This document shows positions 1-64,000 of a stretch of 64,000 nucleotides of DNA, piece by piece. The stretch is from Bacteroidota bacterium (lineage in GTDB: Bacteria > Bacteroidota > Bacteroidia > AKYH767-A > 2013-40CM-41-45): contig SHNE01000001.1 in the NCBI GenBank assembly GCA_004295015.1, positions 1-64,000 of the forward strand, in the 5' to 3' direction. The notes under the pieces were generated by a model. It had not been told where the DNA came from. It worked only from the letters and a program-made list of their open reading frames with translations, and searched no databases. Position 1 is the stretch's first letter; every line of letters starts with the position of its first letter. Position numbers and translations under genes: made by a program.

Positions 1-37
1 GCCAGCTGGCGGACGTGATTCGAGTTAGAAAATATAG

Positions 38-73
38 TGCGGGGTGGAGCTTTGGTAGCTCGTTGGGCTCATA
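38..73 (+). pseudogene. Truncated initiator tRNA, 5' half
   Basis: This piece matches the intact tRNA at 114-150 from the first acceptor base to the base after the anticodon CAT, apart from a small change in the D-loop (one base shorter). It stops there and runs straight into the 16-bp palindrome at 74-89. The 3' anticodon stem, variable loop, T-arm and acceptor 3' strand are missing; only a faint echo of the T-loop (TTCGAGT) follows at 94-100. It cannot fold into a tRNA on its own. Confidence 0.85.
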
Positions 74-89
74 TCCGCCAGCTGGCGGA
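74..89. repeat. 16-bp perfect palindrome, copy 1
   Basis: TCCGCCAGCTGGCGGA equals its own reverse complement. It sits exactly at the break point of the truncated tRNA, directly after the base that follows the anticodon. The same 16 bases occur at 575-590, a right-hand part at 1-13, and a degenerate form at about 749-764. I see no copy elsewhere in the window. Confidence 0.9.
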
Positions 90-113
90 CGTGATTCGAG
101 TTAGAAAATATAG

Positions 114-186
<73 letters not shown>

Positions 187-205
187 CCTAAGTACAAGAG
201 TAAAA

Positions 206-250
206 ACAAAGCGGGTGAACGGTCAAAAACTGTTCACCCGCTTTGTTTCT
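206..250 (+). terminator. Hairpin terminator after the initiator tRNA
   Basis: A 15-bp perfect stem pairs 206-220 with 232-246 around an 11-base loop, followed by a short T-rich stretch. It lies 20 bases after the tRNA and before the GIY-YIG gene, so it probably ends the tRNA transcript. Confidence 0.75.
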
Positions 251-309
251 GAAACCTCCCCTTTAAATTACTGCCTCTTCAATTTTTTATTATAGCTTCT
301 TTTTACTTC

Positions 310-555
310 ATGTTCACCGTCTACGTTTTGCACTCAGAAAGTCACCAAAAAATCTACATTGGGTATACCTCTAATTTAGATGCCAGATTTGAATCCCACA
401 ACCTCCTTGCCAAAAAAGGTTGGACAATCAAATTCAGGCCGTGGAAAATTGTTCACACCGAAATCTTTCAATCAAAGTCTGAGGCTATGAAAAGAGAAAA
501 AGCACTCAAATCTGCTAAAGGAAGAGAGTTTATTTGGAAATTAATTTCAACCTAA
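310..555 (+). CDS. Small stand-alone GIY-YIG endonuclease-family protein
   Basis: The 81-residue protein has the full GIY-YIG signature: Y5-V6-L7 and Y16-I17-G18, the catalytic Arg R26 in the segment NLDARFESH, and a Glu (E63) in KREKALK at the position of the metal-binding Glu of the family. It matches the short UvrC-N-like class that consists of the nuclease domain alone. Family members cut DNA by a one-metal mechanism, but the cellular role of these small bacterial versions is mostly unknown. It starts at the first ATG, with no obvious Shine-Dalgarno. Its position is striking: the intact and broken tRNA 5' pieces lie on its left, and palindrome copy 2 with a tRNA 3' piece begins 19 bases after its stop. 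A role in moving or maintaining the palindrome-tRNA unit is my inference from this layout. Confidence 0.85.
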   Translation: MFTVYVLHSESHQKIYIGYTSNLDARFESHNLLAKKGWTIKFRPWKIVHTEIFQSKSEAMKREKALKSAKGREFIWKLIST

Positions 556-567
556 AAAAAACGCGAA

Positions 568-618
568 GCTCATATCCGCCAGCTGGCGGACGTAGGTTCG
601 AGTCCTGCCCTCGCTACC
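568..618 (+). pseudogene. tRNA fragment interrupted by the palindrome (copy 2)
   Basis: Seven bases of the initiator anticodon arm (GCTCATA, 568-574) are followed by the perfect palindrome at 575-590 and then by the tRNA 3' part at 591-618, which matches the intact tRNA from the last variable-loop base to the acceptor end with one change. Compared with the intact gene, exactly ten bases (the last anticodon-loop base, the 3' anticodon stem and most of the variable loop) are replaced by the 16-bp palindrome. The left junction is identical to that at 73/74. The 5' acceptor and D-arm are absent here. Confidence 0.85.
575..590. repeat. 16-bp perfect palindrome, copy 2
   Basis: Identical to 74-89. 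Here it is flanked on both sides by initiator tRNA sequence, so it behaves like an insertion or replacement at the anticodon arm. Confidence 0.9.
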
Positions 619-626
619 TAAGGTAA

Positions 627-818
627 GTGTGAGTTTGAGGTTTGAGTGTGGAGGAATGGTATTCCTTGAGACTTAGATTTTAACTCACATTTTTTGTGAA
701 GCATTTTTTGTGCAGAATCGTGCTCCTTAGTTTAAATTAAATCAAGGTTGGATCAGCCGGTGGATCTAGGTTCGAGCACTTCACACTAATGCAGGTGTGA
801 GTTTGAGGTTTGAGTGTG
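627..818. repeat. Diverged tandem copy of palindrome/tRNA 3' piece with a 24-base direct repeat
   Basis: A 24-base sequence at 627-650 recurs exactly at 795-818. Before the second copy, 754-774 aligns base for base with the palindrome right half plus tRNA T-arm start at 580-600, matching in 17 of 21 positions by eye. The stretch 575-650 therefore appears duplicated at about 749-818, with decay of the palindrome and T-arm but not of the 24-base repeat. Bases 651-748 and 819-958 show nothing I recognise; a 64-codon frame at 810-1004 has no coding features. Confidence 0.7.
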
Positions 819-958
819 ATATTTAAACACCGTTCTTTTTTCAATCACCTGAACTTCCCTTTCAAACGGAAAATCATGCTTCTATTAATCTTACAGGTTT
901 GGTCATCCAGCTACGGATTATTATTTAGTGCGCTAATTAAAACATGTTATTTACGCAC

Positions 959-990
959 AAAAAAAGTGCAGAGGATAAATCCTCTGCACT
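959..990 (-). terminator. Terminator of the T9SS cargo gene
   Basis: Read on the minus strand, a 10-bp GC-rich stem (965-974 with 981-990, six-base loop) is followed by a run of seven T. It starts 20 bases beyond the stop codon of the 605-residue secreted protein. Confidence 0.9.
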
Positions 991-1009
991 CTTACATTAT
1001 TTGACAATC

Positions 1010-2827
1010 TTACTTAACAATAAGAAGCTTGATGACATTATCGGCTTCCTTGGTGACCAAACGAACGAAATAGATCCCATTATCTAAATTACCGGTATTA
1101 ACCGATTTTTGGATTTTACCTGCAGCTGTTGCAAATTCTTCCTGATAAACTACCTGGCCAAGGTAATCGCTGATTTCAATTCCGGCTTGACTAGAAGCAT
1201 TTGATTCAAACTCAAGAATAAACCTATTTGAGTTTGGATTAGGGTAAATCTTCATTGAAGACTGGCCTTCAACAGAAGCAATTCCGATTGTACTGCTTAC
1301 TGTGATTGTTCCAATAGCAGTTGCATTATTACCGTTCATTCCTGTATAATCTGTTAAAGTGCATGAGAAATTGAAAGGGTTATTTGCGTAAATTGTATAA
1401 ACTCCGGTGTCAACAGGTGCAGTGATCGTGCTTGCAATGGTACCTATAGTTTGGCTCGGACATACATCAGGAATTCCGTCATAAACACAATCAGCCGGAA
1501 CTGTATCGACTCCGATAATCAATTGTTGGATACATGAAGGGCAGCTTTGCGGATTCGATAGAGTGTAATCTCCACCAACTGTTATCACCGTACCCGGAGC
1601 TACTGTTATCGTATTTCCACCTCCATTCAACGTGATATTGACTTCAGGTAAGCATTCAACAATTAGCACTGCAATGACCATAGCACCATTACCACTGGCT
1701 CCGGTATAATCGCTTAGCGTACAAGAAAAGTTGAAAGGGTTATTTACATAAATCGGATAAGTTCCGGGATCCATCGGAGCGGTAATTTGCTCACTAAAAG
1801 TTCCGACACTTGCGTTTGGACAAACATCCGGAATGTTATCGTAAATACAGGCGGTCGCAACTGTATCAAGTCCGACAATGAGCTGTTGAATACATGACGG
1901 GCAGGATGAAGGGTTCGAGATAGAGAAATTTCCATCTAAGCTGACTACGGTCCCGGGAGAAACTACAAGTGTATCATTAACACCATTCAGGCTTGCATTT
2001 ATTTCAGGCAGACATGCAACGGTTAAAGTTCCAATAATTTGTGCAGCGTTTCCTGTTGCGCCGGTATAATCTGTGAGTGTACAACTAAAATTAAATGGAT
2101 TGTTGGAGTATAATGTGTATGTTCCTTCTGCAGCAGGTGCAGTAAAGGCAACATTTAATGTTCCGTTTGAACTACTCGGACATACATCCGGAATATTATC
2201 ATAAATACAATCAAGAGCTACTGTATCTATACCAACAATAAGTTGCTGTATGCAGGAGGGACAACCGGTAGGATTGGAAAGCACATAAGTTCCCGTCATA
2301 GTGACGGAAGCATTTGGCGCTACGGTGATACTATTCCCTCCTCCATTTAATGAAATACTAACCTGTGGGGGACAATCAACATAGATTGTTCCAATTGCTA
2401 AAGCTCCATTTCCTGTCGGGCCGGAGTAATCACCCAGGGTACATGAAAAATTGTATGGATTGTTCACCCAGATAGTATAAATACCTTGAGATAGTGGAGC
2501 CGTGAGCGTCGTATTTATGCTCCCTGTTGAAGGAGACGGGCACACTCCAGGGATATTATCGTATATGCACGAAGATGCGACAGAATCAATTCCAATGATC
2601 AATTGCTGGATACAAGAAGGGCAACTATTATCATTGGCAACACTATAAGTACCGGTCACATTAATTGTTGCACCGCCTGCTACTGCAATGGTATTTCCTC
2701 CACCATCCAATGATATTATAACATCAACCGGACATTGGGCATACGAATTGCTAAATGAAAAAACAAGGCAGAGTAGAATGAAGAGCTTACTACACTGCTT
2801 TTTAATTTGTGTAAAGTTTGGGTTCAT
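1010..2827 (-). CDS. Secreted four-repeat Cys-rich protein with T9SS type A sorting domain
   Basis: A 605-residue exported protein. Residues 1-30 form a Sec signal peptide ending in NSYAQ. Four repeats of about 120 residues follow (roughly 32-150, 151-270, 271-390, 391-510). Each holds a beta-rich start, then SCPSCIQQL, a Cys before IYDNIP or similar, D/GVCP, NFSC and a closing GT/V strand, giving about six Cys per repeat that would suit disulfides. The last 80 residues (KIYPNPNSN...GIYFVRL...) are a type A T9SS sorting domain, so the protein should cross the outer membrane through the Gld/Por system encoded at 4985-10875 and lose this tail on release or attachment. I do not recognise the repeat family; an adhesin or surface-layer role is only a guess. 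The repeats also show at DNA level. It is a single-gene unit with its own terminator. Confidence 0.85.
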   Translation of the reverse strand: MNPNFTQIKKQCSKLFILLCLVFSFSNSYAQCPVDVIISLDGGGNTIAVAGGATINVTGTYSVANDNSCPSCIQQLIIGIDSVASSCIYDNIPGVCPSPSTGSINTTLTAPLSQGIYTIWVNNPYNFSCTLGDYSGPTGNGALAIGTIYVDCPPQVSISLNGGGNSITVAPNASVTMTGTYVLSNPTGCPSCIQQLIVGIDTVALDCIYDNIPDVCPSSSNGTLNVAFTAPAAEGTYTLYSNNPFNFSCTLTDYTGATGNAAQIIGTLTVACLPEINASLNGVNDTLVVSPGTVVSLDGNFSISNPSSCPSCIQQLIVGLDTVATACIYDNIPDVCPNASVGTFSEQITAPMDPGTYPIYVNNPFNFSCTLSDYTGASGNGAMVIAVLIVECLPEVNITLNGGGNTITVAPGTVITVGGDYTLSNPQSCPSCIQQLIIGVDTVPADCVYDGIPDVCPSQTIGTIASTITAPVDTGVYTIYANNPFNFSCTLTDYTGMNGNNATAIGTITVSSTIGIASVEGQSSMKIYPNPNSNRFILEFESNASSQAGIEISDYLGQVVYQEEFATAAGKIQKSVNTGNLDNGIYFVRLVTKEADNVIKLLIVK

Positions 2828-3334
2828 GGTTTTGGTTTTAAGGGTTAGTAAATATTAATAATTTAACTTCTATAAAATTCTCAATTCTCTATGGTTTTTA
2901 ACAGGAATTCATCCCGGACGGCCAAATAAAATTCTCTTAACAGACTTGTTACTTCTAAAGAATGAAATATGCGTTAAATAGGACAAATCTCTTTTGTATT
3001 CTTTACAAGTCGAAATGAAGCAAAACAACAACTCGCTCATAGACCTAACACATTTAGGTGATGATGAAAATTATAAACAAAACCTTATTGCCAATAATGG
3101 CTCGTTTTTCTATCATTAACTCGCTAAATTAATAGATTTTCATTAAAACAAATAAATTTAGGTTTAATCCAGGTGTTATATTCTTTATGAATTTAGAAAT
3201 TAAAGAAAATTCGGAGCTCTCAAAGCATCCAAACATCTTTGAACCGCCACTTCAACTTATAGCTTCCCATTAATATTTTCACGATCTTTGCAGTCAATTT
3301 TAAGCAAAATCGCTTAATTTTAAAGGAATTAGCC
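2828..3334. other. 507-base intergenic region between divergent genes
   Basis: AT-rich spacer between the divergently transcribed cargo gene and der. I find no RNA gene, repeat or convincing terminator. A partial -7 element for der, GATCTTTG, is at 3283-3290 (Bacteroidota consensus TAnnTTTG) without a clear -33 partner. Confidence 0.5.
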
Positions 3335-4654
3335 GTGTCAAGTATAGTTGCGATCGTAGGGAGACCAAATGTGGGGAAATCCACCCTTTTTAACCGACTC
3401 ACCGAGTCGAGAAAAGCTATTGTGGATGAAATGAGCGGGGTAACCCGTGATCGCCATTATGGCCATGCTGAATGGGGCGGTAAGAAGTTTTCAGTGATCG
3501 ATACCGGCGGATACGTAAAAGGTTCGGATGATATTTTCGAAGGAGAGATTCGCAAGCAGGTACAAATTGCTATTGACGAATCGGATATGGTTCTGTTCGT
3601 AGTTGACGTCGAATTAGGAATAACAGATTTGGATGATTCCGTCGCACAAATATTGCGCAAGTCCGGTAAGAAAGTAATCCTTGTTGCCAATAAGGTAGAC
3701 AACCCTCAGCGCATAGCTGAAGCAGCTGAATTTTATTCCTTTGGCTTGGGTGAACCTTATTGTATTTCTTCCATAAGCGGAAGTGGGACAGGTGAATTGC
3801 TGGATGAAATTGTAGCTTCATTACCCAAAGAATTTGATGACCCGACCGAAGGACTGCCAAGATTTGCAATTGTAGGACAACCAAATGTTGGAAAATCTTC
3901 ATTATTGAATATGCTTACAGGAATTGAGCGTAGCATCGTCACTCCTATATCAGGAACTACACGAGATACAATACACCAGCGCTATTCAAAATATGGTCAT
4001 GACTTCCTCTTGATAGATACAGCAGGAGTAAGAAGGAAAGCAAGGGTAAAGGAAGACCTGGAATTTTATTCTGTCCTCCGTTCTGTACGTGCGATTGAAG
4101 ATGCGGATGTATGTTTATTTATGATTGATGCAGAAAAGGGCATGACAGCCCAGGATCTTGCGATATTCCATCTTATCGATAAAAACAGAAAGGGTGTTGT
4201 CTTGATAGTCAACAAATGGGATCTTGTTGAGAAGGACAGCAAGACTGTAGATGCCTATACTGAGACTATGAAAGAAAAACTCAGACCATTCACAGACGTG
4301 CCTATTGTTTATACTTCTGTTCTCACATCACAAAGGGTACATAAGGCTTTGGAAGTGGCAGTTCAGGTTTATGAGAACCGAAAGAAAAAGATCAAGACAT
4401 CGGAACTGAATGCTTATTTATTACCAATTATAGACAATACTCCACCGCCTTCTATAAAGAGTAAGCACATTAAAATTAAATATATTACCCAGTTACCGAC
4501 GGCGACTCCGCAATTTGCCTTTTTCTGTAATCTTCCTCAGTATGTCAATGAATCATACCGACGTTTTCTGGAAAATAAAATCCGTGAGAAATTTGATTTC
4601 AGTGGTGTACCTATCACATTATTTTTCCGGCCAAAGGGAAAACAGGACAGCTAA
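3335..4654 (+). CDS. der: Ribosome biogenesis GTPase Der (EngA)
   Basis: A 439-residue protein with two tandem GTPase domains, the hallmark of Der, which acts in late 50S ribosomal subunit assembly. The first P-loop GRPNVGKST is at residues 9-17 with DTGG and NKVD following; the second, GQPNVGKSS, begins at residue 181 with DTAG and NKWD. The C-terminal KH-like domain ends in [11 protein letters not shown], typical of the family. Translation starts at GTG 3335, preceded by AAAGGA about eight bases upstream; no ATG fits the conserved N-terminus. It appears monocistronic, followed by tRNA-Arg on the same strand. Confidence 0.97.
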
Positions 4655-4756
4655 TAGTTAGAACTTCCAAAAACAGCTCAACACATTTTATAAGCAGCAA
4701 GCCATTGTGATTCTTTGCTATTCACAGAAGGATTGTAAATTGCGACTTCAAATTCC

Positions 4757-4828
4757 GGTCCCATAGTACAACGGATAGTATGCGGGTTTCCGAAACCCTT
4801 GATCCAGGTTCGATTCCTGGTGGGACCA
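4757..4828 (+). tRNA. tRNA-Arg (anticodon CCG)
   Basis: The acceptor stem GGTCCCA/TGGGACC (4757-4763 with 4821-4827) pairs perfectly and the discriminator is A4828. The anticodon loop TTCCGAA gives CCG, reading CGG Arg codons. The T-arm CCAGG-TTCGATT-CCTGG is perfect. CCA is not encoded. Confidence 0.95.
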
Positions 4829-4847
4829 CGGTTACAGCCTGAGTAAA

Positions 4848-4886
4848 CAGCGTGAGAGAGCAGTAAACCACTGTTCACTCACGCTG
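4848..4886. other. Long hairpin downstream of tRNA-Arg
   Basis: CAGCGTGAG (4848-4856) pairs with CTCACGCTG (4878-4886), and inside it CAGT (4861-4864) pairs with ACTG (4870-4873) around a five-base loop, with a 4x4 internal loop between. No T-run follows, so it is not a standard terminator; it may be a tRNA 3' processing signal or simply a fold-back. Confidence 0.55.
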
Positions 4887-4912
4887 ACACTGACACTGAC
4901 ACTGACACTGAC
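4884..4912. repeat. Hexanucleotide microsatellite (CTGACA)n
   Basis: Nearly five perfect copies of CTGACA lie between the tRNA-Arg hairpin and the shared terminator. No gene is nearby in which its length would shift a frame. Confidence 0.9.
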
Positions 4913-4933
4913 GCTTGAACTTAAACTTAACAG

Positions 4934-4971
4934 CAAAAAAAAACTCCGGATTAAAGTCCGGAGTTTTTTTT
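4934..4971. terminator. Bidirectional terminator between tRNA-Arg and gldN
   Basis: ACTCCGGA and TCCGGAGT form a GC-rich stem flanked by an A-run on the left and a T-run on the right, so it can terminate transcription on both strands. It lies just beyond the stop codon of gldN (4985). Confidence 0.9.
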
Positions 4972-4984
4972 CTATGAGGGAATA

Positions 4985-5830
4985 TCAAAACTCCCACAAA
5001 TCATGTTCGAAATTCGAGATTTCAGTTTTTATTCTTTCAGACTCCAGAAGCTGAGAGATTCCCTGGCGATAGTCCTCAATTCTACGATCGTAAACGTTAG
5101 ATTCTTTGTAGATATAACTACCGAACAAACGCTTTTGGAAAATATCATCGAATGATCTTCTTTCTGCATCATTTTCACGGTTGAAGGCTTCTGTTTTTGC
5201 AAGCAGGTTTCTGGCTTCAGGATAGTATATCCAGAACAAAGGAAGCTTTTGATTTCCTTCACGGACATTACCATCTTCATCAACAGCATATACAAGTGGC
5301 GCAAAACCAATAATTCGTACTTCAATTACAGATCGTTGCTTGTCAAAAAACCAATCTTCCTTCAAACGATAGCCGATTACCTTATCCGGTGAGAATTCAC
5401 GTGCGATTACGGTGTCATATTCATCGTATGGAGGATCCGGTCTTTGCATTTTAACGGTATCAGATCGTGCACCACCTTTGGATTCAATCTCGCTCATGGT
5501 TACAGGGAGCGTGAACTCATCATCAACGGTGCTATAAGCTGTAAGAGAGCCTTCTTTGATAGCGTCCATACACAAGTCTATAAGACTCTTGCGGTCGTGA
5601 GTCTGCTTAGACAATGGATAACGTAAGGGAAGGTTAATCTTCTCATGCAAATCGATCACGCGCCATACACGCTTAGACCACAATACATCCGCTTCGCGGA
5701 GATAAGGGTAAGACATGACAAGACGTGTCGAAGTGTGTTCTTTGACATACACCCCATCGAGTACGTTCTGCGCCTGTGCGGAGAATGCAGTGATGAGTGC
5801 AACAAGTACTAACAGAAATCTGATTTTCAT
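4985..5830 (-). CDS. gldN: Gliding motility / T9SS protein GldN (PorN family)
   Basis: A 281-residue protein with an N-terminal signal peptide (MKIRFLLVLVALITAFSAQA), matching the GldN/PorN family in length, sequence style and gene position. GldN is a periplasmic component that forms, with GldK, the ring attached to the outer membrane in the type IX secretion system, coupled to the GldLM motor. The conserved region with WSKRVWRVIDLHEKIN and DWFFDK...VRIIGFAP is typical. It is the last gene of the gldKLMN run, 22 bases after gldM and just before a bidirectional terminator. Confidence 0.95.
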   Translation of the reverse strand: MKIRFLLVLVALITAFSAQAQNVLDGVYVKEHTSTRLVMSYPYLREADVLWSKRVWRVIDLHEKINLPLRYPLSKQTHDRKSLIDLCMDAIKEGSLTAYSTVDDEFTLPVTMSEIESKGGARSDTVKMQRPDPPYDEYDTVIAREFSPDKVIGYRLKEDWFFDKQRSVIEVRIIGFAPLVYAVDEDGNVREGNQKLPLFWIYYPEARNLLAKTEAFNRENDAERRSFDDIFQKRLFGSYIYKESNVYDRRIEDYRQGISQLLESERIKTEISNFEHDLWEF

Positions 5831-5852
5831 GACTTTTATTTAGGTTCTACAC

Positions 5853-7484
5853 TTATTGTAAGGTGAAGGACATTGGAGACAGCTGACGTGTCGATTGATC
5901 GGCACCGGTAGCCATTCTGGCCTTAATAAATTCGAAGAACACTTTATCGCCGGCACGGCCCTTACTCAATGCATCACGCATTTGCTGAGTGAGCTGATTG
6001 CCGGTACTTTCAAATTCCATCGGATCTTTTCCTTTTCCGGTAATTGTCATTTTGAAAGCAGTAATCTTGAAGAATAATTCGAAATCGAAGTTCTCCAACT
6101 GAGGTATTAACGTACCAGCCATCAATAAATTCTTGTTGATGGTACCACTTTTATTGTTGGCAATGGTTGCAACAGGGTCAGGAACGCGTTTAACACGGTA
6201 TTCGAAACTACCCATTGGCATTACTTTACCGCCAATTTCAGCAGAGACCTTGATCACAGCTTTTCCAACCGTTCCTACGGTTGCGATGTAATGTCCACCA
6301 CCTGCAGCAGGATTAGGCTTAAGAGAGCCACTTGCTCCTTCGATAGATGATTTAACTTTATCGTTCGACACTCCGGGAACCGAAATAGACATAGGGTTAT
6401 CCACACCGATATAAAGCACATTCATTTTATCGGCGGAAACGACTGAGTTTGGCTTTTGTGCAACATAGGAAGATGTGAAAGGGAAATGGTCATAGGAGCC
6501 ATCCGGTTTCTTAACCCGGATTACGCCTCCCCATTTTTTCTCACCTTCTGCACCGGGACGATCAACATACTTTGCATATCCACCTTCAACCGGAAGTGGC
6601 TTATCACTTCCTCCGCGAATTTCATTCTTCACAGAATCATAAGTAGCTCCAATGAAAACTTCAGGAGCCATTGTTGATGAAGTTGCCGAGAGGAATACAT
6701 CAGCCTGATACTCAGAGCCAATAGTAACAACAGTACTGTTTGAAATCACCTTTGCATTAAGCTGATCCAATTTGATGATGTTTTTATCTACTGAAGTCAA
6801 GAGATCATCGATAACCTGAGACTCAGCATTGCGGATGTCATTCTGAAACTTTGTGAGAAGGGCAACTGATGCCACAACGGGATTGTGGTAGAAGTTTGCC
6901 ATTTCCCATGTTCGTTTTCCATCCTCTGCTTTTTCAGGATCGGCGGTTGCCAATAAACTCTGCAGCGTTTTTTCAAATGTAGCCTTACTCGCTTCAGGTA
7001 CATTCAAAATGATTTTGGATTTAAAGTTGTCAAGCTTCTTCTTTAATTCAAAAGCCTTTCCTCCTCTTCCATCGTTATCATCTCCGCAAAGGATATTCGT
7101 TGGAATATCATAATCATCCTTTGCCTCCATGAGTCTCAATTCAGGTGTAGGTTCTCCATCATCCACCTTATCGGCTTTACGAACGAGTTCATCCTTGAGT
7201 TGTTCAATAAAATTAGCTACATCATCAGCTTCTTTCCTGACTGTAGCGGCCTTATTGTATACTTCCTGATATTTTACTTTATCGACTGACATAGCCTGCT
7301 CAAAGGCGGCATATGTAGCGAGGTTCTTTTTTATTACGTTATCCTTAGACAATGTGACACTCTCGTTGATCGTAACGAAGGCATTGATGACCTCCTTTGT
7401 TACGTTCAAAGCCAACAGCGCCGTCAACACGAGATACATCATGTTGATCATCTTCTGCCTGGGTGATAGTTTTCCAGATGCCAT
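5853..7484 (-). CDS. gldM: T9SS motor protein GldM (PorM)
   Basis: A 543-residue inner-membrane-anchored periplasmic protein. The start MASGKLSPRQKMINMMYLVL and one transmembrane segment at about residues 12-33 are diagnostic of GldM, followed by a long helical region and beta-rich domains that span the periplasm. With GldL it forms the proton-driven rotary motor that powers type IX secretion and, in gliding species, adhesin movement. It is placed between gldL (63-base gap) and gldN (22-base gap). Confidence 0.96.
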   Translation of the reverse strand: MASGKLSPRQKMINMMYLVLTALLALNVTKEVINAFVTINESVTLSKDNVIKKNLATYAAFEQAMSVDKVKYQEVYNKAATVRKEADDVANFIEQLKDELVRKADKVDDGEPTPELRLMEAKDDYDIPTNILCGDDNDGRGGKAFELKKKLDNFKSKIILNVPEASKATFEKTLQSLLATADPEKAEDGKRTWEMANFYHNPVVASVALLTKFQNDIRNAESQVIDDLLTSVDKNIIKLDQLNAKVISNSTVVTIGSEYQADVFLSATSSTMAPEVFIGATYDSVKNEIRGGSDKPLPVEGGYAKYVDRPGAEGEKKWGGVIRVKKPDGSYDHFPFTSSYVAQKPNSVVSADKMNVLYIGVDNPMSISVPGVSNDKVKSSIEGASGSLKPNPAAGGGHYIATVGTVGKAVIKVSAEIGGKVMPMGSFEYRVKRVPDPVATIANNKSGTINKNLLMAGTLIPQLENFDFELFFKITAFKMTITGKGKDPMEFESTGNQLTQQMRDALSKGRAGDKVFFEFIKARMATGADQSTRQLSPMSFTLQ

Positions 7485-7547
7485 AGCTGAAGCTTATTTG
7501 GTTGTTTGGTTAATGGTTAGTTAGAATTGAATTGGTACTGATGAAAA

Positions 7548-8357
7548 TTAGCCCTTCACTGTCATAGCAGAAAGCATATTTCCATAAACCGTATTTAATT
7601 TGCTCAGGTTTTGAGCCAGGTGCGCAACCTCTTCGCGATACTTGCGGGTATCATCAAGTGAAGAATTGAGATTACTCATCAATTCATTGATACCTTCGTA
7701 GAAGCGACCTGTTTGTTTCAGATGCTCGCTGCTGTCTTGCAATTGCAATTCATAAACGGCATTCAATGCAGCCAAATTCTTTCCTGCTGATACAACCTGA
7801 TCTTTATAAACTTTAACGTCATCTGTTGATGTTGCCAACTGATCTGCGGCTTGTGCAGCGCGAACATAAGAGTTAGACAAATCACTTACCGACTGAGAGG
7901 CTTTGTTTACATTTTGAACATAGCTTTCAGTTGCAATTGATGCCGTACTCATATTAGCCATTTGAGAAGTATTCTCACTGAGCGATCTCAATCCTGTCCC
8001 TAAACTTTCAATAAGTTCAGGTCCGATCTTAGCGTCAGCCATTAGTCGATCCAGTTGTTGAGCAACGGGATCTTTTGTCTTTTTACGTTCCTTTTTTGAC
8101 AGATGATCATCCTCACCCATTCCTGCTAATTCAGGATATACCAATGACCAATCCACTTCCTCATGTGGTGGCTCAAATGCTGAGAAAAAGAAGATGACGG
8201 CCTCAGTTCCCAAACCCAATACCAGCATTAGTCCCGAAAAAGGATAGTGTTGGATCTTAAACAGAGCCCCGATGATTACCACGGCAGCACCCCATCCGTA
8301 GAGGCGGGCCATGAATTTTTTAAACTTTTTTCCTTGTGTTAATTCCGCAAGTCCCAT
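7548..8357 (-). CDS. gldL: T9SS motor protein GldL (PorL)
   Basis: A 269-residue inner membrane protein. Two hydrophobic segments lie near the N-terminus (about residues 19-35 and 42-62, around the conserved KIQHYPFSG) with a Glu in the second one (GTEAVIFFF), as expected of the proton-conducting GldL pentamer. The remaining 200 residues are cytoplasmic, polar and helical. It is the partner of GldM, encoded 63 bases downstream. A 153-base gap separates it from gldK and shows no clear terminator. Confidence 0.95.
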   Translation of the reverse strand: MGLAELTQGKKFKKFMARLYGWGAAVVIIGALFKIQHYPFSGLMLVLGLGTEAVIFFFSAFEPPHEEVDWSLVYPELAGMGEDDHLSKKERKKTKDPVAQQLDRLMADAKIGPELIESLGTGLRSLSENTSQMANMSTASIATESYVQNVNKASQSVSDLSNSYVRAAQAADQLATSTDDVKVYKDQVVSAGKNLAALNAVYELQLQDSSEHLKQTGRFYEGINELMSNLNSSLDDTRKYREEVAHLAQNLSKLNTVYGNMLSAMTVKG

Positions 8358-8510
8358 GGTTAACGAATTAGTTTTATGGTTAGATGAAATTGATTTGTTG
8401 AATTATTCAATACTGAATTAAAATACGATGTGATTTAAAGACTGCGAAAATAATATTTCCGGTCTTTATTCAAATAAAATCCTAAAGAAAATAAAAAATT
8501 TCCCCTTTGA

Positions 8511-9800
8511 TTAGTAATCGATTTTATCACGTCCGAGGAAACTCATGACGCAACGGAAACCGACATAACATTTTGAAGTGTCCTGATATTCGAAAGTACG
8601 TGCACCCGTCTGCAAGTAATATCCAACATCTTTCCAGGAACCTCCGCGAATTGATTTTCTTTTTAATGCAGGTGCATCAGAATCTTTAGCCTCGTAAGTA
8701 TAGTCTGTGCTTATATCATGAGTAAAGCTGTAGGCCGACTCATCAAAAGCATTACTTGTCCATTCAGAAACGTTTCCTGCCATACAATAAAGACCATAGT
8801 CATTTGGCCAGTACGAAGTAGCTTTTACTGTGTAAACACCACCATCATCCATGTAATTTCCTCTCATCGGCTTAAAATTACCAAGGAAACAACCTCGGCT
8901 ATTGCGAATATAAGGACCTCCCCAAGGGTAAGGTGAATTCTCAAGACCTCCGCGTGCCGCATACTCCCATTCTGACTCTGTAGGAAGGCGATAATCCTGA
9001 ACAAATGCACTTCCGTTATCAGCAAGGTAGCTGTTCAGGAGTTGCGTACGCCAAACACAAAATGCGCGGGCTTGCTTCCAGTTTACACCAACAACAGGAT
9101 AATCATCATAAGCCGGATGCCAGAAGTACATCTGAGTCATCGGATCATGGTATGAATATGCATAATCATGAATCCATGATAAAGTATCGGGATAAACGTT
9201 AATAACGTCCTTCTTAATAAATACAGAACGATCACGCATACCCTGCTCACGACTCTCTCTTAGAGCAGCCGTTTTAAGATCGATCCAGTAGTACTCGAAA
9301 TTTAATTTACGAGTGTCGATTTCTTTGCGGCGATAAAACCTTTCGGTCTCCGGGAGAAAAAGTTCTGCGAGAATTTCTTCGTTCTCTTCATCTTCCCATT
9401 TGATCTTCATACGCCAATTAATTCTTTCGCCGTATTCACCCTCTTCAATCAGGTGATCGCCACCGATCAAACGATGTGCCAGTGAATCCCTGACCCAGTA
9501 CACGAACTGACGGTATTCATTGTTGGTGATCTCCGTGTTGTCCATGTAGAACGCAGGAATTGTAACCACCTTGCTTTGTGACGTGACAGCATATGGAACA
9601 TCCTGATCACTTGGGCCCATGTGGTATGAGCCGGAAGGAATGAACACCATTCCATACGGATCTGCCTGATACCATTTCTCACGATTGAGAACGCCTGTCA
9701 GCTCCCCTTTACTCCCGCTTCCGCAGCCGGAGAACATCAGTCCGATAAGGACGACGCACAGAAAACCAATTTTCTTCATTCCGAATGACTTGAGATTCAT
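8511..9800 (-). CDS. gldK: T9SS outer-membrane-ring lipoprotein GldK (PorK)
   Basis: A 429-residue lipoprotein. A signal peptide ends in the lipobox LMFSGC with Cys at residue 26. The body is a formylglycine-generating-enzyme-like fold (FIPSGSYHMGPSD, TNNEYRQFVYWV, RLPTESEWEYAARGG, SIRGGSWKD, YVGFRCV), used here as a structural ring subunit with GldN rather than as an enzyme. An alternative start is the ATG at 9779 (MKKIGFL); neither has a clear Shine-Dalgarno. A minus-strand TAGATTTG (-7-like) at 9910-9917 has a TTTG only 15 bases further upstream, so an own promoter is possible but weak. Confidence 0.95.
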   Translation of the reverse strand: MNLKSFGMKKIGFLCVVLIGLMFSGCGSGSKGELTGVLNREKWYQADPYGMVFIPSGSYHMGPSDQDVPYAVTSQSKVVTIPAFYMDNTEITNNEYRQFVYWVRDSLAHRLIGGDHLIEEGEYGERINWRMKIKWEDEENEEILAELFLPETERFYRRKEIDTRKLNFEYYWIDLKTAALRESREQGMRDRSVFIKKDVINVYPDTLSWIHDYAYSYHDPMTQMYFWHPAYDDYPVVGVNWKQARAFCVWRTQLLNSYLADNGSAFVQDYRLPTESEWEYAARGGLENSPYPWGGPYIRNSRGCFLGNFKPMRGNYMDDGGVYTVKATSYWPNDYGLYCMAGNVSEWTSNAFDESAYSFTHDISTDYTYEAKDSDAPALKRKSIRGGSWKDVGYYLQTGARTFEYQDTSKCYVGFRCVMSFLGRDKIDY

Positions 9801-9948
9801 CGTTTTTATAGGATGTTGTTAGTTTCGATTATTAACGCTGCAGTATTAATTATATTGAATACATTTTTACGTGACATCTTCTAACGGGATGCCTACTCTT
9901 TGGTTTCATCAAATCTAAGCAATGATAAGATGCAAACCATATTAATAA

Positions 9949-10875
9949 TTATAAGAACCTTACATTCCGATGAAACTGGCGTTTTACCAATTTCGCCTTT
10001 TTAAAGCAGTATCCAAGCATAATTTCGTGGGTACCGCTGCTATAAGTCTTAATATCGGAGGTCGTAAGATCGTATGAATAGCCTAATTTAAGATTTGGGA
10101 CGATTTCAAGGCCTGCCATCACAACAATTGCATCCTGAAGTCGGTAAGAGACTCCAGCCCAAAATCTATTGTTTATCAATAGATTAGCGTTTATGTCTGC
10201 TTGAACCGAAACTCCGTCCGTTTTAATCAACGTTGAAGGTTTAAGTACAAGAGACGATGACAGATCAACATTATATCCTGCCATCAAATAATAATGTCTT
10301 TCGAGAGTAGAGCTGATATTGTCATACTTAATATCACCTTTTGTCAAATGTTGTGTTGAAATACCGGCATAGAGCTTTTCAGACTGAAAATACACGCCCA
10401 GACCCATATCAAAAGCACCACCACTTACAGATCCGACAGGAATGCTATTGTCATCTACATCATTAAAAACAAACTTTGAACCGTCGAGAGATTTCTGGTG
10501 ATAGCCAAGATTCAGTCCAAATCCCATTCTTCCGGAGCCCAAATCCAACTGATAAGCATAAGAAGCGCGTGCATTAAAGTTCTTCTCAGCTCCTAATTGG
10601 TCAGCTGCGAAAATAGCCAGTCCTACTCCACCATGAAGAATGTCTAAGGGCATATCTGCCGTCAATAACATTGTCTTTGGCTCGCCGCCAAATCCTGTCC
10701 ACTGATTTCTGTATAATAATGTTGCACAAATGGCCTCATTGGCCCCTGAAACACCGGGATTAACAGCCAGCTTTGTAAACATATTTTGACTGAATTGAGG
10801 ATCCTGCTGTGCAGACGCAGTAAATCCTAAAATCAACAGGGTGAAGAAAACGGTAATCGTAATTAATATGCGCAT
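9949..10875 (-). CDS. PorP/SprF-family outer membrane protein
   Basis: A 308-residue beta-barrel protein with signal peptide MRILITITVFFTLLILGFTA and the family opening QQDPQFSQNMFTKLAVNPG. PorP/SprF proteins bind T9SS components (PorE/PorKN) or retain secreted adhesins at the surface. I chose ATG 10875 because an upstream in-frame ATG at 10926 would add 17 residues before a perfect signal peptide. It lies directly upstream of gldK on the same strand, the usual place for this family in Bacteroidota. Several paralogues per genome are common, so I give no gene symbol. Confidence 0.9.
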   Translation of the reverse strand: MRILITITVFFTLLILGFTASAQQDPQFSQNMFTKLAVNPGVSGANEAICATLLYRNQWTGFGGEPKTMLLTADMPLDILHGGVGLAIFAADQLGAEKNFNARASYAYQLDLGSGRMGFGLNLGYHQKSLDGSKFVFNDVDDNSIPVGSVSGGAFDMGLGVYFQSEKLYAGISTQHLTKGDIKYDNISSTLERHYYLMAGYNVDLSSSLVLKPSTLIKTDGVSVQADINANLLINNRFWAGVSYRLQDAIVVMAGLEIVPNLKLGYSYDLTTSDIKTYSSGTHEIMLGYCFKKAKLVKRQFHRNVRFL

Positions 10876-11074
10876 CCTTGAAATGATAAAGAATAACGTT
10901 TGGTTTTCTGTTCCCCCCAAACTCATGAGCGGGTAAAGTAATGAAAAATAAAATCTAAAAACAAAATTTTTTTAACCTCCAATTGTTAATAGGATGATGC
11001 CTGTCTACCCATTTTTATATTCCTGTTTTTACATGGAATAATACAGGGAGAAAACTTTTTTTTCTCAGAAATTA

Positions 11075-12244
11075 TTAGTTTAACTTTTGAAATGCTGCCC
11101 ACCAACGTTCAGGTAATTCATTGTTGCAAGCAGTTTCATAATCCTTGTACGAACAAGGAACCAAATGGTGACGGTGATAGCGAGATTTTGCATTCGGATA
11201 CGGAACTTCCATCCACCAACGTTCACTTTTTGTACTCTTATAGAAGGCAATTTCATGTGTCGTGTTCTCCAAGGCTACATGGAATTTTGTAAATCCGGTT
11301 TTAGTCTTTAATGGCACATCTTTTTTTCTGTGATAATAGCCATCGATCAAATACCAAATCATTTGTCCGGCTAAATGCGCCGTTTGATCATGATTGTCAA
11401 ACAAAGGATTGATCTCATAAAGGCCAAAGGAGCTCAATTTGTCACTCATTCCGGCATAGCGAACAATCTGACAAGCTTCCTCGCCATACAATCCGTTGGG
11501 AGAAGCATTTCCATTCCCGGGCGCATCACTTTGTCTAATTGATGAAATATCAAAGGAAACGATATCCGCATTGCGCACTATTGGTTCAGCTTCTTCAATA
11601 TCCTTGTGAACTTGCCCAAGCCTATAACTGTCGAAATAAAGCTTATCCATTAAATCTACCTGGTCCATTCCGACAAAATAGGTCTGATATCCTATATTAC
11701 TGAAATTGAAAAGAAAATTCGGCTCGTGCAGCACAATCTTACCTAAATAAGATTCAGAACTAAGCATTTCTTCGGTAGAGCCCAAATCAAAACGAGAATC
11801 AACAGCCACGATATTTACCGTTTCTTCGAGCTTTTGATAGGCCACATATTGTGCATAAGTAAGATCCTGACTCCCACCTAAAATCACCACAAAGACTCCC
11901 TGACGAAGCAGCTCTACCATAATACTTGTGAGTGCAGAATAAGTATCTCTTACCTCTTCCCCGGGAATTAAATTTCCTAAGTCAACAATGCGATAGTTAT
12001 GTGTTGAAGTTTTTAATGCGTATAATTTTTCCCGGACACGATCAGGTGCATCACAACATCCGTCATTTCTGACGGAACCTCTGTCTTCACCCACGCCAAT
12101 TATGGCAATATCGAAATTGGCATATTCAGGGAAAGGGCCACCTTTTAAATTCTTACTGACTTTCTTCCCAAAAATATTTTTCTGCTCATCGGCAGTCTCG
12201 TAGGGGGAAGGCTCTAAGGCTTGAAAATAAGTGGAGATATCCAT
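11075..12244 (-). CDS. Arginase/formimidoylglutamase-fold protein with degraded metal site
   Basis: A 389-residue ureohydrolase-fold protein. The frame of the fold is clear: GVGEDRGS, VILGGSQDLTYA (123-126 equals the GGDH motif), VDSRFD (149-153 equals DAHxD), SFDISSIRQSDAP (232 onward equals DxDxxDP) and LYEINPLFD. Known ureohydrolases bind two Mn ions through a His in GGDH, Asp-His-Asp in DAHxD and two Asp in DxDxxDP. Here the first His is Q126, the second His is R151 and the second Asp is S234, so a dinuclear Mn site is unlikely. It is usually annotated as formimidoylglutamase by homology; I think it is a pseudoenzyme or has a changed activity. It sits between topA and the porP-gldKLMN genes on the same strand. 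Confidence 0.85.
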   Translation of the reverse strand: MDISTYFQALEPSPYETADEQKNIFGKKVSKNLKGGPFPEYANFDIAIIGVGEDRGSVRNDGCCDAPDRVREKLYALKTSTHNYRIVDLGNLIPGEEVRDTYSALTSIMVELLRQGVFVVILGGSQDLTYAQYVAYQKLEETVNIVAVDSRFDLGSTEEMLSSESYLGKIVLHEPNFLFNFSNIGYQTYFVGMDQVDLMDKLYFDSYRLGQVHKDIEEAEPIVRNADIVSFDISSIRQSDAPGNGNASPNGLYGEEACQIVRYAGMSDKLSSFGLYEINPLFDNHDQTAHLAGQMIWYLIDGYYHRKKDVPLKTKTGFTKFHVALENTTHEIAFYKSTKSERWWMEVPYPNAKSRYHRHHLVPCSYKDYETACNNELPERWWAAFQKLN

Positions 12245-12319
12245 GTTCTATGCAGAAAATGCGTAGGTATTAATCTGAAAATTTAACTCTGAGACAATTG
12301 AACTTTATTTCAAAGACAA

Positions 12320-14845
12320 CTACTTTTTCTTCTTTGATGCAGCTTTTTTTGCCGGGGCCCTTTTTACACTTACCTTTTTCTTAGGCGCTGCTTTAACCGG
12401 TGCAGGTTTTTTGGCTGCTGCCTTTTTTACCGGTGCGGATTTCTTCGCAGGTGCCTTCTTCGGAGGAGCCTTCTTTGCCGGTGCCTTCTTTGTAGCCTTC
12501 TTCGTTGTTGCTTTTGCTTCAGTTGCACCGGCGGCTTTCCTTCTCCATCCTCCCTTGGTTTTTACGGTCACCGGAGTTTTTTCAGCAAGTTCCCTGATGG
12601 CTTCAAGCGTGAATGATTTCGGATCCGTATCTTTAGGAATACGAATATTTCTATCTCCAAATGCAATATACGGACCCCAACGGCCATTTAAAATCTGAAC
12701 AGTCGGGTCTTCATCAAAGGTCATTATAATTTTCTCGGCCTGAGCTTTTCGTTTTTCATGAATTAATTCCACGGCACGCTCATAAGTCACTGTATAAGGA
12801 TCATCTTCCTTCTTCATAGAAACAAAATAATCTCCTAAACGAACATAGGGACCAAAACGTCCGATAGAAACATTTACATCTGTGCCTTCAAATGTTCCGA
12901 GATTTCTTGGAAGCTTGAAAAGTTCGAGAGCCTCTTCAAACGTGATCTGATCAAGTCTCTGCTCACCTCTCAACTTTGCAAACTTTGGCTTGTCTGTCTC
13001 CTCCTGTGAACCGATTTGAGCCATAGGCCCATATCGACCCACACGAACAAGTAAAGTCAGTCCTGAGACAGGATCTTTTCCCAGGATTCTTTCTCCGGTA
13101 ACACGCTCTGCATCTTTCTCAGTTATCTCAACGGTTTCATGAAAAGGACCGTAGAATTCCTTTATCATTTTTTGCCATTTCAATTCTCCATTGGCGATAT
13201 CATCAAATTCTTTTTCTACAAATGCTGTGAAATTATAGTCGAGAATGTCTTTAAAATTTGCAACCAGAAAATCTGTTACAAGCATTCCGATATCCGTAGG
13301 AAACAATTTATTCTTTTCAGCACCGGTAATTTCAGTTTGGGTTTCTTTGCTGATCTTAGAATCTTTCAAGGTAAGAACCTGATAAGCGCGTTCCTTTCCC
13401 TGCCGTTCTTCCTTCAATACATACCCCCGTTTTTGTACGGTCGAAATGGTTGGAGCATAGGTTGATGGCCGGCCTATTCCTAATTCTTCAAGCTTTTTAA
13501 CCAGGGATGCCTCGGTATATCTTGGAGAAGCATGGGTAAATCTTTCTGTGGCGATCACACTCAATAATTTTAATGAGTCACCGATTTTCATAGGAGGAAG
13601 TATTCCTTCCTGATCCTTTTCTTCTTCGTCATCATCGCCTTCCATGTATACTTTCAGGAATCCGTCAAACTTTATAACTTCTCCATTGGCAATAAAATTA
13701 TCCTTCGTTTTCGGAGAGGAGATTGTGACAACTGTCTTTTCTAATTTGGCATCAGCCATTTGAGAGGCAATCGTTCTTTTCCAGATCAGGTCATATAATT
13801 TCTGCTCACGCGCTTCTCCTTCTACTTCATTGCGTGAAAATTCCGTTGGACGGATCGCCTCGTGAGCTTCTTGTGCATTTGCACTCTTATTTTTGTACTG
13901 CCTGATTTCTACGTATTGTGCTCCGAACATCGTGGTTATGCTGGCTTTAGCCATATCAAGAGCATCCTGACTCAGGTTCACTGAATCTGTTCTCATATAT
14001 GTAATCTTACCACTTTCATAAAGACGTTGAGCCAGAACCATGGTTTGAGCAACGCTGAACCCCAATTTCCTGCTTGCTTCCTGTTGCAAAGTTGAAGTGG
14101 TGAATGGAGCGGAGGGTGTACGTTTACCGGGTTTAACCTCAAGATTCTCTACTCTGAAATCGGCACCGTTACAGGCTTTTAAAAACTGTTCAGCTTCATC
14201 TTGTGTTTGAAAACGCTTAGGCAACTCGGCTTTGAAGCTTTTTCCATTGTCTTCAAAATAGCCGACCACTTTAAACGCTGAGCTGATTTTAAACGCATCA
14301 ATTTCTCTTTCACGTTCTACGACCAGTCGAACAGTTACTGACTGAACTCTTCCGGCAGATAATGACGGTTTTACTTTTTTCCATAGAACCGGTGAAAGTT
14401 CAAATCCAACCAGACGGTCGAGAATACGACGGGCCTGTTGTGCATCGACAAGATTCTTGTCAATTTTCCGTGGATTCTTTATCGCTTCAAGAATCGCCTT
14501 TTTCGTGATCTCGTGAAAGACAATTCTCTTAGTGTCAGCTTCCTTCAAATTCAAAGTCTCAAACAAATGCCATGAGATTGCTTCTCCTTCACGGTCCTCA
14601 TCCGTTGCGAGCCATACTGTATCAGCTTTTTTCGCATGCTTGATCAAATCACTGATCACTTGTTCTTTGTCGGCACTTATTTCATAAGCAGGTTCAAAAT
14701 TATTTTCAATGTCAATTCCTTTTCCGGATTTTATCAAATCACGAACATGACCATAGCTGGATTTCACTGTGAAATCTTTACCAAGGTACCCTTCAATTGT
14801 CTTCGCTTTGGCGGGAGACTCAACGATTACTAAGTTCTTCGACAT
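12320..14845 (-). CDS. topA: DNA topoisomerase I with Lys/Ala-rich tail
   Basis: An 841-residue type IA topoisomerase that relaxes negatively supercoiled DNA. The TOPRIM domain begins at MSKNLVIVESPAKAKTIEGY, with the DEDREGEA acidic motif. The active-site Tyr is in ESGKITYMRTDS, and RPSTYAPTISTVQKRGYV is typical. Three small C-terminal repeat domains (GRYGPM, GRFGPYVRLGD, GRWGPYIAFGD) follow; these replace classical Zn fingers in many Bacteroidota. The last 70 residues are an AKKAPAKK-type tail resembling histone H1-like proteins, which probably adds non-specific DNA binding. I chose ATG 14845; the ATG at 14881 adds 12 unusual residues. Confidence 0.96.
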   Translation of the reverse strand: MSKNLVIVESPAKAKTIEGYLGKDFTVKSSYGHVRDLIKSGKGIDIENNFEPAYEISADKEQVISDLIKHAKKADTVWLATDEDREGEAISWHLFETLNLKEADTKRIVFHEITKKAILEAIKNPRKIDKNLVDAQQARRILDRLVGFELSPVLWKKVKPSLSAGRVQSVTVRLVVEREREIDAFKISSAFKVVGYFEDNGKSFKAELPKRFQTQDEAEQFLKACNGADFRVENLEVKPGKRTPSAPFTTSTLQQEASRKLGFSVAQTMVLAQRLYESGKITYMRTDSVNLSQDALDMAKASITTMFGAQYVEIRQYKNKSANAQEAHEAIRPTEFSRNEVEGEAREQKLYDLIWKRTIASQMADAKLEKTVVTISSPKTKDNFIANGEVIKFDGFLKVYMEGDDDEEEKDQEGILPPMKIGDSLKLLSVIATERFTHASPRYTEASLVKKLEELGIGRPSTYAPTISTVQKRGYVLKEERQGKERAYQVLTLKDSKISKETQTEITGAEKNKLFPTDIGMLVTDFLVANFKDILDYNFTAFVEKEFDDIANGELKWQKMIKEFYGPFHETVEITEKDAERVTGERILGKDPVSGLTLLVRVGRYGPMAQIGSQEETDKPKFAKLRGEQRLDQITFEEALELFKLPRNLGTFEGTDVNVSIGRFGPYVRLGDYFVSMKKEDDPYTVTYERAVELIHEKRKAQAEKIIMTFDEDPTVQILNGRWGPYIAFGDRNIRIPKDTDPKSFTLEAIRELAEKTPVTVKTKGGWRRKAAGATEAKATTKKATKKAPAKKAPPKKAPAKKSAPVKKAAAKKPAPVKAAPKKKVSVKRAPAKKAASKKKK

Positions 14846-15111
14846 TCTTTTTTTCTGCTTTGGATGGGCGCAAATAAACACAAATTATTCTGTATCTCAA
14901 TTTTCAAGAAAATTTATGCTTTTATTAGAAGATTGAAATGAACAAAAATTAAAAGCGATACTTACATCAACAAACCAAATCTGAAATGCTCTGTATCAAT
15001 GAACTAATGAAAAAACTAAGCTCATTTTAAGAAAGTCAATTCCATCGAATAAGGATAATAAAATTAACATTGCCATTTGCCCGGCCGGGTTTTCTACAGA
15101 TTTTGATTTTC

Positions 15112-16584
15112 ATGAAATCCTCTAAACTTTCTCTGACATTAAGTTTCGTTTTGCTCGTTCTAGGCTTGGGGTTTATGAACACAAGCGTTTCATTATCAAT
15201 AATTGAAATACTAAATTCGACCTTCAATGCTGAGCTGGATATTTTTTTCAGGCGCTCAGGTTTTTTCTGTTTTGGCTTTACTTTGATTTGTCTTTCAATA
15301 ATGAATTTGAGCTATTTGCCTTCACTAAATCTCCCTGACTTACTAAAGGCCCGATGGTCAGTGTTTGTACTCTTATCCTTTTTTTCAATGCTATTAATAT
15401 TGACCAAACAGCATGTTCCTATTTATGATGACTACACAGGCATATTTAAATTTATATGTCAATACAGGAACAGCGAAACCTTTTCAGAAAAGCTTGGCTT
15501 GTTTTGGGAGCCTTATTTCGAATGCAGAATTCCGGTCGCTTATCTTGTAGTATTACTCTTTTCCTTTCTTCCGGGTGAAGCGATACCGCTTAACCTGATG
15601 ATTGTTTTCAATGCAATCATTCTACTTTGGATAGCAGTACTCTTATTCAAAACGATTAAAAATCAACAAGGGATTCTCCCATACTTCCCTTGGTTTCTCC
15701 TCTTCCTGTTCCATTCAGAATTTATGCAAAGCTCTGTCAGTCCGCTTTCAGGCATTTGTTATAATGGATCGATTCTATTTTCAGTCTTAGCACTTCGTTC
15801 AATGTCAGCTGAGCATCCAAAAGGGATTTATGCTGCCATAGTATTTGGCTGGCTTGCCATGTACACATTTGGAAACGGATTACTGGTTGTGCCTTTATTG
15901 TTAATTTTAAGTTTGAGAAAATTTGGCCGGAAGAAAACAATCCTTCCTTTTATCATTCTACTTCTTTTCAGCACAGTTTATTTTTTAAACTATCATCCTC
16001 AAAGCCAAACCGAGTCAGTATTTAATCTCAGTTATTTCCTACTTTTTATTCCTGTCTTTCTTGGTTCAGCTTTTCAGTTTTTCTATTCAGCCTACCTCCC
16101 ATTTCTTATAGGTTTGGGAATTATCACTCTCTATATATATGCAAGCTTCAATGGCTACGACAAAAAGAATCCCGTCATTTATTATAGTCTCGGATTTATC
16201 ATTTTAACAGCGGCGATGACGGCAGCATTTAGAACTACGGAATCATTCGAAATTGCACTTAAACTGCGCTACGGAATCTTTAGCAGCTTTGCCATATTTT
16301 GTTCCCTATACATGTTTCTCGAAATATTCTCAGCGAAAACCAGCAAAAAATTGATGCAAAGAATGAGTGCAGTTGCCATTGTCTATAATTTGCTTGCCGC
16401 CCTGTTCTTTTACCCTGAAACCGTCTTGACAATAAAGCATAACAGAGAAATGCTTAATGTATGGCTCGATACCGGAAAATTTGAAGAGGTTTCTGCATTC
16501 TATCCTTCAGAAATTCGTCCGATTTTAGAATGTAGCCAAAACTTGAAACTTTGGAACATAAGTGAGCGTGCAAACTTACCGTGA
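15112..16584 (+). CDS. Orphan multi-span membrane protein
   Basis: A 490-residue very hydrophobic protein with about ten to twelve predicted transmembrane stretches and short polar loops. An acidic pair in the first large loop (IYDDYTGIF) after the second or third hydrophobic segment recalls the first-loop Asp/Glu of GT-C fold glycosyltransferases, but I see no other family marker, so this stays a suggestion. The start is uncertain: ATG 15112 gives MKSSKLSLTLSF, an upstream ATG at 15070 adds 14 residues; neither has a Shine-Dalgarno. It stands alone between topA (divergent) and miaB, with no sugar genes nearby. Confidence 0.7.
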   Translation: MKSSKLSLTLSFVLLVLGLGFMNTSVSLSIIEILNSTFNAELDIFFRRSGFFCFGFTLICLSIMNLSYLPSLNLPDLLKARWSVFVLLSFFSMLLILTKQHVPIYDDYTGIFKFICQYRNSETFSEKLGLFWEPYFECRIPVAYLVVLLFSFLPGEAIPLNLMIVFNAIILLWIAVLLFKTIKNQQGILPYFPWFLLFLFHSEFMQSSVSPLSGICYNGSILFSVLALRSMSAEHPKGIYAAIVFGWLAMYTFGNGLLVVPLLLILSLRKFGRKKTILPFIILLLFSTVYFLNYHPQSQTESVFNLSYFLLFIPVFLGSAFQFFYSAYLPFLIGLGIITLYIYASFNGYDKKNPVIYYSLGFIILTAAMTAAFRTTESFEIALKLRYGIFSSFAIFCSLYMFLEIFSAKTSKKLMQRMSAVAIVYNLLAALFFYPETVLTIKHNREMLNVWLDTGKFEEVSAFYPSEIRPILECSQNLKLWNISERANLP

Positions 16585-16674
16585 TTCGCTCATAAATGAT
16601 TAATGGTCTGACAATAACTTCTCAATTAGCTCCTTTTTAACAAAAAAATAGACTAATCGTATTGATATGCCAAC

Positions 16675-16705
16675 TTGTCAGACACCTTAAAAATCACTAT
16701 GTTTG
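16675..16705 (+). promoter_or_regulatory. miaB promoter of Bacteroidota type
   Basis: TTG (16675-16677), 20 bases, then TATGTTTG (16698-16705), which fits TAnnTTTG. Transcription would start near 16710, leaving only about ten leader bases before ATG 16721. The in-frame TTG at 16703 lies inside the -7 element and therefore cannot be the start. Confidence 0.7.
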
Positions 16706-16720
16706 CAGAAAATCCATTAC

Positions 16721-18199
16721 ATGTTGCACGAGGGAGTTAAGGTCATTGATGAGACCCGTCAGGGTGAAGCTTTGATGCTGGAAAACAAGACAGGGAATAA
16801 AAAACTTTATTTGGAAAGTTATGGCTGTCAGATGAATTTTTCGGACAGTGAAATTATTGCGTCAATCATGTCGGAGATTGGTTTTGTGACAACTAAAAAT
16901 AGCGATGAAGCCGACGTGATTCTTTTAAATACATGTGCTATCAGAGATAATGCAGAGAAACGAATCTGGACCAGGCTATACGATTTTAAAAAAGCGAAGA
17001 AGAAAAAACCGGGATTGTTGATTGGAGTCATGGGCTGTATGGCCGAACGTTTGAAATCCGAATTATTAGACAGGCAGAAATTGGTCGACATGGTTGTAGG
17101 TCCGGACTCATACCGTGATCTGCCCAATCTGGTGAAACAAGCGGAGTCAGGACAAAAGGCAGTAAACGTTTTATTGTCGAGAGAAGAGACGTACGCAGAA
17201 ATTTCTCCCGTACGATTGGGACCAAACGGAATCAGTGCATTTGTTTCCATCATGAGAGGATGTGATAATATGTGTTCATTCTGTGTTGTACCTTTTACAC
17301 GTGGAAGAGAGCGCAGCCGTGATCCGGAATCTATCCTTGAGGAGGCAAGACAACTGGTTGAACAGGGCTACAAAGAAATAACCTTGTTGGGGCAAAATGT
17401 TGACTCATATCTGTGGTCAGGTGGTGGAATGAAAAAGGATCTTCCGGAAGATAAAGTTAATGCAGCATTAAAGCATCAACTGCCCGAATCAGAACAAAAG
17501 GAGTTTATCACCTTTGCTGACCTGCTCGAAAAAGTTGCTTTGGTTGATCCTCAATTACGCATCCGCTTTTCAACCTCCAATCCCCAAGACATGACGGATG
17601 CGGTCTTGCACGTGATGGCAAAACATGACAACATTTGTAAATACATTCACCTTCCTGTGCAATCAGGCAATAGTCGCATCCTCGAGAAAATGAACCGTGG
17701 TTATACACGTGAATCGTATATGCAACTCATTGAATCGATCCGGAAAATTCTTCCGGGTGCAGGACTTTCAACAGACATCATCAGTGGATTTTGTTCCGAG
17801 ACGGAAGAAGATCATCAGGATACATTAAGTTTGATGGAATGGACGGGATACGACTATGCCTATATGTTTAGTTATTCAGAAAGGCCGGGAACTCTCGCAG
17901 GAAGAAAGTATGAAGATGATGTTCCTGCGGATGTAAAACAACGTCGCCTGACCGAAATCATCGACATGCAGAAAAAACTATCACACGAAAGCAATAAGAA
18001 AGATTTAAATAAAGTTTTCCGCGTCCTCACCGAAAACTTTTCGAAAAAATCTCCGGATTTTCTTTGTGGAAGGTCCAGTCAGAATAAAGTCGTGATTTTC
18101 CCTAAGATGAATTACGAACCGGGCCAGTATGTCGACGTGTTGATAAATGATTGTACAGCTGCCACTCTCTTAGGAGTTGCTATTGAAAACCTGAATTAA
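16721..18199 (+). CDS. miaB: tRNA-2-methylthio-N6-dimethylallyladenosine synthase MiaB
   Basis: A 492-residue radical SAM methylthiotransferase that adds the 2-methylthio group to i6A37 of tRNAs reading UNN codons. The N-terminal domain holds the three Cys of the auxiliary cluster ([25 protein letters not shown]). The radical SAM motif CDNMCSFC follows, and a TRAM domain occupies the C-terminal 70 residues. The start at ATG 16721 is set by the promoter overlap at 16698-16705 and by family length. It heads a plus-strand run leading to the activator and lptE genes. Confidence 0.97.
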
Positions 18200-18308
18200 A
18201 AAGCTAAAGGCTTTAAAAAAACGAAAAGCTATTCTCGTTCCTGGTCTTCCGAAACCACGAACTTGTAATCATTGACTATTATTCGGATCCTTGCAAATTC
18301 AGATTAAG

Positions 18309-19550
18309 ATGACAATTCAAGAAATAAAATCAAGATACGGCATCATAGGCAACTCACCTTTGCTGGAGCATTCCATCAAAGTTGCAAGTCAGGTTGCACC
18401 TACAGAAATTTCTGTTCTGATATCAGGAGAGAGTGGTGTAGGAAAAGAAGTATTCCCACAGATTATTCATCACCTGAGTGCCAGAAAGCACGGACCTTAC
18501 ATTGCGGTGAACTGTGGCGCCATCCCTGAAGGGACAATCGATTCAGAATTATTTGGCCATGAGAAAGGATCCTTCACAGGAGCACATGAGGCGCGCAAAG
18601 GTTATTTCGAAGTTGCCAATGGAGGAACGATATTTTTGGATGAAGTAGGAGAGCTTCCTTTGAGCACACAGGTTCGACTACTTCGTGTTTTGGAAAGTGG
18701 CGAATTTATTAAGGTCGGCTCATCAAAAGTTTTAAAAACAGATGTACGCATTGTTGCTGCAACAAATGTTGATCTGAGCATAGCCATTGCCAATGGAAAA
18801 TTCAGGGAAGACCTGTATTATCGTTTGAATACTGTCCCGATCAGAATCCCCCCGTTACGAGACCGCTCTGAAGACATTTATCTGCTCTTCAGAAAATTTG
18901 CTTCAGATTTTTCTGAGCGCTATCGTGTTCCTGCACTTTCATTGCAGCCTGATGCCCAAACGATATTAATGGAATACCGATGGCCGGGAAATATTCGTCA
19001 GTTGAAAAACATCACAGAACAAATGTCGATTCTGGAAAAAACCAGAGATATTTCAGCAGATACCTTATTAAAATACCTGCCTCCTACACCGCTTATAAAC
19101 TTACCTATGCGCTTGAAGGAGGAGCATGGTACAGGCAATGAATACTCCGAGCGTGAACTTCTTTATAAAGTACTTTTTGAAATGAAGAAGGACATGAACG
19201 ACATGAAACTTCTGATAAATGACATTATAAAGACAGGAGTTGAAGATTCTTCCTGGAAAGAACATCATGCACCGATGATTGATAATCTGAAATCAGTTAG
19301 TGGCACAATGAGTCCCGGTCACGAGAGCAGTATGATGATACATAGTCCATCACAGGGAAGCAATGTGAAAGTATCGGCCATTGATCGGCATGAGGAAGTT
19401 GAAGAATCATTGTCACTTCAGGAAAAAGAAAAAGAATTTATTCAGAAAGCCTTGCAGAAACACCGCGGCAGGCGTAAACTTGCCGCTAAGGAGCTTGGGA
19501 TTTCCGAGCGTACTTTGTATAGAAAAATGAATGAGTACGACATTCATTAA
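18309..19550 (+). CDS. Sigma-54-type AAA+ transcription activator without receiver domain
   Basis: A 413-residue enhancer-binding protein. The AAA+ domain begins almost at the N-terminus: Walker A GESGVGKE, the sigma-54 contact loop as GSFTGA instead of the usual GAFTGA, Walker B GGTIFLDEVGE, and arginine fingers in FREDLYYRLN. A Fis-type helix-turn-helix (LAAKELGISERTLYRKMNEY) ends the protein. There is no receiver, GAF or PAS domain, so control must act by expression or a partner protein. The start is ATG 18309; the frame extends to a TTG at 18291. The stop overlaps the lptE frame start by one base (TAATG), suggesting coupled expression with outer membrane assembly genes. Confidence 0.93.
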   Translation: MTIQEIKSRYGIIGNSPLLEHSIKVASQVAPTEISVLISGESGVGKEVFPQIIHHLSARKHGPYIAVNCGAIPEGTIDSELFGHEKGSFTGAHEARKGYFEVANGGTIFLDEVGELPLSTQVRLLRVLESGEFIKVGSSKVLKTDVRIVAATNVDLSIAIANGKFREDLYYRLNTVPIRIPPLRDRSEDIYLLFRKFASDFSERYRVPALSLQPDAQTILMEYRWPGNIRQLKNITEQMSILEKTRDISADTLLKYLPPTPLINLPMRLKEEHGTGNEYSERELLYKVLFEMKKDMNDMKLLINDIIKTGVEDSSWKEHHAPMIDNLKSVSGTMSPGHESSMMIHSPSQGSNVKVSAIDRHEEVEESLSLQEKEKEFIQKALQKHRGRRKLAAKELGISERTLYRKMNEYDIH

Positions 19551-20236
19551 TGTGGGAAAAACAAACACAGGTCTTCGTGAAGCGCAGTTTAAATAACAAA
19601 AAATTATACCCCCATTCCTCAGAGAATACTGAGCGAATCTCCCTTGACAATTGCGGGACCAAAAATAAAAATACCCGAGCTATACAAAGTGAAAATAAAT
19701 TTTTCAGTTTAACATTTTTAATTAAACACCGGTTCATATCAGGTGTGCTTTTAATTTTACTGGGGTTATTCTCCTTTAACTCTTGTCGGATAAACTATAG
19801 TATGACAGGCGCTTCGATTGCACCTGATGTAAAGACTGTTTCTATTCGTTTTTTTCAGAAAACGGCAGGACTTGGTCCGGCATCACTCGGTCAGACATTT
19901 ACCGAATCACTCAAAGACAAATTCATTTCTCAAACCAATTTAAATCTCGTTGATAAAGACGCGGATTTAACCTTTGAAGGAAATATACCGGGATACACAA
20001 TTAGTCCATTGGCTATTCAGGCAAATGAAGTTGCTGCACAGAACAGATTAAGCATCAGCGTGAATGTGAAATTCACCAATATTAAAGACGAGAAACAAAA
20101 CTTCGAAACTACGTTCAGCCGCTTCGCTGATTTTGAAAGCACTTTGAATATCGCTACTATTGAAGATCAATTGATAAAGGAAATAAATGATCAGCTTATT
20201 GACGACATCTTCAATAAGGCAGTAATCAACTGGTAA
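19550..20236 (+). CDS. lptE: LPS assembly lipoprotein LptE
   Basis: The mature part (CRINYSMTGASI, VSIRFFQKTAGLGPASLGQTFTESLKDKF) matches the Bacteroidota LptE family, which plugs the LptD barrel and helps insert lipopolysaccharide into the outer membrane. The lipobox is LFSFNSC with Cys at residue 79. From ATG 19550 the protein is 228 residues, with about 60 residues before the signal peptide, which is abnormal. No ATG lies closer; a non-ATG start nearer to about 19710-19745 is possible. Both ends touch neighbours: TAATG with the activator before it and TAATG with the next gene. Confidence 0.88.
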   Translation: MWEKQTQVFVKRSLNNKKLYPHSSENTERISLDNCGTKNKNTRAIQSENKFFSLTFLIKHRFISGVLLILLGLFSFNSCRINYSMTGASIAPDVKTVSIRFFQKTAGLGPASLGQTFTESLKDKFISQTNLNLVDKDADLTFEGNIPGYTISPLAIQANEVAAQNRLSISVNVKFTNIKDEKQNFETTFSRFADFESTLNIATIEDQLIKEINDQLIDDIFNKAVINW

Positions 20237-21810
20237 TGGAGTACAAACTTTTTATTCAACTAATCAAAGAACCTGCACGTTCTGGAACAGAAAGCGTTAA
20301 TTCATTGCAAGAACTTGTAAATGAATTTCCATATTTCCAGTCGGCACATATGCTTCTTGCACGGGCTATGAAGGAGCAGCAACACATCAGGTTTGAAAAA
20401 CAATTGAAGTTAGCGGCAGCCTATTCGCCTGACAGGAAAGTTCTTTTTTCATTGTTGAATGACAAGAAAAAACTGAGTGAAAGCTTTGCTGAAAAGCTTT
20501 CAGAGGAAGTGGTATCTCCATTTATTCTCGAAGAAAGCCAGGTACCCGAAGCTGTCGAGACCCTGATTTCTGACCAGGAGGCTACAGAAAACCCATTCAT
20601 TGAATCTGCAATTAACACAAACACTGTCATTGAAAAGAATAGTGAGTCTGAAGAAAGTGTATTTACTCATCCCGGAAAAGAAGAATCAATCGAACCGAGG
20701 TATGCAATGGAGGCTGAAGAAATTATATCTCCGGTAACATTGATGCCGCTTGCTTCAACAAAAGAAAAGCCGGCTGAACCAGTATCGAGTGACCCCCGGG
20801 AAGTTTTACGCCGTCGTCTAGCCGAAATTCTTGGAGATCCCGGTCAGTCAGATGCGAGTAACAAATTGACAACTGCAGGAAAAACTAGCGAAAGCATTGA
20901 AATAAAGGCATCAATTCCGGCAGTTGAAAATGCTGAAATCACAAAAGAGAGGGAAGAAAAAACCGACCACAAAAAAGACCATGTGAAGGAAAGTATGCCT
21001 TCTGAGACTCTGTTGAATACTCTTTCCAGTATACCGGATCCACCAATCGCTGAGCCGGAAGCTATAGATAGTTTAAAGGAGTTATTGCCTGAAGATTCAT
21101 CGAAACCATTGGATGCAATCCAAAAGCTTGAGCTGGAATATGCGATGGAAGAAACCCTACTCTCCTCCCTCGAAAACCTTCCACCCATTGAATCAGAAAA
21201 ATCGGTTCCGAAAGCTGAAAGGAAAGAAGGCGAAGGTGAAGTTGCACCAATAGTTCCGGCTATTGCTTCGGGCGAAACCGTTCAGGATATTTCACAAACA
21301 AGAAGCTTTAATAGCTGGTTGAAGAAACTCAGCTATGGCGAATTTGGTCAAGTCGAAGAAGTGCATGCCTATGATGCTGTTGAGGAAAACAAGGAATCCC
21401 ATGCGAATACTGGACAGGCGAAGAAAGAAAATCCTGCAGAAAAGGCCGGCCTGGCGCAAAAACAAGCAAGCAAAAGCGAGGATCTAAAGCCTACAACTGA
21501 TTCATTATCAGGATTTGAATCACAAAAAAAAGAGTTAATAGACAAATTTATAGCTACTGAGCCTAAAATTGTGCCATCGAAAGTTGAGTTTTATTCTCCG
21601 GTAACACAGGCAAAAAGAAGTATCGAGGAATACGATGACGTGGTGTCAGAAACCCTGGCAAAGATCTATAGAATGCAGGGAAACAACCTGAAGGCGCGAT
21701 TTTGTTATGAGAAATTAAGTTTGTTTTATCCCGAAAAAAGAACGTACTTTGCCGCCCTTATCAAGGAAATTGATGAGGAATTAAACAGTTCCAACCAAGA
21801 AGATTTGTAA
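20236..21810 (+). CDS. Conserved acidic protein between lptE and secG (function unknown)
   Basis: A 524-residue soluble protein with no signal peptide. The N-terminal 85 residues (ELVNEFPYFQSAHMLLARAMKEQQHIRFEKQLKLAAAYSPDR) and the C-terminal 70 residues (DDVVSETLAKIYRMQGNNLKARFCYEKLSLFYPEK) look like TPR-type helical pairs. Between them lie about 330 residues that are Glu/Ser/Pro-rich and probably disordered, including the recurring FNSWLKKLS-type motif. I recognise it only as a Bacteroidota neighbour of lptE and secG; a role in envelope biogenesis is inferred from position. The start ATG overlaps the lptE stop (TAATG) and the stop lies one base before secG. Confidence 0.8.
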   Translation: MEYKLFIQLIKEPARSGTESVNSLQELVNEFPYFQSAHMLLARAMKEQQHIRFEKQLKLAAAYSPDRKVLFSLLNDKKKLSESFAEKLSEEVVSPFILEESQVPEAVETLISDQEATENPFIESAINTNTVIEKNSESEESVFTHPGKEESIEPRYAMEAEEIISPVTLMPLASTKEKPAEPVSSDPREVLRRRLAEILGDPGQSDASNKLTTAGKTSESIEIKASIPAVENAEITKEREEKTDHKKDHVKESMPSETLLNTLSSIPDPPIAEPEAIDSLKELLPEDSSKPLDAIQKLELEYAMEETLLSSLENLPPIESEKSVPKAERKEGEGEVAPIVPAIASGETVQDISQTRSFNSWLKKLSYGEFGQVEEVHAYDAVEENKESHANTGQAKKENPAEKAGLAQKQASKSEDLKPTTDSLSGFESQKKELIDKFIATEPKIVPSKVEFYSPVTQAKRSIEEYDDVVSETLAKIYRMQGNNLKARFCYEKLSLFYPEKRTYFAALIKEIDEELNSSNQEDL

Positions 21811-21811
21811 C

Positions 21812-22165
21812 ATGTATTTAGCATTAACAATAATCATAATCCTGGTGAGCATATTGCTTTCCCTGATCGTTTTAATTCAAAACCCTAAAGGCGGCGGAAT
21901 CGTCTCCGGTATTATCGGATCCAGCCAGGTGATGGGTGTCAAGAAAACATCTGATTTCATAGAGAAACTAACCTGGGGATTAGCGATTTCTCTGGTTGTT
22001 CTATGTTTGGCGGCAAGTTTTTCATTGCCAAGTTCAGAAGACCGGAAGATGGGTTCATCCATGCAAGAGCAGATTGAAAACTCAACAACGCCAACAAATA
22101 TACCTGCTCCGGCACCGGCGCAACAACAACCGGCAAGCCCACCTCCGGCGGGTGACGGACAATAA
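21812..22165 (+). CDS. secG: Preprotein translocase subunit SecG
   Basis: A 117-residue inner membrane protein with two transmembrane segments (residues 3-22 and about 53-75) and the conserved loop VLIQNPKGGG between them. SecG joins SecYE and aids SecA-driven export. The C-terminal 40 residues are a Pro/Ala/Gln-rich tail (PAPAPAQQQPASPPP), common in Bacteroidota SecG. It is the last gene of the unit, closed by a terminator directly after the stop. Confidence 0.95.
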   Translation: MYLALTIIIILVSILLSLIVLIQNPKGGGIVSGIIGSSQVMGVKKTSDFIEKLTWGLAISLVVLCLAASFSLPSSEDRKMGSSMQEQIENSTTPTNIPAPAPAQQQPASPPPAGDGQ

Positions 22166-22171
22166 AAATTT

Positions 22172-22197
22172 AAAAACCCCATTTTTGGGGTTTTTTT
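22172..22197 (+). terminator. Terminator after secG
   Basis: AAAAACCCC pairs with GGGGTTTTT around a six-base loop, followed by further T. It separates the miaB-secG run from groESL. Confidence 0.92.
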
Positions 22198-22346
22198 ATG
22201 TGAAATGCTTTTAACCCGAACATTTTTTGTCAACCCTGAATCGGATGGACAAAGACCAGTAATAGCAATGATTCAAATGCTTAGTGCCAGCCTGTCACAC
22301 CTCAAATGCAACATCAATAAATAAGGCAGGAATATTGAAATCTTGG

Positions 22347-22385
22347 CAGAAATGAAGACAAAAATGAGCACTGGCATCATTTCTG
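22347..22385 (+). promoter_or_regulatory. Inverted repeat upstream of groES
   Basis: CAGAAATGA (22347-22355) and TCATTTCTG (22377-22385) are a perfect 9-base inverted repeat with a 21-base spacer, ending 58 bases before the groES start. It could be an operator or a leader hairpin. I looked for the CIRCE element bound by HrcA (TTAGCACTC-N9-GAGTGCTAA) in 22166-22443 and do not see one. Confidence 0.45.
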
Positions 22386-22443
22386 ACCAGCACGACACAT
22401 CCAAAACGTAATTTTTATAAACTAACCTAAAATCAATATTCAA

Positions 22444-22722
22444 ATGAGCAAAGTATCCATGAAACCCCTTGCAGATCGCGTTCTGGTAGAAGCGGCAGCT
22501 GCAGAATCAAAAACAGCAGGTGGAATTATTATCCCTGACACGGCAAAAGAAAAGCCACAGCGTGGCAAAGTGATCGCCATCGGAACAGGCAAAAAAGATG
22601 AGCCTCTTACAGTAAAAGTTGGCGATACCGTTTTGTATGGTAAGTATGCAGGAACAGAAGTAACTGTTGATGGTCGCGACTTGTTGATCATGCGCGAATC
22701 CGACATTTTTGCAATCATCTAA
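22444..22722 (+). CDS. groS: Co-chaperonin GroES
   Basis: A 92-residue co-chaperonin that caps GroEL. It has [36 protein letters not shown] with the mobile loop, and the conserved [15 protein letters not shown] segment. The first codons give [12 protein letters not shown]; the ATG at 22459 is also possible, but the first fits family length. groEL follows after 88 bases, as a heat shock operon. The leader has an inverted repeat rather than CIRCE. Confidence 0.97.
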
Positions 22723-22762
22723 ATGATTGGGCACATGATCAGATTTTTCAAGTGATTTCTGA

Positions 22763-24445
<1,683 letters not shown>

Positions 24446-24466
24446 TATCCGACTAACAAATTGCTT

Positions 24467-24498
24467 AAAAACCCTACCGCTTACGGTGGGGTTTTTTT
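24467..24498 (+). terminator. Terminator after groEL
   Basis: AAACCCTACCG pairs with CGGTGGGGTTT around a short loop (one T-G pair), followed by a T-run. Confidence 0.93.
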
Positions 24499-24752
24499 GT
24501 TTCCAGAAAAAAAATATCCGGAATCCTCCCCCTTGCAACATCGCCTTTTCCGGTAGAAAACTTCCGGATTGATATTCTAAAAGAATTTTATACCTTTAAG
24601 AGTACTTTCATTGCCTTGAAGGCGATTGGCTCAAGTACCGGAACTTCTACCCAATCCTTGGCCAGATTCAGCCGATACCATCCGTTCGGAAGCTGCAATT
24701 TAATCCACCATCAGAACAAGACAAGCAAAACCCATTCTATTAATTTAGACGC
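24499..24752. other. Intergenic region with a likely promoter
   Basis: On the plus strand, TTG (24569-24571), 19 bases, then TACCTTTA (24591-24598), one base off the TAnnTTTG consensus, giving a leader of roughly 150 bases for the next gene. Nothing else is recognised; the leader contains no obvious riboswitch fold. Confidence 0.45.
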
Positions 24753-25475
24753 ATGTTATTCTCCAAGATAAATCTTCAGACTGAATTGATCCGTGAGCGG
24801 AAAGCTCAACAGGAATTGCTGGGTGAAGTTCATCAAATTCTACATGACTCAAGACTTAGAGACGAGGAGATTCTGCGACGTTTAAAAGGAGCATCCGGGG
24901 AGGAAAATTTTAATGATGGCTTGTCAGAAGAAGATAAAGCACGTGTGTTCAAGCTTACAGAAATTAAAAATCTTTGCATTCGGTATCGCCTCCGCTTTCT
25001 GGACACTGTACATTTTAAGAGTGACTATCCTTATGCAGCAATTGCCGAGATAAACGCTTTTGAAAAAAAGTACGCAACGAAAATAGAACGATTCTATATT
25101 GCAGCACCCGATCACACTTTTAATCTTGAGAATGTAAATAAAGACCCCCTGCTTTTTGCCGCATTGGGAAAGGGAGACTATTACTTAATTCATCAATGGG
25201 GAAAAGACTTAGCCTGGCATAAAAAAATTACGCTTTGGCCACTTCAGTCGTTTAAAAATTGTTTTATCGCTTTGTGGATTTTGTCAGCTGCCTTCTCCTT
25301 CCTTATCCCTTCATCCATCATGCAAATTAACAACGTAGAGGCTGAAATCTATTTACGTTTATGGTTGACCGTGCATGTATTTATAGCACTGATGGGATTT
25401 ACTGTATGGACAGGATTCACCTTTAACAAAACAGTGAGTAATAAAAACTGGAACAGTAAATACTATAACGACTGA
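24753..25475 (+). CDS. Conserved-type membrane protein, function unknown
   Basis: A 240-residue protein with a charged, helical N-terminal half (RERKAQQELLGEVHQIL), a middle domain (residues about 68-150, starting IKNLCIRYRLRFLDTVHFK), and two hydrophobic segments near the C-terminus (about residues 168-187 and 202-222). The plan suggests a cytoplasmic domain anchored by a C-terminal hairpin. I do not recognise the family. It is a single gene in its own unit, convergent with the GH20 gene only 5 bases away. Confidence 0.75.
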   Translation: MLFSKINLQTELIRERKAQQELLGEVHQILHDSRLRDEEILRRLKGASGEENFNDGLSEEDKARVFKLTEIKNLCIRYRLRFLDTVHFKSDYPYAAIAEINAFEKKYATKIERFYIAAPDHTFNLENVNKDPLLFAALGKGDYYLIHQWGKDLAWHKKITLWPLQSFKNCFIALWILSAAFSFLIPSSIMQINNVEAEIYLRLWLTVHVFIALMGFTVWTGFTFNKTVSNKNWNSKYYND

Positions 25476-25480
25476 TCTAC

Positions 25481-27820
25481 TCAATTAATGCTGATTTCAT
25501 CAACAAGCAACCAGGCAGGTTGTCCTTCGCCCGGACGATCTTTTTGAATGATTCCATGATTTAAGGCCAGTACTTTTACCCACCTTGCCTTAGTTTTTTC
25601 AAACGAAATCTGGATCAAGCGTTGTTCGGGATTCATCTCTGACTCTTCCGCTTTTTTGATACTGCTAAAATTTATTCCGTCAGTGCTCAAGAAAACCTCT
25701 GCACCTTTCGGATAATATATCCATGAATTTTCATCACGCAATACATCAATTCCAACTCTTGAAATGTTCATCTCTTTCCCTAGATCAATTGTAGCCTCAA
25801 AATTCTCGCCCAAAAAACCAAGCCAATCAGAACCCATCCATGGCAAATTTCCGGTGATCCCGTTGACCAGAGTGAAACCACCTCCGCGGGAATACTCCTC
25901 ATGCGGCGGACGAGCCAGAATAATTTCTTTTCCGGTTGCCAGATTGATACGAAATACCCTTGAGTACTCCTTACCTCTTGGGATGGCCCCATCAAAAACC
26001 TTCGCGCGAACGCCTATTGTTTGATCAACCAGGATTTTCTCTTTGAAAAGAGGGGACATGCTACCGGGTTCTTCTCCATTGATTGTATACCGAATCACGC
26101 CTTGTTTAAAAGACGTAGAGAGATCTATTGCTAATGAACCATCCTTTGAATGCGGATAAACAAATTCCTGAATATCGAAAAATGCTTTGGAATAATTTAT
26201 TTTTCTGAAATCAAGAAGTTTGGTATGACTGACTAAGCGTTTCGTAAAACCCTCATAATTTCTGGTCGAAGCCGGTGACCACAGTACTTCTGCCAAAGCG
26301 GCCATTCTGGGCATAGCCATATATTCAACTTGTTCAGGAGTTTTAATATATTCTGTCCAGATATTCGCCTGGGCACCCACTATATGTTTCGCTTGTTCAG
26401 TTGTAAGCACATCCGGAACAGGTTCAAACTGGTATACTCTTTCCAAAGGCAAATAGCCTCCAATTGCCAAAGGTTCTCCGGGATATTTACTCTGATAAAA
26501 ATCGAAATAACAAAAAGAAGTTGGAGTCATCACTACATCATGTCCGGAACTGGCTGCTTCAATACCTCCGGCATAACCGCGCCATGACATCACAGTAGCA
26601 TTAGGTGCAATGCCACCGTCGAGAATTTCGTCCCAGCCGATCATTTTTTTATTAAGCTTTGACAATACCTTTTCGATGCGAGTCATGAAATAGCTCTGTA
26701 AAGCATGCTCATCACTAAGCCCTTCTTTTTTCATCAAAGCCTGGCAAGATTCGCATTCCTTCCAACGATCCTTTGGACATTCATCCCCGCCTATATGTAT
26801 GTATTTTCCCGGGAACAAGGCAGCCACTTCCTTCAAAACATTTTCAAGAAACTCAAAAGTTTGTTCTTTAGGACAAAAGACATCTTTGAAAACGCCCCAT
26901 TTCTTTCCGGTCTCAAATGGACCTGAGGTACACGCTAATTCCGGATAAGCGGCCAAGGCAGCCAAGGCATGACCGGGCATTTCAATTTCAGGTACAATTT
27001 GAATGTGACGATTGTCAGCATAGGCGACAATGTCTGCAATTTGCTCTTGTGAATAGTAGCCTCCATAGACAATAGAATCATACAATTCAGGGATAGAGCC
27101 CAGGTGTCCAACCAGTGTTCCTTTTCGATAGGCGCTGACTGACTGAAGTTTCGGGTACTTTTTTATTTCAATTCTCCAACCCTGATCATCGGTAAGATGC
27201 CAGTGAAAGGTATTAAACTTGTATGAGGCTAAATAATCGATGTACTTTTTAATAAACTCTACTGAAAAAAAATGACGGCTAACATCAAGATGCATTCCCC
27301 TCCATGCAAAGCGAGGCTCATCATTTATTTCGATGGCCGGAACTGAAAGCGTAGTTACTTTCCCCGCCGGTAAAAGTTGAATCAGGGACTGTAGACCATG
27401 AAAAGCACCTGCGCCTGAGCCACCTTCAATTTCAATTTTTGATGAACTGACTTTTAAAATATATGCTTCCTGTTTCAAGGAAGAATTCTTTTCATCTTTT
27501 CGTAAATTAATTCCTCCGTCTTTAATTTGTTTCGATGAAATAATTTTCAGTTTAAAACCATAATACTGTTGAAGGTAGTCATTGAATACATCAGCATCAT
27601 CTTTCGATCTCTCGCCTGATATATATAAGGGTGTAAGATTGCTTATACTAAAAGACCCCGTTCCAAGGTTTGCACTAATTGGTTTAGGGATGAGCGGTAA
27701 ATATTCCAATAAATTTTGTGACATCAGAGGAACAGATAGGATAAGACTGAAGAAAATCACGAGTCCTGTTTTTGATACTACTTTAGAAGTGAGAACTGCT
27801 TGTTTTAACATTCTTTTCAT
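25481..27820 (-). CDS. Beta-N-acetylhexosaminidase, GH20, with C-terminal carbohydrate-binding domain
   Basis: A 779-residue exported glycosidase that would release terminal GlcNAc or GalNAc from chitin fragments, glycans or peptidoglycan pieces. Order: signal peptide, GH20b domain (about 40-160), GH20 catalytic barrel with FNTFHWHLTDDQGWRIEIKKYP and the catalytic Asp-Glu pair in HIGGDECPKDRW, WDEILDGG and ANIWTEY, a chitobiase C-like domain, and a final discoidin-type (F5/8C) domain. No T9SS tail, so it is probably periplasmic or surface bound. I chose ATG 27820 (MKRMLKQ), since an upstream ATG at 27859 adds 13 residues before the signal peptide. It stands alone. Confidence 0.93.
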   Translation of the reverse strand: MKRMLKQAVLTSKVVSKTGLVIFFSLILSVPLMSQNLLEYLPLIPKPISANLGTGSFSISNLTPLYISGERSKDDADVFNDYLQQYYGFKLKIISSKQIKDGGINLRKDEKNSSLKQEAYILKVSSSKIEIEGGSGAGAFHGLQSLIQLLPAGKVTTLSVPAIEINDEPRFAWRGMHLDVSRHFFSVEFIKKYIDYLASYKFNTFHWHLTDDQGWRIEIKKYPKLQSVSAYRKGTLVGHLGSIPELYDSIVYGGYYSQEQIADIVAYADNRHIQIVPEIEMPGHALAALAAYPELACTSGPFETGKKWGVFKDVFCPKEQTFEFLENVLKEVAALFPGKYIHIGGDECPKDRWKECESCQALMKKEGLSDEHALQSYFMTRIEKVLSKLNKKMIGWDEILDGGIAPNATVMSWRGYAGGIEAASSGHDVVMTPTSFCYFDFYQSKYPGEPLAIGGYLPLERVYQFEPVPDVLTTEQAKHIVGAQANIWTEYIKTPEQVEYMAMPRMAALAEVLWSPASTRNYEGFTKRLVSHTKLLDFRKINYSKAFFDIQEFVYPHSKDGSLAIDLSTSFKQGVIRYTINGEEPGSMSPLFKEKILVDQTIGVRAKVFDGAIPRGKEYSRVFRINLATGKEIILARPPHEEYSRGGGFTLVNGITGNLPWMGSDWLGFLGENFEATIDLGKEMNISRVGIDVLRDENSWIYYPKGAEVFLSTDGINFSSIKKAEESEMNPEQRLIQISFEKTKARWVKVLALNHGIIQKDRPGEGQPAWLLVDEISIN

Positions 27821-28104
27821 TTGACAGGTTATAAGATAACAGATTTGATGAATAAACATCCTTCTGATGCTGATTCTATCATTAGTTTGGCCAACAAGGT
27901 CGTTAAAAAAGCTTGATTTCGTCTTTTAGAAAACTCATTTTATAGACTGATTAATTTATTCCAAAATCTTTAATCTCACACATTGTACAATATTGAAAAA
28001 AAAACAAAATCCCGTATTGGTTGATAACTATTTATGAAAAAATTTGACAATCTAATTAATAATCAGTAAACTTTGTATAGTCTTTTGCCTTTAAACTTTC
28101 AGCC

Positions 28105-28542
28105 ATGAACATTATTCAAAAGATCGAAACATGGGGTGATACCCATCAATCAAAATGGTTTTCCCTGATTCGGGTTTTGCTGGGGCTCATCATTTTTTTC
28201 AAAGGGATAATATTTATCCGCGACACCACAGCTCTTTCGGCAATGATAGCAAATTCTGCAGTTTCATTCTATGCAGTTGCTCTTGCGCATATTGTCGCAC
28301 TGGCACATTTAATGGGAGGGATCTTAATCATTATGGGATTGCTCACTAGGGTGGCTGTCTTATTTCAAATTCCAATTTTATTAGGAGCGGTGATTTTTAT
28401 CAATGCACAGAAGGGATTTTTCTCAATGGAATCTGAATTAGGGGTTTCATTGCTTGTTCTGGCCTTATTGTTTTTCTTCCTTGTTTATGGCTCAGGCTCC
28501 TTTTCTGCTAGCGAGTTAATGAGGAGACACAAAAACACCTGA
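28105..28542 (+). CDS. DoxX-family membrane protein
   Basis: A 145-residue protein with four transmembrane segments and the DoxX-type pattern (WFSLIRVLLGLIIFFKG, HLMGGILIIMGLLTR, GAVIFINAQKGFF). DoxX proteins are linked to redox or detoxification in some bacteria, but the function of this subgroup is not known. Upstream, TTTG at 28043-28046 and AAACTTTG at 28068-28075 (21-base gap) may be its promoter. It converges with the cold shock gene across a shared terminator. Confidence 0.88.
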   Translation: MNIIQKIETWGDTHQSKWFSLIRVLLGLIIFFKGIIFIRDTTALSAMIANSAVSFYAVALAHIVALAHLMGGILIIMGLLTRVAVLFQIPILLGAVIFINAQKGFFSMESELGVSLLVLALLFFFLVYGSGSFSASELMRRHKNT

Positions 28543-28573
28543 GTGCATGATTTAATTTTTTCATTTCAGATCA

Positions 28574-28606
28574 AAAAAAAAGGGAACACAAAATGGTTCC
28601 CTTTTC
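28574..28606. terminator. Bidirectional terminator between doxX-like and cold shock genes
   Basis: AAAAGGGAAC (28578-28587) pairs with GTTCCCTTTT (28596-28605) around an eight-base loop, flanked by an A-run and T-rich sequence, so it serves both convergent genes. Confidence 0.88.
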
Positions 28607-28625
28607 ATTTTCTTTTTGGATACAA

Positions 28626-28820
28626 TTACTGTGTGCGTTTAACATTTACAGCATTTTGTCCTTTTTTTCCGTCCACGACTTCAAATTCAACTACATCGTT
28701 TTCTCGGATTTTGTCTATAAGACCACTGTGATGCACGAATACCTCTGACTGGTCTTCGTCTACTAATATGAATCCATATCCCTTGGATTCATTAAAGAAT
28801 TTTACTTTACCGGTTTTCAT
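28626..28820 (-). CDS. Cold shock domain protein (CspA family)
   Basis: A 64-residue single OB-fold RNA/DNA-binding protein. RNP1 is KGYGFI (residues 13-18) and RNP2 is VFVHHS (27-32), with the family opening MKTGKVKFFNESKG. Such proteins melt RNA structure during cold or stationary phase. It has a strong promoter at 28910-28940 and a leader of about 85 bases with a hairpin at 28845-28865, which may control translation. Confidence 0.96.
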   Translation of the reverse strand: MKTGKVKFFNESKGYGFILVDEDQSEVFVHHSGLIDKIRENDVVEFEVVDGKKGQNAVNVKRTQ

Positions 28821-28844
28821 CGGGCATTAATTTGTACACAAAGA

Positions 28845-28865
28845 ACAATTTTCCCGCAAAATTGT
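28845..28865 (-). promoter_or_regulatory. Leader hairpin of the cold shock gene
   Basis: ACAATTTT (28845-28852) pairs with AAAATTGT (28858-28865) around a five-base loop, 24 bases before the start codon in the transcript. It is an AT-only stem, so it should be marginally stable and temperature sensitive; no T-run follows. Confidence 0.5.
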
Positions 28866-28909
28866 CTTCATGAATAATTAAATAGGCAAGTGCGGGCGAG
28901 AATCTATTT

Positions 28910-28940
28910 CAAAGGTAAGAATCTAACTAACTTATGCAAA
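28910..28940 (-). promoter_or_regulatory. Cold shock gene promoter
   Basis: On the minus strand, TTTG (28940-28937), 19 bases, then TACCTTTG (28917-28910): a perfect match to the Bacteroidota consensus TTTG-N19-TAnnTTTG. The -33 box lies beside the stop codon of the yqeY-like gene. Confidence 0.8.
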
Positions 28941-28942
28941 TT

Positions 28943-29392
28943 TCAAGAGCCTCCCAAAAGCTCTTTAACCAGCAGGGACACCATTTTATTATCTGCCTTC
29001 CCGGCAAAATGCTTGGTTGCGGCACCCATCACTTTACCCATTTCCTGAGGGCCTACATTTCCCATTCCTGAAATAATTGTTTTTAAACCGGCCCGAATTT
29101 CATCTTCAGAAAGCATGGAAGGTAAATACTTCTCAATTATTGCAATTTCCTCTAATTCCGGTCCCGCAAGATCGGCTCTGTTTTGCTGCTGGTAGATATC
29201 GACAGATTCCTTTCTTTGCTTCACAAGTTTCTGAAGCATTTTAATTTCATCCTCTTTCTTTAAGTCTCCGCTACCGGATGTTTTAGCGATAAGAATTGCT
29301 TGTTTGATTGCACGCAGACTTCTAACGGCGGCTTCATTCTTAGAGAGCATGGCAGTTTTCAATTCTCCGTTTATTTGTTCTTCCAGATTCAT
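28943..29392 (-). CDS. GatB/YqeY domain protein
   Basis: A 149-residue helical protein of the YqeY family (LEEQINGELKTAMLSKNEA, ALRAIKQAI-like segment, KQRKESVDIYQQQNR, EIAIIEKYLPSMLSEDEI, MGKVMGA). This domain resembles the tRNA-binding tail of GatB/GatE amidotransferases, but the free-standing protein's role is unknown. I chose ATG 29392 (MNLEEQING); the frame upstream to 29437 adds 15 residues not expected in the family. It follows ftsZ on the same strand but is separated by a terminator, so it is probably its own unit. Confidence 0.9.
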   Translation of the reverse strand: MNLEEQINGELKTAMLSKNEAAVRSLRAIKQAILIAKTSGSGDLKKEDEIKMLQKLVKQRKESVDIYQQQNRADLAGPELEEIAIIEKYLPSMLSEDEIRAGLKTIISGMGNVGPQEMGKVMGAATKHFAGKADNKMVSLLVKELLGGS

Positions 29393-29498
29393 AAAAAATA
29401 GGTTTAGAATTACTTTAGCTGATTCCGATTTAATCAATACGAAGGTAATTAATGAAATTCAATTAAAATTCTCCATATGCTGAATTCTTAAAAGCTTT

Positions 29499-29532
29499 AA
29501 AAAAAAATGCAGCTCCCCGGAGAGAGCTGCAT
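29499..29532 (-). terminator. Terminator after ftsZ (end of dcw cluster)
   Basis: ATGCAGCTC (29507-29515) pairs with GAGCTGCAT (29524-29532) around an eight-base loop. On the minus strand it is followed by a run of eight or more T. It closes the long mraZ-ftsZ transcript. Confidence 0.92.
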
Positions 29533-29591
29533 CGAAAAAGAAACGTAACATGAAAACACACAAATAAGATATTGCTTCCAGGCAGGGAGAA

Positions 29592-31118
29592 TTAGTCTAC
29601 ATTATCGTGCAAAAATGAATTATTCTGACGTAATTCGACTTTTTTATCATCCTCTGATGAAAGTGTATAACGAGAAACATTGTTTTCACTGGAGTGAGGA
29701 ACATTGTTCAGCTTTACATTTCGGCGTTTGTAAGCCGGCTCTTTCTCCATATCAACAATATTTGCGGCATTGCTGATTCGGTAGCTTAGGGATTTCAATC
29801 TGGCAATACGATCTCTGGTTTTTCTGAACTGGTCATCCTCATCTGCATCCAAAGAATGCTCATGAAGATCATAGACTATAGGATTGACTGTCCCGCCGGA
29901 ATCAAAAGAATTTTTATCAGCAGGCAAGCTGGAACTTTCCGCGTCGTTCACAGAATTATTCACCGTAAACTCAAAAGTTCTGTCTTCGGTAAATCCGGTG
30001 GATGGTTCTTCCTTTTTAATTAGTGTGGGCTCAAACAATTCAGGTTCCTGAACATTTTTTTTCTGATTCGGCTTCGGCTCATCAGCCGGCTCATCTATGC
30101 CAAGCACACGAATAGTTTTTTGGCTACGGTGTTTTTTCTCCAGCTCATTGCCTAACTCCTGACGGGTTTTAAATCCTGTGGCGATAATCGTTACGCTGAT
30201 CTTTTCATCCAGTGATTCATCATGACAATTACCCCAGATGATATCAGCGGTAAGTCCGGCCTGATCCTGGATATAATCAGTAATATCTCCAATCTCATCC
30301 ATGGTCACCTCTTTAGATCCGGAGGCGATATTCATGAGAATAAATCTTGCCCCTTTTATATTGTCGTCATTCAATAATGGAGAGGACAATGCTTTTTCTA
30401 CAGCGGTAATCGCACGGTTTTCACCTTCTGCTACGGCAGATCCCATAATAGCATTGCCACTGTTCTGAACGGCGGTTTTAACATCTTCAAAATCCACGTT
30501 TATATAACCGGTGACAGTAATAATTTCAGCAATACCTTTAGCGGCTGTTGTCAGGATATCATCTGCATTTGAAAATGCCTCTGACAACTTTAAGTTTCCG
30601 AACATCTCACGCAATTTTTCATTACGGATAATCAGAATTGTGTCGACGCTGTTCTTTAACGCTTCTATTCCCTCATCTGCTTGCTGCTTTCTTTTCTTTC
30701 CTTCAAAATCAAAAGGAATGGTGACGATACCAACGGTAAGGATACCCATTTCTTTGGCAGTCTGTGCAATGATAGGAGCTGCACCGGTCCCTGTTCCTCC
30801 GCCCATTCCTGCTGTGATAAACACCATGCGGGTATTTTCGAAAAGAATCTTTCGGATGTCTTCAATGTTTTCAATGGCAGCATTGCGACCAACTTCCGGG
30901 ATAGAACCTGCACCTCGTCCTTCAGTGAGGCTGGAGCCCAACTGAATTTTCGTAGGAACCGGAGATACCTCCAGAGCCTGAGCATCTGTATTGCAGATGA
31001 CAAATTCCACACCTTTTATACCCTGACGGTACATGTGGTTAACGGCATTACTGCCTCCGCCTCCTACGCCTATCACTTTGATGATAGAGCCTAAGTCCTT
31101 GTTAAGATCGAATTCCAT
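29592..31118 (-). CDS. ftsZ: Cell division protein FtsZ
   Basis: A 508-residue tubulin-like GTPase that forms the Z-ring. The GTP-binding loop is GMGGGTGTGAAP, with VGGGGSNAVNHM near the N-terminus and the T7 synergy region NVDFEDVKT. The globular core ends near residue 320. A long linker of about 170 residues, rich in Asp/Glu/Lys, ends in NSFLHDNVD, the Bacteroidota C-terminal peptide that takes the place of the conserved tail binding FtsA. It is the last gene of the cluster, 39 bases after ftsA. Confidence 0.98.
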   Translation of the reverse strand: MEFDLNKDLGSIIKVIGVGGGGSNAVNHMYRQGIKGVEFVICNTDAQALEVSPVPTKIQLGSSLTEGRGAGSIPEVGRNAAIENIEDIRKILFENTRMVFITAGMGGGTGTGAAPIIAQTAKEMGILTVGIVTIPFDFEGKKRKQQADEGIEALKNSVDTILIIRNEKLREMFGNLKLSEAFSNADDILTTAAKGIAEIITVTGYINVDFEDVKTAVQNSGNAIMGSAVAEGENRAITAVEKALSSPLLNDDNIKGARFILMNIASGSKEVTMDEIGDITDYIQDQAGLTADIIWGNCHDESLDEKISVTIIATGFKTRQELGNELEKKHRSQKTIRVLGIDEPADEPKPNQKKNVQEPELFEPTLIKKEEPSTGFTEDRTFEFTVNNSVNDAESSSLPADKNSFDSGGTVNPIVYDLHEHSLDADEDDQFRKTRDRIARLKSLSYRISNAANIVDMEKEPAYKRRNVKLNNVPHSSENNVSRYTLSSEDDKKVELRQNNSFLHDNVD

Positions 31119-31157
31119 GAATGTATGTTTTATGTTACGTTTTTCGTTTTCTGTTAA

Positions 31158-32447
31158 TTACTTCAATTCTGTATCCTGATCATCTTCTTTGAGCATATCA
31201 AGAATTTTCTCGAAGAAAGATTTCTGTTGCAATTTTTCTTTTCGTTCTTTTCCTTTTCCTGCCTGAATAACTGTATTGTCTTCTTTCATTTTCTTCTCCA
31301 GGTCCTGGAAGCCTTTAATCACAAGGCCCACCCCTGTAGCGTACATTGGACTCTTCAGTTCATCTGAACCTTTTGCAAGGTGTTCATTAGGGTATCCGAT
31401 ACGTGTATCCATACCGGTTATATACTCAACCAGCTGAACGGTATGACGAAGCTGTGCACCACCACCTGTGATTACTATTCCGGCAATAAGTTTTTTCTCA
31501 TAACCGGAATTACGGATTTCATAATAAACATTCTCGATGATTTCTTCCATACGAGCCTGAATGATGCTGGCCAGGTTGCGAACTGAAATCTCTTTTGGTT
31601 CACGGCCACGCAGACCGGGAATTGACACGATTTCGTTCTCCAGATTTTCGCTGGCAAGAGCAGAACCAAACTTAATTTTTAAGAGCTCGGCATGACTGCG
31701 AATAATTGTACATCCCTCCTTGATATCATCAGTGATCACATTTCCGCCAAAAGGAATGACAGCAGTATGTCGAATCACTCCATCCTGGAAAATGGCAATA
31801 TCAGTAGTACCTCCACCAATATCAACCAGAACCACTCCGGCCTCTTTTTCATCTTCAGTCAAAACTGCATCGGAAGATGCTAATGGCTCGAGGAACAAAC
31901 CTTGCGTCGATAAATTGGCACGCATGACGCACTTGTAAATATTCTTTGCTGCAGTGACCTGCCCTGTAATAATATGGCAATTTGCTTCAAGACGTATGCC
32001 TGACATACCAATCGGGTTTTTGATTCCCTGTTCGTTATCAACGATAAATTCCTGAGGTATAACGTGAATAATTTCTTCACCCGGTGGCATAGCAAGACGA
32101 TACATGTCTTCTACGATTGCATCAATATCCTTTTGGCTTATTTCATCATCAAGTGTATTGCGTGTGCGCATTCCTCGGTGCTGAAGACTTTTTATATGCT
32201 GGCCTGCAATTCCGACGTAAACGGCAGAAATATCTACATCCGATTTTGTAGAAGCTTCCTCAATAGATGAGCGGATTGAAGCGATAGTATTGACAATATT
32301 TGTCACTACACCCCGCGTTACACCGAGAGATTCACTTTTACCGTAGCCCAGGATATCAATCTTTCCAAACTCGTTCTTACGACCAACGATGGTACAAATC
32401 TTAGTTGTACCAATGTCAAGGCCCACGATGATGTCGTTATTTTCCAT
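31158..32447 (-). CDS. ftsA: Cell division protein FtsA
   Basis: A 429-residue actin-like ATPase that tethers FtsZ to the membrane and signals to the septal synthase. The phosphate motifs are VGLDIGTTKICTIVG and VVLVDIGGGTTDIAIF, and the adenosine motif is GIVITGGGAQL. The C-terminal end (KSFFEKILDMLKED) can form the amphipathic membrane-binding helix. The start lies one base from the ftsQ stop. Confidence 0.97.
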   Translation of the reverse strand: MENNDIIVGLDIGTTKICTIVGRKNEFGKIDILGYGKSESLGVTRGVVTNIVNTIASIRSSIEEASTKSDVDISAVYVGIAGQHIKSLQHRGMRTRNTLDDEISQKDIDAIVEDMYRLAMPPGEEIIHVIPQEFIVDNEQGIKNPIGMSGIRLEANCHIITGQVTAAKNIYKCVMRANLSTQGLFLEPLASSDAVLTEDEKEAGVVLVDIGGGTTDIAIFQDGVIRHTAVIPFGGNVITDDIKEGCTIIRSHAELLKIKFGSALASENLENEIVSIPGLRGREPKEISVRNLASIIQARMEEIIENVYYEIRNSGYEKKLIAGIVITGGGAQLRHTVQLVEYITGMDTRIGYPNEHLAKGSDELKSPMYATGVGLVIKGFQDLEKKMKEDNTVIQAGKGKERKEKLQQKSFFEKILDMLKEDDQDTELK

Positions 32448-32448
32448 A

Positions 32449-33261
32449 TTATTTTTTAGTGCAGACCACCTGGTCTTTAAATTTTAAATTAATTGTCTTG
32501 TACTTATCCCAACCTGCTTTACTTAATCCATCAGTATAAAAAAGGAAAAGTCTATCGAACTTTTCTTTAAGATCTTTTGAATTTCCAAGCATGATGGTAT
32601 GTCTGCCAACTCTCGGGATCAATTCAAGATCGCCATTTACGTTGACGAATATTTGTTCAATCTGTGCATTCCAAAAATCATCCTGAGCGACAAATCTGGA
32701 AACAGCATATACGTCTCTCATGATTGAAGCCGAAGAGACTGAGTCAGTATTTCCGGAAGCATCAGGATCCTGAACTTTTAATTCTGTTTCACGATTAAAA
32801 ATATAGCCATTTGCCAGTGGTACTCTTGCTGTATATTTTTCTGATAGTGGCATAAAGACTCCTTCATCATCAACATAAAAACTCTCATTATTGAAATTAA
32901 CTACACGAACCACAGGGCGACGTTGCAGAACTTCAATATTGAGCTTTCCATCAATGGATGAAAATACTTCTGCATCAGCGACAAATGGGTTATTATCAAT
33001 GATTTTTTCCAACAAAGCGATGTTAATAGAACTTAACTTCTGACCTTTCAAATTTCCGAACTTATTAAGCACCACCAAATGGATGTCTTCCGGCTCTACA
33101 AAGGACTGACCAAGGGTATCGAGGATGGTAATGATGACATCATTACACTTCATTTGACTTCGTCGACTATCCACAAAACCAAGAGAAACAAGAAAAGCCA
33201 GAGCTATACTGAGGCTTAAAGCTTGCTTTTTTACTCCGGACCAATCGATATTATTTTTCAT
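32449..33261 (-). CDS. ftsQ: Cell division protein FtsQ
   Basis: A 270-residue bitopic membrane protein: short cytoplasmic start (MKNNIDWSGVKK), one transmembrane segment (about residues 13-29), then a POTRA-like domain (VEPEDIHLVVLNKFG... NPFVADAEVFSSIDGKLNIEVLQRRPVVRV) and a beta domain. It connects FtsZ-side proteins to FtsL/FtsI. I chose ATG 33261; a longer frame to 33357 lies wholly within murC and has no family resemblance. It overlaps the 3' end of murC by 11 bases. Confidence 0.93.
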   Translation of the reverse strand: MKNNIDWSGVKKQALSLSIALAFLVSLGFVDSRRSQMKCNDVIITILDTLGQSFVEPEDIHLVVLNKFGNLKGQKLSSINIALLEKIIDNNPFVADAEVFSSIDGKLNIEVLQRRPVVRVVNFNNESFYVDDEGVFMPLSEKYTARVPLANGYIFNRETELKVQDPDASGNTDSVSSASIMRDVYAVSRFVAQDDFWNAQIEQIFVNVNGDLELIPRVGRHTIMLGNSKDLKEKFDRLFLFYTDGLSKAGWDKYKTINLKFKDQVVCTKK

Positions 33262-34666
33262 TTTCGAGCGTTTGGATGTAAGATGACTGCAAATAATTTC
33301 TGATTGGAGCAACCAATTGATCGATATCACCTGCACCCAGGCTGAGGATAACATCAAATTTCTTGCTCTCTAGTAATTTTAAAACGCCTGATTTGTGACA
33401 CAAAGTGACCGGGATATTACTTATCCTTTCCATGATTATTGAAGAATCAACACCGGGAATAGGCAACTCGCGGGCAGGATATATGTCTAATAAGATCAAT
33501 TCGTCCAACAAGGACAGGCTTTCGGCAAATCCATCTACAAAATCTCTGGTGCGGCTGTACAGATGTGGTTGAAATATTCCTAGTATTCTTTTCCCCGGGT
33601 ACAATTCACGCGCGGAGCTGATACATGCACGAAGCTCTTCAGGATGATGAGCATAATCATCTATAAAAACGAGGTTTGATGAGCGTAGTTGGATATCGAA
33701 TCTCCGCTTTACCCCGGCATAGGATTTCAAACCGGCTTTTATCTGACCATCGCTAAGGCCTAAATGTCTTGCAACAGCAATGGAAACAACTGAATTCTCC
33801 ACATTGTGACGACCGGGCAAATCAGATGTGAGATCATTAATCTTTCCATCTTGATCCGACCATTCGAAATGGTACTGATGATTTTTTATTCTGACATTTT
33901 CTGCTCTGATATCACTCTTTTCATTGACAGAATAAGTCGAGCAATTCAATCCTAAATCTTCCAAACCAAGGCCGAGGCGAAAAAACAATCTTCCTCCGGA
34001 TTTCAGCTTGGCGGCAAACATGCGATAAGACTGTTCCATGTAATTTTTATCTCCATAAATATCCAAGTGATCCGCATCCATAGAAGTGATGACAGATACA
34101 TCAGGATTTAAGGTCAGGAATGAGCGATCGTATTCGTCAGCCTCCACTACAACCATATTCTTACCTGCAGAAGGCTTTCCCGGCAGGTAGTTAGTGTTAT
34201 AATTTTTTGAAATGCCACCCATAAATGCAGTGCAATTATATCCGGCATGAGTCAAAAGGTGTGCAATTATTGATGAAGTAGTTGTTTTTCCATGCGTTCC
34301 TGCCACCGCTATGGTGTAGGCATCGGATGTAATCATTCCCAACACTTCAGATCTTTTCTTTAATGAAATGCCCAGGGTTTTAAAATGATTAAATATTTTT
34401 AAATCCTTTGGAATAGCGGGAGTATACACAACCAACACTGATTCGGAATTTGTCGTATAGGTGTTGAATTCTTCAGGAATTGATTCCGTTGCATCATTAA
34501 ACGATATACTAATTCCTTCCTTTTCTAATTCATCTGTCAGCGCTGTTGGTGTTTTATCATATCCGGACACATCTTTCCCAAGGGATTTGAAATACCGAGC
34601 CAAAGCTGACATTCCGATTCCTCCGATGCCTATAAAATAAATATGTGTCAGCTTTTCCGTTTTCAA
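33251..34666 (-). CDS. murC: UDP-N-acetylmuramate--L-alanine ligase MurC
   Basis: A 471-residue Mur ligase that adds L-Ala to UDP-MurNAc with ATP. The N-terminal Rossmann motif is FIGIGGIGMSALARY, the ATP loop is VAGTHGKTTTSS, and the ligase central and C-terminal domains hold DADHLD and the FIDDYAHHPEEL segment typical of MurC. Place in cluster: after murG (46-base gap), overlapping ftsQ. Confidence 0.97.
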   Translation of the reverse strand: MKTEKLTHIYFIGIGGIGMSALARYFKSLGKDVSGYDKTPTALTDELEKEGISISFNDATESIPEEFNTYTTNSESVLVVYTPAIPKDLKIFNHFKTLGISLKKRSEVLGMITSDAYTIAVAGTHGKTTTSSIIAHLLTHAGYNCTAFMGGISKNYNTNYLPGKPSAGKNMVVVEADEYDRSFLTLNPDVSVITSMDADHLDIYGDKNYMEQSYRMFAAKLKSGGRLFFRLGLGLEDLGLNCSTYSVNEKSDIRAENVRIKNHQYHFEWSDQDGKINDLTSDLPGRHNVENSVVSIAVARHLGLSDGQIKAGLKSYAGVKRRFDIQLRSSNLVFIDDYAHHPEELRACISSARELYPGKRILGIFQPHLYSRTRDFVDGFAESLSLLDELILLDIYPARELPIPGVDSSIIMERISNIPVTLCHKSGVLKLLESKKFDVILSLGAGDIDQLVAPIRNYLQSSYIQTLENEK

Positions 34667-34712
34667 AAAAATATATTCTTATAAAATGTAACGTCTGTTT
34701 TAAATAATAATT

Positions 34713-35825
34713 TTATTTACCGCTTAAGCGATATACCTCCTGTGCAATTGCCCTGTCAGCATCTCTTTTTGCCAGTTTGGCAATTTCGCTTCTCAGCTTA
34801 CTGCATTCTGCTTCATCATTCAGTAATTCAACAATCCGACTGATGAGGATTTCTTTTGCATCCTTGTCATTCACCATCACAGCTGCACTCTTCTCAACCA
34901 ATGCCACTGCATTCTTGGTCTGATGATCCTCAGCGACATTAGGCGAAGGAACGAGAATAGCAGGCTTTGCAACTATAGCCAGTTCTGATAATGAGCTGGC
35001 GCCGGCTCTGGAAACAATCAGATCAGCAGCTGTGTAGGCTAAATCCATCCGAGGAATAAAATCAAAGACCTTTAACTTCTCTTTACTTTCAGTTTCTATT
35101 TTGGCAGCTTGAGGATAGAATGATTTTCCTGTTTGCCATAATACCTGTATGCCATGGTCAATCAACTTACTCCAACCTGCACTGATACTTTCATTTATCG
35201 TTCTGGCACCAAGACTTCCTCCGATAAGCAATACTGTTTTCAACCCTGATTTCAATCCGAAGTGGCTTATGGCATCCTCTTTACTGAATTTTCCGGAGCC
35301 GATATCCTGTCTGACCGGATTTCCGGTGAGAACAATCTTATGAGCCGGAAAATATCTTTCCATTTTATCATAAGCCACACAAATTTTATTCGCCCTTTTG
35401 GATAGAATCCTGTTCGTGATGCCCGCATAGGAGTTCTGCTCCTGGATTACAGTCGGCACATTCATAAGGGATGCTGCAAAAAGTAATGGGCCACTTGCAT
35501 AACCCCCCACACCAATTACAACATCAGGTTTGAAAGAACGAATTATAGCTCTTGCCTTCCACAAGCTTCCAATAATCCGGAAGGGAACTTTAAGATTTGA
35601 TAAACTTGCACTTCGTTTTATTCCTGTAATATTTAATCCAACAATTTCATATCCTGCTGCGGGCACTTTATCCATTTCCATCCTTCCTGAAGCACCAACA
35701 AACAGAATTTTATTGTTACTGTTCATCGCCTTCAAGGCATTGGCTATCGCCAGAGCGGGAAAGATATGACCACCTGTCCCACCCCCGCTGATGATTACCC
35801 GTATCTCAGGCGGTTGCGAGTTCAT
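34713..35825 (-). CDS. murG: Lipid II synthase MurG
   Basis: A 370-residue GT-B glycosyltransferase adding GlcNAc to lipid I on the inner face of the membrane. The Gly-rich loops IISGGGTGGHIFPALAIA and LLIGGSLGARTINESI, and the donor-site segment SRAGASSLSELA and PSPNVAEDHQTKNA, are all present. Its first 20 bases overlap the end of ftsW, which flips or uses the product. Confidence 0.97.
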   Translation of the reverse strand: MNSQPPEIRVIISGGGTGGHIFPALAIANALKAMNSNNKILFVGASGRMEMDKVPAAGYEIVGLNITGIKRSASLSNLKVPFRIIGSLWKARAIIRSFKPDVVIGVGGYASGPLLFAASLMNVPTVIQEQNSYAGITNRILSKRANKICVAYDKMERYFPAHKIVLTGNPVRQDIGSGKFSKEDAISHFGLKSGLKTVLLIGGSLGARTINESISAGWSKLIDHGIQVLWQTGKSFYPQAAKIETESKEKLKVFDFIPRMDLAYTAADLIVSRAGASSLSELAIVAKPAILVPSPNVAEDHQTKNAVALVEKSAAVMVNDKDAKEILISRIVELLNDEAECSKLRSEIAKLAKRDADRAIAQEVYRLSGK

Positions 35826-36984
35826 GACCTCCCTCTTTCTTTTCTTTTTCTACCTGACGACTTACACTGAGAATTATTCCAATGGATATACTGGTGAACC
35901 AGATAGAAGTTCCACCCATACTAAGCATTGGGAGCGGCTGACCTGTAACAGGGAATATGTTTACAGTGACAGCCATATTTATCATAGCCTGAAAGACCAG
36001 AAGAAACGTACAACCTACAGAAAGCAGAGTTCCAAAAGCCATGGGGCTGTGGTGAATAAATCGAATAACTCTGAAAAACAATATCAGATATAAAATGATG
36101 ATCAGGACTCCACCAATTAATCCATACTCTTCAATTATAATTGCGTAGATAAAATCTGAATAAGGGTGAGGAAGATAATTTCTCTGAACACTGTTTCCGG
36201 GGAACACTCCTAAAATCCCACCTGTAGCTATTGCAATTTTTGCCTGACTGGCCTGGTAATTATCTGCTTCGTTTCCATCAGCAAATCTCTCAACACGGCT
36301 CTTCCATGTTTCTATCCTTCCTGTATTTCCTGTGGCATAAGCAATGGCTACATACAGACCGAAACTAACCAAGCCAATTCCGACCAGGGAAAGAATATAT
36401 TTAATATCAATTCTTCCGATAAACATGAGGAAACAACATGCAGCGAATAAAATGCCTGCAGTTGAAAAATTCGCAGGAAGAATCAAACCGCAAACAAACA
36501 ACACAGGCAGAATAACCGGAATAAAAGCTGACTTAAAACTTTTAATCTCAGCCTGCTTTCGTGAAAGAATACGAGCGACGTACATTATCAATGCCAACTT
36601 CGCAAAATCAGACGTTTGAAAGGTAATATTTGTTCCGGGTAAAGTTAACCAACGTGTTGCCTCATTTAAATTTGTACCTCCCAACAAGGTGATGGCAAGC
36701 AGGGGAATTGTGATCACCAGAGCTATTGCAGAAATTTTAGAGTAGTAAGTATATTTAATGAGGTGCGACAAGTACATTAACACCAATCCAAAGCCGAGAA
36801 TCACGAGATGTTTAAGCAAATAGTATGTTGTATTTCCGCTTTGATATCTGTAAGCAAGAGTTCCGGTGCTGCTATAGACAGCAAGCAAGGAAAAGATGGA
36901 TAGAATGAAGACAATTAGCCATATTGTTCTATCACCTTTAAAATACTTGTCGAGCCAGGTAGCCTGTATGTTCGCTATACTCAT
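35806..36984 (-). CDS. ftsW: Septal peptidoglycan glycosyltransferase FtsW
   Basis: A 392-residue SEDS-family membrane protein with about ten transmembrane segments. It polymerises lipid II at the septum together with FtsI. Typical parts are FQTSDFAKLALIMYVA, LPHPYSDFIYAIIIEEYGLIGG (the conserved SEDS loop) and PVTGQPLPMLSMGGTS. It overlaps murG by 20 bases, and follows murD after 31 bases. Confidence 0.97.
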   Translation of the reverse strand: MSIANIQATWLDKYFKGDRTIWLIVFILSIFSLLAVYSSTGTLAYRYQSGNTTYYLLKHLVILGFGLVLMYLSHLIKYTYYSKISAIALVITIPLLAITLLGGTNLNEATRWLTLPGTNITFQTSDFAKLALIMYVARILSRKQAEIKSFKSAFIPVILPVLFVCGLILPANFSTAGILFAACCFLMFIGRIDIKYILSLVGIGLVSFGLYVAIAYATGNTGRIETWKSRVERFADGNEADNYQASQAKIAIATGGILGVFPGNSVQRNYLPHPYSDFIYAIIIEEYGLIGGVLIIILYLILFFRVIRFIHHSPMAFGTLLSVGCTFLLVFQAMINMAVTVNIFPVTGQPLPMLSMGGTSIWFTSISIGIILSVSRQVEKEKKEGGHELATA

Positions 36985-37015
36985 GATTGAATTGATATTA
37001 AAATCTATGAACGGA

Positions 37016-38377
37016 CTATAGTGCTCTTACGGCCTGCTTGAACTGCCTTCCACGATCTTCATAATTTTCGAAGAGATCAAAACTTGCACAGGCAGGTGAG
37101 AGAAGAACTACATCACCTTTCTTTCCCAGTTGATATGCGGTATTCACAGCCTGCTCAGCAGTGTTTACTTCCACGATGGATGGAACTAAATCTTTAAATG
37201 CTTTTAGAATTTTCTTATTGTCGGTACCGAGACAAACAATTGCCTTAACCTTTTCTTTCACCAATTCAGAAAGCATAGTATAATCATTTCCTTTGTCAAC
37301 ACCACCGAGGATTAAAACAACAGGTTTATTAAAACTTTCAAGAGCATACCATGTGGAGTTTACGTTTGTTGCTTTCGAATCGTTAACAAACTCAATTCCA
37401 TGAACAGTACCTACGTGTTCGAGGCGATGTTCTACGTTTTTAAAATCAGAAAGGCTTTCGCGTACAGATTCTTTCCTGATTTCAAGGACACGTGCAGAAA
37501 TTCCTGCAGCCATAGAATTGTACAAATTGTGTTTCCCTTGTAGGGCGAGTTCATGAATAAGCATAGAGTAGTTGTGTTGGTTAGTGGTTATTTGGAGTTG
37601 ATTATTTTCAAGCCAGGCGCCTTCTGTCAGAGTTTGACGTATAGAAAACGGATAACGGTGGGCGTAAACTTCTTTTTCAGGAAAGTATTTCATTGTGAGC
37701 TCATCATCGGCACAATAGATGAATGCATCCTTTTCAGTCTGGTTTCGGGTGATACGAAATTTGGAAGCAGCATATTTTTCAATGCTATAATCATATCGAT
37801 CAAGGTGATCCGGAGTAATATTTGTGAGTACTGATATGTGGCATTTAAAATCCACAAGCCCGTCCAACTGAAAACTGCTCAGTTCAATAACATAATAGTC
37901 ATGATCCTTTTCAGCTATTTGCATAGCAAGGCTTTTCCCAATGTTTCCTGCGAGACCTACATTCTTTCCGGCATTTTTCAGGATATGATGAGTAAGTAAT
38001 GTTGTTGTCGTTTTACCGTTTGTTCCGGTGATGCCGATCATACAAGCATTTGAAAATCTTCCCGCATATTCAATTTCACTAATCACCGGAATATTCTTCT
38101 GATGTACCATTTTCAAAAGTGGTGCTTTGTCGGGAATACCCGGACTCTTGATAATTTCAGCTGCATCAAGAATAGTCTCTACGCTGTGCTTACCTTCCTC
38201 AAAACTAATTTCGTGTTTCGCCAGCAGGGCTTTATACTCAGGTTTGATAGTTCCCATATCGGACACAAACACAGACTGACCTTTAGCTTTGGCCAATACA
38301 GCAGCACCTACACCACTCTCGGCTGCACCGAGGATGACGAGTAATGATGAACTGCTATTTCCTGTATGAACAGACAT
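37016..38377 (-). CDS. murD: UDP-N-acetylmuramoylalanine--D-glutamate ligase MurD
   Basis: A 453-residue Mur ligase adding D-Glu to UDP-MurNAc-L-Ala. The N-terminal domain has VILGAAESGVGAAVLAKAKG, the ATP loop is [16 protein letters not shown], followed by NITPDHLDRY, FVNDSKATN and the C-terminal LILGGVDKGNDY and LLSPACASFDLFENYEDRG signature. Six bases after mraY. Confidence 0.97.
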   Translation of the reverse strand: MSVHTGNSSSSLLVILGAAESGVGAAVLAKAKGQSVFVSDMGTIKPEYKALLAKHEISFEEGKHSVETILDAAEIIKSPGIPDKAPLLKMVHQKNIPVISEIEYAGRFSNACMIGITGTNGKTTTTLLTHHILKNAGKNVGLAGNIGKSLAMQIAEKDHDYYVIELSSFQLDGLVDFKCHISVLTNITPDHLDRYDYSIEKYAASKFRITRNQTEKDAFIYCADDELTMKYFPEKEVYAHRYPFSIRQTLTEGAWLENNQLQITTNQHNYSMLIHELALQGKHNLYNSMAAGISARVLEIRKESVRESLSDFKNVEHRLEHVGTVHGIEFVNDSKATNVNSTWYALESFNKPVVLILGGVDKGNDYTMLSELVKEKVKAIVCLGTDNKKILKAFKDLVPSIVEVNTAEQAVNTAYQLGKKGDVVLLSPACASFDLFENYEDRGRQFKQAVRAL

Positions 38378-38383
38378 GAGAAT

Positions 38384-39646
38384 TTATCGGAGCTTTAAGG
38401 TGATAATGGTTAAGACAGCAAGAAATATTCCTATAATCCAAAATCTTGAAACAATTTTAGATTCGTGGTAACCTAATTTTTGATAGTGATGATGGAGCGG
38501 AGACATTTTAAATATCCGTCTTCCTTCACCGTACTTTTTCTTCGTATATTTAAAATAACTGACCTGAACTATTACGGAGAGATTCTCGATGAGAAATATT
38601 CCGCATAGAATCGGAATAAGAAGTTCTTTTCGGATGGCAATAGCGAAGGTTGCAATGATACCACCGAGTGCAAGACTCCCGGTATCACCCATAAAAACCT
38701 GTGCGGGGTATGCATTGTACCACAGAAATCCTACACACGCTCCAACGAACGCCGCTATAAAAACAACGAGCTCTCCGGCATTAGGAATGTACATGATGTT
38801 GAGATAATTGGCGAAAACTGTGTTACCGGAAACGTAGGCAAGCACACCGAGTGTTGCACCGATGATCGCCGATGTGCCTGTCGCCAAGCCGTCTATACCA
38901 TCGGTGATGTTTGCACCATTGGATACTGCTGTGATAATTAATATCACCATAGGAACGAAAATGATCCAGGACCAGCGACGATAATCATCACCAATCCATT
39001 TTATCAGGTAAGCATAGTCAAACTCATGATCCTTGATAAAGGGAATGGTAGTTATAGTGGATTTTATTGCTTTGGGTGCATACAATACATTTTCTTTAGC
39101 ACGGATATCGTCAATCACGCTTGCACTGCTACTCTGTTGCACCAGAATTTTCTCACTCGGCAGGCGTTCTTTTACAACAACGTTAGGATTGTAATAAAGT
39201 GTAAAACCGATAATGATACCAAGCCCTACTTGTCCGAGAATTTTAAATTTCCCTGCAAGACCCGCTTTATCTTTCTTGAAAACTTTTATATAATCATCCA
39301 CATAGCCAATGAAGCCAAGCCATACAGTGGTTACGATCATAATAATCACATAAACATTAAGGAGTCGTGCAAATAAAATTGTTGGGATTAATATAGCGGC
39401 CAGAATTATTAATCCACCCATGGTAGGTGTTCCCTGTTTCTCCTTTTGACCTTCCAGACCGAGTTCCCGTACTATTTCTCCAACCTGCTTCCTTTGCAGA
39501 TAGCGTATTATCTTTTTTCCCAGTAGCAGAGAAATTATCAATGATGTGATAATAGCCATGGCTGCACGAAAAGAAATATACTGAAACACACCGGTTCCGG
39601 GTATTCTCAAATCATAATGCAAATAATCGAAAAAATAATATAGCAT
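38384..39646 (-). CDS. mraY: Phospho-MurNAc-pentapeptide transferase MraY
   Basis: A 420-residue membrane enzyme making lipid I from UDP-MurNAc-pentapeptide and undecaprenyl phosphate. It has about ten transmembrane segments, the Asp motifs YVDDYIKV and [15 protein letters not shown], and [12 protein letters not shown] and PLHHHYQ near the end. It is longer than the about 360 residues of proteobacterial enzymes because of an inserted loop at about 155-230 ([18 protein letters not shown]...), which I understand to be usual in Bacteroidota. It starts one base after murE. Confidence 0.97.
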
Positions 39647-39647
39647 A

Positions 39648-41108
39648 TCAGTTAGTTGAGTTCAACATTTCATTCAACACTTGCTTATCATCGAAAGGGC
39701 TTCTCTTCCCCTTTACTTCCTGGTATTTTTCATGACCCTTGCCGGCAACCAGAATAATGTCTCCGGGCTGAGCAAGGGCAACGGCCGTTTTAATTGCTTC
39801 CTTTCTATCAATTATTGAAAGCGTTTTTCTTGTCTCAGCAGGTGGAACGCCTTTTTCCATTTGCTGAATTATGACGGCCGGATCTTCAGATCGGGGATTA
39901 TCCGATGTAAGAATTACACGATCACTAAGCTCACATGCAATCTTTGCCATAAGAGGACGCTTTGCCGCATCCCGGTCACCACCACATCCAACTATTGTGA
40001 TGACGCGGCCTTTGCCAAGACTCACATCCTGAATAGTTCTGAGTACATTCTGCAAAGCATCCGGAGTGTGCGCGTAGTCTACAACGCCAACAACTTTTTG
40101 AGATGAAGTCACGAAATCAAAACGGCCTTCGACAGCATTTAAGGTGCTGAGGACTGTGAGCACTTTCATTTTTTCTTCGCCAAGTAATACGGCAGTTGAA
40201 TAGGCGGCCGTAAGATTGTAGGCATTAAAACTTCCGATGAGTCTGCAATGCACTTCATGCCCATCGATATTTAAAAGAAGACCTGTAAAACTATTTTCAA
40301 GTAACTTACACTTATAGTCAGTCATGGACTGAAGCCCGTAACTGTACTTTCGTGCTTTGGTATTCTGAAGCATGACAGAACCGTTCTTGTCATCCAGGTT
40401 ACTCAATGCGAATGCTTCCGACGACAAGTGATCGAAGAATGACTTTTTAGCTTTGATATACTCTTCAAATGTTTTGTGGTAATCCAGATGATCATGCGTG
40501 ATATTGGTGAAGACAGCGCCTTTAAAAACCAATCCGAAAATTCTCTTCTGTACAACAGCATGAGAACTGACTTCCATAAAACAATGTGTACAACCTTCTT
40601 CCACCATTGCAGAGAGAAGAGCATTCATTTGCAAAGGATCAGGAGTTGTATGGGTCGCAGGAATAACCTGATCGTTGATCTGATTCTTGACAGTGGACAA
40701 CAAGCCAACAGAATAACCCAGTGAACGGAAAAGTTGGTATAACAATGTAGCTGTTGTGGTTTTCCCGTTTGTACCGGTGACACCTACTAACTTTATCTTT
40801 TCTGATGGAGAGTCATAATAATTAGCTGCGACTTGTCCAAGGGCACTTGCGCTGTCGGAAACGCGGACGTAAGTCACACCGTCCTTAATTTCTGCAGGAA
40901 ATTTTTCACAAACGATAGCTATAGCACCCTGGTCAATTACTTTTTCTATGAAGGCATGTCCATCTGACTGAGTTCCTTTGACCGCGATGAACAGACTGCC
41001 TTCACGGGCTTTACGCGAATCAAAACACACCTCAGTAATACCTACATCGGTAGGGCCTGAGATATCGAGAATACCCGTTTTATAAATGATGTCTTTCAGC
41101 AACTTCAT
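39648..41108 (-). CDS. murE: UDP-MurNAc-L-Ala-D-Glu--diamino acid ligase MurE
   Basis: A 486-residue Mur ligase adding the third stem-peptide residue. The ATP loop is [17 protein letters not shown], followed by THDHLDYH and [12 protein letters not shown]. The substrate motif near the C-terminus reads [10 protein letters not shown] (the DNPR form), which selects meso-diaminopimelate rather than lysine. murF does not follow it; the next gene is mraY. Confidence 0.96.
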
Positions 41109-41110
41109 AA

Positions 41111-43219
41111 TTACCCAAGTTCTATCATTATCACATCCCCCTTCATCAGTCGGCTACCTGCATTGATTGACTGATGTGTAACGACACCTTTTCCACTTAC
41201 TTTCACTCTCAATCCTGAATTCTCCAGCAAATACAAAGCGTCTTTAGCTCCCATTCCCAAAACATTTGGAACAGTCCCTTTTTGAACTTTTCTTTCCTGT
41301 AAAACAATTTTTTCATTCTTCAAACTGGCTGAAACCCATGCAGCATCATTGTTAGATGATTCGACAGGGTGTTTAAGTTTGGCCAGGATTTTCCGAATAT
41401 CTTTTTGTTGTCCAACCAATGCAAGAGGGAGGGAATTTTCAATGGTGTCTTCCACCACTTCATCATGCTGTAATTCAAAATGATTTGAAAAAACTTTATC
41501 GGCGATCTCTTTGAAGATGGGAGCAGCAACAGCACCGCCATAGTAGAAATCATTAGAAGGAGCATAGACAACCACGATGCAGGAATACTTTGGCCTATCT
41601 GCAGGAAAGTAACCGACGAAAGATGCCTGGTACGACCGATGATTTACATCATAACCATACTTAGGTTTACTGATTTGTGCTGTTCCGGTTTTGCCGGCAA
41701 TTTTATAGGGAGATTTATTCAGGGAAGAAGCAGTTCCATTTTCTACCACGCCCTCCAACATCGTTCGGATTTTTTGAATTGCTTCAGGCCTGGCGATTGA
41801 ATCACGAATGACTTCAGTTCCGAATTCCTTAACCAGTTTTCCATGGTATCGTAATTCTTTAACAAGTCGAGGGCGAACCATTCGACCGTTGTTTGCAATA
41901 GCGTTATAAAAAGCAAGCATTTGCAATGGCGTAAGTTTCGACTCATAGCCTATCGATATCCATGGAATTGATACACGGGTATTAAAATCTTTATCTGTAG
42001 TAGATTTAATGCGCGGCTTACCTTCACCACTGATCTCAAGCCCCAGTGGTTTTCCCAATCCGAAAGAATGGAGTTTTTCCAAAAAAGCTTCGGGTCTTTT
42101 AGCGTAATGCTGACTGATAATTCGTGATATCCCAACATTTGAGGAAGTTTCAAAAGCCTGTGCAACTGATAAGCGACTAGCTTTCGGCGGATGCGAATCT
42201 TTCATCCATTGACCAAAGTAATTATAGCTTCCGTTTCCGACAGCAACGGTATCATCGGGTTCAACTAATCCATCATCAAGCGCAACCAGTAAGGAAGCCA
42301 TTTTAAAAGTTGATCCCGGTTCGGAAGCTTCTCCTATGGCAAAATTGTATGTCTCATCATAATTTCCGGAAGGTGTTTTAGAAAGGTTGGCAATTGCCTT
42401 TATCTCCCCTGTTTCAACTTCCATTAATATAGCACAGCCATGATCTGCATTATGAAATCGCAAATGTTGCTCCAAAGATTGTTCTGCTACATCCTGAATA
42501 TTAATATCCAGAGTTGAAATGAGGTCATTGCCGTCTTTAGGTTCAATTTCTGCTTTATCTCTTACAGGCATCCAGACATTGCCGGATAATCTCTGCATCA
42601 ATCTTTTTCCATTTGTCCCTTTTAACTGATCATTATAAGCCGCCTCAATTCCTACAGGTTTCACATCACGCAATGTTCCTATAGTTCGTGCGGCTAATTT
42701 TTGAAATGAAAGTTCACGGACATTCCGTTGGTCAATCATGATGCCACCCTTATTTCTACCGAGACGAAAAATGGGGAAGCTCTTTAAGGTTTGAAGTTCG
42801 CTATAACTAATTCCACGTTTAATAAGAAAATAACGGTCACGCTCTGCATAAGCTGTTTTCAATTCCCGCTTGTAATCCGCCTTGGTCTTGTCTTTGAATA
42901 AAGCAGAAAGCCTGTATGCCAATGAATCCAGGCCTTTATCAAAGGTTTCTTTACTCAAACCATCAGCACGGGTATCGATCCGAATATCATATACAGGTAC
43001 AGATGTAGCCAGAGGGCTATTGCCATCATCGGCATAAATATTTCCCCGGGAAGCTTCGATAGGAATAAATTTTATCGTCTTATCCGCAGCTAGCTTTTTC
43101 CATTTATCACCTTCAACAAATTGGATGCGGAATATCTGCACGATAATCGCGAGGCCCATAATGCACATTAAGAGGAAGGATAGGTGAATCCTCCACATGA
43201 TATCATTCTTGATTTTCAT
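41111..43219 (-). CDS. ftsI: Septal transpeptidase FtsI (class B PBP) with C-terminal PASTA domain
   Basis: A 702-residue class B penicillin-binding protein that cross-links septal peptidoglycan with FtsW. One transmembrane segment (about residues 10-30), a pedestal domain, then the transpeptidase domain with active-site STFK at about 303-306, SSN in FETSSNVGIS and KTGT in AGKTGTAQ. The last about 60 residues (VPNVLGMGAKDALYLLENSGLRV) are one PASTA domain, a muropeptide or lipid II binding module better known from Gram-positive PBPs and SpoVD. Sixteen bases after ftsL. Confidence 0.96.
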   Translation of the reverse strand: MKIKNDIMWRIHLSFLLMCIMGLAIIVQIFRIQFVEGDKWKKLAADKTIKFIPIEASRGNIYADDGNSPLATSVPVYDIRIDTRADGLSKETFDKGLDSLAYRLSALFKDKTKADYKRELKTAYAERDRYFLIKRGISYSELQTLKSFPIFRLGRNKGGIMIDQRNVRELSFQKLAARTIGTLRDVKPVGIEAAYNDQLKGTNGKRLMQRLSGNVWMPVRDKAEIEPKDGNDLISTLDINIQDVAEQSLEQHLRFHNADHGCAILMEVETGEIKAIANLSKTPSGNYDETYNFAIGEASEPGSTFKMASLLVALDDGLVEPDDTVAVGNGSYNYFGQWMKDSHPPKASRLSVAQAFETSSNVGISRIISQHYAKRPEAFLEKLHSFGLGKPLGLEISGEGKPRIKSTTDKDFNTRVSIPWISIGYESKLTPLQMLAFYNAIANNGRMVRPRLVKELRYHGKLVKEFGTEVIRDSIARPEAIQKIRTMLEGVVENGTASSLNKSPYKIAGKTGTAQISKPKYGYDVNHRSYQASFVGYFPADRPKYSCIVVVYAPSNDFYYGGAVAAPIFKEIADKVFSNHFELQHDEVVEDTIENSLPLALVGQQKDIRKILAKLKHPVESSNNDAAWVSASLKNEKIVLQERKVQKGTVPNVLGMGAKDALYLLENSGLRVKVSGKGVVTHQSINAGSRLMKGDVIMIELG

Positions 43220-43235
43220 GCTCCGGCTTGTGTTT

Positions 43236-43649
43236 TCACTTTTTATTTTTCTTAGCTTTTTCTTTGTGAATAAGAAACGGCGGCTCAGTGCTTTCTTTGA
43301 TTTCCATTTCCTCCAGAGACTTAGCGACAGAGGACTGCTTTTTATCCGATATCAATGCCGACTGCACAGAAATATGCTCTGCTTTCTTCTCCTTTAATTC
43401 AGTCTTTGTTTTATTGATATCCCTTACAATACGTTCAGCGTAGTAGCTATTTGCTATATACCCGATGATCATCACGGTAACAAAAAGTATAAAGGGCATT
43501 GCTCTAACAATCTGGTTACGGTCAAAAACTCCAAAAATGTTAATGAAGCGAATAAGCTTTCGGGTTCCGGCAATATTTTTCTTTTTCGGCTTAGGGGCTA
43601 TTGGCTCCTCCTCTGCTTCTTCCTTCTTTTTCAGTTTGTTCTTGCTCAT
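43236..43649 (-). CDS. ftsL: FtsL-like division protein
   Basis: A 137-residue bitopic protein: a Lys/Glu-rich cytoplasmic start, one transmembrane segment (about residues 49-68) and a short coiled coil (AERIVRDINKTKTELKEKKAEH). This build and its place between rsmH and ftsI identify it as the Bacteroidota FtsL equivalent, which links FtsQ to FtsWI; sequence alone would be weak evidence. Its ATG overlaps the rsmH stop by four bases (ATGA). Confidence 0.85.
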   Translation of the reverse strand: MSKNKLKKKEEAEEEPIAPKPKKKNIAGTRKLIRFINIFGVFDRNQIVRAMPFILFVTVMIIGYIANSYYAERIVRDINKTKTELKEKKAEHISVQSALISDKKQSSVAKSLEEMEIKESTEPPFLIHKEKAKKNKK

Positions 43650-44560
43650 GACTTATTCCTTTCTGCAATCCTCAACTTTGCACTTCTTGATCGCGGGTTG
43701 CTCTGAATCTCTGATTCATCTGCTGTGACAGGTTTTTTATTTACGGCAGAGAAAGCCACGTCCGGAATATTTCCGAAAAGATCTTTTTCTACTTCCCCTT
43801 CAAACTTCCCTTTAGCAATAAAATTTTTAACAATCCGATCTTCCAGAGAATGATAAGTGATGACAGACAGCCGCCCACCCGGTTTAATGGAAGGAATACA
43901 CTGAACGAGCAATTCTTTCAGCGAACCCAGTTCATCGTTCACTTCAATTCTCAATGCTTGAAAAACTTTTGCATAATACTGAGACTCATGCAATCGATCC
44001 GCCAGAGGCGCCATTATCTTTTTAAGATCATCAATTTCATTCACGGGATTCGACGATCTTGCTTCAACTATTTTTCGGGCAAGCGTTTTCGAATTAAAAA
44101 CCTCCCCGTACTCGGAGAACACTCTCACCAAATCAAGCTCAGAATAATTATTTAAAATAGAGGCGGCCGTTAATTCGGCTTCACGGCTCATGCGCATATC
44201 TAATGCTGCATTAAACCGAATAGAGAAGCCACGTTCAGCTTCATCAATTTGATGAGAAGATATTCCAAGGTCAGCTAACACACCGTCTACAGGAAACATA
44301 GCATAGTAGCGGAGAAAGTGATACATGTAACGGTAGTTGTGACGAACATGAATGCAGCGTTGATCATCGCTCGCATTAGCCAGCGCATCCTGATCCTGAT
44401 CGATCACAAGCAATTTTCCCTTCTTACCCAGCCTGCTGAGTATTTCCTTTGAATGCCCGCCTCCACCGTATGTTGCATCAACATACAGGCCATCCTCTTT
44501 AATATTTAGTGCATCGACGCTCTCCTTCAAGAGCACCGGCTCATGATATGTCGTCATCAT
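43646..44560 (-). CDS. rsmH: 16S rRNA (cytosine-1402-N4)-methyltransferase RsmH
   Basis: A 304-residue SAM-dependent methyltransferase modifying C1402 in the decoding centre of 16S rRNA. It has YHEPVLLKESVDALNI, the SAM loop YVDATYGGGGHSKEIL, DGVLADLGISSHQID and a C-terminal YHSLEDRIVKNF. The start may be the first or second ATG (44560 or 44557); both fall inside the mraZ end. Usual second gene of the cluster. Confidence 0.97.
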   Translation of the reverse strand: MMTTYHEPVLLKESVDALNIKEDGLYVDATYGGGGHSKEILSRLGKKGKLLVIDQDQDALANASDDQRCIHVRHNYRYMYHFLRYYAMFPVDGVLADLGISSHQIDEAERGFSIRFNAALDMRMSREAELTAASILNNYSELDLVRVFSEYGEVFNSKTLARKIVEARSSNPVNEIDDLKKIMAPLADRLHESQYYAKVFQALRIEVNDELGSLKELLVQCIPSIKPGGRLSVITYHSLEDRIVKNFIAKGKFEGEVEKDLFGNIPDVAFSAVNKKPVTADESEIQSNPRSRSAKLRIAERNKS

Positions 44561-45011
44561 CTTTTCTTCGTTTACCCATTACCTCTTCAGCCAGACTGGC
44601 AAAATCAGAGGACTCATCCTTCATCATACGATCGTACTCTGCTTCTGACCATACTTCAATCCGGTTCCCATAAGCGAAAAGGATAATGTCTTTTTCAATG
44701 CCGGCGAATTCAGCCAAAGATTTCGGAAGCAACAAACGATTCGTTCCGTCAAGTTCCATTTCTGTTGCACCGCGGTTAAACTTCCGAATGAACTCACGAT
44801 TCTTTTTCACATAGAGATTAAGCTCATTGACCTCTGCACTGATTTTTGTCCATTCTTTCCGGGTATAAATCACCAGGTGTTTTTCAATTCCACGATGTAT
44901 GATAAAAGACTTCTGCTCTTTCACCGGTATCTGCTTTTTCAAAGCACCCGGTAAAAGGAATCTTCCTTTTGCATCTATCGTACATGGAAATTCACCTATA
45001 AACCCTGACAT
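44541..45011 (-). CDS. mraZ: Transcriptional regulator MraZ
   Basis: A 156-residue protein with two AbrB-like SpoVT folds: GEFPCTIDAKGRFLLPGALKK and GATEMELDGTNRLLLPKSLAEFAGI. MraZ forms rings that bind repeated boxes ahead of its own operon and control the dcw cluster. I chose ATG 45011 (MSGFIGEF) rather than the frame start at 45065: it fits the family and has a strong Shine-Dalgarno (AAGGAG) a few bases upstream, rare in this window, whereas the longer frame would run across the MraZ boxes. The end overlaps rsmH by 20 bases. Confidence 0.96.
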   Translation of the reverse strand: MSGFIGEFPCTIDAKGRFLLPGALKKQIPVKEQKSFIIHRGIEKHLVIYTRKEWTKISAEVNELNLYVKKNREFIRKFNRGATEMELDGTNRLLLPKSLAEFAGIEKDIILFAYGNRIEVWSEAEYDRMMKDESSDFASLAEEVMGKRRKDDDDIS

Positions 45012-45031
45012 CCTGCTCCTTTTTCGATGCG

Positions 45032-45078
45032 CTAATGTAAAGCAATTTCTCCCACTTTTTGACACTTTTTAACACTTT
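45032..45078 (-). promoter_or_regulatory. MraZ box array and possible mraZ promoter
   Basis: On the minus strand, AAAGTG occurs three times with exact 10-base spacing (plus-strand CACTTT at 45053-45058, 45063-45068, 45073-45078), the last followed by GGAG. MraZ is known to bind such direct AAAGTG-type repeats. A -7-like TACATTAG (45039-45032) lies just downstream, so a bound MraZ ring would touch the promoter. Confidence 0.75.
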
Positions 45079-45329
45079 GTTGAAAACTTTTATAAAACCC
45101 GCGTCCAGCAAGGGTTTCAGAGGGCCGATTTGGCGGCCAAGGATTATTCTGAAATTTTATTGAAATCCGGCAGGCCTGTCCGCTTTAAGGTCTCAACAGT
45201 GAATACATGCCTGTTCATTGAAGAACTTTCTTTGAGGACTAAATGATGAACATCAAGACGTTGAATAAATGTCCTTTAAGTAAAGCCTGCACAATCTTTA
45301 TTTTTATTTACATTTGAAAAAACTATTGT
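45079..45329. other. Intergenic region between divergent mraZ and hydrolase genes
   Basis: Beyond the MraZ boxes I see a TATAAAA stretch (45091-45097) and, close to the hydrolase gene on the plus strand, TACATTTG at 45309-45316, a perfect -7 element with only a half-matching -33 (CCTG at 45286-45289, 19-base gap). No other structure is recognised. Confidence 0.45.
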
Positions 45330-46103
45330 ATGCGTTACGAGATTAAACGCGAAAATGATTTTCAGTACATCGAAGAAGGAGAGGGTCAGCCGCTCATCCT
45401 TCTGCATGGACTATTTGGTGCTCTGAGCAACTGGGTTGATGTGGTGGAAAAGTTTTCGAAATCGTATAAAGTGGTAATTCCATTGATGCCGATCTACACG
45501 CTTCCTGTATTGAATACTAATGTGAAAGCCCTGGCAGAAAACTTTCACGAGTTTGTGACTTTCAAAAAGTATAAATCACCAATCCTAATCGGGAACTCGC
45601 TGGGTGGACACGTTACCCTTGTGTATGTAAAACGCCATCCGGAAGACGTAAAGGCAATGGTACTCACCGGCAGTTCAGGTCTTTATGAAAACGCATTAGG
45701 CGGAACATTTCCCAAGCGGGAAGATTATAATTTCATTAAAACAAAGGTTGAATACACTTTTTATGATCCAAAAAATGCAACCAAGGAACTGGTTGATGAA
45801 GTGTATGAAATAGTGAACAATAAGGCCAAGCTCATTCGCATTCTTTCTTTGGCGAAATCTGCCATCAGGCATAATATGAGCGATGACTTAAAAGATATGA
45901 CATTGCCGACATGTTTAATCTGGGGTAAAGAAGATACCATTACTCCACCTGATGTAGCAATGGAATTTAATCGCCTATTACCAAATTCAGAATTAATTTG
46001 GATTGAAAAGTGTGGCCATGCGCCCATGATGGAACAATCTCAGGAATTCAACAGGGTACTGGACGAGTGGCTCAATAAGCTACTGGCAAAAGAAAAGGCA
46101 TAA
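45330..46103 (+). CDS. Alpha/beta hydrolase
   Basis: A 257-residue cytoplasmic alpha/beta-hydrolase-fold enzyme. The oxyanion segment is LLHGLFGALSNW, the nucleophile elbow GNSLGGH places Ser at residue 90, the acid is likely the Asp in WGKEDTITPP, and the His is in CGHAPMMEQ. It is an esterase or C-C hydrolase type; the substrate cannot be read from sequence. It is divergent from the dcw cluster and 56 bases ahead of engB, a pairing that could be a small operon. Confidence 0.9.
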   Translation: MRYEIKRENDFQYIEEGEGQPLILLHGLFGALSNWVDVVEKFSKSYKVVIPLMPIYTLPVLNTNVKALAENFHEFVTFKKYKSPILIGNSLGGHVTLVYVKRHPEDVKAMVLTGSSGLYENALGGTFPKREDYNFIKTKVEYTFYDPKNATKELVDEVYEIVNNKAKLIRILSLAKSAIRHNMSDDLKDMTLPTCLIWGKEDTITPPDVAMEFNRLLPNSELIWIEKCGHAPMMEQSQEFNRVLDEWLNKLLAKEKA

Positions 46104-46159
46104 TTAATTTAAGCCTTTGGGATTATTAACTCCCATTACAACAAATTTATACTTTCAGA

Positions 46160-46792
46160 ATGGACATTAAAGAAGCAGAGTTTGTAATCAGCCAAACTGA
46201 CTATACAAAATGTCCGGCACCGGTTTTTCCTGAATATGCATTTATTGGAAGAAGTAATGTTGGAAAGTCTTCTTTGATCAATATGCTTACCAACAGAAAA
46301 GGTCTTGCAAAAACTTCTGCCACTCCGGGTAAAACACAATTGATTAATCACTTTTTCATCAATGAACAATGGTATCTCGTTGACTTGCCCGGATATGGAT
46401 ATGCACGAGTTTCAAAGGCAAACAAATCGACCTGGGATAAAATGATTCGTGATTATTTAAAATTCCGGACGAATCTCATGTATGTTTTTGTATTAATTGA
46501 TGTACGATTAAGTGCCCAAAAAAATGATCTTGAGTTTATTCACTGGCTTGGAGAAAATGAAATTCCTTTTGTTCTTGTATTTACGAAAGCCGATAAACTA
46601 TCTGCAGAACAGGTGAATTTATCAGTCGAAAAATACCGTAAAAAACTCAGTGAAACCTGGGAAGAATTGATGCCTATGTTTGTGAGTTCCGCCGAAAAAA
46701 AACGCGGGCGGGAAGAAATTCTGGAATTCATTGAGAAGACGAAGACAGAATTCAAAGCACCCGCAAACATCAAGAAGAAAAACCCATTATAA
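46160..46792 (+). CDS. engB: Ribosome biogenesis GTP-binding protein EngB (YsxC/YihA)
   Basis: A 210-residue TrmE-Era-family GTPase needed for 50S assembly and cell cycle progress. The P-loop GRSNVGKSS is at residues 30-38, with the switch [20 protein letters not shown] and TKADKLS. The Lys-rich C-terminus is typical. Its last six bases overlap the end of the convergent gldC. Confidence 0.97.
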
Positions 46793-47128
46793 TTTAGTGC
46801 TCTCCAGAATTCCAGCTTTCTTACCAAATTCCGTAGCGAATTTTTTTATTTCTGAAGAAAGCTCTACATCGTTTGTAGCTCTCTGATAAGTATCAGCGAG
46901 GGTAAAAAAGTTCTCGTAGAAAAATCGCTTCATATCGTCGACCAACATGTCCTTGGTCCACAAATCGATTCGAAGCGTCGTATTTTCATTTGGATCCCAA
47001 ATTGTCAATAAGGTAGCATTGCAAACTTTGGTTCCCTCCATCCCGCTATCACTTGCCTCCCATTCCAGTTTTACAGGAACTTTCTCTTCGTCAAGGGATA
47101 CTGTAAATTTTATCTCCGATTGTTTCAT
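46787..47128 (-). CDS. gldC: Gliding motility protein GldC
   Basis: A 113-residue soluble protein of the GldC family ([53 protein letters not shown]). GldC has no known biochemical activity; in flavobacteria it is encoded with gldB and supports gliding. Here it follows gldB after 37 bases on the same strand. It is widespread in Bacteroidota, including species not known to glide. Confidence 0.93.
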
Positions 47129-47165
47129 TTCGATTTGTTGACTTTAATTATTTAATTCTATATGA

Positions 47166-48206
47166 TTATTTGGAAGGTTTATATTTTGATTGTTGAAATA
47201 CCTTCATGAGATCCTTTTCTTCCATCAAGGTCTTAATGGAGACATCCTTGTGCTTATTCAGGTATGATTTAACTATCATCCATCCGGCAAATTTACCAAT
47301 ATTTCCCGGAGATTCCTGTGGAAAACCATTGGTTGTTGGGCCATCGTTTACGTATTTCTGAAGCAAATTGGGATCATCACTGAAAAGCAATTTATTTTCT
47401 ATGAAGAAGGACCATATTTTTGACTCGTTCGATTTACACCATTCCAGCTGTGAAAGACTGTAACCGGATTTTAATGTGTCATGCACATCCGGAAGGATTT
47501 CGTCCAATGCGCACAAAACACGCCCCTGGCTGACCATCATATCAACCATTTTTGCTCTTGATTCATCTATCGCATAGTCACTTTCAAGCCAACCTTTCAT
47601 GGCATCCGAAACAATGTACTCCTTGCTCATCTTCCTTCGAAGGAATAAAGGAAGCGGTGGCTCCAGTGTAAAATAATATTTATTGTCTTGCCCCATATAC
47701 ATGTCAAGTCCAATTCCCAGATTAGCAGAATCGACAACAATCGGGTAAGAGAAAACTGAAAGCAGAGTGACTATGTTCGGAATGCTATTCTCCGGAAACA
47801 ATTCTGCATAACGAGAGAAGGCCTTTTCAAGTCCCATTTGCTCTTCCTTAAAATCAGGAAAGCGCTTATAGCACTCGTTGTAAACAGCACGAAAGTTGGT
47901 ATCAGAAACGAAAGTGATAAAATTCTGATTCATCTGCACTGAATCCCTTGAACCAAGCCGTGTAATTTGAAAGGCAAAGAGATCAAAAAAGGAACCATAC
48001 TTATCCTTCAGAAGCTCTAAGCCTTCAGGCATTTGCTCCGGTTTGATTTCAAACAAATCTTGTTCAAAGCGAAATAGCTTCAGATGATACTCTTTGCTAT
48101 CCTCAGGAAGCTTGTTCTTATCCTGAACGCAAGAAGTAATCAACACCGACATGTACAAAAACATGATGAGCCTTAAGGGCATTGCTGCGAAAATTTTCTG
48201 TAACAT
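47166..48206 (-). CDS. gldB: Gliding motility lipoprotein GldB
   Basis: A 346-residue lipoprotein. A short signal (MPLRLIMFLYMSVLITSC) ends in a lipobox; the body (LKLFRFEQDLFEI, FDLFAFQITRLG, IPNIVTLLSVFSYP, FVNDGP-type end and PGNIGKFAGWMIVKSYL) matches GldB. The role is unknown but needed for gliding and linked to the T9SS in flavobacteria. Starts at 48206 or 48221 are possible, and the frame reaches 48314; I favour 48206 because a -7-like CATCTTTG on the minus strand (48233-48226) would place the transcript start near 48221. Only 24 bases separate it from the divergent barrel gene. Confidence 0.9.
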   Translation of the reverse strand: MLQKIFAAMPLRLIMFLYMSVLITSCVQDKNKLPEDSKEYHLKLFRFEQDLFEIKPEQMPEGLELLKDKYGSFFDLFAFQITRLGSRDSVQMNQNFITFVSDTNFRAVYNECYKRFPDFKEEQMGLEKAFSRYAELFPENSIPNIVTLLSVFSYPIVVDSANLGIGLDMYMGQDNKYYFTLEPPLPLFLRRKMSKEYIVSDAMKGWLESDYAIDESRAKMVDMMVSQGRVLCALDEILPDVHDTLKSGYSLSQLEWCKSNESKIWSFFIENKLLFSDDPNLLQKYVNDGPTTNGFPQESPGNIGKFAGWMIVKSYLNKHKDVSIKTLMEEKDLMKVFQQSKYKPSK

Positions 48207-48225
48207 TGTAATTCTAAACATAACG

Positions 48226-48233
48226 CAAAGATG
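48226..48233 (-). promoter_or_regulatory. Possible gldB -7 element overlapping the divergent start codon
   Basis: CATCTTTG on the minus strand differs by one base from TAnnTTTG. It includes the ATG (48231-48233) of the divergent outer membrane gene. No clear -33 partner was seen. Confidence 0.35.
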
Positions 48234-48932
48234 AAAAAGATATTTCGAATTCTGTTTGTATTGTTCATCAGCAACCAAGTCGCTTTCGGACAAGGTACTG
48301 ATCCCGTATTCCATTTTGGCTTGAAAGTCGTACCAAATCTTGGTTGGATTAAGACAGATGATAAAGACACAAAAAGCGATGGAAGTAAACTCGGCTTCGC
48401 TTATGGCCTGGTTACAGAGTTTCGTTTTGCCGAGAATTATGCATTTGCCACAGGCCTTGAGGTTGCATACCGAAATGCAAAAACCAAAGGATCAACTACA
48501 TTCGAACCGACACCGGGAACTACAAAGGATTCAACCTATTCAAGATCTATGAAACTGCAATACATTGAAATACCATTGACTTTAAAGTTAAAAACCAATG
48601 AGATTGGTTACTTTAGATACTTTTTACAAATAGGTGTTGCTCCGGGATTTAAAATTAGAGCAAGAGCTGATGACAAAGGAACTGTAGCCACATCAATTGG
48701 TGGAGGCCCAACAGCAAATTTATCCTATGAATTAGAAAATAAAGACATCAAAGATGATATTCATGGCTTAAACCTTAGCATGGTAATTTCCGGTGGCGTA
48801 GAGTATAATATCAGCGGAAATACAAATCTTGCACTTGGCCTGGTGTTTAATAATGGCTTTTTAGATATCAAGGATGGAGGATTAACTCAAAAATCCAATT
48901 ACTTCGGACTTAGTATAGGCGTTTTATTCTAA
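48231..48932 (+). CDS. PorT-family outer membrane beta-barrel protein
   Basis: A 233-residue protein with signal peptide MKKIFRILFVLFISNQVAFG and an eight-strand-type barrel pattern: alternating hydrophobic strands such as FAYGLVTEFRFAENYAFATGLEVAYR and LQYIEIPLTLKLK, ending in GLSIGVLF with the terminal Phe of barrel proteins. The family includes PorT/SprT of the T9SS, but general PorT-like barrels are many, so I leave the symbol empty. Its placement next to gldB-gldC hints at a gliding or secretion link. A terminator lies 21 bases after its stop, against nadE. Confidence 0.85.
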   Translation: MKKIFRILFVLFISNQVAFGQGTDPVFHFGLKVVPNLGWIKTDDKDTKSDGSKLGFAYGLVTEFRFAENYAFATGLEVAYRNAKTKGSTTFEPTPGTTKDSTYSRSMKLQYIEIPLTLKLKTNEIGYFRYFLQIGVAPGFKIRARADDKGTVATSIGGGPTANLSYELENKDIKDDIHGLNLSMVISGGVEYNISGNTNLALGLVFNNGFLDIKDGGLTQKSNYFGLSIGVLF

Positions 48933-48952
48933 ACCTGCATTACCTACCTTTG
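48922..48952 (+). promoter_or_regulatory. nadE promoter inside the end of the upstream gene
   Basis: TACCTTTG (48945-48952) is a perfect -7 element. Nineteen bases before it is TTTT (48922-48925), one base off the -33 TTTG. Transcription would begin near 48957-48960, inside the left arm of the hairpin at 48954-48981. Confidence 0.65.
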
Positions 48953-48953
48953 T

Positions 48954-48988
48954 CCCGTTCTTTCTCTTATGAAGGAACGGGGTTTTTT
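48954..48988 (+). terminator. Terminator abutting the nadE start codon
   Basis: An 11-bp stem (48954-48964 with 48971-48981, one T-G pair, six-base loop) is followed by TTTTTT at 48983-48988, and the nadE ATG follows immediately at 48989. It should stop read-through from the barrel gene. Confidence 0.85.
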
Positions 48989-50641
48989 ATGCGCATCGCT
49001 CTGGCCCAACTAAATTATATTATTGGAGATTTTCAGAACAATGTTTTGAAGATCAAAGAAAATATACGCAAGGCTAAAACTGAAAAAGCAAAACTTATTG
49101 TATTTGCTGAACTTTGTATCTGTGCCTATCCTCCTCAGGACTTTCTGGAGTTTAAAGATTTTATTCAACGATGCCGGGATGCGGCTTTGGATATAGCCAA
49201 GGAATGTGTGGGAATAACAGCTATCGTTGGATTGCCGACAATAAATCCAAAAACAGAAGGGAAATATCTTTTCAATTCAGCTATGGTCTTAAAGGACGGT
49301 GCGATAGTGGATACTGTACATAAGAGCCTTCTTCCCACCTACGATATTTTCGATGAGTACAGATACTTCGAACCTAACCGGAATTTTCATTGTATCAAAA
49401 TTGACGGAGTGGCAATAGCACTGACGATCTGTGAAGACTTATGGAATGTCGAAGATGATCCAAATTATGTGAGCTGCCCGATGGAAAGCTTAATAGCAGA
49501 GCAACCTGGACTGATGATCAATATTGCGGCTTCGCCCTTTAACTATGAACACGCCGAACAACGAAAAGCTATCCTGCTCAGAAACGTAAAGCAATACCAT
49601 CTTCCATTGCTTTATGTAAACCATGTCGGAGCACAAACAGAAATAATTTTTGATGGAGGCTCCATGGCATTTGACAAAAACGGAAATCTCATTGAGGAAT
49701 TGAATTATTTTAGTGAGGATCTGCGTTATATTGATTACAATGTGGATTCACAGCAGTTGAGTGCTGCAGGTACTATTGACCACAAAAAAGCAGGGACAAA
49801 AAAAATTGAACGAATACACGATGCCTTAATCATGGGCGTTCGCGACTACTTCCAGAAGTTAGGATTCAAACAAGCTATACTCGGATTGTCCGGTGGAATC
49901 GATTCCGCTTTGGTAGCAACTTTAGCTGCCTCTGCTCTCGGACCAAAAAATGTGAAGGCTGTAATGATGCCTTCAAAATTTTCTTCCAAAGGATCGGTTG
50001 ACCATTCGGTTGAGTTGATAAAAAATCTTGGTATTGATCAGGAATTGATTTCCATCGAACCAGTGATGGAAAAATTTCTGGATAGCTTAGAACCACAATT
50101 TGCCGGATTAGAATCTAACGTGACGGAAGAAAATATTCAGGCTCGGATACGAGGTGTTTTATTAATGGCTCTGAGCAATAAATTTGGATACATCCTTTTG
50201 AACACCTCTAACAAAAGTGAGATGGCTGTAGGTTACGGAACCTTATATGGAGATATGTGCGGCGGACTTTCGGTGATCGGAGATTTATACAAGACTGAAG
50301 TCTATGAACTCTGTAATTACATTAATCGGAATGGTATAATAATACCGAAAGAGATACTGATAAAAGCACCGTCTGCTGAGCTTCGTCATGATCAGAAAGA
50401 TTCGGACTCCCTCCCGGAATATGACGTATTAGACAAAGTCCTTTACGAATACATTGAGGAAAGAAAAGGCCCCGATGAATTAATAAAGGAAGGCTTTGAT
50501 GCTTCTTTGGTTCGAAGGGTGCTTAAAATGGTGAATACCAACGAATACAAACGTTTTCAAACTCCTCCAATACTGAGGATTTCACCCAAGGCATTTGGTA
50601 TGGGTCGCAGAATGCCTATTGTAGGTAAATACCTGAGTTAG
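48989..50641 (+). CDS. nadE: Glutamine-dependent NAD+ synthetase NadE
   Basis: A 550-residue two-domain enzyme making NAD from deamido-NAD, ATP and glutamine. The N-terminal nitrilase-type glutaminase has Glu in FAELCICAYPP, Lys in HKSLLPTYDIFDE and Cys in LTICEDLWN. The C-terminal synthetase has the ATP loop GLSGGIDSALVATLAA and LLNTSNKSEMAVGYGTLYGDMCGG. I chose ATG 48989 (MRIALAQLNY): an in-frame TTG at 48950 would lie in the promoter and hairpin. The start has no Shine-Dalgarno, being preceded by the T-run of the terminator. Confidence 0.96.
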   Translation: MRIALAQLNYIIGDFQNNVLKIKENIRKAKTEKAKLIVFAELCICAYPPQDFLEFKDFIQRCRDAALDIAKECVGITAIVGLPTINPKTEGKYLFNSAMVLKDGAIVDTVHKSLLPTYDIFDEYRYFEPNRNFHCIKIDGVAIALTICEDLWNVEDDPNYVSCPMESLIAEQPGLMINIAASPFNYEHAEQRKAILLRNVKQYHLPLLYVNHVGAQTEIIFDGGSMAFDKNGNLIEELNYFSEDLRYIDYNVDSQQLSAAGTIDHKKAGTKKIERIHDALIMGVRDYFQKLGFKQAILGLSGGIDSALVATLAASALGPKNVKAVMMPSKFSSKGSVDHSVELIKNLGIDQELISIEPVMEKFLDSLEPQFAGLESNVTEENIQARIRGVLLMALSNKFGYILLNTSNKSEMAVGYGTLYGDMCGGLSVIGDLYKTEVYELCNYINRNGIIIPKEILIKAPSAELRHDQKDSDSLPEYDVLDKVLYEYIEERKGPDELIKEGFDASLVRRVLKMVNTNEYKRFQTPPILRISPKAFGMGRRMPIVGKYLS

Positions 50642-50675
50642 TCTGATTTTAAACGAACAAAAATTCTGTTTTTTC

Positions 50676-50706
50676 TTTGTTTTAAAGACTTATTCAGATA
50701 ATTTTG
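50676..50706 (+). promoter_or_regulatory. Promoter of the 206-residue outer membrane protein
   Basis: TTTG (50676-50679), 19 bases, TAATTTTG (50699-50706): a perfect Bacteroidota consensus, 37 bases before the start codon. Confidence 0.8.
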
Positions 50707-50743
50707 TTCGATCTTCCTGAAAACAACATCTAAATTAATAATC

Positions 50744-51364
50744 ATGAAAACATCTGTTTTGAACAACACAAAAAAAATCATCAGCAGTTTATTTATTCTG
50801 TTGCTTCTATCCGGCTCAACATTTGCTGCTGAACCAGCTTTTGACAAAGGTTCGAATGTAATTGGACTAGCTCTTGGATTCGGCGTAGACTATGGAAACT
50901 ACTATGGAGTTTATTCAAACAAAGCGGTCTCTCCAACACTTGTCTTCACCTATGATCATGGATTCTTTCCTGAAGTTGGCCCAGGAACAATTGGCATTGG
51001 AGGGGTTATAGCATATAAAAGTTCAAGCTTCAAAAGTTACAACTACAACAATGATTATGTTAAGTATAGAAATAGCAGCTTAATCATTGGCTTAAGAGGA
51101 ACTTATCACCTCACCATTCTTAAAGATAAAAACAATAAGTTTGATCCATACGCAGGAGTAACACTTGGTATGAGGATTAATGACGATAATTATCGTGATG
51201 ACTACTATCGGAATTATGGCAGCTACTACACCTACAACCGTGTAAGCCCAATTGCCGGCGTATTCGTAGGTGCTCACTACAACTTCGTTCCTGCCTTCGG
51301 TGCTTTTGCCGAACTCGGTTATGACATCTCATTCTTAAGAGTAGGAATTAACTTCAATTTCTAA
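50744..51364 (+). CDS. Outer membrane beta-barrel protein
   Basis: A 206-residue protein with signal peptide (KKIISSLFILLLLSGSTFA) and short amphipathic strands rich in Gly, Tyr and Asn (LALGFGVDYGNYYGVYS, PIAGVFVGAHYNF), ending FLRVGINFNF. The loop DDNYRDDYYRNYGSYYTYN is unusually rich in Asp and Tyr and could bind metal or sugar; that is a guess. It is a single gene with a strong promoter and a very strong terminator, suggesting high expression. Confidence 0.82.
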   Translation: MKTSVLNNTKKIISSLFILLLLSGSTFAAEPAFDKGSNVIGLALGFGVDYGNYYGVYSNKAVSPTLVFTYDHGFFPEVGPGTIGIGGVIAYKSSSFKSYNYNNDYVKYRNSSLIIGLRGTYHLTILKDKNNKFDPYAGVTLGMRINDDNYRDDYYRNYGSYYTYNRVSPIAGVFVGAHYNFVPAFGAFAELGYDISFLRVGINFNF

Positions 51365-51374
51365 TCGAAATACG

Positions 51375-51415
51375 ATTCAATAAAAAAGGGGCCATGTGCC
51401 CCTTTTTTATTGAAT
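51375..51415 (+). terminator. Very strong terminator after the outer membrane protein
   Basis: An 18-bp perfect stem (51375-51392 with 51398-51415) with a five-base loop; the lower stem holds an A-run and T-run, so it could work on both strands. Confidence 0.92.
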
Positions 51416-51452
51416 GAAAATGTATTCCTTCTCGTACCAAATCAGTTCGAAC

Positions 51453-51482
51453 AAAAAAACCGGACATAGATCCGGTTTTTCA
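51453..51482 (-). terminator. Terminator after the 2-oxoacid oxidoreductase genes
   Basis: AAAAACCGGA (51455-51464) pairs with TCCGGTTTTT (51471-51480) around a six-base loop; on the minus strand a T-run follows. It lies 20 bases beyond the beta-subunit stop. Confidence 0.9.
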
Positions 51483-51500
51483 TTTTTGTTTAGTCTTGGT

Positions 51501-52535
51501 TTAATTCACTGTCCAGGTTTCTTTCCCGCGAAGCAAAGCATCCAGGTCTCCTGCACCGCGCTTGGCAGTCATGTCGTCTACCTGCTTTTGTAATCCATCT
51601 TCATAACAAGGACGATCTTCAACGAAGAACACTCCGAAAGGACGTGGTAGATGACCCGGCGTTTTCGGATTGTCGAAGAAGCGAGTAAGGATACCGGATT
51701 TCACGCGATCTTTTTCATCATGTATCCAGCAATCATTGGCTGAATGACCATTTGTAAGATCAACGATGATAGGAGTAAAGCCATCGAGCTTAATTCCTTT
51801 ATCAGAATTTTCACCGAAGATCAAAGGCTGTCCATGTTCCATGAATAAGGTTTCATTTTTCTTGGTGCTTTTATCTGTAAACACTTCAAAGGCGAGATCA
51901 TTGAACACATTACAGTTCTGATAAATTTCTACAAGTGAGGTCCCTTTATGTGCATGCGCACGTCTCAGTATATTTTGTAAATGTTTGGGATCACGATCCA
52001 TTGATCTTGCGATAAAGGTTCCTCCGGCTCCAAGGCATAAAGCAAGTGGATTAAAAGGATGATCAATAGAACCCATTGGCGTTGATTTGGTCACCTTACC
52101 AGTCTCAGAAGTAGGAGAATATTGCCCTTTCGTCAATCCGTAAATCTCATTATTAAACAGAAGGATATTTACGTCGAAGTTTCTTCTCAGGATATGAATA
52201 GTATGATTTCCACCGATGGATAAACTGTCACCATCACCGGAGATCATCCAAACACTTAATTCAGGGCGAGTAGCTTTTAGTCCACTTACAAAAGCCGCTG
52301 CTCTTCCATGAATGGAATGCATACCGTAGGTTTCCATGTAATAAGGAAAGCGGGATGAACATCCGATTCCTGAGATGAAAACGATATTCTCTTTAGGAAT
52401 TCCTAAATCAGGAATAACTGTCTGAGCTTGCTTTAGTATTGAATAATCTCCACAACCCGGACACCAGCGTACATCCTGGTCAGTTACGAGGTCTTTAGAG
52501 CTAAACTTTTCAACGGGAGCGGTGTTGGTTTCCAT
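51501..52535 (-). CDS. 2-oxoacid:ferredoxin oxidoreductase, beta subunit
   Basis: A 344-residue thiamine-pyrophosphate-binding subunit of a KorAB-type enzyme, which converts 2-oxoglutarate (or a similar 2-oxoacid) and CoA to the acyl-CoA with reduced ferredoxin. It has DVRWCPGCGDYSILKQ, GIGCSSRFPYYMETYG, the TPP motif MISGDGDSLSIGGNHTIHILRR and LLFNNEIYGLTKGQ. Its partner alpha subunit is 52 bases upstream. 2-Oxoglutarate is the likely substrate but pyruvate cannot be excluded. Confidence 0.93.
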   Translation of the reverse strand: METNTAPVEKFSSKDLVTDQDVRWCPGCGDYSILKQAQTVIPDLGIPKENIVFISGIGCSSRFPYYMETYGMHSIHGRAAAFVSGLKATRPELSVWMISGDGDSLSIGGNHTIHILRRNFDVNILLFNNEIYGLTKGQYSPTSETGKVTKSTPMGSIDHPFNPLALCLGAGGTFIARSMDRDPKHLQNILRRAHAHKGTSLVEIYQNCNVFNDLAFEVFTDKSTKKNETLFMEHGQPLIFGENSDKGIKLDGFTPIIVDLTNGHSANDCWIHDEKDRVKSGILTRFFDNPKTPGHLPRPFGVFFVEDRPCYEDGLQKQVDDMTAKRGAGDLDALLRGKETWTVN

Positions 52536-52587
52536 ATTTTATTTCTTTTCGATTTTTAGGCCGAGGTGAGATTCTTTTTAATTCAAA

Positions 52588-54432
52588 TTATTTTAACAGC
52601 TCTTCAATTTTATTATAGATTTCTTCAGCGGCAAATGGCAAGCCCTGAATTTTGTTCAGGCCTTTAGCAGGGATAAGGTATTTATCACGGATGATACGTA
52701 TCAACTGACCGTTATTCATCTCAGGAATTAATACCTGATCGAAAGCATAAAGCAATTCGCCGAGATTCTTAGGGAAAGGTTTTATATAGCGGAGTTGTGC
52801 ATGTGAAACATCATACCCATTTGATCTGGCTTTCAGTACTGCACTTTTAATTGAGCCAAACGTTGACCCCCATCCAAGTATCAATAATTTTCCTTTGGCC
52901 GGACCAACTTCAGGAACAATTTCCGGGATATAATCGGCAATCTTTTCAACCTTCGCTTCACGCATGTGAACCATGAATTCGTGGTTCTCCGGTTCGTAGC
53001 TGATATTACCGGTTTCATGCTGCTTTTCAATTCCACCAATACGATGCTCTAAACCTTTTGTACCGGGAATAGCCCAAGGACGAGAAAGTTTTTCGTCACG
53101 CTTATAAGGGAGGAATTTTCCTTCTGCATTAAAGTCTTTCGCAAATTCAACCTTGATGGGCGCTAAATCTGCTGACTTTGGATATTGCCAAGGCTCAGCT
53201 CCATTTGCAATGTATCCGTCAGTTAAAATCATAACCGGTGTCATTGCTGCGATAGCAATTCTGCAGGCCTCATACACCATATGAAAACAGTCGGAAGGAG
53301 TGGCAGCGGCTAAAATTGGCATAGGAGCTTCACCATTTCGTCCGTAGAATGCCTGCATCAAATCACTCTGTTCAGTCTTGGTTGGAAGTCCGGTTGAAGG
53401 CCCGCCACGTTGAACGTTTATGATAACAAGAGGAAGCTCTAACATAATTGCTAAACCCATCGCCTCCGCTTTCAGGGCAATACCGGGACCTGAAGAGGCC
53501 GTCACACCCAATGACCCACCAAAGCTTGCTCCAATGGCAGAACATATTGCGGCAATCTCATCCTCCGCCTGATAAGTTTTTACACCAAAGTTTTTATGCT
53601 TTGACAATTCATGAAGTATATCTGATGCGGGAGTTATCGGGTATGTACCATAGAAAAGTTGCAAGCCTGATTTTTGTGATGCGGCAACCAATCCCATTGC
53701 AGCTGCCTGATTACCCATTATATTCCGATAAGTTCCTGCCGGTAGTTTTGCAGGGCCAATAGAATAACGTGTGGTAAATTCTTCACTAATGTCACCAAAA
53801 TTATAACCGGCTTTGAGAACGTTTAAGTTGGCAGCCAGAATATCTTCTTTCTTACCAAATTTTTCTTTGAGGAATTTTTCCGTGTGATCCATTGAACGAT
53901 TGTACATCCAATAAAGGAATCCCAACACAAACATATTCTTGGCACGATCAATTTCTTTCACACCGAGACCACTATCAGTCAATGCGGCTCTGGTCATTTT
54001 TGTAACATCAATTTTGATAAGCCGGTAGTTGCTGAGAGAGCCATCTTCCAGTGCATTTTTTCCTTCGGGAATACCTGCCAGTCGTAAATTCTTCGGATCA
54101 AAACCATCGGTATTAGCGATGATGGTTCCCCCCTTACGCAGGTTTACGAGATTGGCTTTTAATGCTGCGGCATTCATTACAACCAGTACATCACAATAAT
54201 CTCCGGGCGTAAAAATTTCTACACTTCCGAAGTGAAGCTGATAGCCGGAAACTCCGGCAAGCGTTCCTATCGGGGCGCGGATCTCGGCAGGGAAATCAGG
54301 AAAAGTACTTAGGTCGTTTCCAAATAAGGCTGCTGTGTTTGTGAATTGGGTACCAGTCAACTGCATCCCGTCCCCGGAATCTCCGGCGAACTTGATGATG
54401 ACTTGCTCGAGCATTTCATTCTGACGTTCCAT
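52588..54432 (-). CDS. 2-oxoacid:ferredoxin oxidoreductase, fused gamma-alpha subunit
   Basis: A 614-residue subunit. The gamma-type domain comes first (about residues 7-190: QVIIKFAGDSGDGMQLTG, FPDFPAEIRAPIGTLAGVSGYQLHFG), then the alpha TPP pyrimidine domain (YRNIMGNQAAAMGLVAAS, YPITPASDILHELS, EDEIAAICSAIGASFGG, TASSGPGIALKAEAMGLA). The order and fusion are those of KorA-type enzymes. The start is ATG 54432 or 54414 (MLEQVII). Confidence 0.93.
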   Translation of the reverse strand: MERQNEMLEQVIIKFAGDSGDGMQLTGTQFTNTAALFGNDLSTFPDFPAEIRAPIGTLAGVSGYQLHFGSVEIFTPGDYCDVLVVMNAAALKANLVNLRKGGTIIANTDGFDPKNLRLAGIPEGKNALEDGSLSNYRLIKIDVTKMTRAALTDSGLGVKEIDRAKNMFVLGFLYWMYNRSMDHTEKFLKEKFGKKEDILAANLNVLKAGYNFGDISEEFTTRYSIGPAKLPAGTYRNIMGNQAAAMGLVAASQKSGLQLFYGTYPITPASDILHELSKHKNFGVKTYQAEDEIAAICSAIGASFGGSLGVTASSGPGIALKAEAMGLAIMLELPLVIINVQRGGPSTGLPTKTEQSDLMQAFYGRNGEAPMPILAAATPSDCFHMVYEACRIAIAAMTPVMILTDGYIANGAEPWQYPKSADLAPIKVEFAKDFNAEGKFLPYKRDEKLSRPWAIPGTKGLEHRIGGIEKQHETGNISYEPENHEFMVHMREAKVEKIADYIPEIVPEVGPAKGKLLILGWGSTFGSIKSAVLKARSNGYDVSHAQLRYIKPFPKNLGELLYAFDQVLIPEMNNGQLIRIIRDKYLIPAKGLNKIQGLPFAAEEIYNKIEELLK

Positions 54433-54472
54433 AAGAACAGATAGTATATTAGTAATCGATGTAAAATGACCG

Positions 54473-54480
54473 CAAAGATA
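54473..54480 (-). promoter_or_regulatory. -7 element of the 2-oxoacid oxidoreductase genes
   Basis: TATCTTTG on the minus strand matches TAnnTTTG exactly, 40 bases before ATG 54432. The -33 position about 20 bases away reads TTAA, a weak match. Confidence 0.5.
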
Positions 54481-54755
54481 AGGATATTTCGTGCTCAGGA
54501 TTAAGGATGGCCTATCAAAAATTCAAGACCAGGCATGAAAGATTGCCTAATTGAAACGATCAAACCCAAATACCTACAAAATGTGGCTCCTTGTCCAAAG
54601 TTTAGGCTTAACTACTGAAAATCAGGGCTGACCGGATGAGCAGTAAACTGAACTTTGATTAAGCAAATTGGGGGATTTCAATGAAAGGGGGAGGGGGCAA
54701 ACTATTAATGTATTATAACAAGCAGCTAACTCAAAGTTCAGACAGATTATCGCGA
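54481..54755. other. Intergenic region between korA-type gene and sixA
   Basis: Apart from the -7 element above, I see no gene, repeat or terminator. A G-rich patch (AAAGGGGGAGGGGGC, about 54684-54698) stands out in otherwise AT-rich sequence. Confidence 0.4.
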
Positions 54756-55256
54756 CTACAAAGCCTTTATAATAGAAGGACTCAGGATTCCCAAATTCCT
54801 TCCACTGCGATGTTCTATTGTTTCCCAACTATCAACAGAAAACTCAAGCAGTGCGACATTGCAGGTAGACAATTCAAGTTCTCTTCCTTTACTTAAAGAA
54901 CTCATCAATTCAGAAATTGAAGGATTGTGTCCAAAAATAAACAGACTTGAGATGCTATCATCTTGCTCACAGAGAATGCGAAAATAGTCCTGTGCAGTTG
55001 AATCATATAGTGCAGGTTCTAAAACAATATCTCCCTCCTTAAACAATCCTGCCAGTGCAAAAATCTGCGCAGTTGAAAAAGCCCTTAAGGCCGGACTGCT
55101 AATTATTCTTTCTGCCAAGATGTTATTTGACAGAAGGTACTCAGCCATTGCTCTTGCATCTTCCCTTCCACTTGCAACTAATGGCCTGTCAACATCAGCA
55201 ACAGACTGATCATACGAATCCGCTTTAGCGTGCCTCACAAGATAAATCCTCTTCAT
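54756..55256 (-). CDS. sixA: SixA-like histidine phosphatase
   Basis: A 166-residue phosphoglycerate-mutase-type phosphatase. The catalytic His is in LVRHAKAD (H9), with a second RHG-family Arg in IISSPALRAFSTAQ and a second His in FIFGHNPSISEL. SixA removes phosphate from phosphohistidine in phosphorelay or PTS proteins, but this small branch may have other targets. The minus-strand TATATTTG at 55293-55286 is a perfect -7 element and suggests its own promoter downstream of hemB. Confidence 0.9.
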   Translation of the reverse strand: MKRIYLVRHAKADSYDQSVADVDRPLVASGREDARAMAEYLLSNNILAERIISSPALRAFSTAQIFALAGLFKEGDIVLEPALYDSTAQDYFRILCEQDDSISSLFIFGHNPSISELMSSLSKGRELELSTCNVALLEFSVDSWETIEHRSGRNLGILSPSIIKAL

Positions 55257-55285
55257 GATCTAGAAAATCAGCAATGAACTTAGCA

Positions 55286-55293
55286 CAAATATA
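55286..55293 (-). promoter_or_regulatory. -7 element of sixA
   Basis: TATATTTG matches TAnnTTTG, 30 bases before the sixA ATG; no good -33 match is seen at the right distance. Confidence 0.4.
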
Positions 55294-55308
55294 TCATAGT
55301 AAATAAAC

Positions 55309-56277
55309 TTACAGCCAGGCTTTAGCCAAAATCTCACGAGCATGGTAGGAAATAATTATTCCGGCACCGGCTCGTTTAAAAGCGTACATATTTTCCATCA
55401 CAATTCTTTGTTCATCTATAAATCCGGCCTTGGCAGCCATTTTCACCATGGTATACTCTGCTGAAACATTATAACATGCAACCGGAAGAGTCGTGTTTTT
55501 TCGAACCAGTCTGATGATATCAAGATAAGCTAATGCAGGTTTTACCATAAGGATATCGGCACCTTCCATTTCATCCAACTTAGCTTCGCGCAAAGCTTCT
55601 CGCGGATTGCGAAAATCCATTTGATAGGACTTTCGATCACCCTTTCCCGGAGCTGAGTCGGCGGCTTCGCGAAATGGACCATAGTATGCTGAAGCAAACT
55701 TTGTTGCATAAGACATTATCGACGTGTTCTCAAATCCATTTTCATCCAACCTGGTTCGAATGGCTTTAATTCGACCATCCATCATATCGCTGGGCGCAAC
55801 CATATCTGCTCCGGCTTGTGCATGACTCAGTGCCATTTTCGCAAGCACCTCAAGAGATGGGTCATTGAGGATGACATCCTTTTCAAGCAATCCACAGTGT
55901 CCATGAGTAGTATACGCACACAAGCATATATCAGTGATCACATATAATTCTTCGCCAAATCTTTTCTTTAAGGCACGAACTGCATCGGCCACCACAGAAT
56001 GTGCGTCGTAAGCCGACTGCGCCTCGCCTGTCTTCTTCTCTCCTACTCCAAACAATAATATTTTATTGATGCCAAGTTTCAATCCACTCTCCACATCTTT
56101 CAAAAGCATGTCGATCGACAATCTGGATATTCCGGGCATAGCATCAATTGGTTGAACCACCTTTGTGCCGGGAACAACAAAATAAGGGTAGATAAACATA
56201 TCGGCAGAAAGCTGAGTCTCTGCTACCATTTCCCGAATGACCGGATTCTTTCTGAGACGACGTGGACGATAGATCAT
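55309..56277 (-). CDS. hemB: Delta-aminolevulinic acid dehydratase (porphobilinogen synthase) HemB
   Basis: A 322-residue enzyme joining two aminolevulinates to porphobilinogen. The Zn/metal site is DICLCAYTTHGHCG with Cys ligands, the Schiff-base Lys are in ILMVKPALAYLD and the PSDMMDGRI-type region, and MSYATKFASAYYGPFREA is a family signature. It is downstream of hemCD and hemA on the same strand. Confidence 0.97.
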   Translation of the reverse strand: MIYRPRRLRKNPVIREMVAETQLSADMFIYPYFVVPGTKVVQPIDAMPGISRLSIDMLLKDVESGLKLGINKILLFGVGEKKTGEAQSAYDAHSVVADAVRALKKRFGEELYVITDICLCAYTTHGHCGLLEKDVILNDPSLEVLAKMALSHAQAGADMVAPSDMMDGRIKAIRTRLDENGFENTSIMSYATKFASAYYGPFREAADSAPGKGDRKSYQMDFRNPREALREAKLDEMEGADILMVKPALAYLDIIRLVRKNTTLPVACYNVSAEYTMVKMAAKAGFIDEQRIVMENMYAFKRAGAGIIISYHAREILAKAWL

Positions 56278-56350
56278 GGAAATTGCTTATTGATAATTTA
56301 TTTGACAAACACCCGAACTAATGATGCTTTATTTTGAATTTTGATATTAA

Positions 56351-57922
56351 TCAACGACTGCTGGCACTGAAGATAGCACGAGCCAGTCCGGCTTCATCGA
56401 AGCTATCTGTCTTACTCATCATAATCACATTGTGCTGACGTAAGGCATTGGCCGTGGCATCACCCATGGCAATGATATGTTTGGTCTTGTCCATTTTATA
56501 AACTTCGAACCACGCATCTACATTGGAAGGAGAAGTAAATACATAGATATCTGCCTGTGGCGCTTGCCCTGAATTTTTCTTGATGGTTTCATAAACAACA
56601 AGATCAACCACCTGATCAGGTTTTACGAATTGCTGCTGAACGGAACGCATGCTTCCCTTTGCCTGAGGGAACAAAACTTTTTCGGAACCGACCTTTGCTG
56701 CAAATTGCTTCCCAATCATCTTGGTATCTGTGGAAGAACCGATGAAATCTGCACGCTTGTTATAACGACGCAACATTTCCGAAGTTGCCTTTCCGACGCA
56801 GGCGAATTTTTGAGATGAAAGCACAGGTTCCTGATTGAAAAAATATTTGACAGCCTGTTTGCTGCTAAAAAATATCCATCCTGTATCGGGAATGTTAGCA
56901 TACGGAACCGGGTTGGTTTCAATCAGTGATCGCCCTTCTAATTTATAGGAGTTTCCTTCTAACACATTTCTTAGGTATGAATCGTCGTTCACCTCTCTTG
57001 AGATAAACACCCGGCATGGCTTTGCCTGCAAAATTTTTTCAATAACCCTTGACGGGAGCACCGAAGCATCTTTCGATTCTGCATAAACACTTACAGGCAT
57101 CTGTATTCCGCTTTCTGCTCTGCTTGCCCGAACTGTATACATTTCTGTGTCTTCATCATATTCAGAAAAAACACCGATAGGCATCTGGCAACCACCTTTG
57201 AAAAGATGAAGTATTTCACGCTCTATTCTCGTTAGTACTTCGCTTTGACTGGAATGTATCTGTTTTAACTTAGCTCGTAATTCTGTGTCGGCAGTCCTGA
57301 CTTGTATTGCCAATACACCTTGCGCAGGTGCAGGTATAAATTCCTTAGGGTCCAATTTTTCGACGTGAAACTCATCCAAATTAATAGCAAGTCGTTCTAC
57401 CCCGGCTGCTGCTATAAGTATAGCATCATACTGGCCATCACGTAATTTACCTATTCGCGTCGGCACATTCCCACGAAGGTCTTTAATTTCCACATCCGGC
57501 CTGAATGCCAGCATCTGAGCCTTTCTTCTATTCGAACCCGTTCCAACAAGAGCATTTTTTTTGAGTTGAAATTTTTTCTTCGGATCAACTTTGTTTTTGA
57601 GAATAAGAAGTAATTCTGAAGGATCTTCTCTTTCTGAAACAGCTGCAATTATTAATTCCGAAACTGATTCTGTAGGCAAATCTTTATGTGAATGCACGGC
57701 AATATCAGTTTCAGATCTCATCAATGCTTCTTCAATCTCTTTGGTAAAAAATCCTTTCCCCTCTAATTTATCAAAGGACAAGTGCTGAATTTCATCTCCC
57801 TGCGTTTTAATAATCTTTATTTCGCTGGATAATCCGATTGCTTCCAACATTGACTGAACATGACGTGCCTGCCATAAGGCGAGGTCGCTGCCACGTGTAC
57901 CTATGATAAGTGGATTTCGCAT
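56351..57922 (-). CDS. hemCD: Fused hydroxymethylbilane synthase / uroporphyrinogen-III synthase (HemC-HemD)
   Basis: A 523-residue bifunctional protein. Residues 1 to about 295 are HemC (IIGTRGSDLALWQARHV, FTKEIEEALM, GTGSNRRKAQML, LRGNVPTRIGKL, and the cofactor Cys in FKGGCQMPIG). Residues from about 300 on are HemD (CRVFISREV, WIFFSSKQAVKYF, VGKATSEML, VFTSPSNVDAWFEVY, IAMGDATANAL). Fusion lets the unstable hydroxymethylbilane pass to ring closure directly. There is no frameshift between the parts. hemB follows after 73 bases, hemA precedes by 99. Confidence 0.94.
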   Translation of the reverse strand: MRNPLIIGTRGSDLALWQARHVQSMLEAIGLSSEIKIIKTQGDEIQHLSFDKLEGKGFFTKEIEEALMRSETDIAVHSHKDLPTESVSELIIAAVSEREDPSELLLILKNKVDPKKKFQLKKNALVGTGSNRRKAQMLAFRPDVEIKDLRGNVPTRIGKLRDGQYDAILIAAAGVERLAINLDEFHVEKLDPKEFIPAPAQGVLAIQVRTADTELRAKLKQIHSSQSEVLTRIEREILHLFKGGCQMPIGVFSEYDEDTEMYTVRASRAESGIQMPVSVYAESKDASVLPSRVIEKILQAKPCRVFISREVNDDSYLRNVLEGNSYKLEGRSLIETNPVPYANIPDTGWIFFSSKQAVKYFFNQEPVLSSQKFACVGKATSEMLRRYNKRADFIGSSTDTKMIGKQFAAKVGSEKVLFPQAKGSMRSVQQQFVKPDQVVDLVVYETIKKNSGQAPQADIYVFTSPSNVDAWFEVYKMDKTKHIIAMGDATANALRQHNVIMMSKTDSFDEAGLARAIFSASSR

Positions 57923-57983
57923 GGGACTTAAGGAAATAAATTTAGCAGATATATAAAAGCATGATTCAAATCAACACGAAAAG

Positions 57984-58007
57984 TTTCGGTCAGAGGAAAA
58001 ACCGAAA
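57984..58007 (-). terminator. Weak hairpin between hemA and hemCD
   Basis: TTTCGGT (57984-57990) pairs with ACCGAAA (58001-58007) around a ten-base loop; on the minus strand CTTTTCG follows. It could attenuate rather than stop transcription. Confidence 0.4.
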
Positions 58008-58021
58008 TATAAATTCAATTA

Positions 58022-59356
58022 TTATTCAGAAGTTTCAAGGATAATCTCTTTAGCCATAATCATTGGAACACTGATACATTTCTTCTCCATATAATCCAAA
58101 ACCTTTCCTAATAGCTCTCTTGATTTTTCATCCATGCCTTCCAATTCACGTGCGAACACATCGTTAACCGCCTTGTCTTTTATTTCACGGATCTTTTCAG
58201 GCACCTCTTTCATTTTCAACTCGAGCGTACGGGTGCGATGCATATGCCTGAATTCATCCACACTTTCCTGAATGAGTTCCTCAGCAGCTGCGAATTCCGC
58301 CTTACGTTCCAGCAGATTACTCTCTGCGACCACTTTCAGATCCGCAATATCAATGATAGAAACAGAATAGTCAGTTTTGATATCCGGATGTAAATCAGAA
58401 GGAATAGCAAGATCGACAATAAGTTTCTCATCTGCCTCACCATTTAACAATGGAAGGTAATTAGCAGAATTTAAGACAGGCTCCGCTGAGCCGGTGCAGG
58501 TGATCAATATATCAAAGCCTTTTGTATAATTCGATAAGCCATCAAGCGTATGAGCAGATGCTTTCACTTTGTCGGTACTTATCATCCTCACCAGTTTAGC
58601 AGCATTCTCCAAAGAACGATTGAAGATGGCAAAATCGTGATAACCCTGCTTGATGAGATATTTAACAATATTAGTGTTCGTTTCTCCGGCACCAATCAGC
58701 AGAATTCTGGAATTGATATCCGGTCGTTTTTCTCTGAGCTTTCTTTCAGCAAGAGAAACAACAGAAACCGGATTATTTGCAATTTTTGTTTCGGTATATA
58801 TTTTCTTGGCCGTCTGAATGGTGCTCTTCACGAGAATCCTCAGTAAATCACCGGTAAGGCCATCAGCATAACAGCTATCATAAGCTTTTCTAACCTGGGT
58901 AATTATTTCTCTCTCGCCGACGACCAGGGAATCCAGAGAAGAAGCAACACGATACAAATGGCGTAAGGCATCTTCCCCTTCAAATACTTCGGCATGGTTC
59001 ACTGCAAATTCAACCTCAGCTTCAGTCCAATCCTGTCTGAAGTTCTTGAAAAAGCGGGTAAGAAAACGATCATCACAGGAAAGGTGGGTGGTAAATACAA
59101 ATTCAATCCTGTTACAGGTAGCGAGATAAAGAATCTCATTGATATCCGTAGAAAATTTAATGAAAGCGAGACGCTCCTTGCGGTTCTCCTCGTGGAGAAA
59201 GAAACGATGAAGCTCTTTCACCGGAGTTTTCTTGTGCGTAAACGCGATCGTCTTGAGCAATTGCAAAGCAGGTTCTTGTTTTTCCGACTGCAAAAGTCCA
59301 AAATTTGCCTTTTTTACTGTCATAGTTTTGTCATGAACATGTGCAGTTAATCTCAT
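58022..59356 (-). CDS. hemA: Glutamyl-tRNA reductase HemA
   Basis: A 444-residue NADPH enzyme that starts the C5 heme route by reducing glutamyl-tRNA. The nucleophilic Cys is in ILYLATCNRIEFV, with LDSLVVGEREIITQVRKAY, the NADPH Rossmann motif ILLIGAGETNTNIVKYL and a C-terminal dimerisation helix. Its start is uncertain: ATG 59356 or 59323 (MTVKKANFG); conserved sequence begins only at LLKTIAFTHKKTPV. Presence of hemA shows the organism makes heme from glutamate. Confidence 0.95.
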   Translation of the reverse strand: MRLTAHVHDKTMTVKKANFGLLQSEKQEPALQLLKTIAFTHKKTPVKELHRFFLHEENRKERLAFIKFSTDINEILYLATCNRIEFVFTTHLSCDDRFLTRFFKNFRQDWTEAEVEFAVNHAEVFEGEDALRHLYRVASSLDSLVVGEREIITQVRKAYDSCYADGLTGDLLRILVKSTIQTAKKIYTETKIANNPVSVVSLAERKLREKRPDINSRILLIGAGETNTNIVKYLIKQGYHDFAIFNRSLENAAKLVRMISTDKVKASAHTLDGLSNYTKGFDILITCTGSAEPVLNSANYLPLLNGEADEKLIVDLAIPSDLHPDIKTDYSVSIIDIADLKVVAESNLLERKAEFAAAEELIQESVDEFRHMHRTRTLELKMKEVPEKIREIKDKAVNDVFARELEGMDEKSRELLGKVLDYMEKKCISVPMIMAKEIILETSE

Positions 59357-59867
59357 TTTACCAAAGAAAGACTACTCAGCTAAGCTGCACCATGATGTTG
59401 ATCATGTATAATCAAATCCCAAGCTGGAATAAATATGAAGAACTGAGAAAACAAAGGGAATTAGCAGTTAAAACGATACAAACCACTATGTAAACCATTG
59501 AAAGATAAGGAAATGAAGACTGTCATAGCAGTGTCACATCTGCTGTAGCAAAAATGAAATTTCCTATCCTGTGAAAAAAGAAAGGTCAAGCGACACTAAC
59601 ATCACTCCTAAGGCAGTCGGCAATTTTAATACCCGATAATGAATATATGAAAAACCTGTCAGCGCGACGATGAGTTTTGATCACAAGTGGAATAAATTCA
59701 TACTATGTAATTATTCATGCTAAAGTCAAACATAACCAACAAAAGATCAGCGTTCCGGAATTTAAGTCGTCTGTTATAAACTCATGAAAACCTGAATTGA
59801 ATTTTCAATTGTTACTTAGAATCCATGACAAGGAATACAACTAAATCTATAAAAAAATAAATCGAGC
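59357..59867. other. 511-base gene-free region
   Basis: AT-rich sequence between hemA and the racemase operon end. No RNA gene, repeat, coding frame with recognisable protein, or convincing terminator for the operon was seen. Confidence 0.5.
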
Positions 59868-60938
59868 TTAACTAATAACTTTCTCTATGTAATTTGAATT
59901 CATCAAACCCAATACTCCCATGTAACGCAATTTAAAAGATATTAAATCACCTGTTTTATAAGCACCGGGATTATCGCCCAGGTCCAGGACCAGCATATCC
60001 GAACTGGCTTCAATAATTTTCACTTTATCATCTTCAGGAATCAGAAAATTCGGATTTATATCAAGCAGTCCCACATCAATGATAGCCCGATAAGTAGACT
60101 TACCGTAATCTTCAGGATTGAACTCAGGGATATGTCCGGCTACATTGGCTATTTGATCTCCACTAGGCACTATAGGCTTTTCATATAACTCTATTATCTC
60201 AGTGTACAATTTAAAGACATCTGTTTCCATTCCTTCAAATGGAAGATCCGTGAACAAATCATTCGCAAAAAACAAAGCTTCACCAATTCTAAAATGATTA
60301 ATACCCGGTGGAATTTGCTTATTAATAAGTAAGGACAAAGTCACACTCGTTCCTCCGGATATCCAGGGAATCTTTTGATCAAACTTCATTTCAATTAACT
60401 GCTTGTACAAGCTCAATTGGATAAGCTTATCCTGATTGGGCAAGATGCCATTCAAGCAATTCAGATTTGTTCCTATACCAATAATTTCTATGTTGGGAAG
60501 CTTAAAAATCTTTTCATAAAAATCCATTAAGTGATCTCCCATTACACCTTCACGAAGATCACCCATTTCGACCATGATAATGATCTTATGAATCTTATTT
60601 TGTCTGACAGCCTCCTCACTCAATAATTTGATGGTATAAAAATCAGTGTTAAAACTCACGTCAGCAAACCTGATGACATTAGGGACACTGCGTTTAGCAG
60701 GAGGTTTTATATACACAGTCTGAACATGTGGAGCCAACGCTTTGATGGTTCTAATATTACTGATTCGGGTATCGTGCATTTCCTTAATACCTAAACCGAT
60801 CAGCTCCTGAAGATAAAGCTTGTTTCCACAAAGCAGTTTTGTAACTACCCCCCAGGACACTTCGTTCTTTGCAAACAATTCATCAAGATGACGAAAATTA
60901 TGCTTTAACTTTTCCCGATAGAGCTTTAAGTATGCCAT
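59868..60938 (-). CDS. PLP-dependent alanine/ornithine racemase-family enzyme
   Basis: A 356-residue fold-type III PLP enzyme. The cofactor Lys is in VSWGVVTKLLCGN near residue 34, as in ornithine racemase and its relatives, followed by EMHDTRISNIRTIK, IMVEMGDLREGV, PWISGGTSVTLSLL and HFRIGEALFF. The C-terminal domain is shorter than in Alr. The substrate may be ornithine or another amino acid; sequence does not settle it. It is the last gene of a five-gene operon, two bases after the alanine racemase gene. Confidence 0.85.
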   Translation of the reverse strand: MAYLKLYREKLKHNFRHLDELFAKNEVSWGVVTKLLCGNKLYLQELIGLGIKEMHDTRISNIRTIKALAPHVQTVYIKPPAKRSVPNVIRFADVSFNTDFYTIKLLSEEAVRQNKIHKIIIMVEMGDLREGVMGDHLMDFYEKIFKLPNIEIIGIGTNLNCLNGILPNQDKLIQLSLYKQLIEMKFDQKIPWISGGTSVTLSLLINKQIPPGINHFRIGEALFFANDLFTDLPFEGMETDVFKLYTEIIELYEKPIVPSGDQIANVAGHIPEFNPEDYGKSTYRAIIDVGLLDINPNFLIPEDDKVKIIEASSDMLVLDLGDNPGAYKTGDLISFKLRYMGVLGLMNSNYIEKVIS

Positions 60939-60940
60939 GA

Positions 60941-62092
60941 TTACTTCTTTACAATACGAGGAATATTCATAGGTAACCTTGTCAACATTTCATAATTCAA
61001 CTGATGACTTTGTTCACTGAAAGAACTGACAGAAATTGAGTTCCCATTCTGTGAACCAATTAAAACAACTTCATCTCCGGGCTTTACTTTCCCGGCAAGA
61101 GTTATATCAACAGTGAGGCTGTTCATATTGACAGTGCCTATCACATTACAAACAATTCCATTAATAATAACAGATCCTACATTGCTTAGATTACGACTAT
61201 AGCCGTGTGCATATCCGATTGGAACGATGGCAAGCTTCATGTTTTTATGAGCAAAATAGGATGTTCCATATCCAATAAAATTTCCCTTACTCACTTCTTT
61301 AACAGCCATCACTTTTGTCGTCCAACGAATGATACGCTTCAACAAATCCGGTGTACTTTTTGATTCTTCACAATAACGGATGTGGGTTTCCCTGTTAGGC
61401 CAATATCCATATTGCAGAATTCCGACCCTAACCATGTTCCCCTGTGTCTCAGGATAATTCAATAAAGCTGCCGAGCAAGCTGAATGATTGTAAATCGGAA
61501 CTAGTTTCTCAGTCTTAAATGCTTTCAATGCCTGATTGAAATTATCAATTTGTTTTGAGATCCTGAAATGATTAGCCTGACTTTCAGCACCGGCATAATG
61601 GGTAAACAATCCCTGGAAAGTAATATTGGATGCATGCTTATGCAAACACTTACTAAGTTCCTGTATATCCTTGATGGAGAAACCTGTTCTTCTCATTCCT
61701 GTTTCTATCTCAAGATGAATCTTAGCTTTCTTCTTAGATTCCCGGGCATACGATAATGCCATATCCAATCTTTCCCTGTCAAAAACCGCAAATTCAACAG
61801 CATTCTCTACTGCCCATTTCACCGCACTTTCTTCCATGGCTCCCATGATGAAGAGGTCCGGCATTTTCGTTATGCCTTGTTTTAGCAGATATGCTTCTTC
61901 CGAGGAATGGACTGCAAAATAATCTACGCCCGCTTGCATGGCCATCTTTACAAATTGTGTTAGTCCATGACCATATGCATTCCCTTTAACCACACTGCAT
62001 AGACGAACACCCGCTTTAAGCCTGAAATTAATAAAACGTAAATTGTGCCGGTAAGCCGATGCACTTAATTCTATGGTAGATGTTTCAAACAT
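60941..62092 (-). CDS. alr: Alanine racemase
   Basis: A 383-residue PLP enzyme interconverting L- and D-alanine. The PLP Lys is in CSVVKGNAYGHG, followed by GTNSF-like HSSEEAYLL, IEIETGMRRTGF and the second catalytic Tyr region KGNFIGYGTSYFA; the C-terminal domain has GTVNMNSLTVDIT. I chose ATG 62092 (MFETSTIEL), four bases after the M20 gene; the frame start at 62122 would overlap that gene. In this operon it may serve catabolism rather than wall synthesis. Confidence 0.92.
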   Translation of the reverse strand: MFETSTIELSASAYRHNLRFINFRLKAGVRLCSVVKGNAYGHGLTQFVKMAMQAGVDYFAVHSSEEAYLLKQGITKMPDLFIMGAMEESAVKWAVENAVEFAVFDRERLDMALSYARESKKKAKIHLEIETGMRRTGFSIKDIQELSKCLHKHASNITFQGLFTHYAGAESQANHFRISKQIDNFNQALKAFKTEKLVPIYNHSACSAALLNYPETQGNMVRVGILQYGYWPNRETHIRYCEESKSTPDLLKRIIRWTTKVMAVKEVSKGNFIGYGTSYFAHKNMKLAIVPIGYAHGYSRNLSNVGSVIINGIVCNVIGTVNMNSLTVDITLAGKVKPGDEVVLIGSQNGNSISVSSFSEQSHQLNYEMLTRLPMNIPRIVKK

Positions 62093-62096
62093 ATGC

Positions 62097-63242
62097 TTAG
62101 TTAGCTGAAAGAATTTCATCAATAATTCCTGAAAATACTTTTACGCCTGATTCAATTAATTCATCGGGAAAATCATAATCCGGATTATGAAGTGCAGGCA
62201 AATTTATACCTGCTCCCAGTCCGAACATACACCCCTCGTACCGTGCAGTGAACAGGCCAAAATCTTCTCCCCATTTAAAAGGATATGGGCGCTCAACAAG
62301 TGTCATTTTTTTATTCTTGGCGGAAGAACGAACAATATCTGTTGCAGAGCTTGCATTCATATTTGCATGAAATGTTTGTGTATACTCAAATGTCACTTTG
62401 AGAGAATACTTTCGCGCTACCTCTTCGGACAACTGTGTGATTTGATCCTCGAGCTTCTTCAAGTTCTCATCATTCCAACAACGCAAGGTGAGATGAACAC
62501 TTGCTTTACCTGCAGAAATTCCATAATCCTTAGAACCCATCTCCATAAATACAGGAGTAACAACCGACATATCCGATTTTTCCGGAAAGTTATTTGCTAA
62601 TGTAAGACTTGCTTTAGTTATTTCAGATACAGCCAAGGCCGGATTGAAACCAAGCTCCGGTTCTGCCGCATGCGATGTTTTACCATTCAGGTTAATGATA
62701 ATGCTGTTTACTGCAGCAGTGAATGTTCCATCCTTCACTACGATGTCATGGAGTGGATATCCGGGCAAATTATGAAGTGCAAAAACAAAGTCGGGGCTAA
62801 ATTTACTAAATACTTTGTCGGCGATAATTGCTTTTGCTCCTTCTCCATTTTCTTCTGCAGGCTGAAAAACCAAGCGCACTTTTCCTTGCTTAAGTTTATT
62901 CAGGTTCAAGTGCTGAGCAAGCCCGCACAGAATTGTACTATGACCATCATGGCCACATTTATGCGACACTCCCTGCCGGGTCGATTTATAATTGAAAGTA
63001 TTAATCTCTTCTATAGGCAATGCGTCTAACTCCGCACGAAACAAAATTTCTTTTCCGGGCTTTCCTGAATCCCAGGTGGCAATGATACCCTGCCCTCCAA
63101 CCTGAGTAAGGATATCATCAGGATTATACTGACGAATAAACTCAAGAACTTTATCCGCCGTTTTAGATTCTCTTCCCGATAATTCGGGATCGGCATGAAT
63201 TTCTCTTCTGAGTTTTTTAAGTTGCTCGAAATTAATTGACAT
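62097..63242 (-). CDS. M20-family amidohydrolase / N-acyl-amino-acid deacylase
   Basis: A 381-residue zinc hydrolase of the IAA-amino acid/hippurate hydrolase type. Metal and active-site motifs are HKCGHDGHSTIL, VFQPAEENGEGA, ALHNLPGYP and ALHNPDYDFPDEL, with the dimerisation lid in the middle (NLNGKTSHAAEPELGFNPAL). Such enzymes cut acyl or acetyl groups from amino acids. It lacks a signal peptide, so works on imported substrate. It lies 12 bases after the GNAT gene. Confidence 0.92.
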   Translation of the reverse strand: MSINFEQLKKLRREIHADPELSGRESKTADKVLEFIRQYNPDDILTQVGGQGIIATWDSGKPGKEILFRAELDALPIEEINTFNYKSTRQGVSHKCGHDGHSTILCGLAQHLNLNKLKQGKVRLVFQPAEENGEGAKAIIADKVFSKFSPDFVFALHNLPGYPLHDIVVKDGTFTAAVNSIIINLNGKTSHAAEPELGFNPALAVSEITKASLTLANNFPEKSDMSVVTPVFMEMGSKDYGISAGKASVHLTLRCWNDENLKKLEDQITQLSEEVARKYSLKVTFEYTQTFHANMNASSATDIVRSSAKNKKMTLVERPYPFKWGEDFGLFTARYEGCMFGLGAGINLPALHNPDYDFPDELIESGVKVFSGIIDEILSAN

Positions 63243-63254
63243 AAATTCTACTAA

Positions 63255-63692
63255 TTAAGGTTGATAACGCATCTCAAGATACTTATTGGTAAATCCCAGT
63301 TTCTCATATAGTTTCTTCGCAGGATTATCAGGCTCTACGTGCAAAGCCACGCCACCGGTGGTATTTGCCATTGCTTCTAGCATCAGTTTTTTCCCGACAC
63401 CTTTTCCTCTTTGATCACTTCGCACAGCTATATAGACAAGAATGTTAGAAGGAATATATCCATCCATCCCCGTCTTATTAATAACTACTGCTCCCACTAT
63501 CTCATTTTCTTCGACAGCTATCAAGACAAATCCTCCCTTTGCAGGGTTCATAGCATAAGCAATTGCTTTAAGAATAAACTCCGGCTTATCACCAAACTGA
63601 TCGAGGTTAGTAAACAGAAATTCAGCAATTTTCTTGTTGTCATAAATTTTATGTTCGCCACTTTCATGGTTGACTAAATAGGTATTCATCAT
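63255..63692 (-). CDS. GNAT-family N-acetyltransferase
   Basis: A 145-residue acetyl-CoA-dependent transferase. The acetyl-CoA loop is VRSDQRGKGVGKKLM, followed by NPAKKLYEKLGFTNKYLEMRY, the standard C-terminal GNAT end. The substrate is unknown; within this operon an amino acid or amine is likely. The start ATG overlaps the symporter stop by four bases (ATGA), so translation is coupled. Confidence 0.88.
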   Translation of the reverse strand: MMNTYLVNHESGEHKIYDNKKIAEFLFTNLDQFGDKPEFILKAIAYAMNPAKGGFVLIAVEENEIVGAVVINKTGMDGYIPSNILVYIAVRSDQRGKGVGKKLMLEAMANTTGGVALHVEPDNPAKKLYEKLGFTNKYLEMRYQP

Positions 63693-64000
63693 GCGATTTT
63701 ATATTTATTTGTTGTTAAGAACGAAAAAGAAATAAAAGTTAAAAGAGAAATGCTTATTCCAAAAATATTGGCATCAAGTCCAAAGGGCAAATTCGCCTCT
63801 ATGCTCATTAAAAAAATAGTTGTTGTGCCTCCGCTAAGCATGCTTGCTATTGCTGCTTTCCAATTTGTCTGCTTGAAGAACATCGCTGCAATCAAGGGAA
63901 CCAATAAACCGGATACCATAAATGCATATGAACGTAACATCAGTTGCAAGACGTTTTCCATACTTGCTGCCAATAGTATAGCAAAGATACCCAAAAGCAA
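63689..64000 (-). CDS. Sodium:solute symporter, C-terminal part (cut by window end)
   Basis: The visible 103 residues hold the last three or four transmembrane segments, with SYAFMVSGLLVPLIAAMFFKQTNWKAAIASMLSGG, a pattern seen in sodium:solute symporter (SSF) family proteins. The N-terminal part lies beyond base 64000, so the start and substrate cannot be judged. It is the first visible gene of the amino-acid operon and would supply the substrate. Confidence 0.8.
   Translation of the reverse strand: MLLGIFAILLAASMENVLQLMLRSYAFMVSGLLVPLIAAMFFKQTNWKAAIASMLSGGTTTIFLMSIEANLPFGLDANIFGISISLLTFISFSFLTTNKYKIA

Follow-up and report, generated by a model that had tools for sequence, protein, structure and literature searches.

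A small GIY-YIG nuclease gene of the UPF0213 type, together with a hairpin palindrome specific to its clade, probably constitutes a widespread selfish element that resides at tRNA loci and works much like the phage endonuclease SegB, as judged from the sequences compared here. This arrangement recurs throughout the Bacteroidota at tRNA genes of almost every kind, which points to a mobile element of wide distribution.

The initiator tRNA locus and its genome

The window, the whole stretch of 64,000 nucleotides analysed here, comprises the opening 64 kb of contig C3 in a genome of 3.86 Mb and 56 contigs. Its left end carries the sole full-length initiator tRNA-Met found in this genome, assigned as initiator by the GGG/CCC anticodon stem, together with broken copies of the same tRNA, a nuclease gene and the palindrome TCCGCCAGCTGGCGGA, which occurs twice where the shuffle expectation is 0.05 (Table 1).

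Table 1. Features of the initiator tRNA locus, in window coordinates (t, position in the tRNA)
Feature	Position	Strand	Remark
Palindrome copy, 3' three quarters	1..12	+	Truncated by contig start; missing side present on C44, in the same repeat
tRNA-fMet 5' copy (t1-37)	38..73	+	Broken past the anticodon loop
Palindrome TCCGCCAGCTGGCGGA	74..89	.	Within broken 5' tRNA copy, directly after CTCATA
Intact initiator tRNA-Met(CAT)	114..188	+	
Terminator-like inverted repeat	204..248	.	Arms of 20 nt, 95%; interval between tRNA and nuclease gene
GIY-YIG nuclease, 81 aa	310..555	+	UPF0213 type
GCTCATA, tRNA-fMet anticodon-loop piece	568..574	+	Before second palindrome
Palindrome TCCGCCAGCTGGCGGA, second copy	575..590	.	
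tRNA-fMet 3' copy (t48-75)	591..618	+	96% identical
Probable decayed second 3' tRNA piece (CAGCCGGTGGATCTAGGTTCGAG)	754..776	+	

A preliminary description of this locus had reported a complete 81-residue GIY-YIG protein with intact catalytic residues, located 19 bases ahead of the second palindrome, and this is borne out. Position 555 is the last base of the stop codon and 575 the first of the palindrome, the translated product matches PF01541 (E=1.9e-17), and all ten residues that are invariant in an eight-member alignment (V4, Y5, Y16, G18, R26, H30, T39, A59, E63 and K67) are kept, so that the catalytic set is intact. The left flank also proved to be as described, with a broken 5' copy, a palindrome and one full tRNA. 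The right flank was said to hold 3' pieces only; the 3' copy and the probable decayed piece, after which the 33 nt that adjoin the first 3' piece are repeated, agree with this, but the anticodon-loop stretch GCTCATA precedes the palindrome and the right-hand piece is therefore not purely 3'. Likewise, the palindrome does adjoin the 3' piece to which it was thought to be joined, but it sits within broken tRNA copies.

Group I introns occur in bacterial tRNA genes and GIY-YIG enzymes occur among such introns, while islands and phages that integrate into tRNA genes by tyrosine recombinases leave one intact tRNA and a displaced tRNA end. Insertion into a tRNA gene with the tRNA restored is typical of both, and a degenerate form of either, with its other parts lost, was considered as an origin of the element. 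This is extremely improbable in light of an Rfam scan of the window that returned two tRNAs and nothing else, of units that measure ~300-500 bp, with one ORF of ~80 aa, in a compact layout recurring phylum-wide, and of pieces that are the host's own tRNA sequence. For the window itself a group I intron was rejected, there being no Rfam intron match and an intact tRNA present, as was an integrase element, since the interval from the intact tRNA to the 3' piece holds the 81-aa ORF only.

Contig C44 terminates in the 76-bp repeat of the window, composed of a 5' tRNA half, the palindrome and CGTGATTCGAG..., and its era-like gene reads away from the tRNA; it is therefore very probable that C44 and C3 adjoin each other in the genome and that the repeat caused the break between them. 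Since C3 starts at the first base of the window and C44 ends in the same repeat, the 5' array extends beyond what is visible in the window. This genome has two further small GIY-YIG genes, and each lies downstream of a tRNA gene and on its strand. One locus reads tRNA-Lys, terminator, GIY-YIG, palindrome CCCGCCTTAGCGGG and tRNA-Lys 3' half (L019), and the other, on contig C10, tRNA-Ser followed by GIY-YIG (L020). Between the two genes of the latter, at 230-390 of the locus, degenerate ~35-bp repeats (GTCGCCATAGCAACATTTCGTTGCGTAGGCGA) are found. A nuclease-free 98-bp tandem of an elongator tRNA-Met 5' half and TCCGCCGGCTGGCGGA occupies the right end of contig C11 (L017); the intact elongator tRNA-Met is located elsewhere. 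Six of the seven palindromes of the window genome are within tRNA-Met copies, and a role of the palindrome as a general REP of this genome was rejected on these grounds.

The alleles of relatives permit a comparison with the window. A genome of the same family has the order era, tRNA-fMet, der with a tRNA that is 100% identical and no pieces (L192), and der is immediately downstream of tRNA-fMet in L195 and L200 as well. A locus of the same genus (L194) has a D-loop palindrome in a 5' piece, and in L193 and L199 the 3' pieces contain TCCGCCGCGGCGGA or TCCGTTAGTTGACGGA where the window has its palindrome; a nuclease is missing from all three. The sequence past the displaced 3' piece in the window was considered as native tRNA flank and this was dropped, as it is GTGTGAGTTTGAG-like, of low complexity and recurs in L197. 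By its gene content the genome belongs to the Bacteroidota, as the ORFs of the window, by reading, include GldL/GldM-like proteins and a T9SS-type repeat protein. The gene of the latter (1010-2827), with four 120-aa repeats corresponding to 360-bp direct repeats, separates the displaced tRNA 3' piece from der.

Linkage to tRNA genes, unit layouts and the nuclease

Small GIY-YIG genes were surveyed in the window's order, in named genomes and across the phylum, and the loci were then annotated for tRNAs and tRNA pieces. The order and phylum searches, positive in 28 of 34 genomes and in 92 of 148 genomes (E≤1e-8), respectively, are less biased sets than the 80 loci from named genomes, which are biased to one clade because they were found with a closer alignment (A3). 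A tRNA on the same strand within 400 bp was present at 177 of 224 small GIY-YIG loci (77/79 in named genomes, 59/69 in the phylum and 41/76 in the order, the last figure in part because repeats break contigs), and on the opposite strand at none in each of the three sets. The control gene uvrC, which also encodes a GIY-YIG protein, had a nearby tRNA in 0 of 30 cases in the genomes of the same order. The accumulation of tRNA pieces and palindromes next to related GIY-YIG genes, as proposed from the window, is overwhelming. In the phylum sample a tRNA or tRNA piece was found at 63 of the 69 loci. A sister clade within this family of proteins, present in the same genomes, showed no tRNA linkage. 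Chance or an assembly artefact as the source of the pattern was ruled out by the shuffle expectation, by the uvrC control and by a single-contig genome (G266).

The GIY-YIG genes accompany sixteen tRNA identities: Met (both kinds), Lys, Arg, Ala, Val, Asp, Asn, Ser, Leu, Gly, Pro, Cys, Gln, Glu, Phe and His. The hosts in the named set include Flavobacteriia, Bacteroidales, Cytophagales, Chitinophagaceae, Saprospiraceae, a Chlorobiota bin, Candidatus Scalindua and a Colwellbacteria bin. Elements of this kind were observed at L146, L168, L179 and L182, in Candidatus Scalindua, a Planctomycetes bin and the Colwellbacteria bin, and the Scalindua and Planctomycetes copies are at tRNA-Val with a class-A palindrome. 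These occurrences suggest either transfer between phyla or binning error.

Two layouts recur as mirror images of each other, one with a broken 3' copy and the other with a broken 5' copy. In layout I an intact tRNA, a terminator and the GIY-YIG gene are followed by tRNA[x-~55], palindrome and tRNA[56-end]; in layout II tRNA[1-~22], palindrome and tRNA[23-~36..55] precede the GIY-YIG gene and the intact tRNA, and the nuclease stop codon often abuts or overlaps the tRNA 5' end. Broken copies extend from t1 to t31-70 on the 5' side and from t13-t58 to the end on the 3' side. The palindrome is inside the broken copy, in the D loop or at the D-stem border, in the anticodon or variable arm or in the T loop, with positions t9-12, 17/18, 21-23, 26/27, 35/36, 42/43, 55/56 and 61/62. 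Both layouts and the empty fMet sites are consistent with an insertion that duplicated tRNA sequence, as the preliminary description had suggested.

The 184 pieces at 105 loci are 94.8% identical to the intact tRNA of their own host and 79.7% to the same tRNA elsewhere, and the own-host match at least equals the best other match for 164 of them. This higher own-host identity indicates that the pieces were copied from the resident tRNA or that gene conversion keeps them alike to it. An import of tRNA halves with the element, in the style of genomic islands, is disfavoured since the pieces match the host's own tRNA.

Whole units are found in tandem at L125, L134, L135, L156, L257, L284, L303, L308, L314 and L315. 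In the single-contig genome the arrays are [Ser t1-16-GIY]x3 and [Pro t1-28-GIY]x3, with one intact tRNA each, and the arrays examined keep one intact tRNA with the exception of L285, which has two. At L286 (G192:C34:5800-10800) eight tandem GIY-YIG genes are spaced by ~365 bp with hardly any recognisable tRNA.

The nuclease has the properties of UPF0213/COG2827, namely a single GIY-YIG domain, a length of ~80-100 aa and BH0048 and EF2693 as best relatives (1zg2, E=2e-16, and 1ywl, E=7.5e-15). The AlphaFold model of the window protein (pLDDT 92.9) has UPF0213 BH0048 (1zg2) and Slx1 as its nearest solved folds, in agreement with the sequence matches. Slx1 is a structure-specific nuclease of branched DNA. 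Median dN/dS values of 0.06-0.22 across six groups show that the protein is under purifying selection.

Such strong purifying selection, the presence in 92 of the 148 phylum genomes and the tRNA that is left intact would also be expected if the nuclease and the tandem pieces served the host by maintaining, amplifying or regulating tRNA genes as a non-selfish dosage control, and the amplification of tRNA-Tyr by SegB has an adaptive use (PMC13096335). A host function is nonetheless quite improbable, given that the arrays examined multiply the nuclease and the broken pieces while the intact tRNA, L285 excepted, stays single. Patchy presence, empty sites in close relatives, many decayed copies and the many different tRNAs targeted also speak against it.

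Palindrome classes, nuclease clades and dispersed copies

A tree of 137 proteins was built from 79 columns, and many of its forks are unresolved. The window protein groups with those of L043 and L067 (SH-aLRT 95), which come from two other families, are sited at tRNA-Met genes and share TCCGCC..GGCGGA. The tRNA amino acid changes 28 times on the tree and at least 54 times in 200 shuffles, and from this difference fidelity to the target with occasional switches between tRNAs is evident. Palindrome class changes 7 times, compared to 10 times or more in 500 shuffles that stayed within tRNA amino-acid classes, a comparison in which the class of palindrome is partly confounded with tRNA type and host lineage, nearly all loci outside the window's order being of class A. 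Classes A to E coexist within that order. At Met, Val, Leu and Ala loci the palindrome differs according to the nuclease clade. Palindrome class thus tracks nuclease clade rather than tRNA type, and the view of the 16-bp TCCGCCAGCTGGCGGA as the palindrome of the element holds for the Met-tRNA nuclease clade, but other clades have other palindromes.

Class A (CCyGCC...GGCrGG) is represented by 49 insertion sites in 25 distinct contexts. The tRNA resumes at the very next base in 47 of the 49 and the joint is ambiguous by a G in two, in a scan that favours clean joints because it allowed a discontinuity of at most 3 bases. GA follows the palindrome in 13 of the 25 distinct contexts versus a GA frequency of 6.5% in tRNAs. 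In other classes tRNA bases are replaced by the palindrome, 3 at Leu, 9 at Ala (L047) and 10 at fMet; the fMet palindrome is accordingly not a clean insertion, which counts against the SegB-like reading.

Palindromes are also found away from nuclease genes. The class C palindrome TCCCGATAGCTATCGGGA / TCCCGATAnnTATCGGGA is dispersed in intergenic DNA of some genomes of the order, with 67 copies in G005, 34 in G029 and 16 in G020, and the reversed control gave 0. The 19 copies of G005 that were examined (L228-L246) are intergenic with no tRNA or tRNA piece nearby. In these three genomes TCCCGATAGCTATCGGGA has the appearance of a REP-like family, of which some copies are in terminator loops (L240) or simple repeats. 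A further observation concerns G063, where a class-A palindrome occurs four times in a longer, unrelated interspersed repeat with no tRNA (L186, L188-L190). At L247 (G007:C1:1774300-1775500) six 5' pieces of 66 bp lie in tandem ahead of tRNA-Trp; all six have TCCCGATAGCTATCGGGA in their D loop, and the vicinity contains no GIY-YIG gene. Since palindrome-bearing tRNA copies without a nearby nuclease gene are found here and at L017, L193, L194 and L199, the nuclease either acts in trans or is dispensable. The dispersed TCCCGATAnnTATCGGGA copies and L247 together argue that palindromes can spread with no nuclease gene in cis.

These observations invite an explanation in which the palindrome, REP-like, is the primary mobile unit, the GIY-YIG protein is a RAYT-like mobiliser acting on single-stranded DNA hairpins, and tRNA genes are favoured only as loop-formers. 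The tracking of nuclease clade by palindrome class, palindromes inserted cleanly and with no target duplication, the dispersal of TCCCGATAGCTATCGGGA, including the 19 copies remote from tRNA, and the Slx1-like fold all fit this explanation. We regard it as unlikely, since dispersal is no general property: the consensus of class A, which is almost absent outside tRNA loci, turned up in 2 of the 119 genomes from the class and stood near background in 10 genomes rich in the nuclease, the palindromes of the window genome are, with one exception, in tRNA-Met copies, and G029 has its 34 copies with no nuclease match. The position of the nuclease gene itself at tRNA genes would also be left unexplained. 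The SegB-like and the REP/RAYT-like models may both be partly true.

Palindromes promote replication slippage, and every unit is flanked by direct repeats. Slippage could yield the same tandem duplications with no nuclease required, and the nuclease-free arrays L017, L199 and L247 conform to this. If the pieces had arisen at structured tRNA genes by such slippage or by unequal crossing-over, the GIY-YIG gene would be a trapped passenger, of which the 177:0 strand bias, clade-specific palindromes, fidelity to tRNA type and low dN/dS are not expected; this explanation is very unlikely.

Proposed mechanism and relation to known systems

Under the preferred SegB-like model, the nuclease would introduce a break at a loop, either in the tRNA gene itself or in its single strand when folded, and recombinational repair would install the nuclease gene and the palindrome while duplicating part of the tRNA. 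Through this duplication at insertion one functional tRNA would always be left. The palindrome would be recognised by the nuclease and may mark, block or protect the cut copy, and arrays would grow by re-cutting of the regenerated intact copy or by unequal recombination between direct repeats. The working mode would be that of a free-standing homing endonuclease at a tRNA locus, as in phage SegB, but on a chromosome.

If this is true, an element in ~60% of the sampled phylum genomes has been overlooked inside the most conserved genes of the cell, and the unstudied UPF0213 family gains a role. The element would account for the broken copies of tRNAs and for contigs that break at tRNA genes, and would place a second, GIY-YIG-based case of nuclease/palindrome coevolution beside REP/RAYT. 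An essential single-copy gene such as that of the initiator tRNA would further provide a direct test of how a selfish nuclease survives. A full-text search of open-access papers found no prior description of a GIY-YIG/palindrome element at tRNA loci, and no mobile-element or tRNA role for UPF0213 was found in the open-access literature searched.

The closest parallel is SegB, a free-standing GIY-YIG homing endonuclease of the phage T4/T6 tRNA gene cluster (PMC13096335; Brok-Volchanskaya et al. 2008 cited therein). In T6, cutting and recombination drive the tandem amplification of a segment of tRNA-Tyr and segB (PMC13096335). Here too a GIY-YIG gene adjoins tRNA genes of many isotypes, tandem segments of tRNA and nuclease have joints of tRNA 5' end to nuclease 3' end, and, as befits a system of the SegB type, the nuclease gene lies beside a conserved target gene and relatives hold nuclease-free alleles. 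SegB, however, is a phage gene whose cleavage has been shown experimentally, whereas the present element is chromosomal. The nuclease is also only ~80 aa and, by structure match, UPF0213/Slx1-like rather than I-TevI-like, and there are palindromes inside the broken tRNA copies. The extra DNA-binding region beyond the catalytic domain is absent, as the GIY-YIG match spans residues 2-72 of 81 and no other domain scored above the cut-off. A plasmid collection searched with a relative (L021) gave no match, and a phage collection searched with the window protein gave distant matches only.

With UPF0213/COG2827 (BH0048, EF2693) and Slx1 the nuclease shares its best sequence and fold matches and its single GIY-YIG domain, but the sister clade within UPF0213 is away from tRNA genes in the same genomes. 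An intact tRNA with a displaced tRNA end is reminiscent of tRNA-integrating islands, from which the element differs: it lacks an integrase and has a single small ORF, its pieces are copied from the tRNA of the host itself and occur in both 5' and 3' versions, and its palindromes lie in loops. Group I introns share the tRNA loop as insertion site and the GIY-YIG enzymes, but the window has no intron and the tRNA beside the element is intact and uninterrupted.

REP elements are palindromes served by a REP-associated tyrosine transposase (RAYT) of the HUH/Y1 type. The likeness lies in a small nuclease gene flanked by cognate palindromes, the type of which tracks the enzyme clade and which are dispersed in some genomes; the enzyme here is, in contrast, a GIY-YIG protein and not an HUH/Y1 transposase, and its palindromes are mostly in tRNA copies, with dispersal in few genomes only. 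We tentatively suggest, as a possibility to be held with some reserve, that a single-domain GIY-YIG protein and its cognate hairpin, in ~300-500 bp, form a class of minimal prokaryotic mobile element of their own, a specialist of essential tRNA genes that would target cloverleaf loops, copy the host tRNA and always spare one tRNA, combining features of homing endonucleases and of REP/RAYT while being neither.
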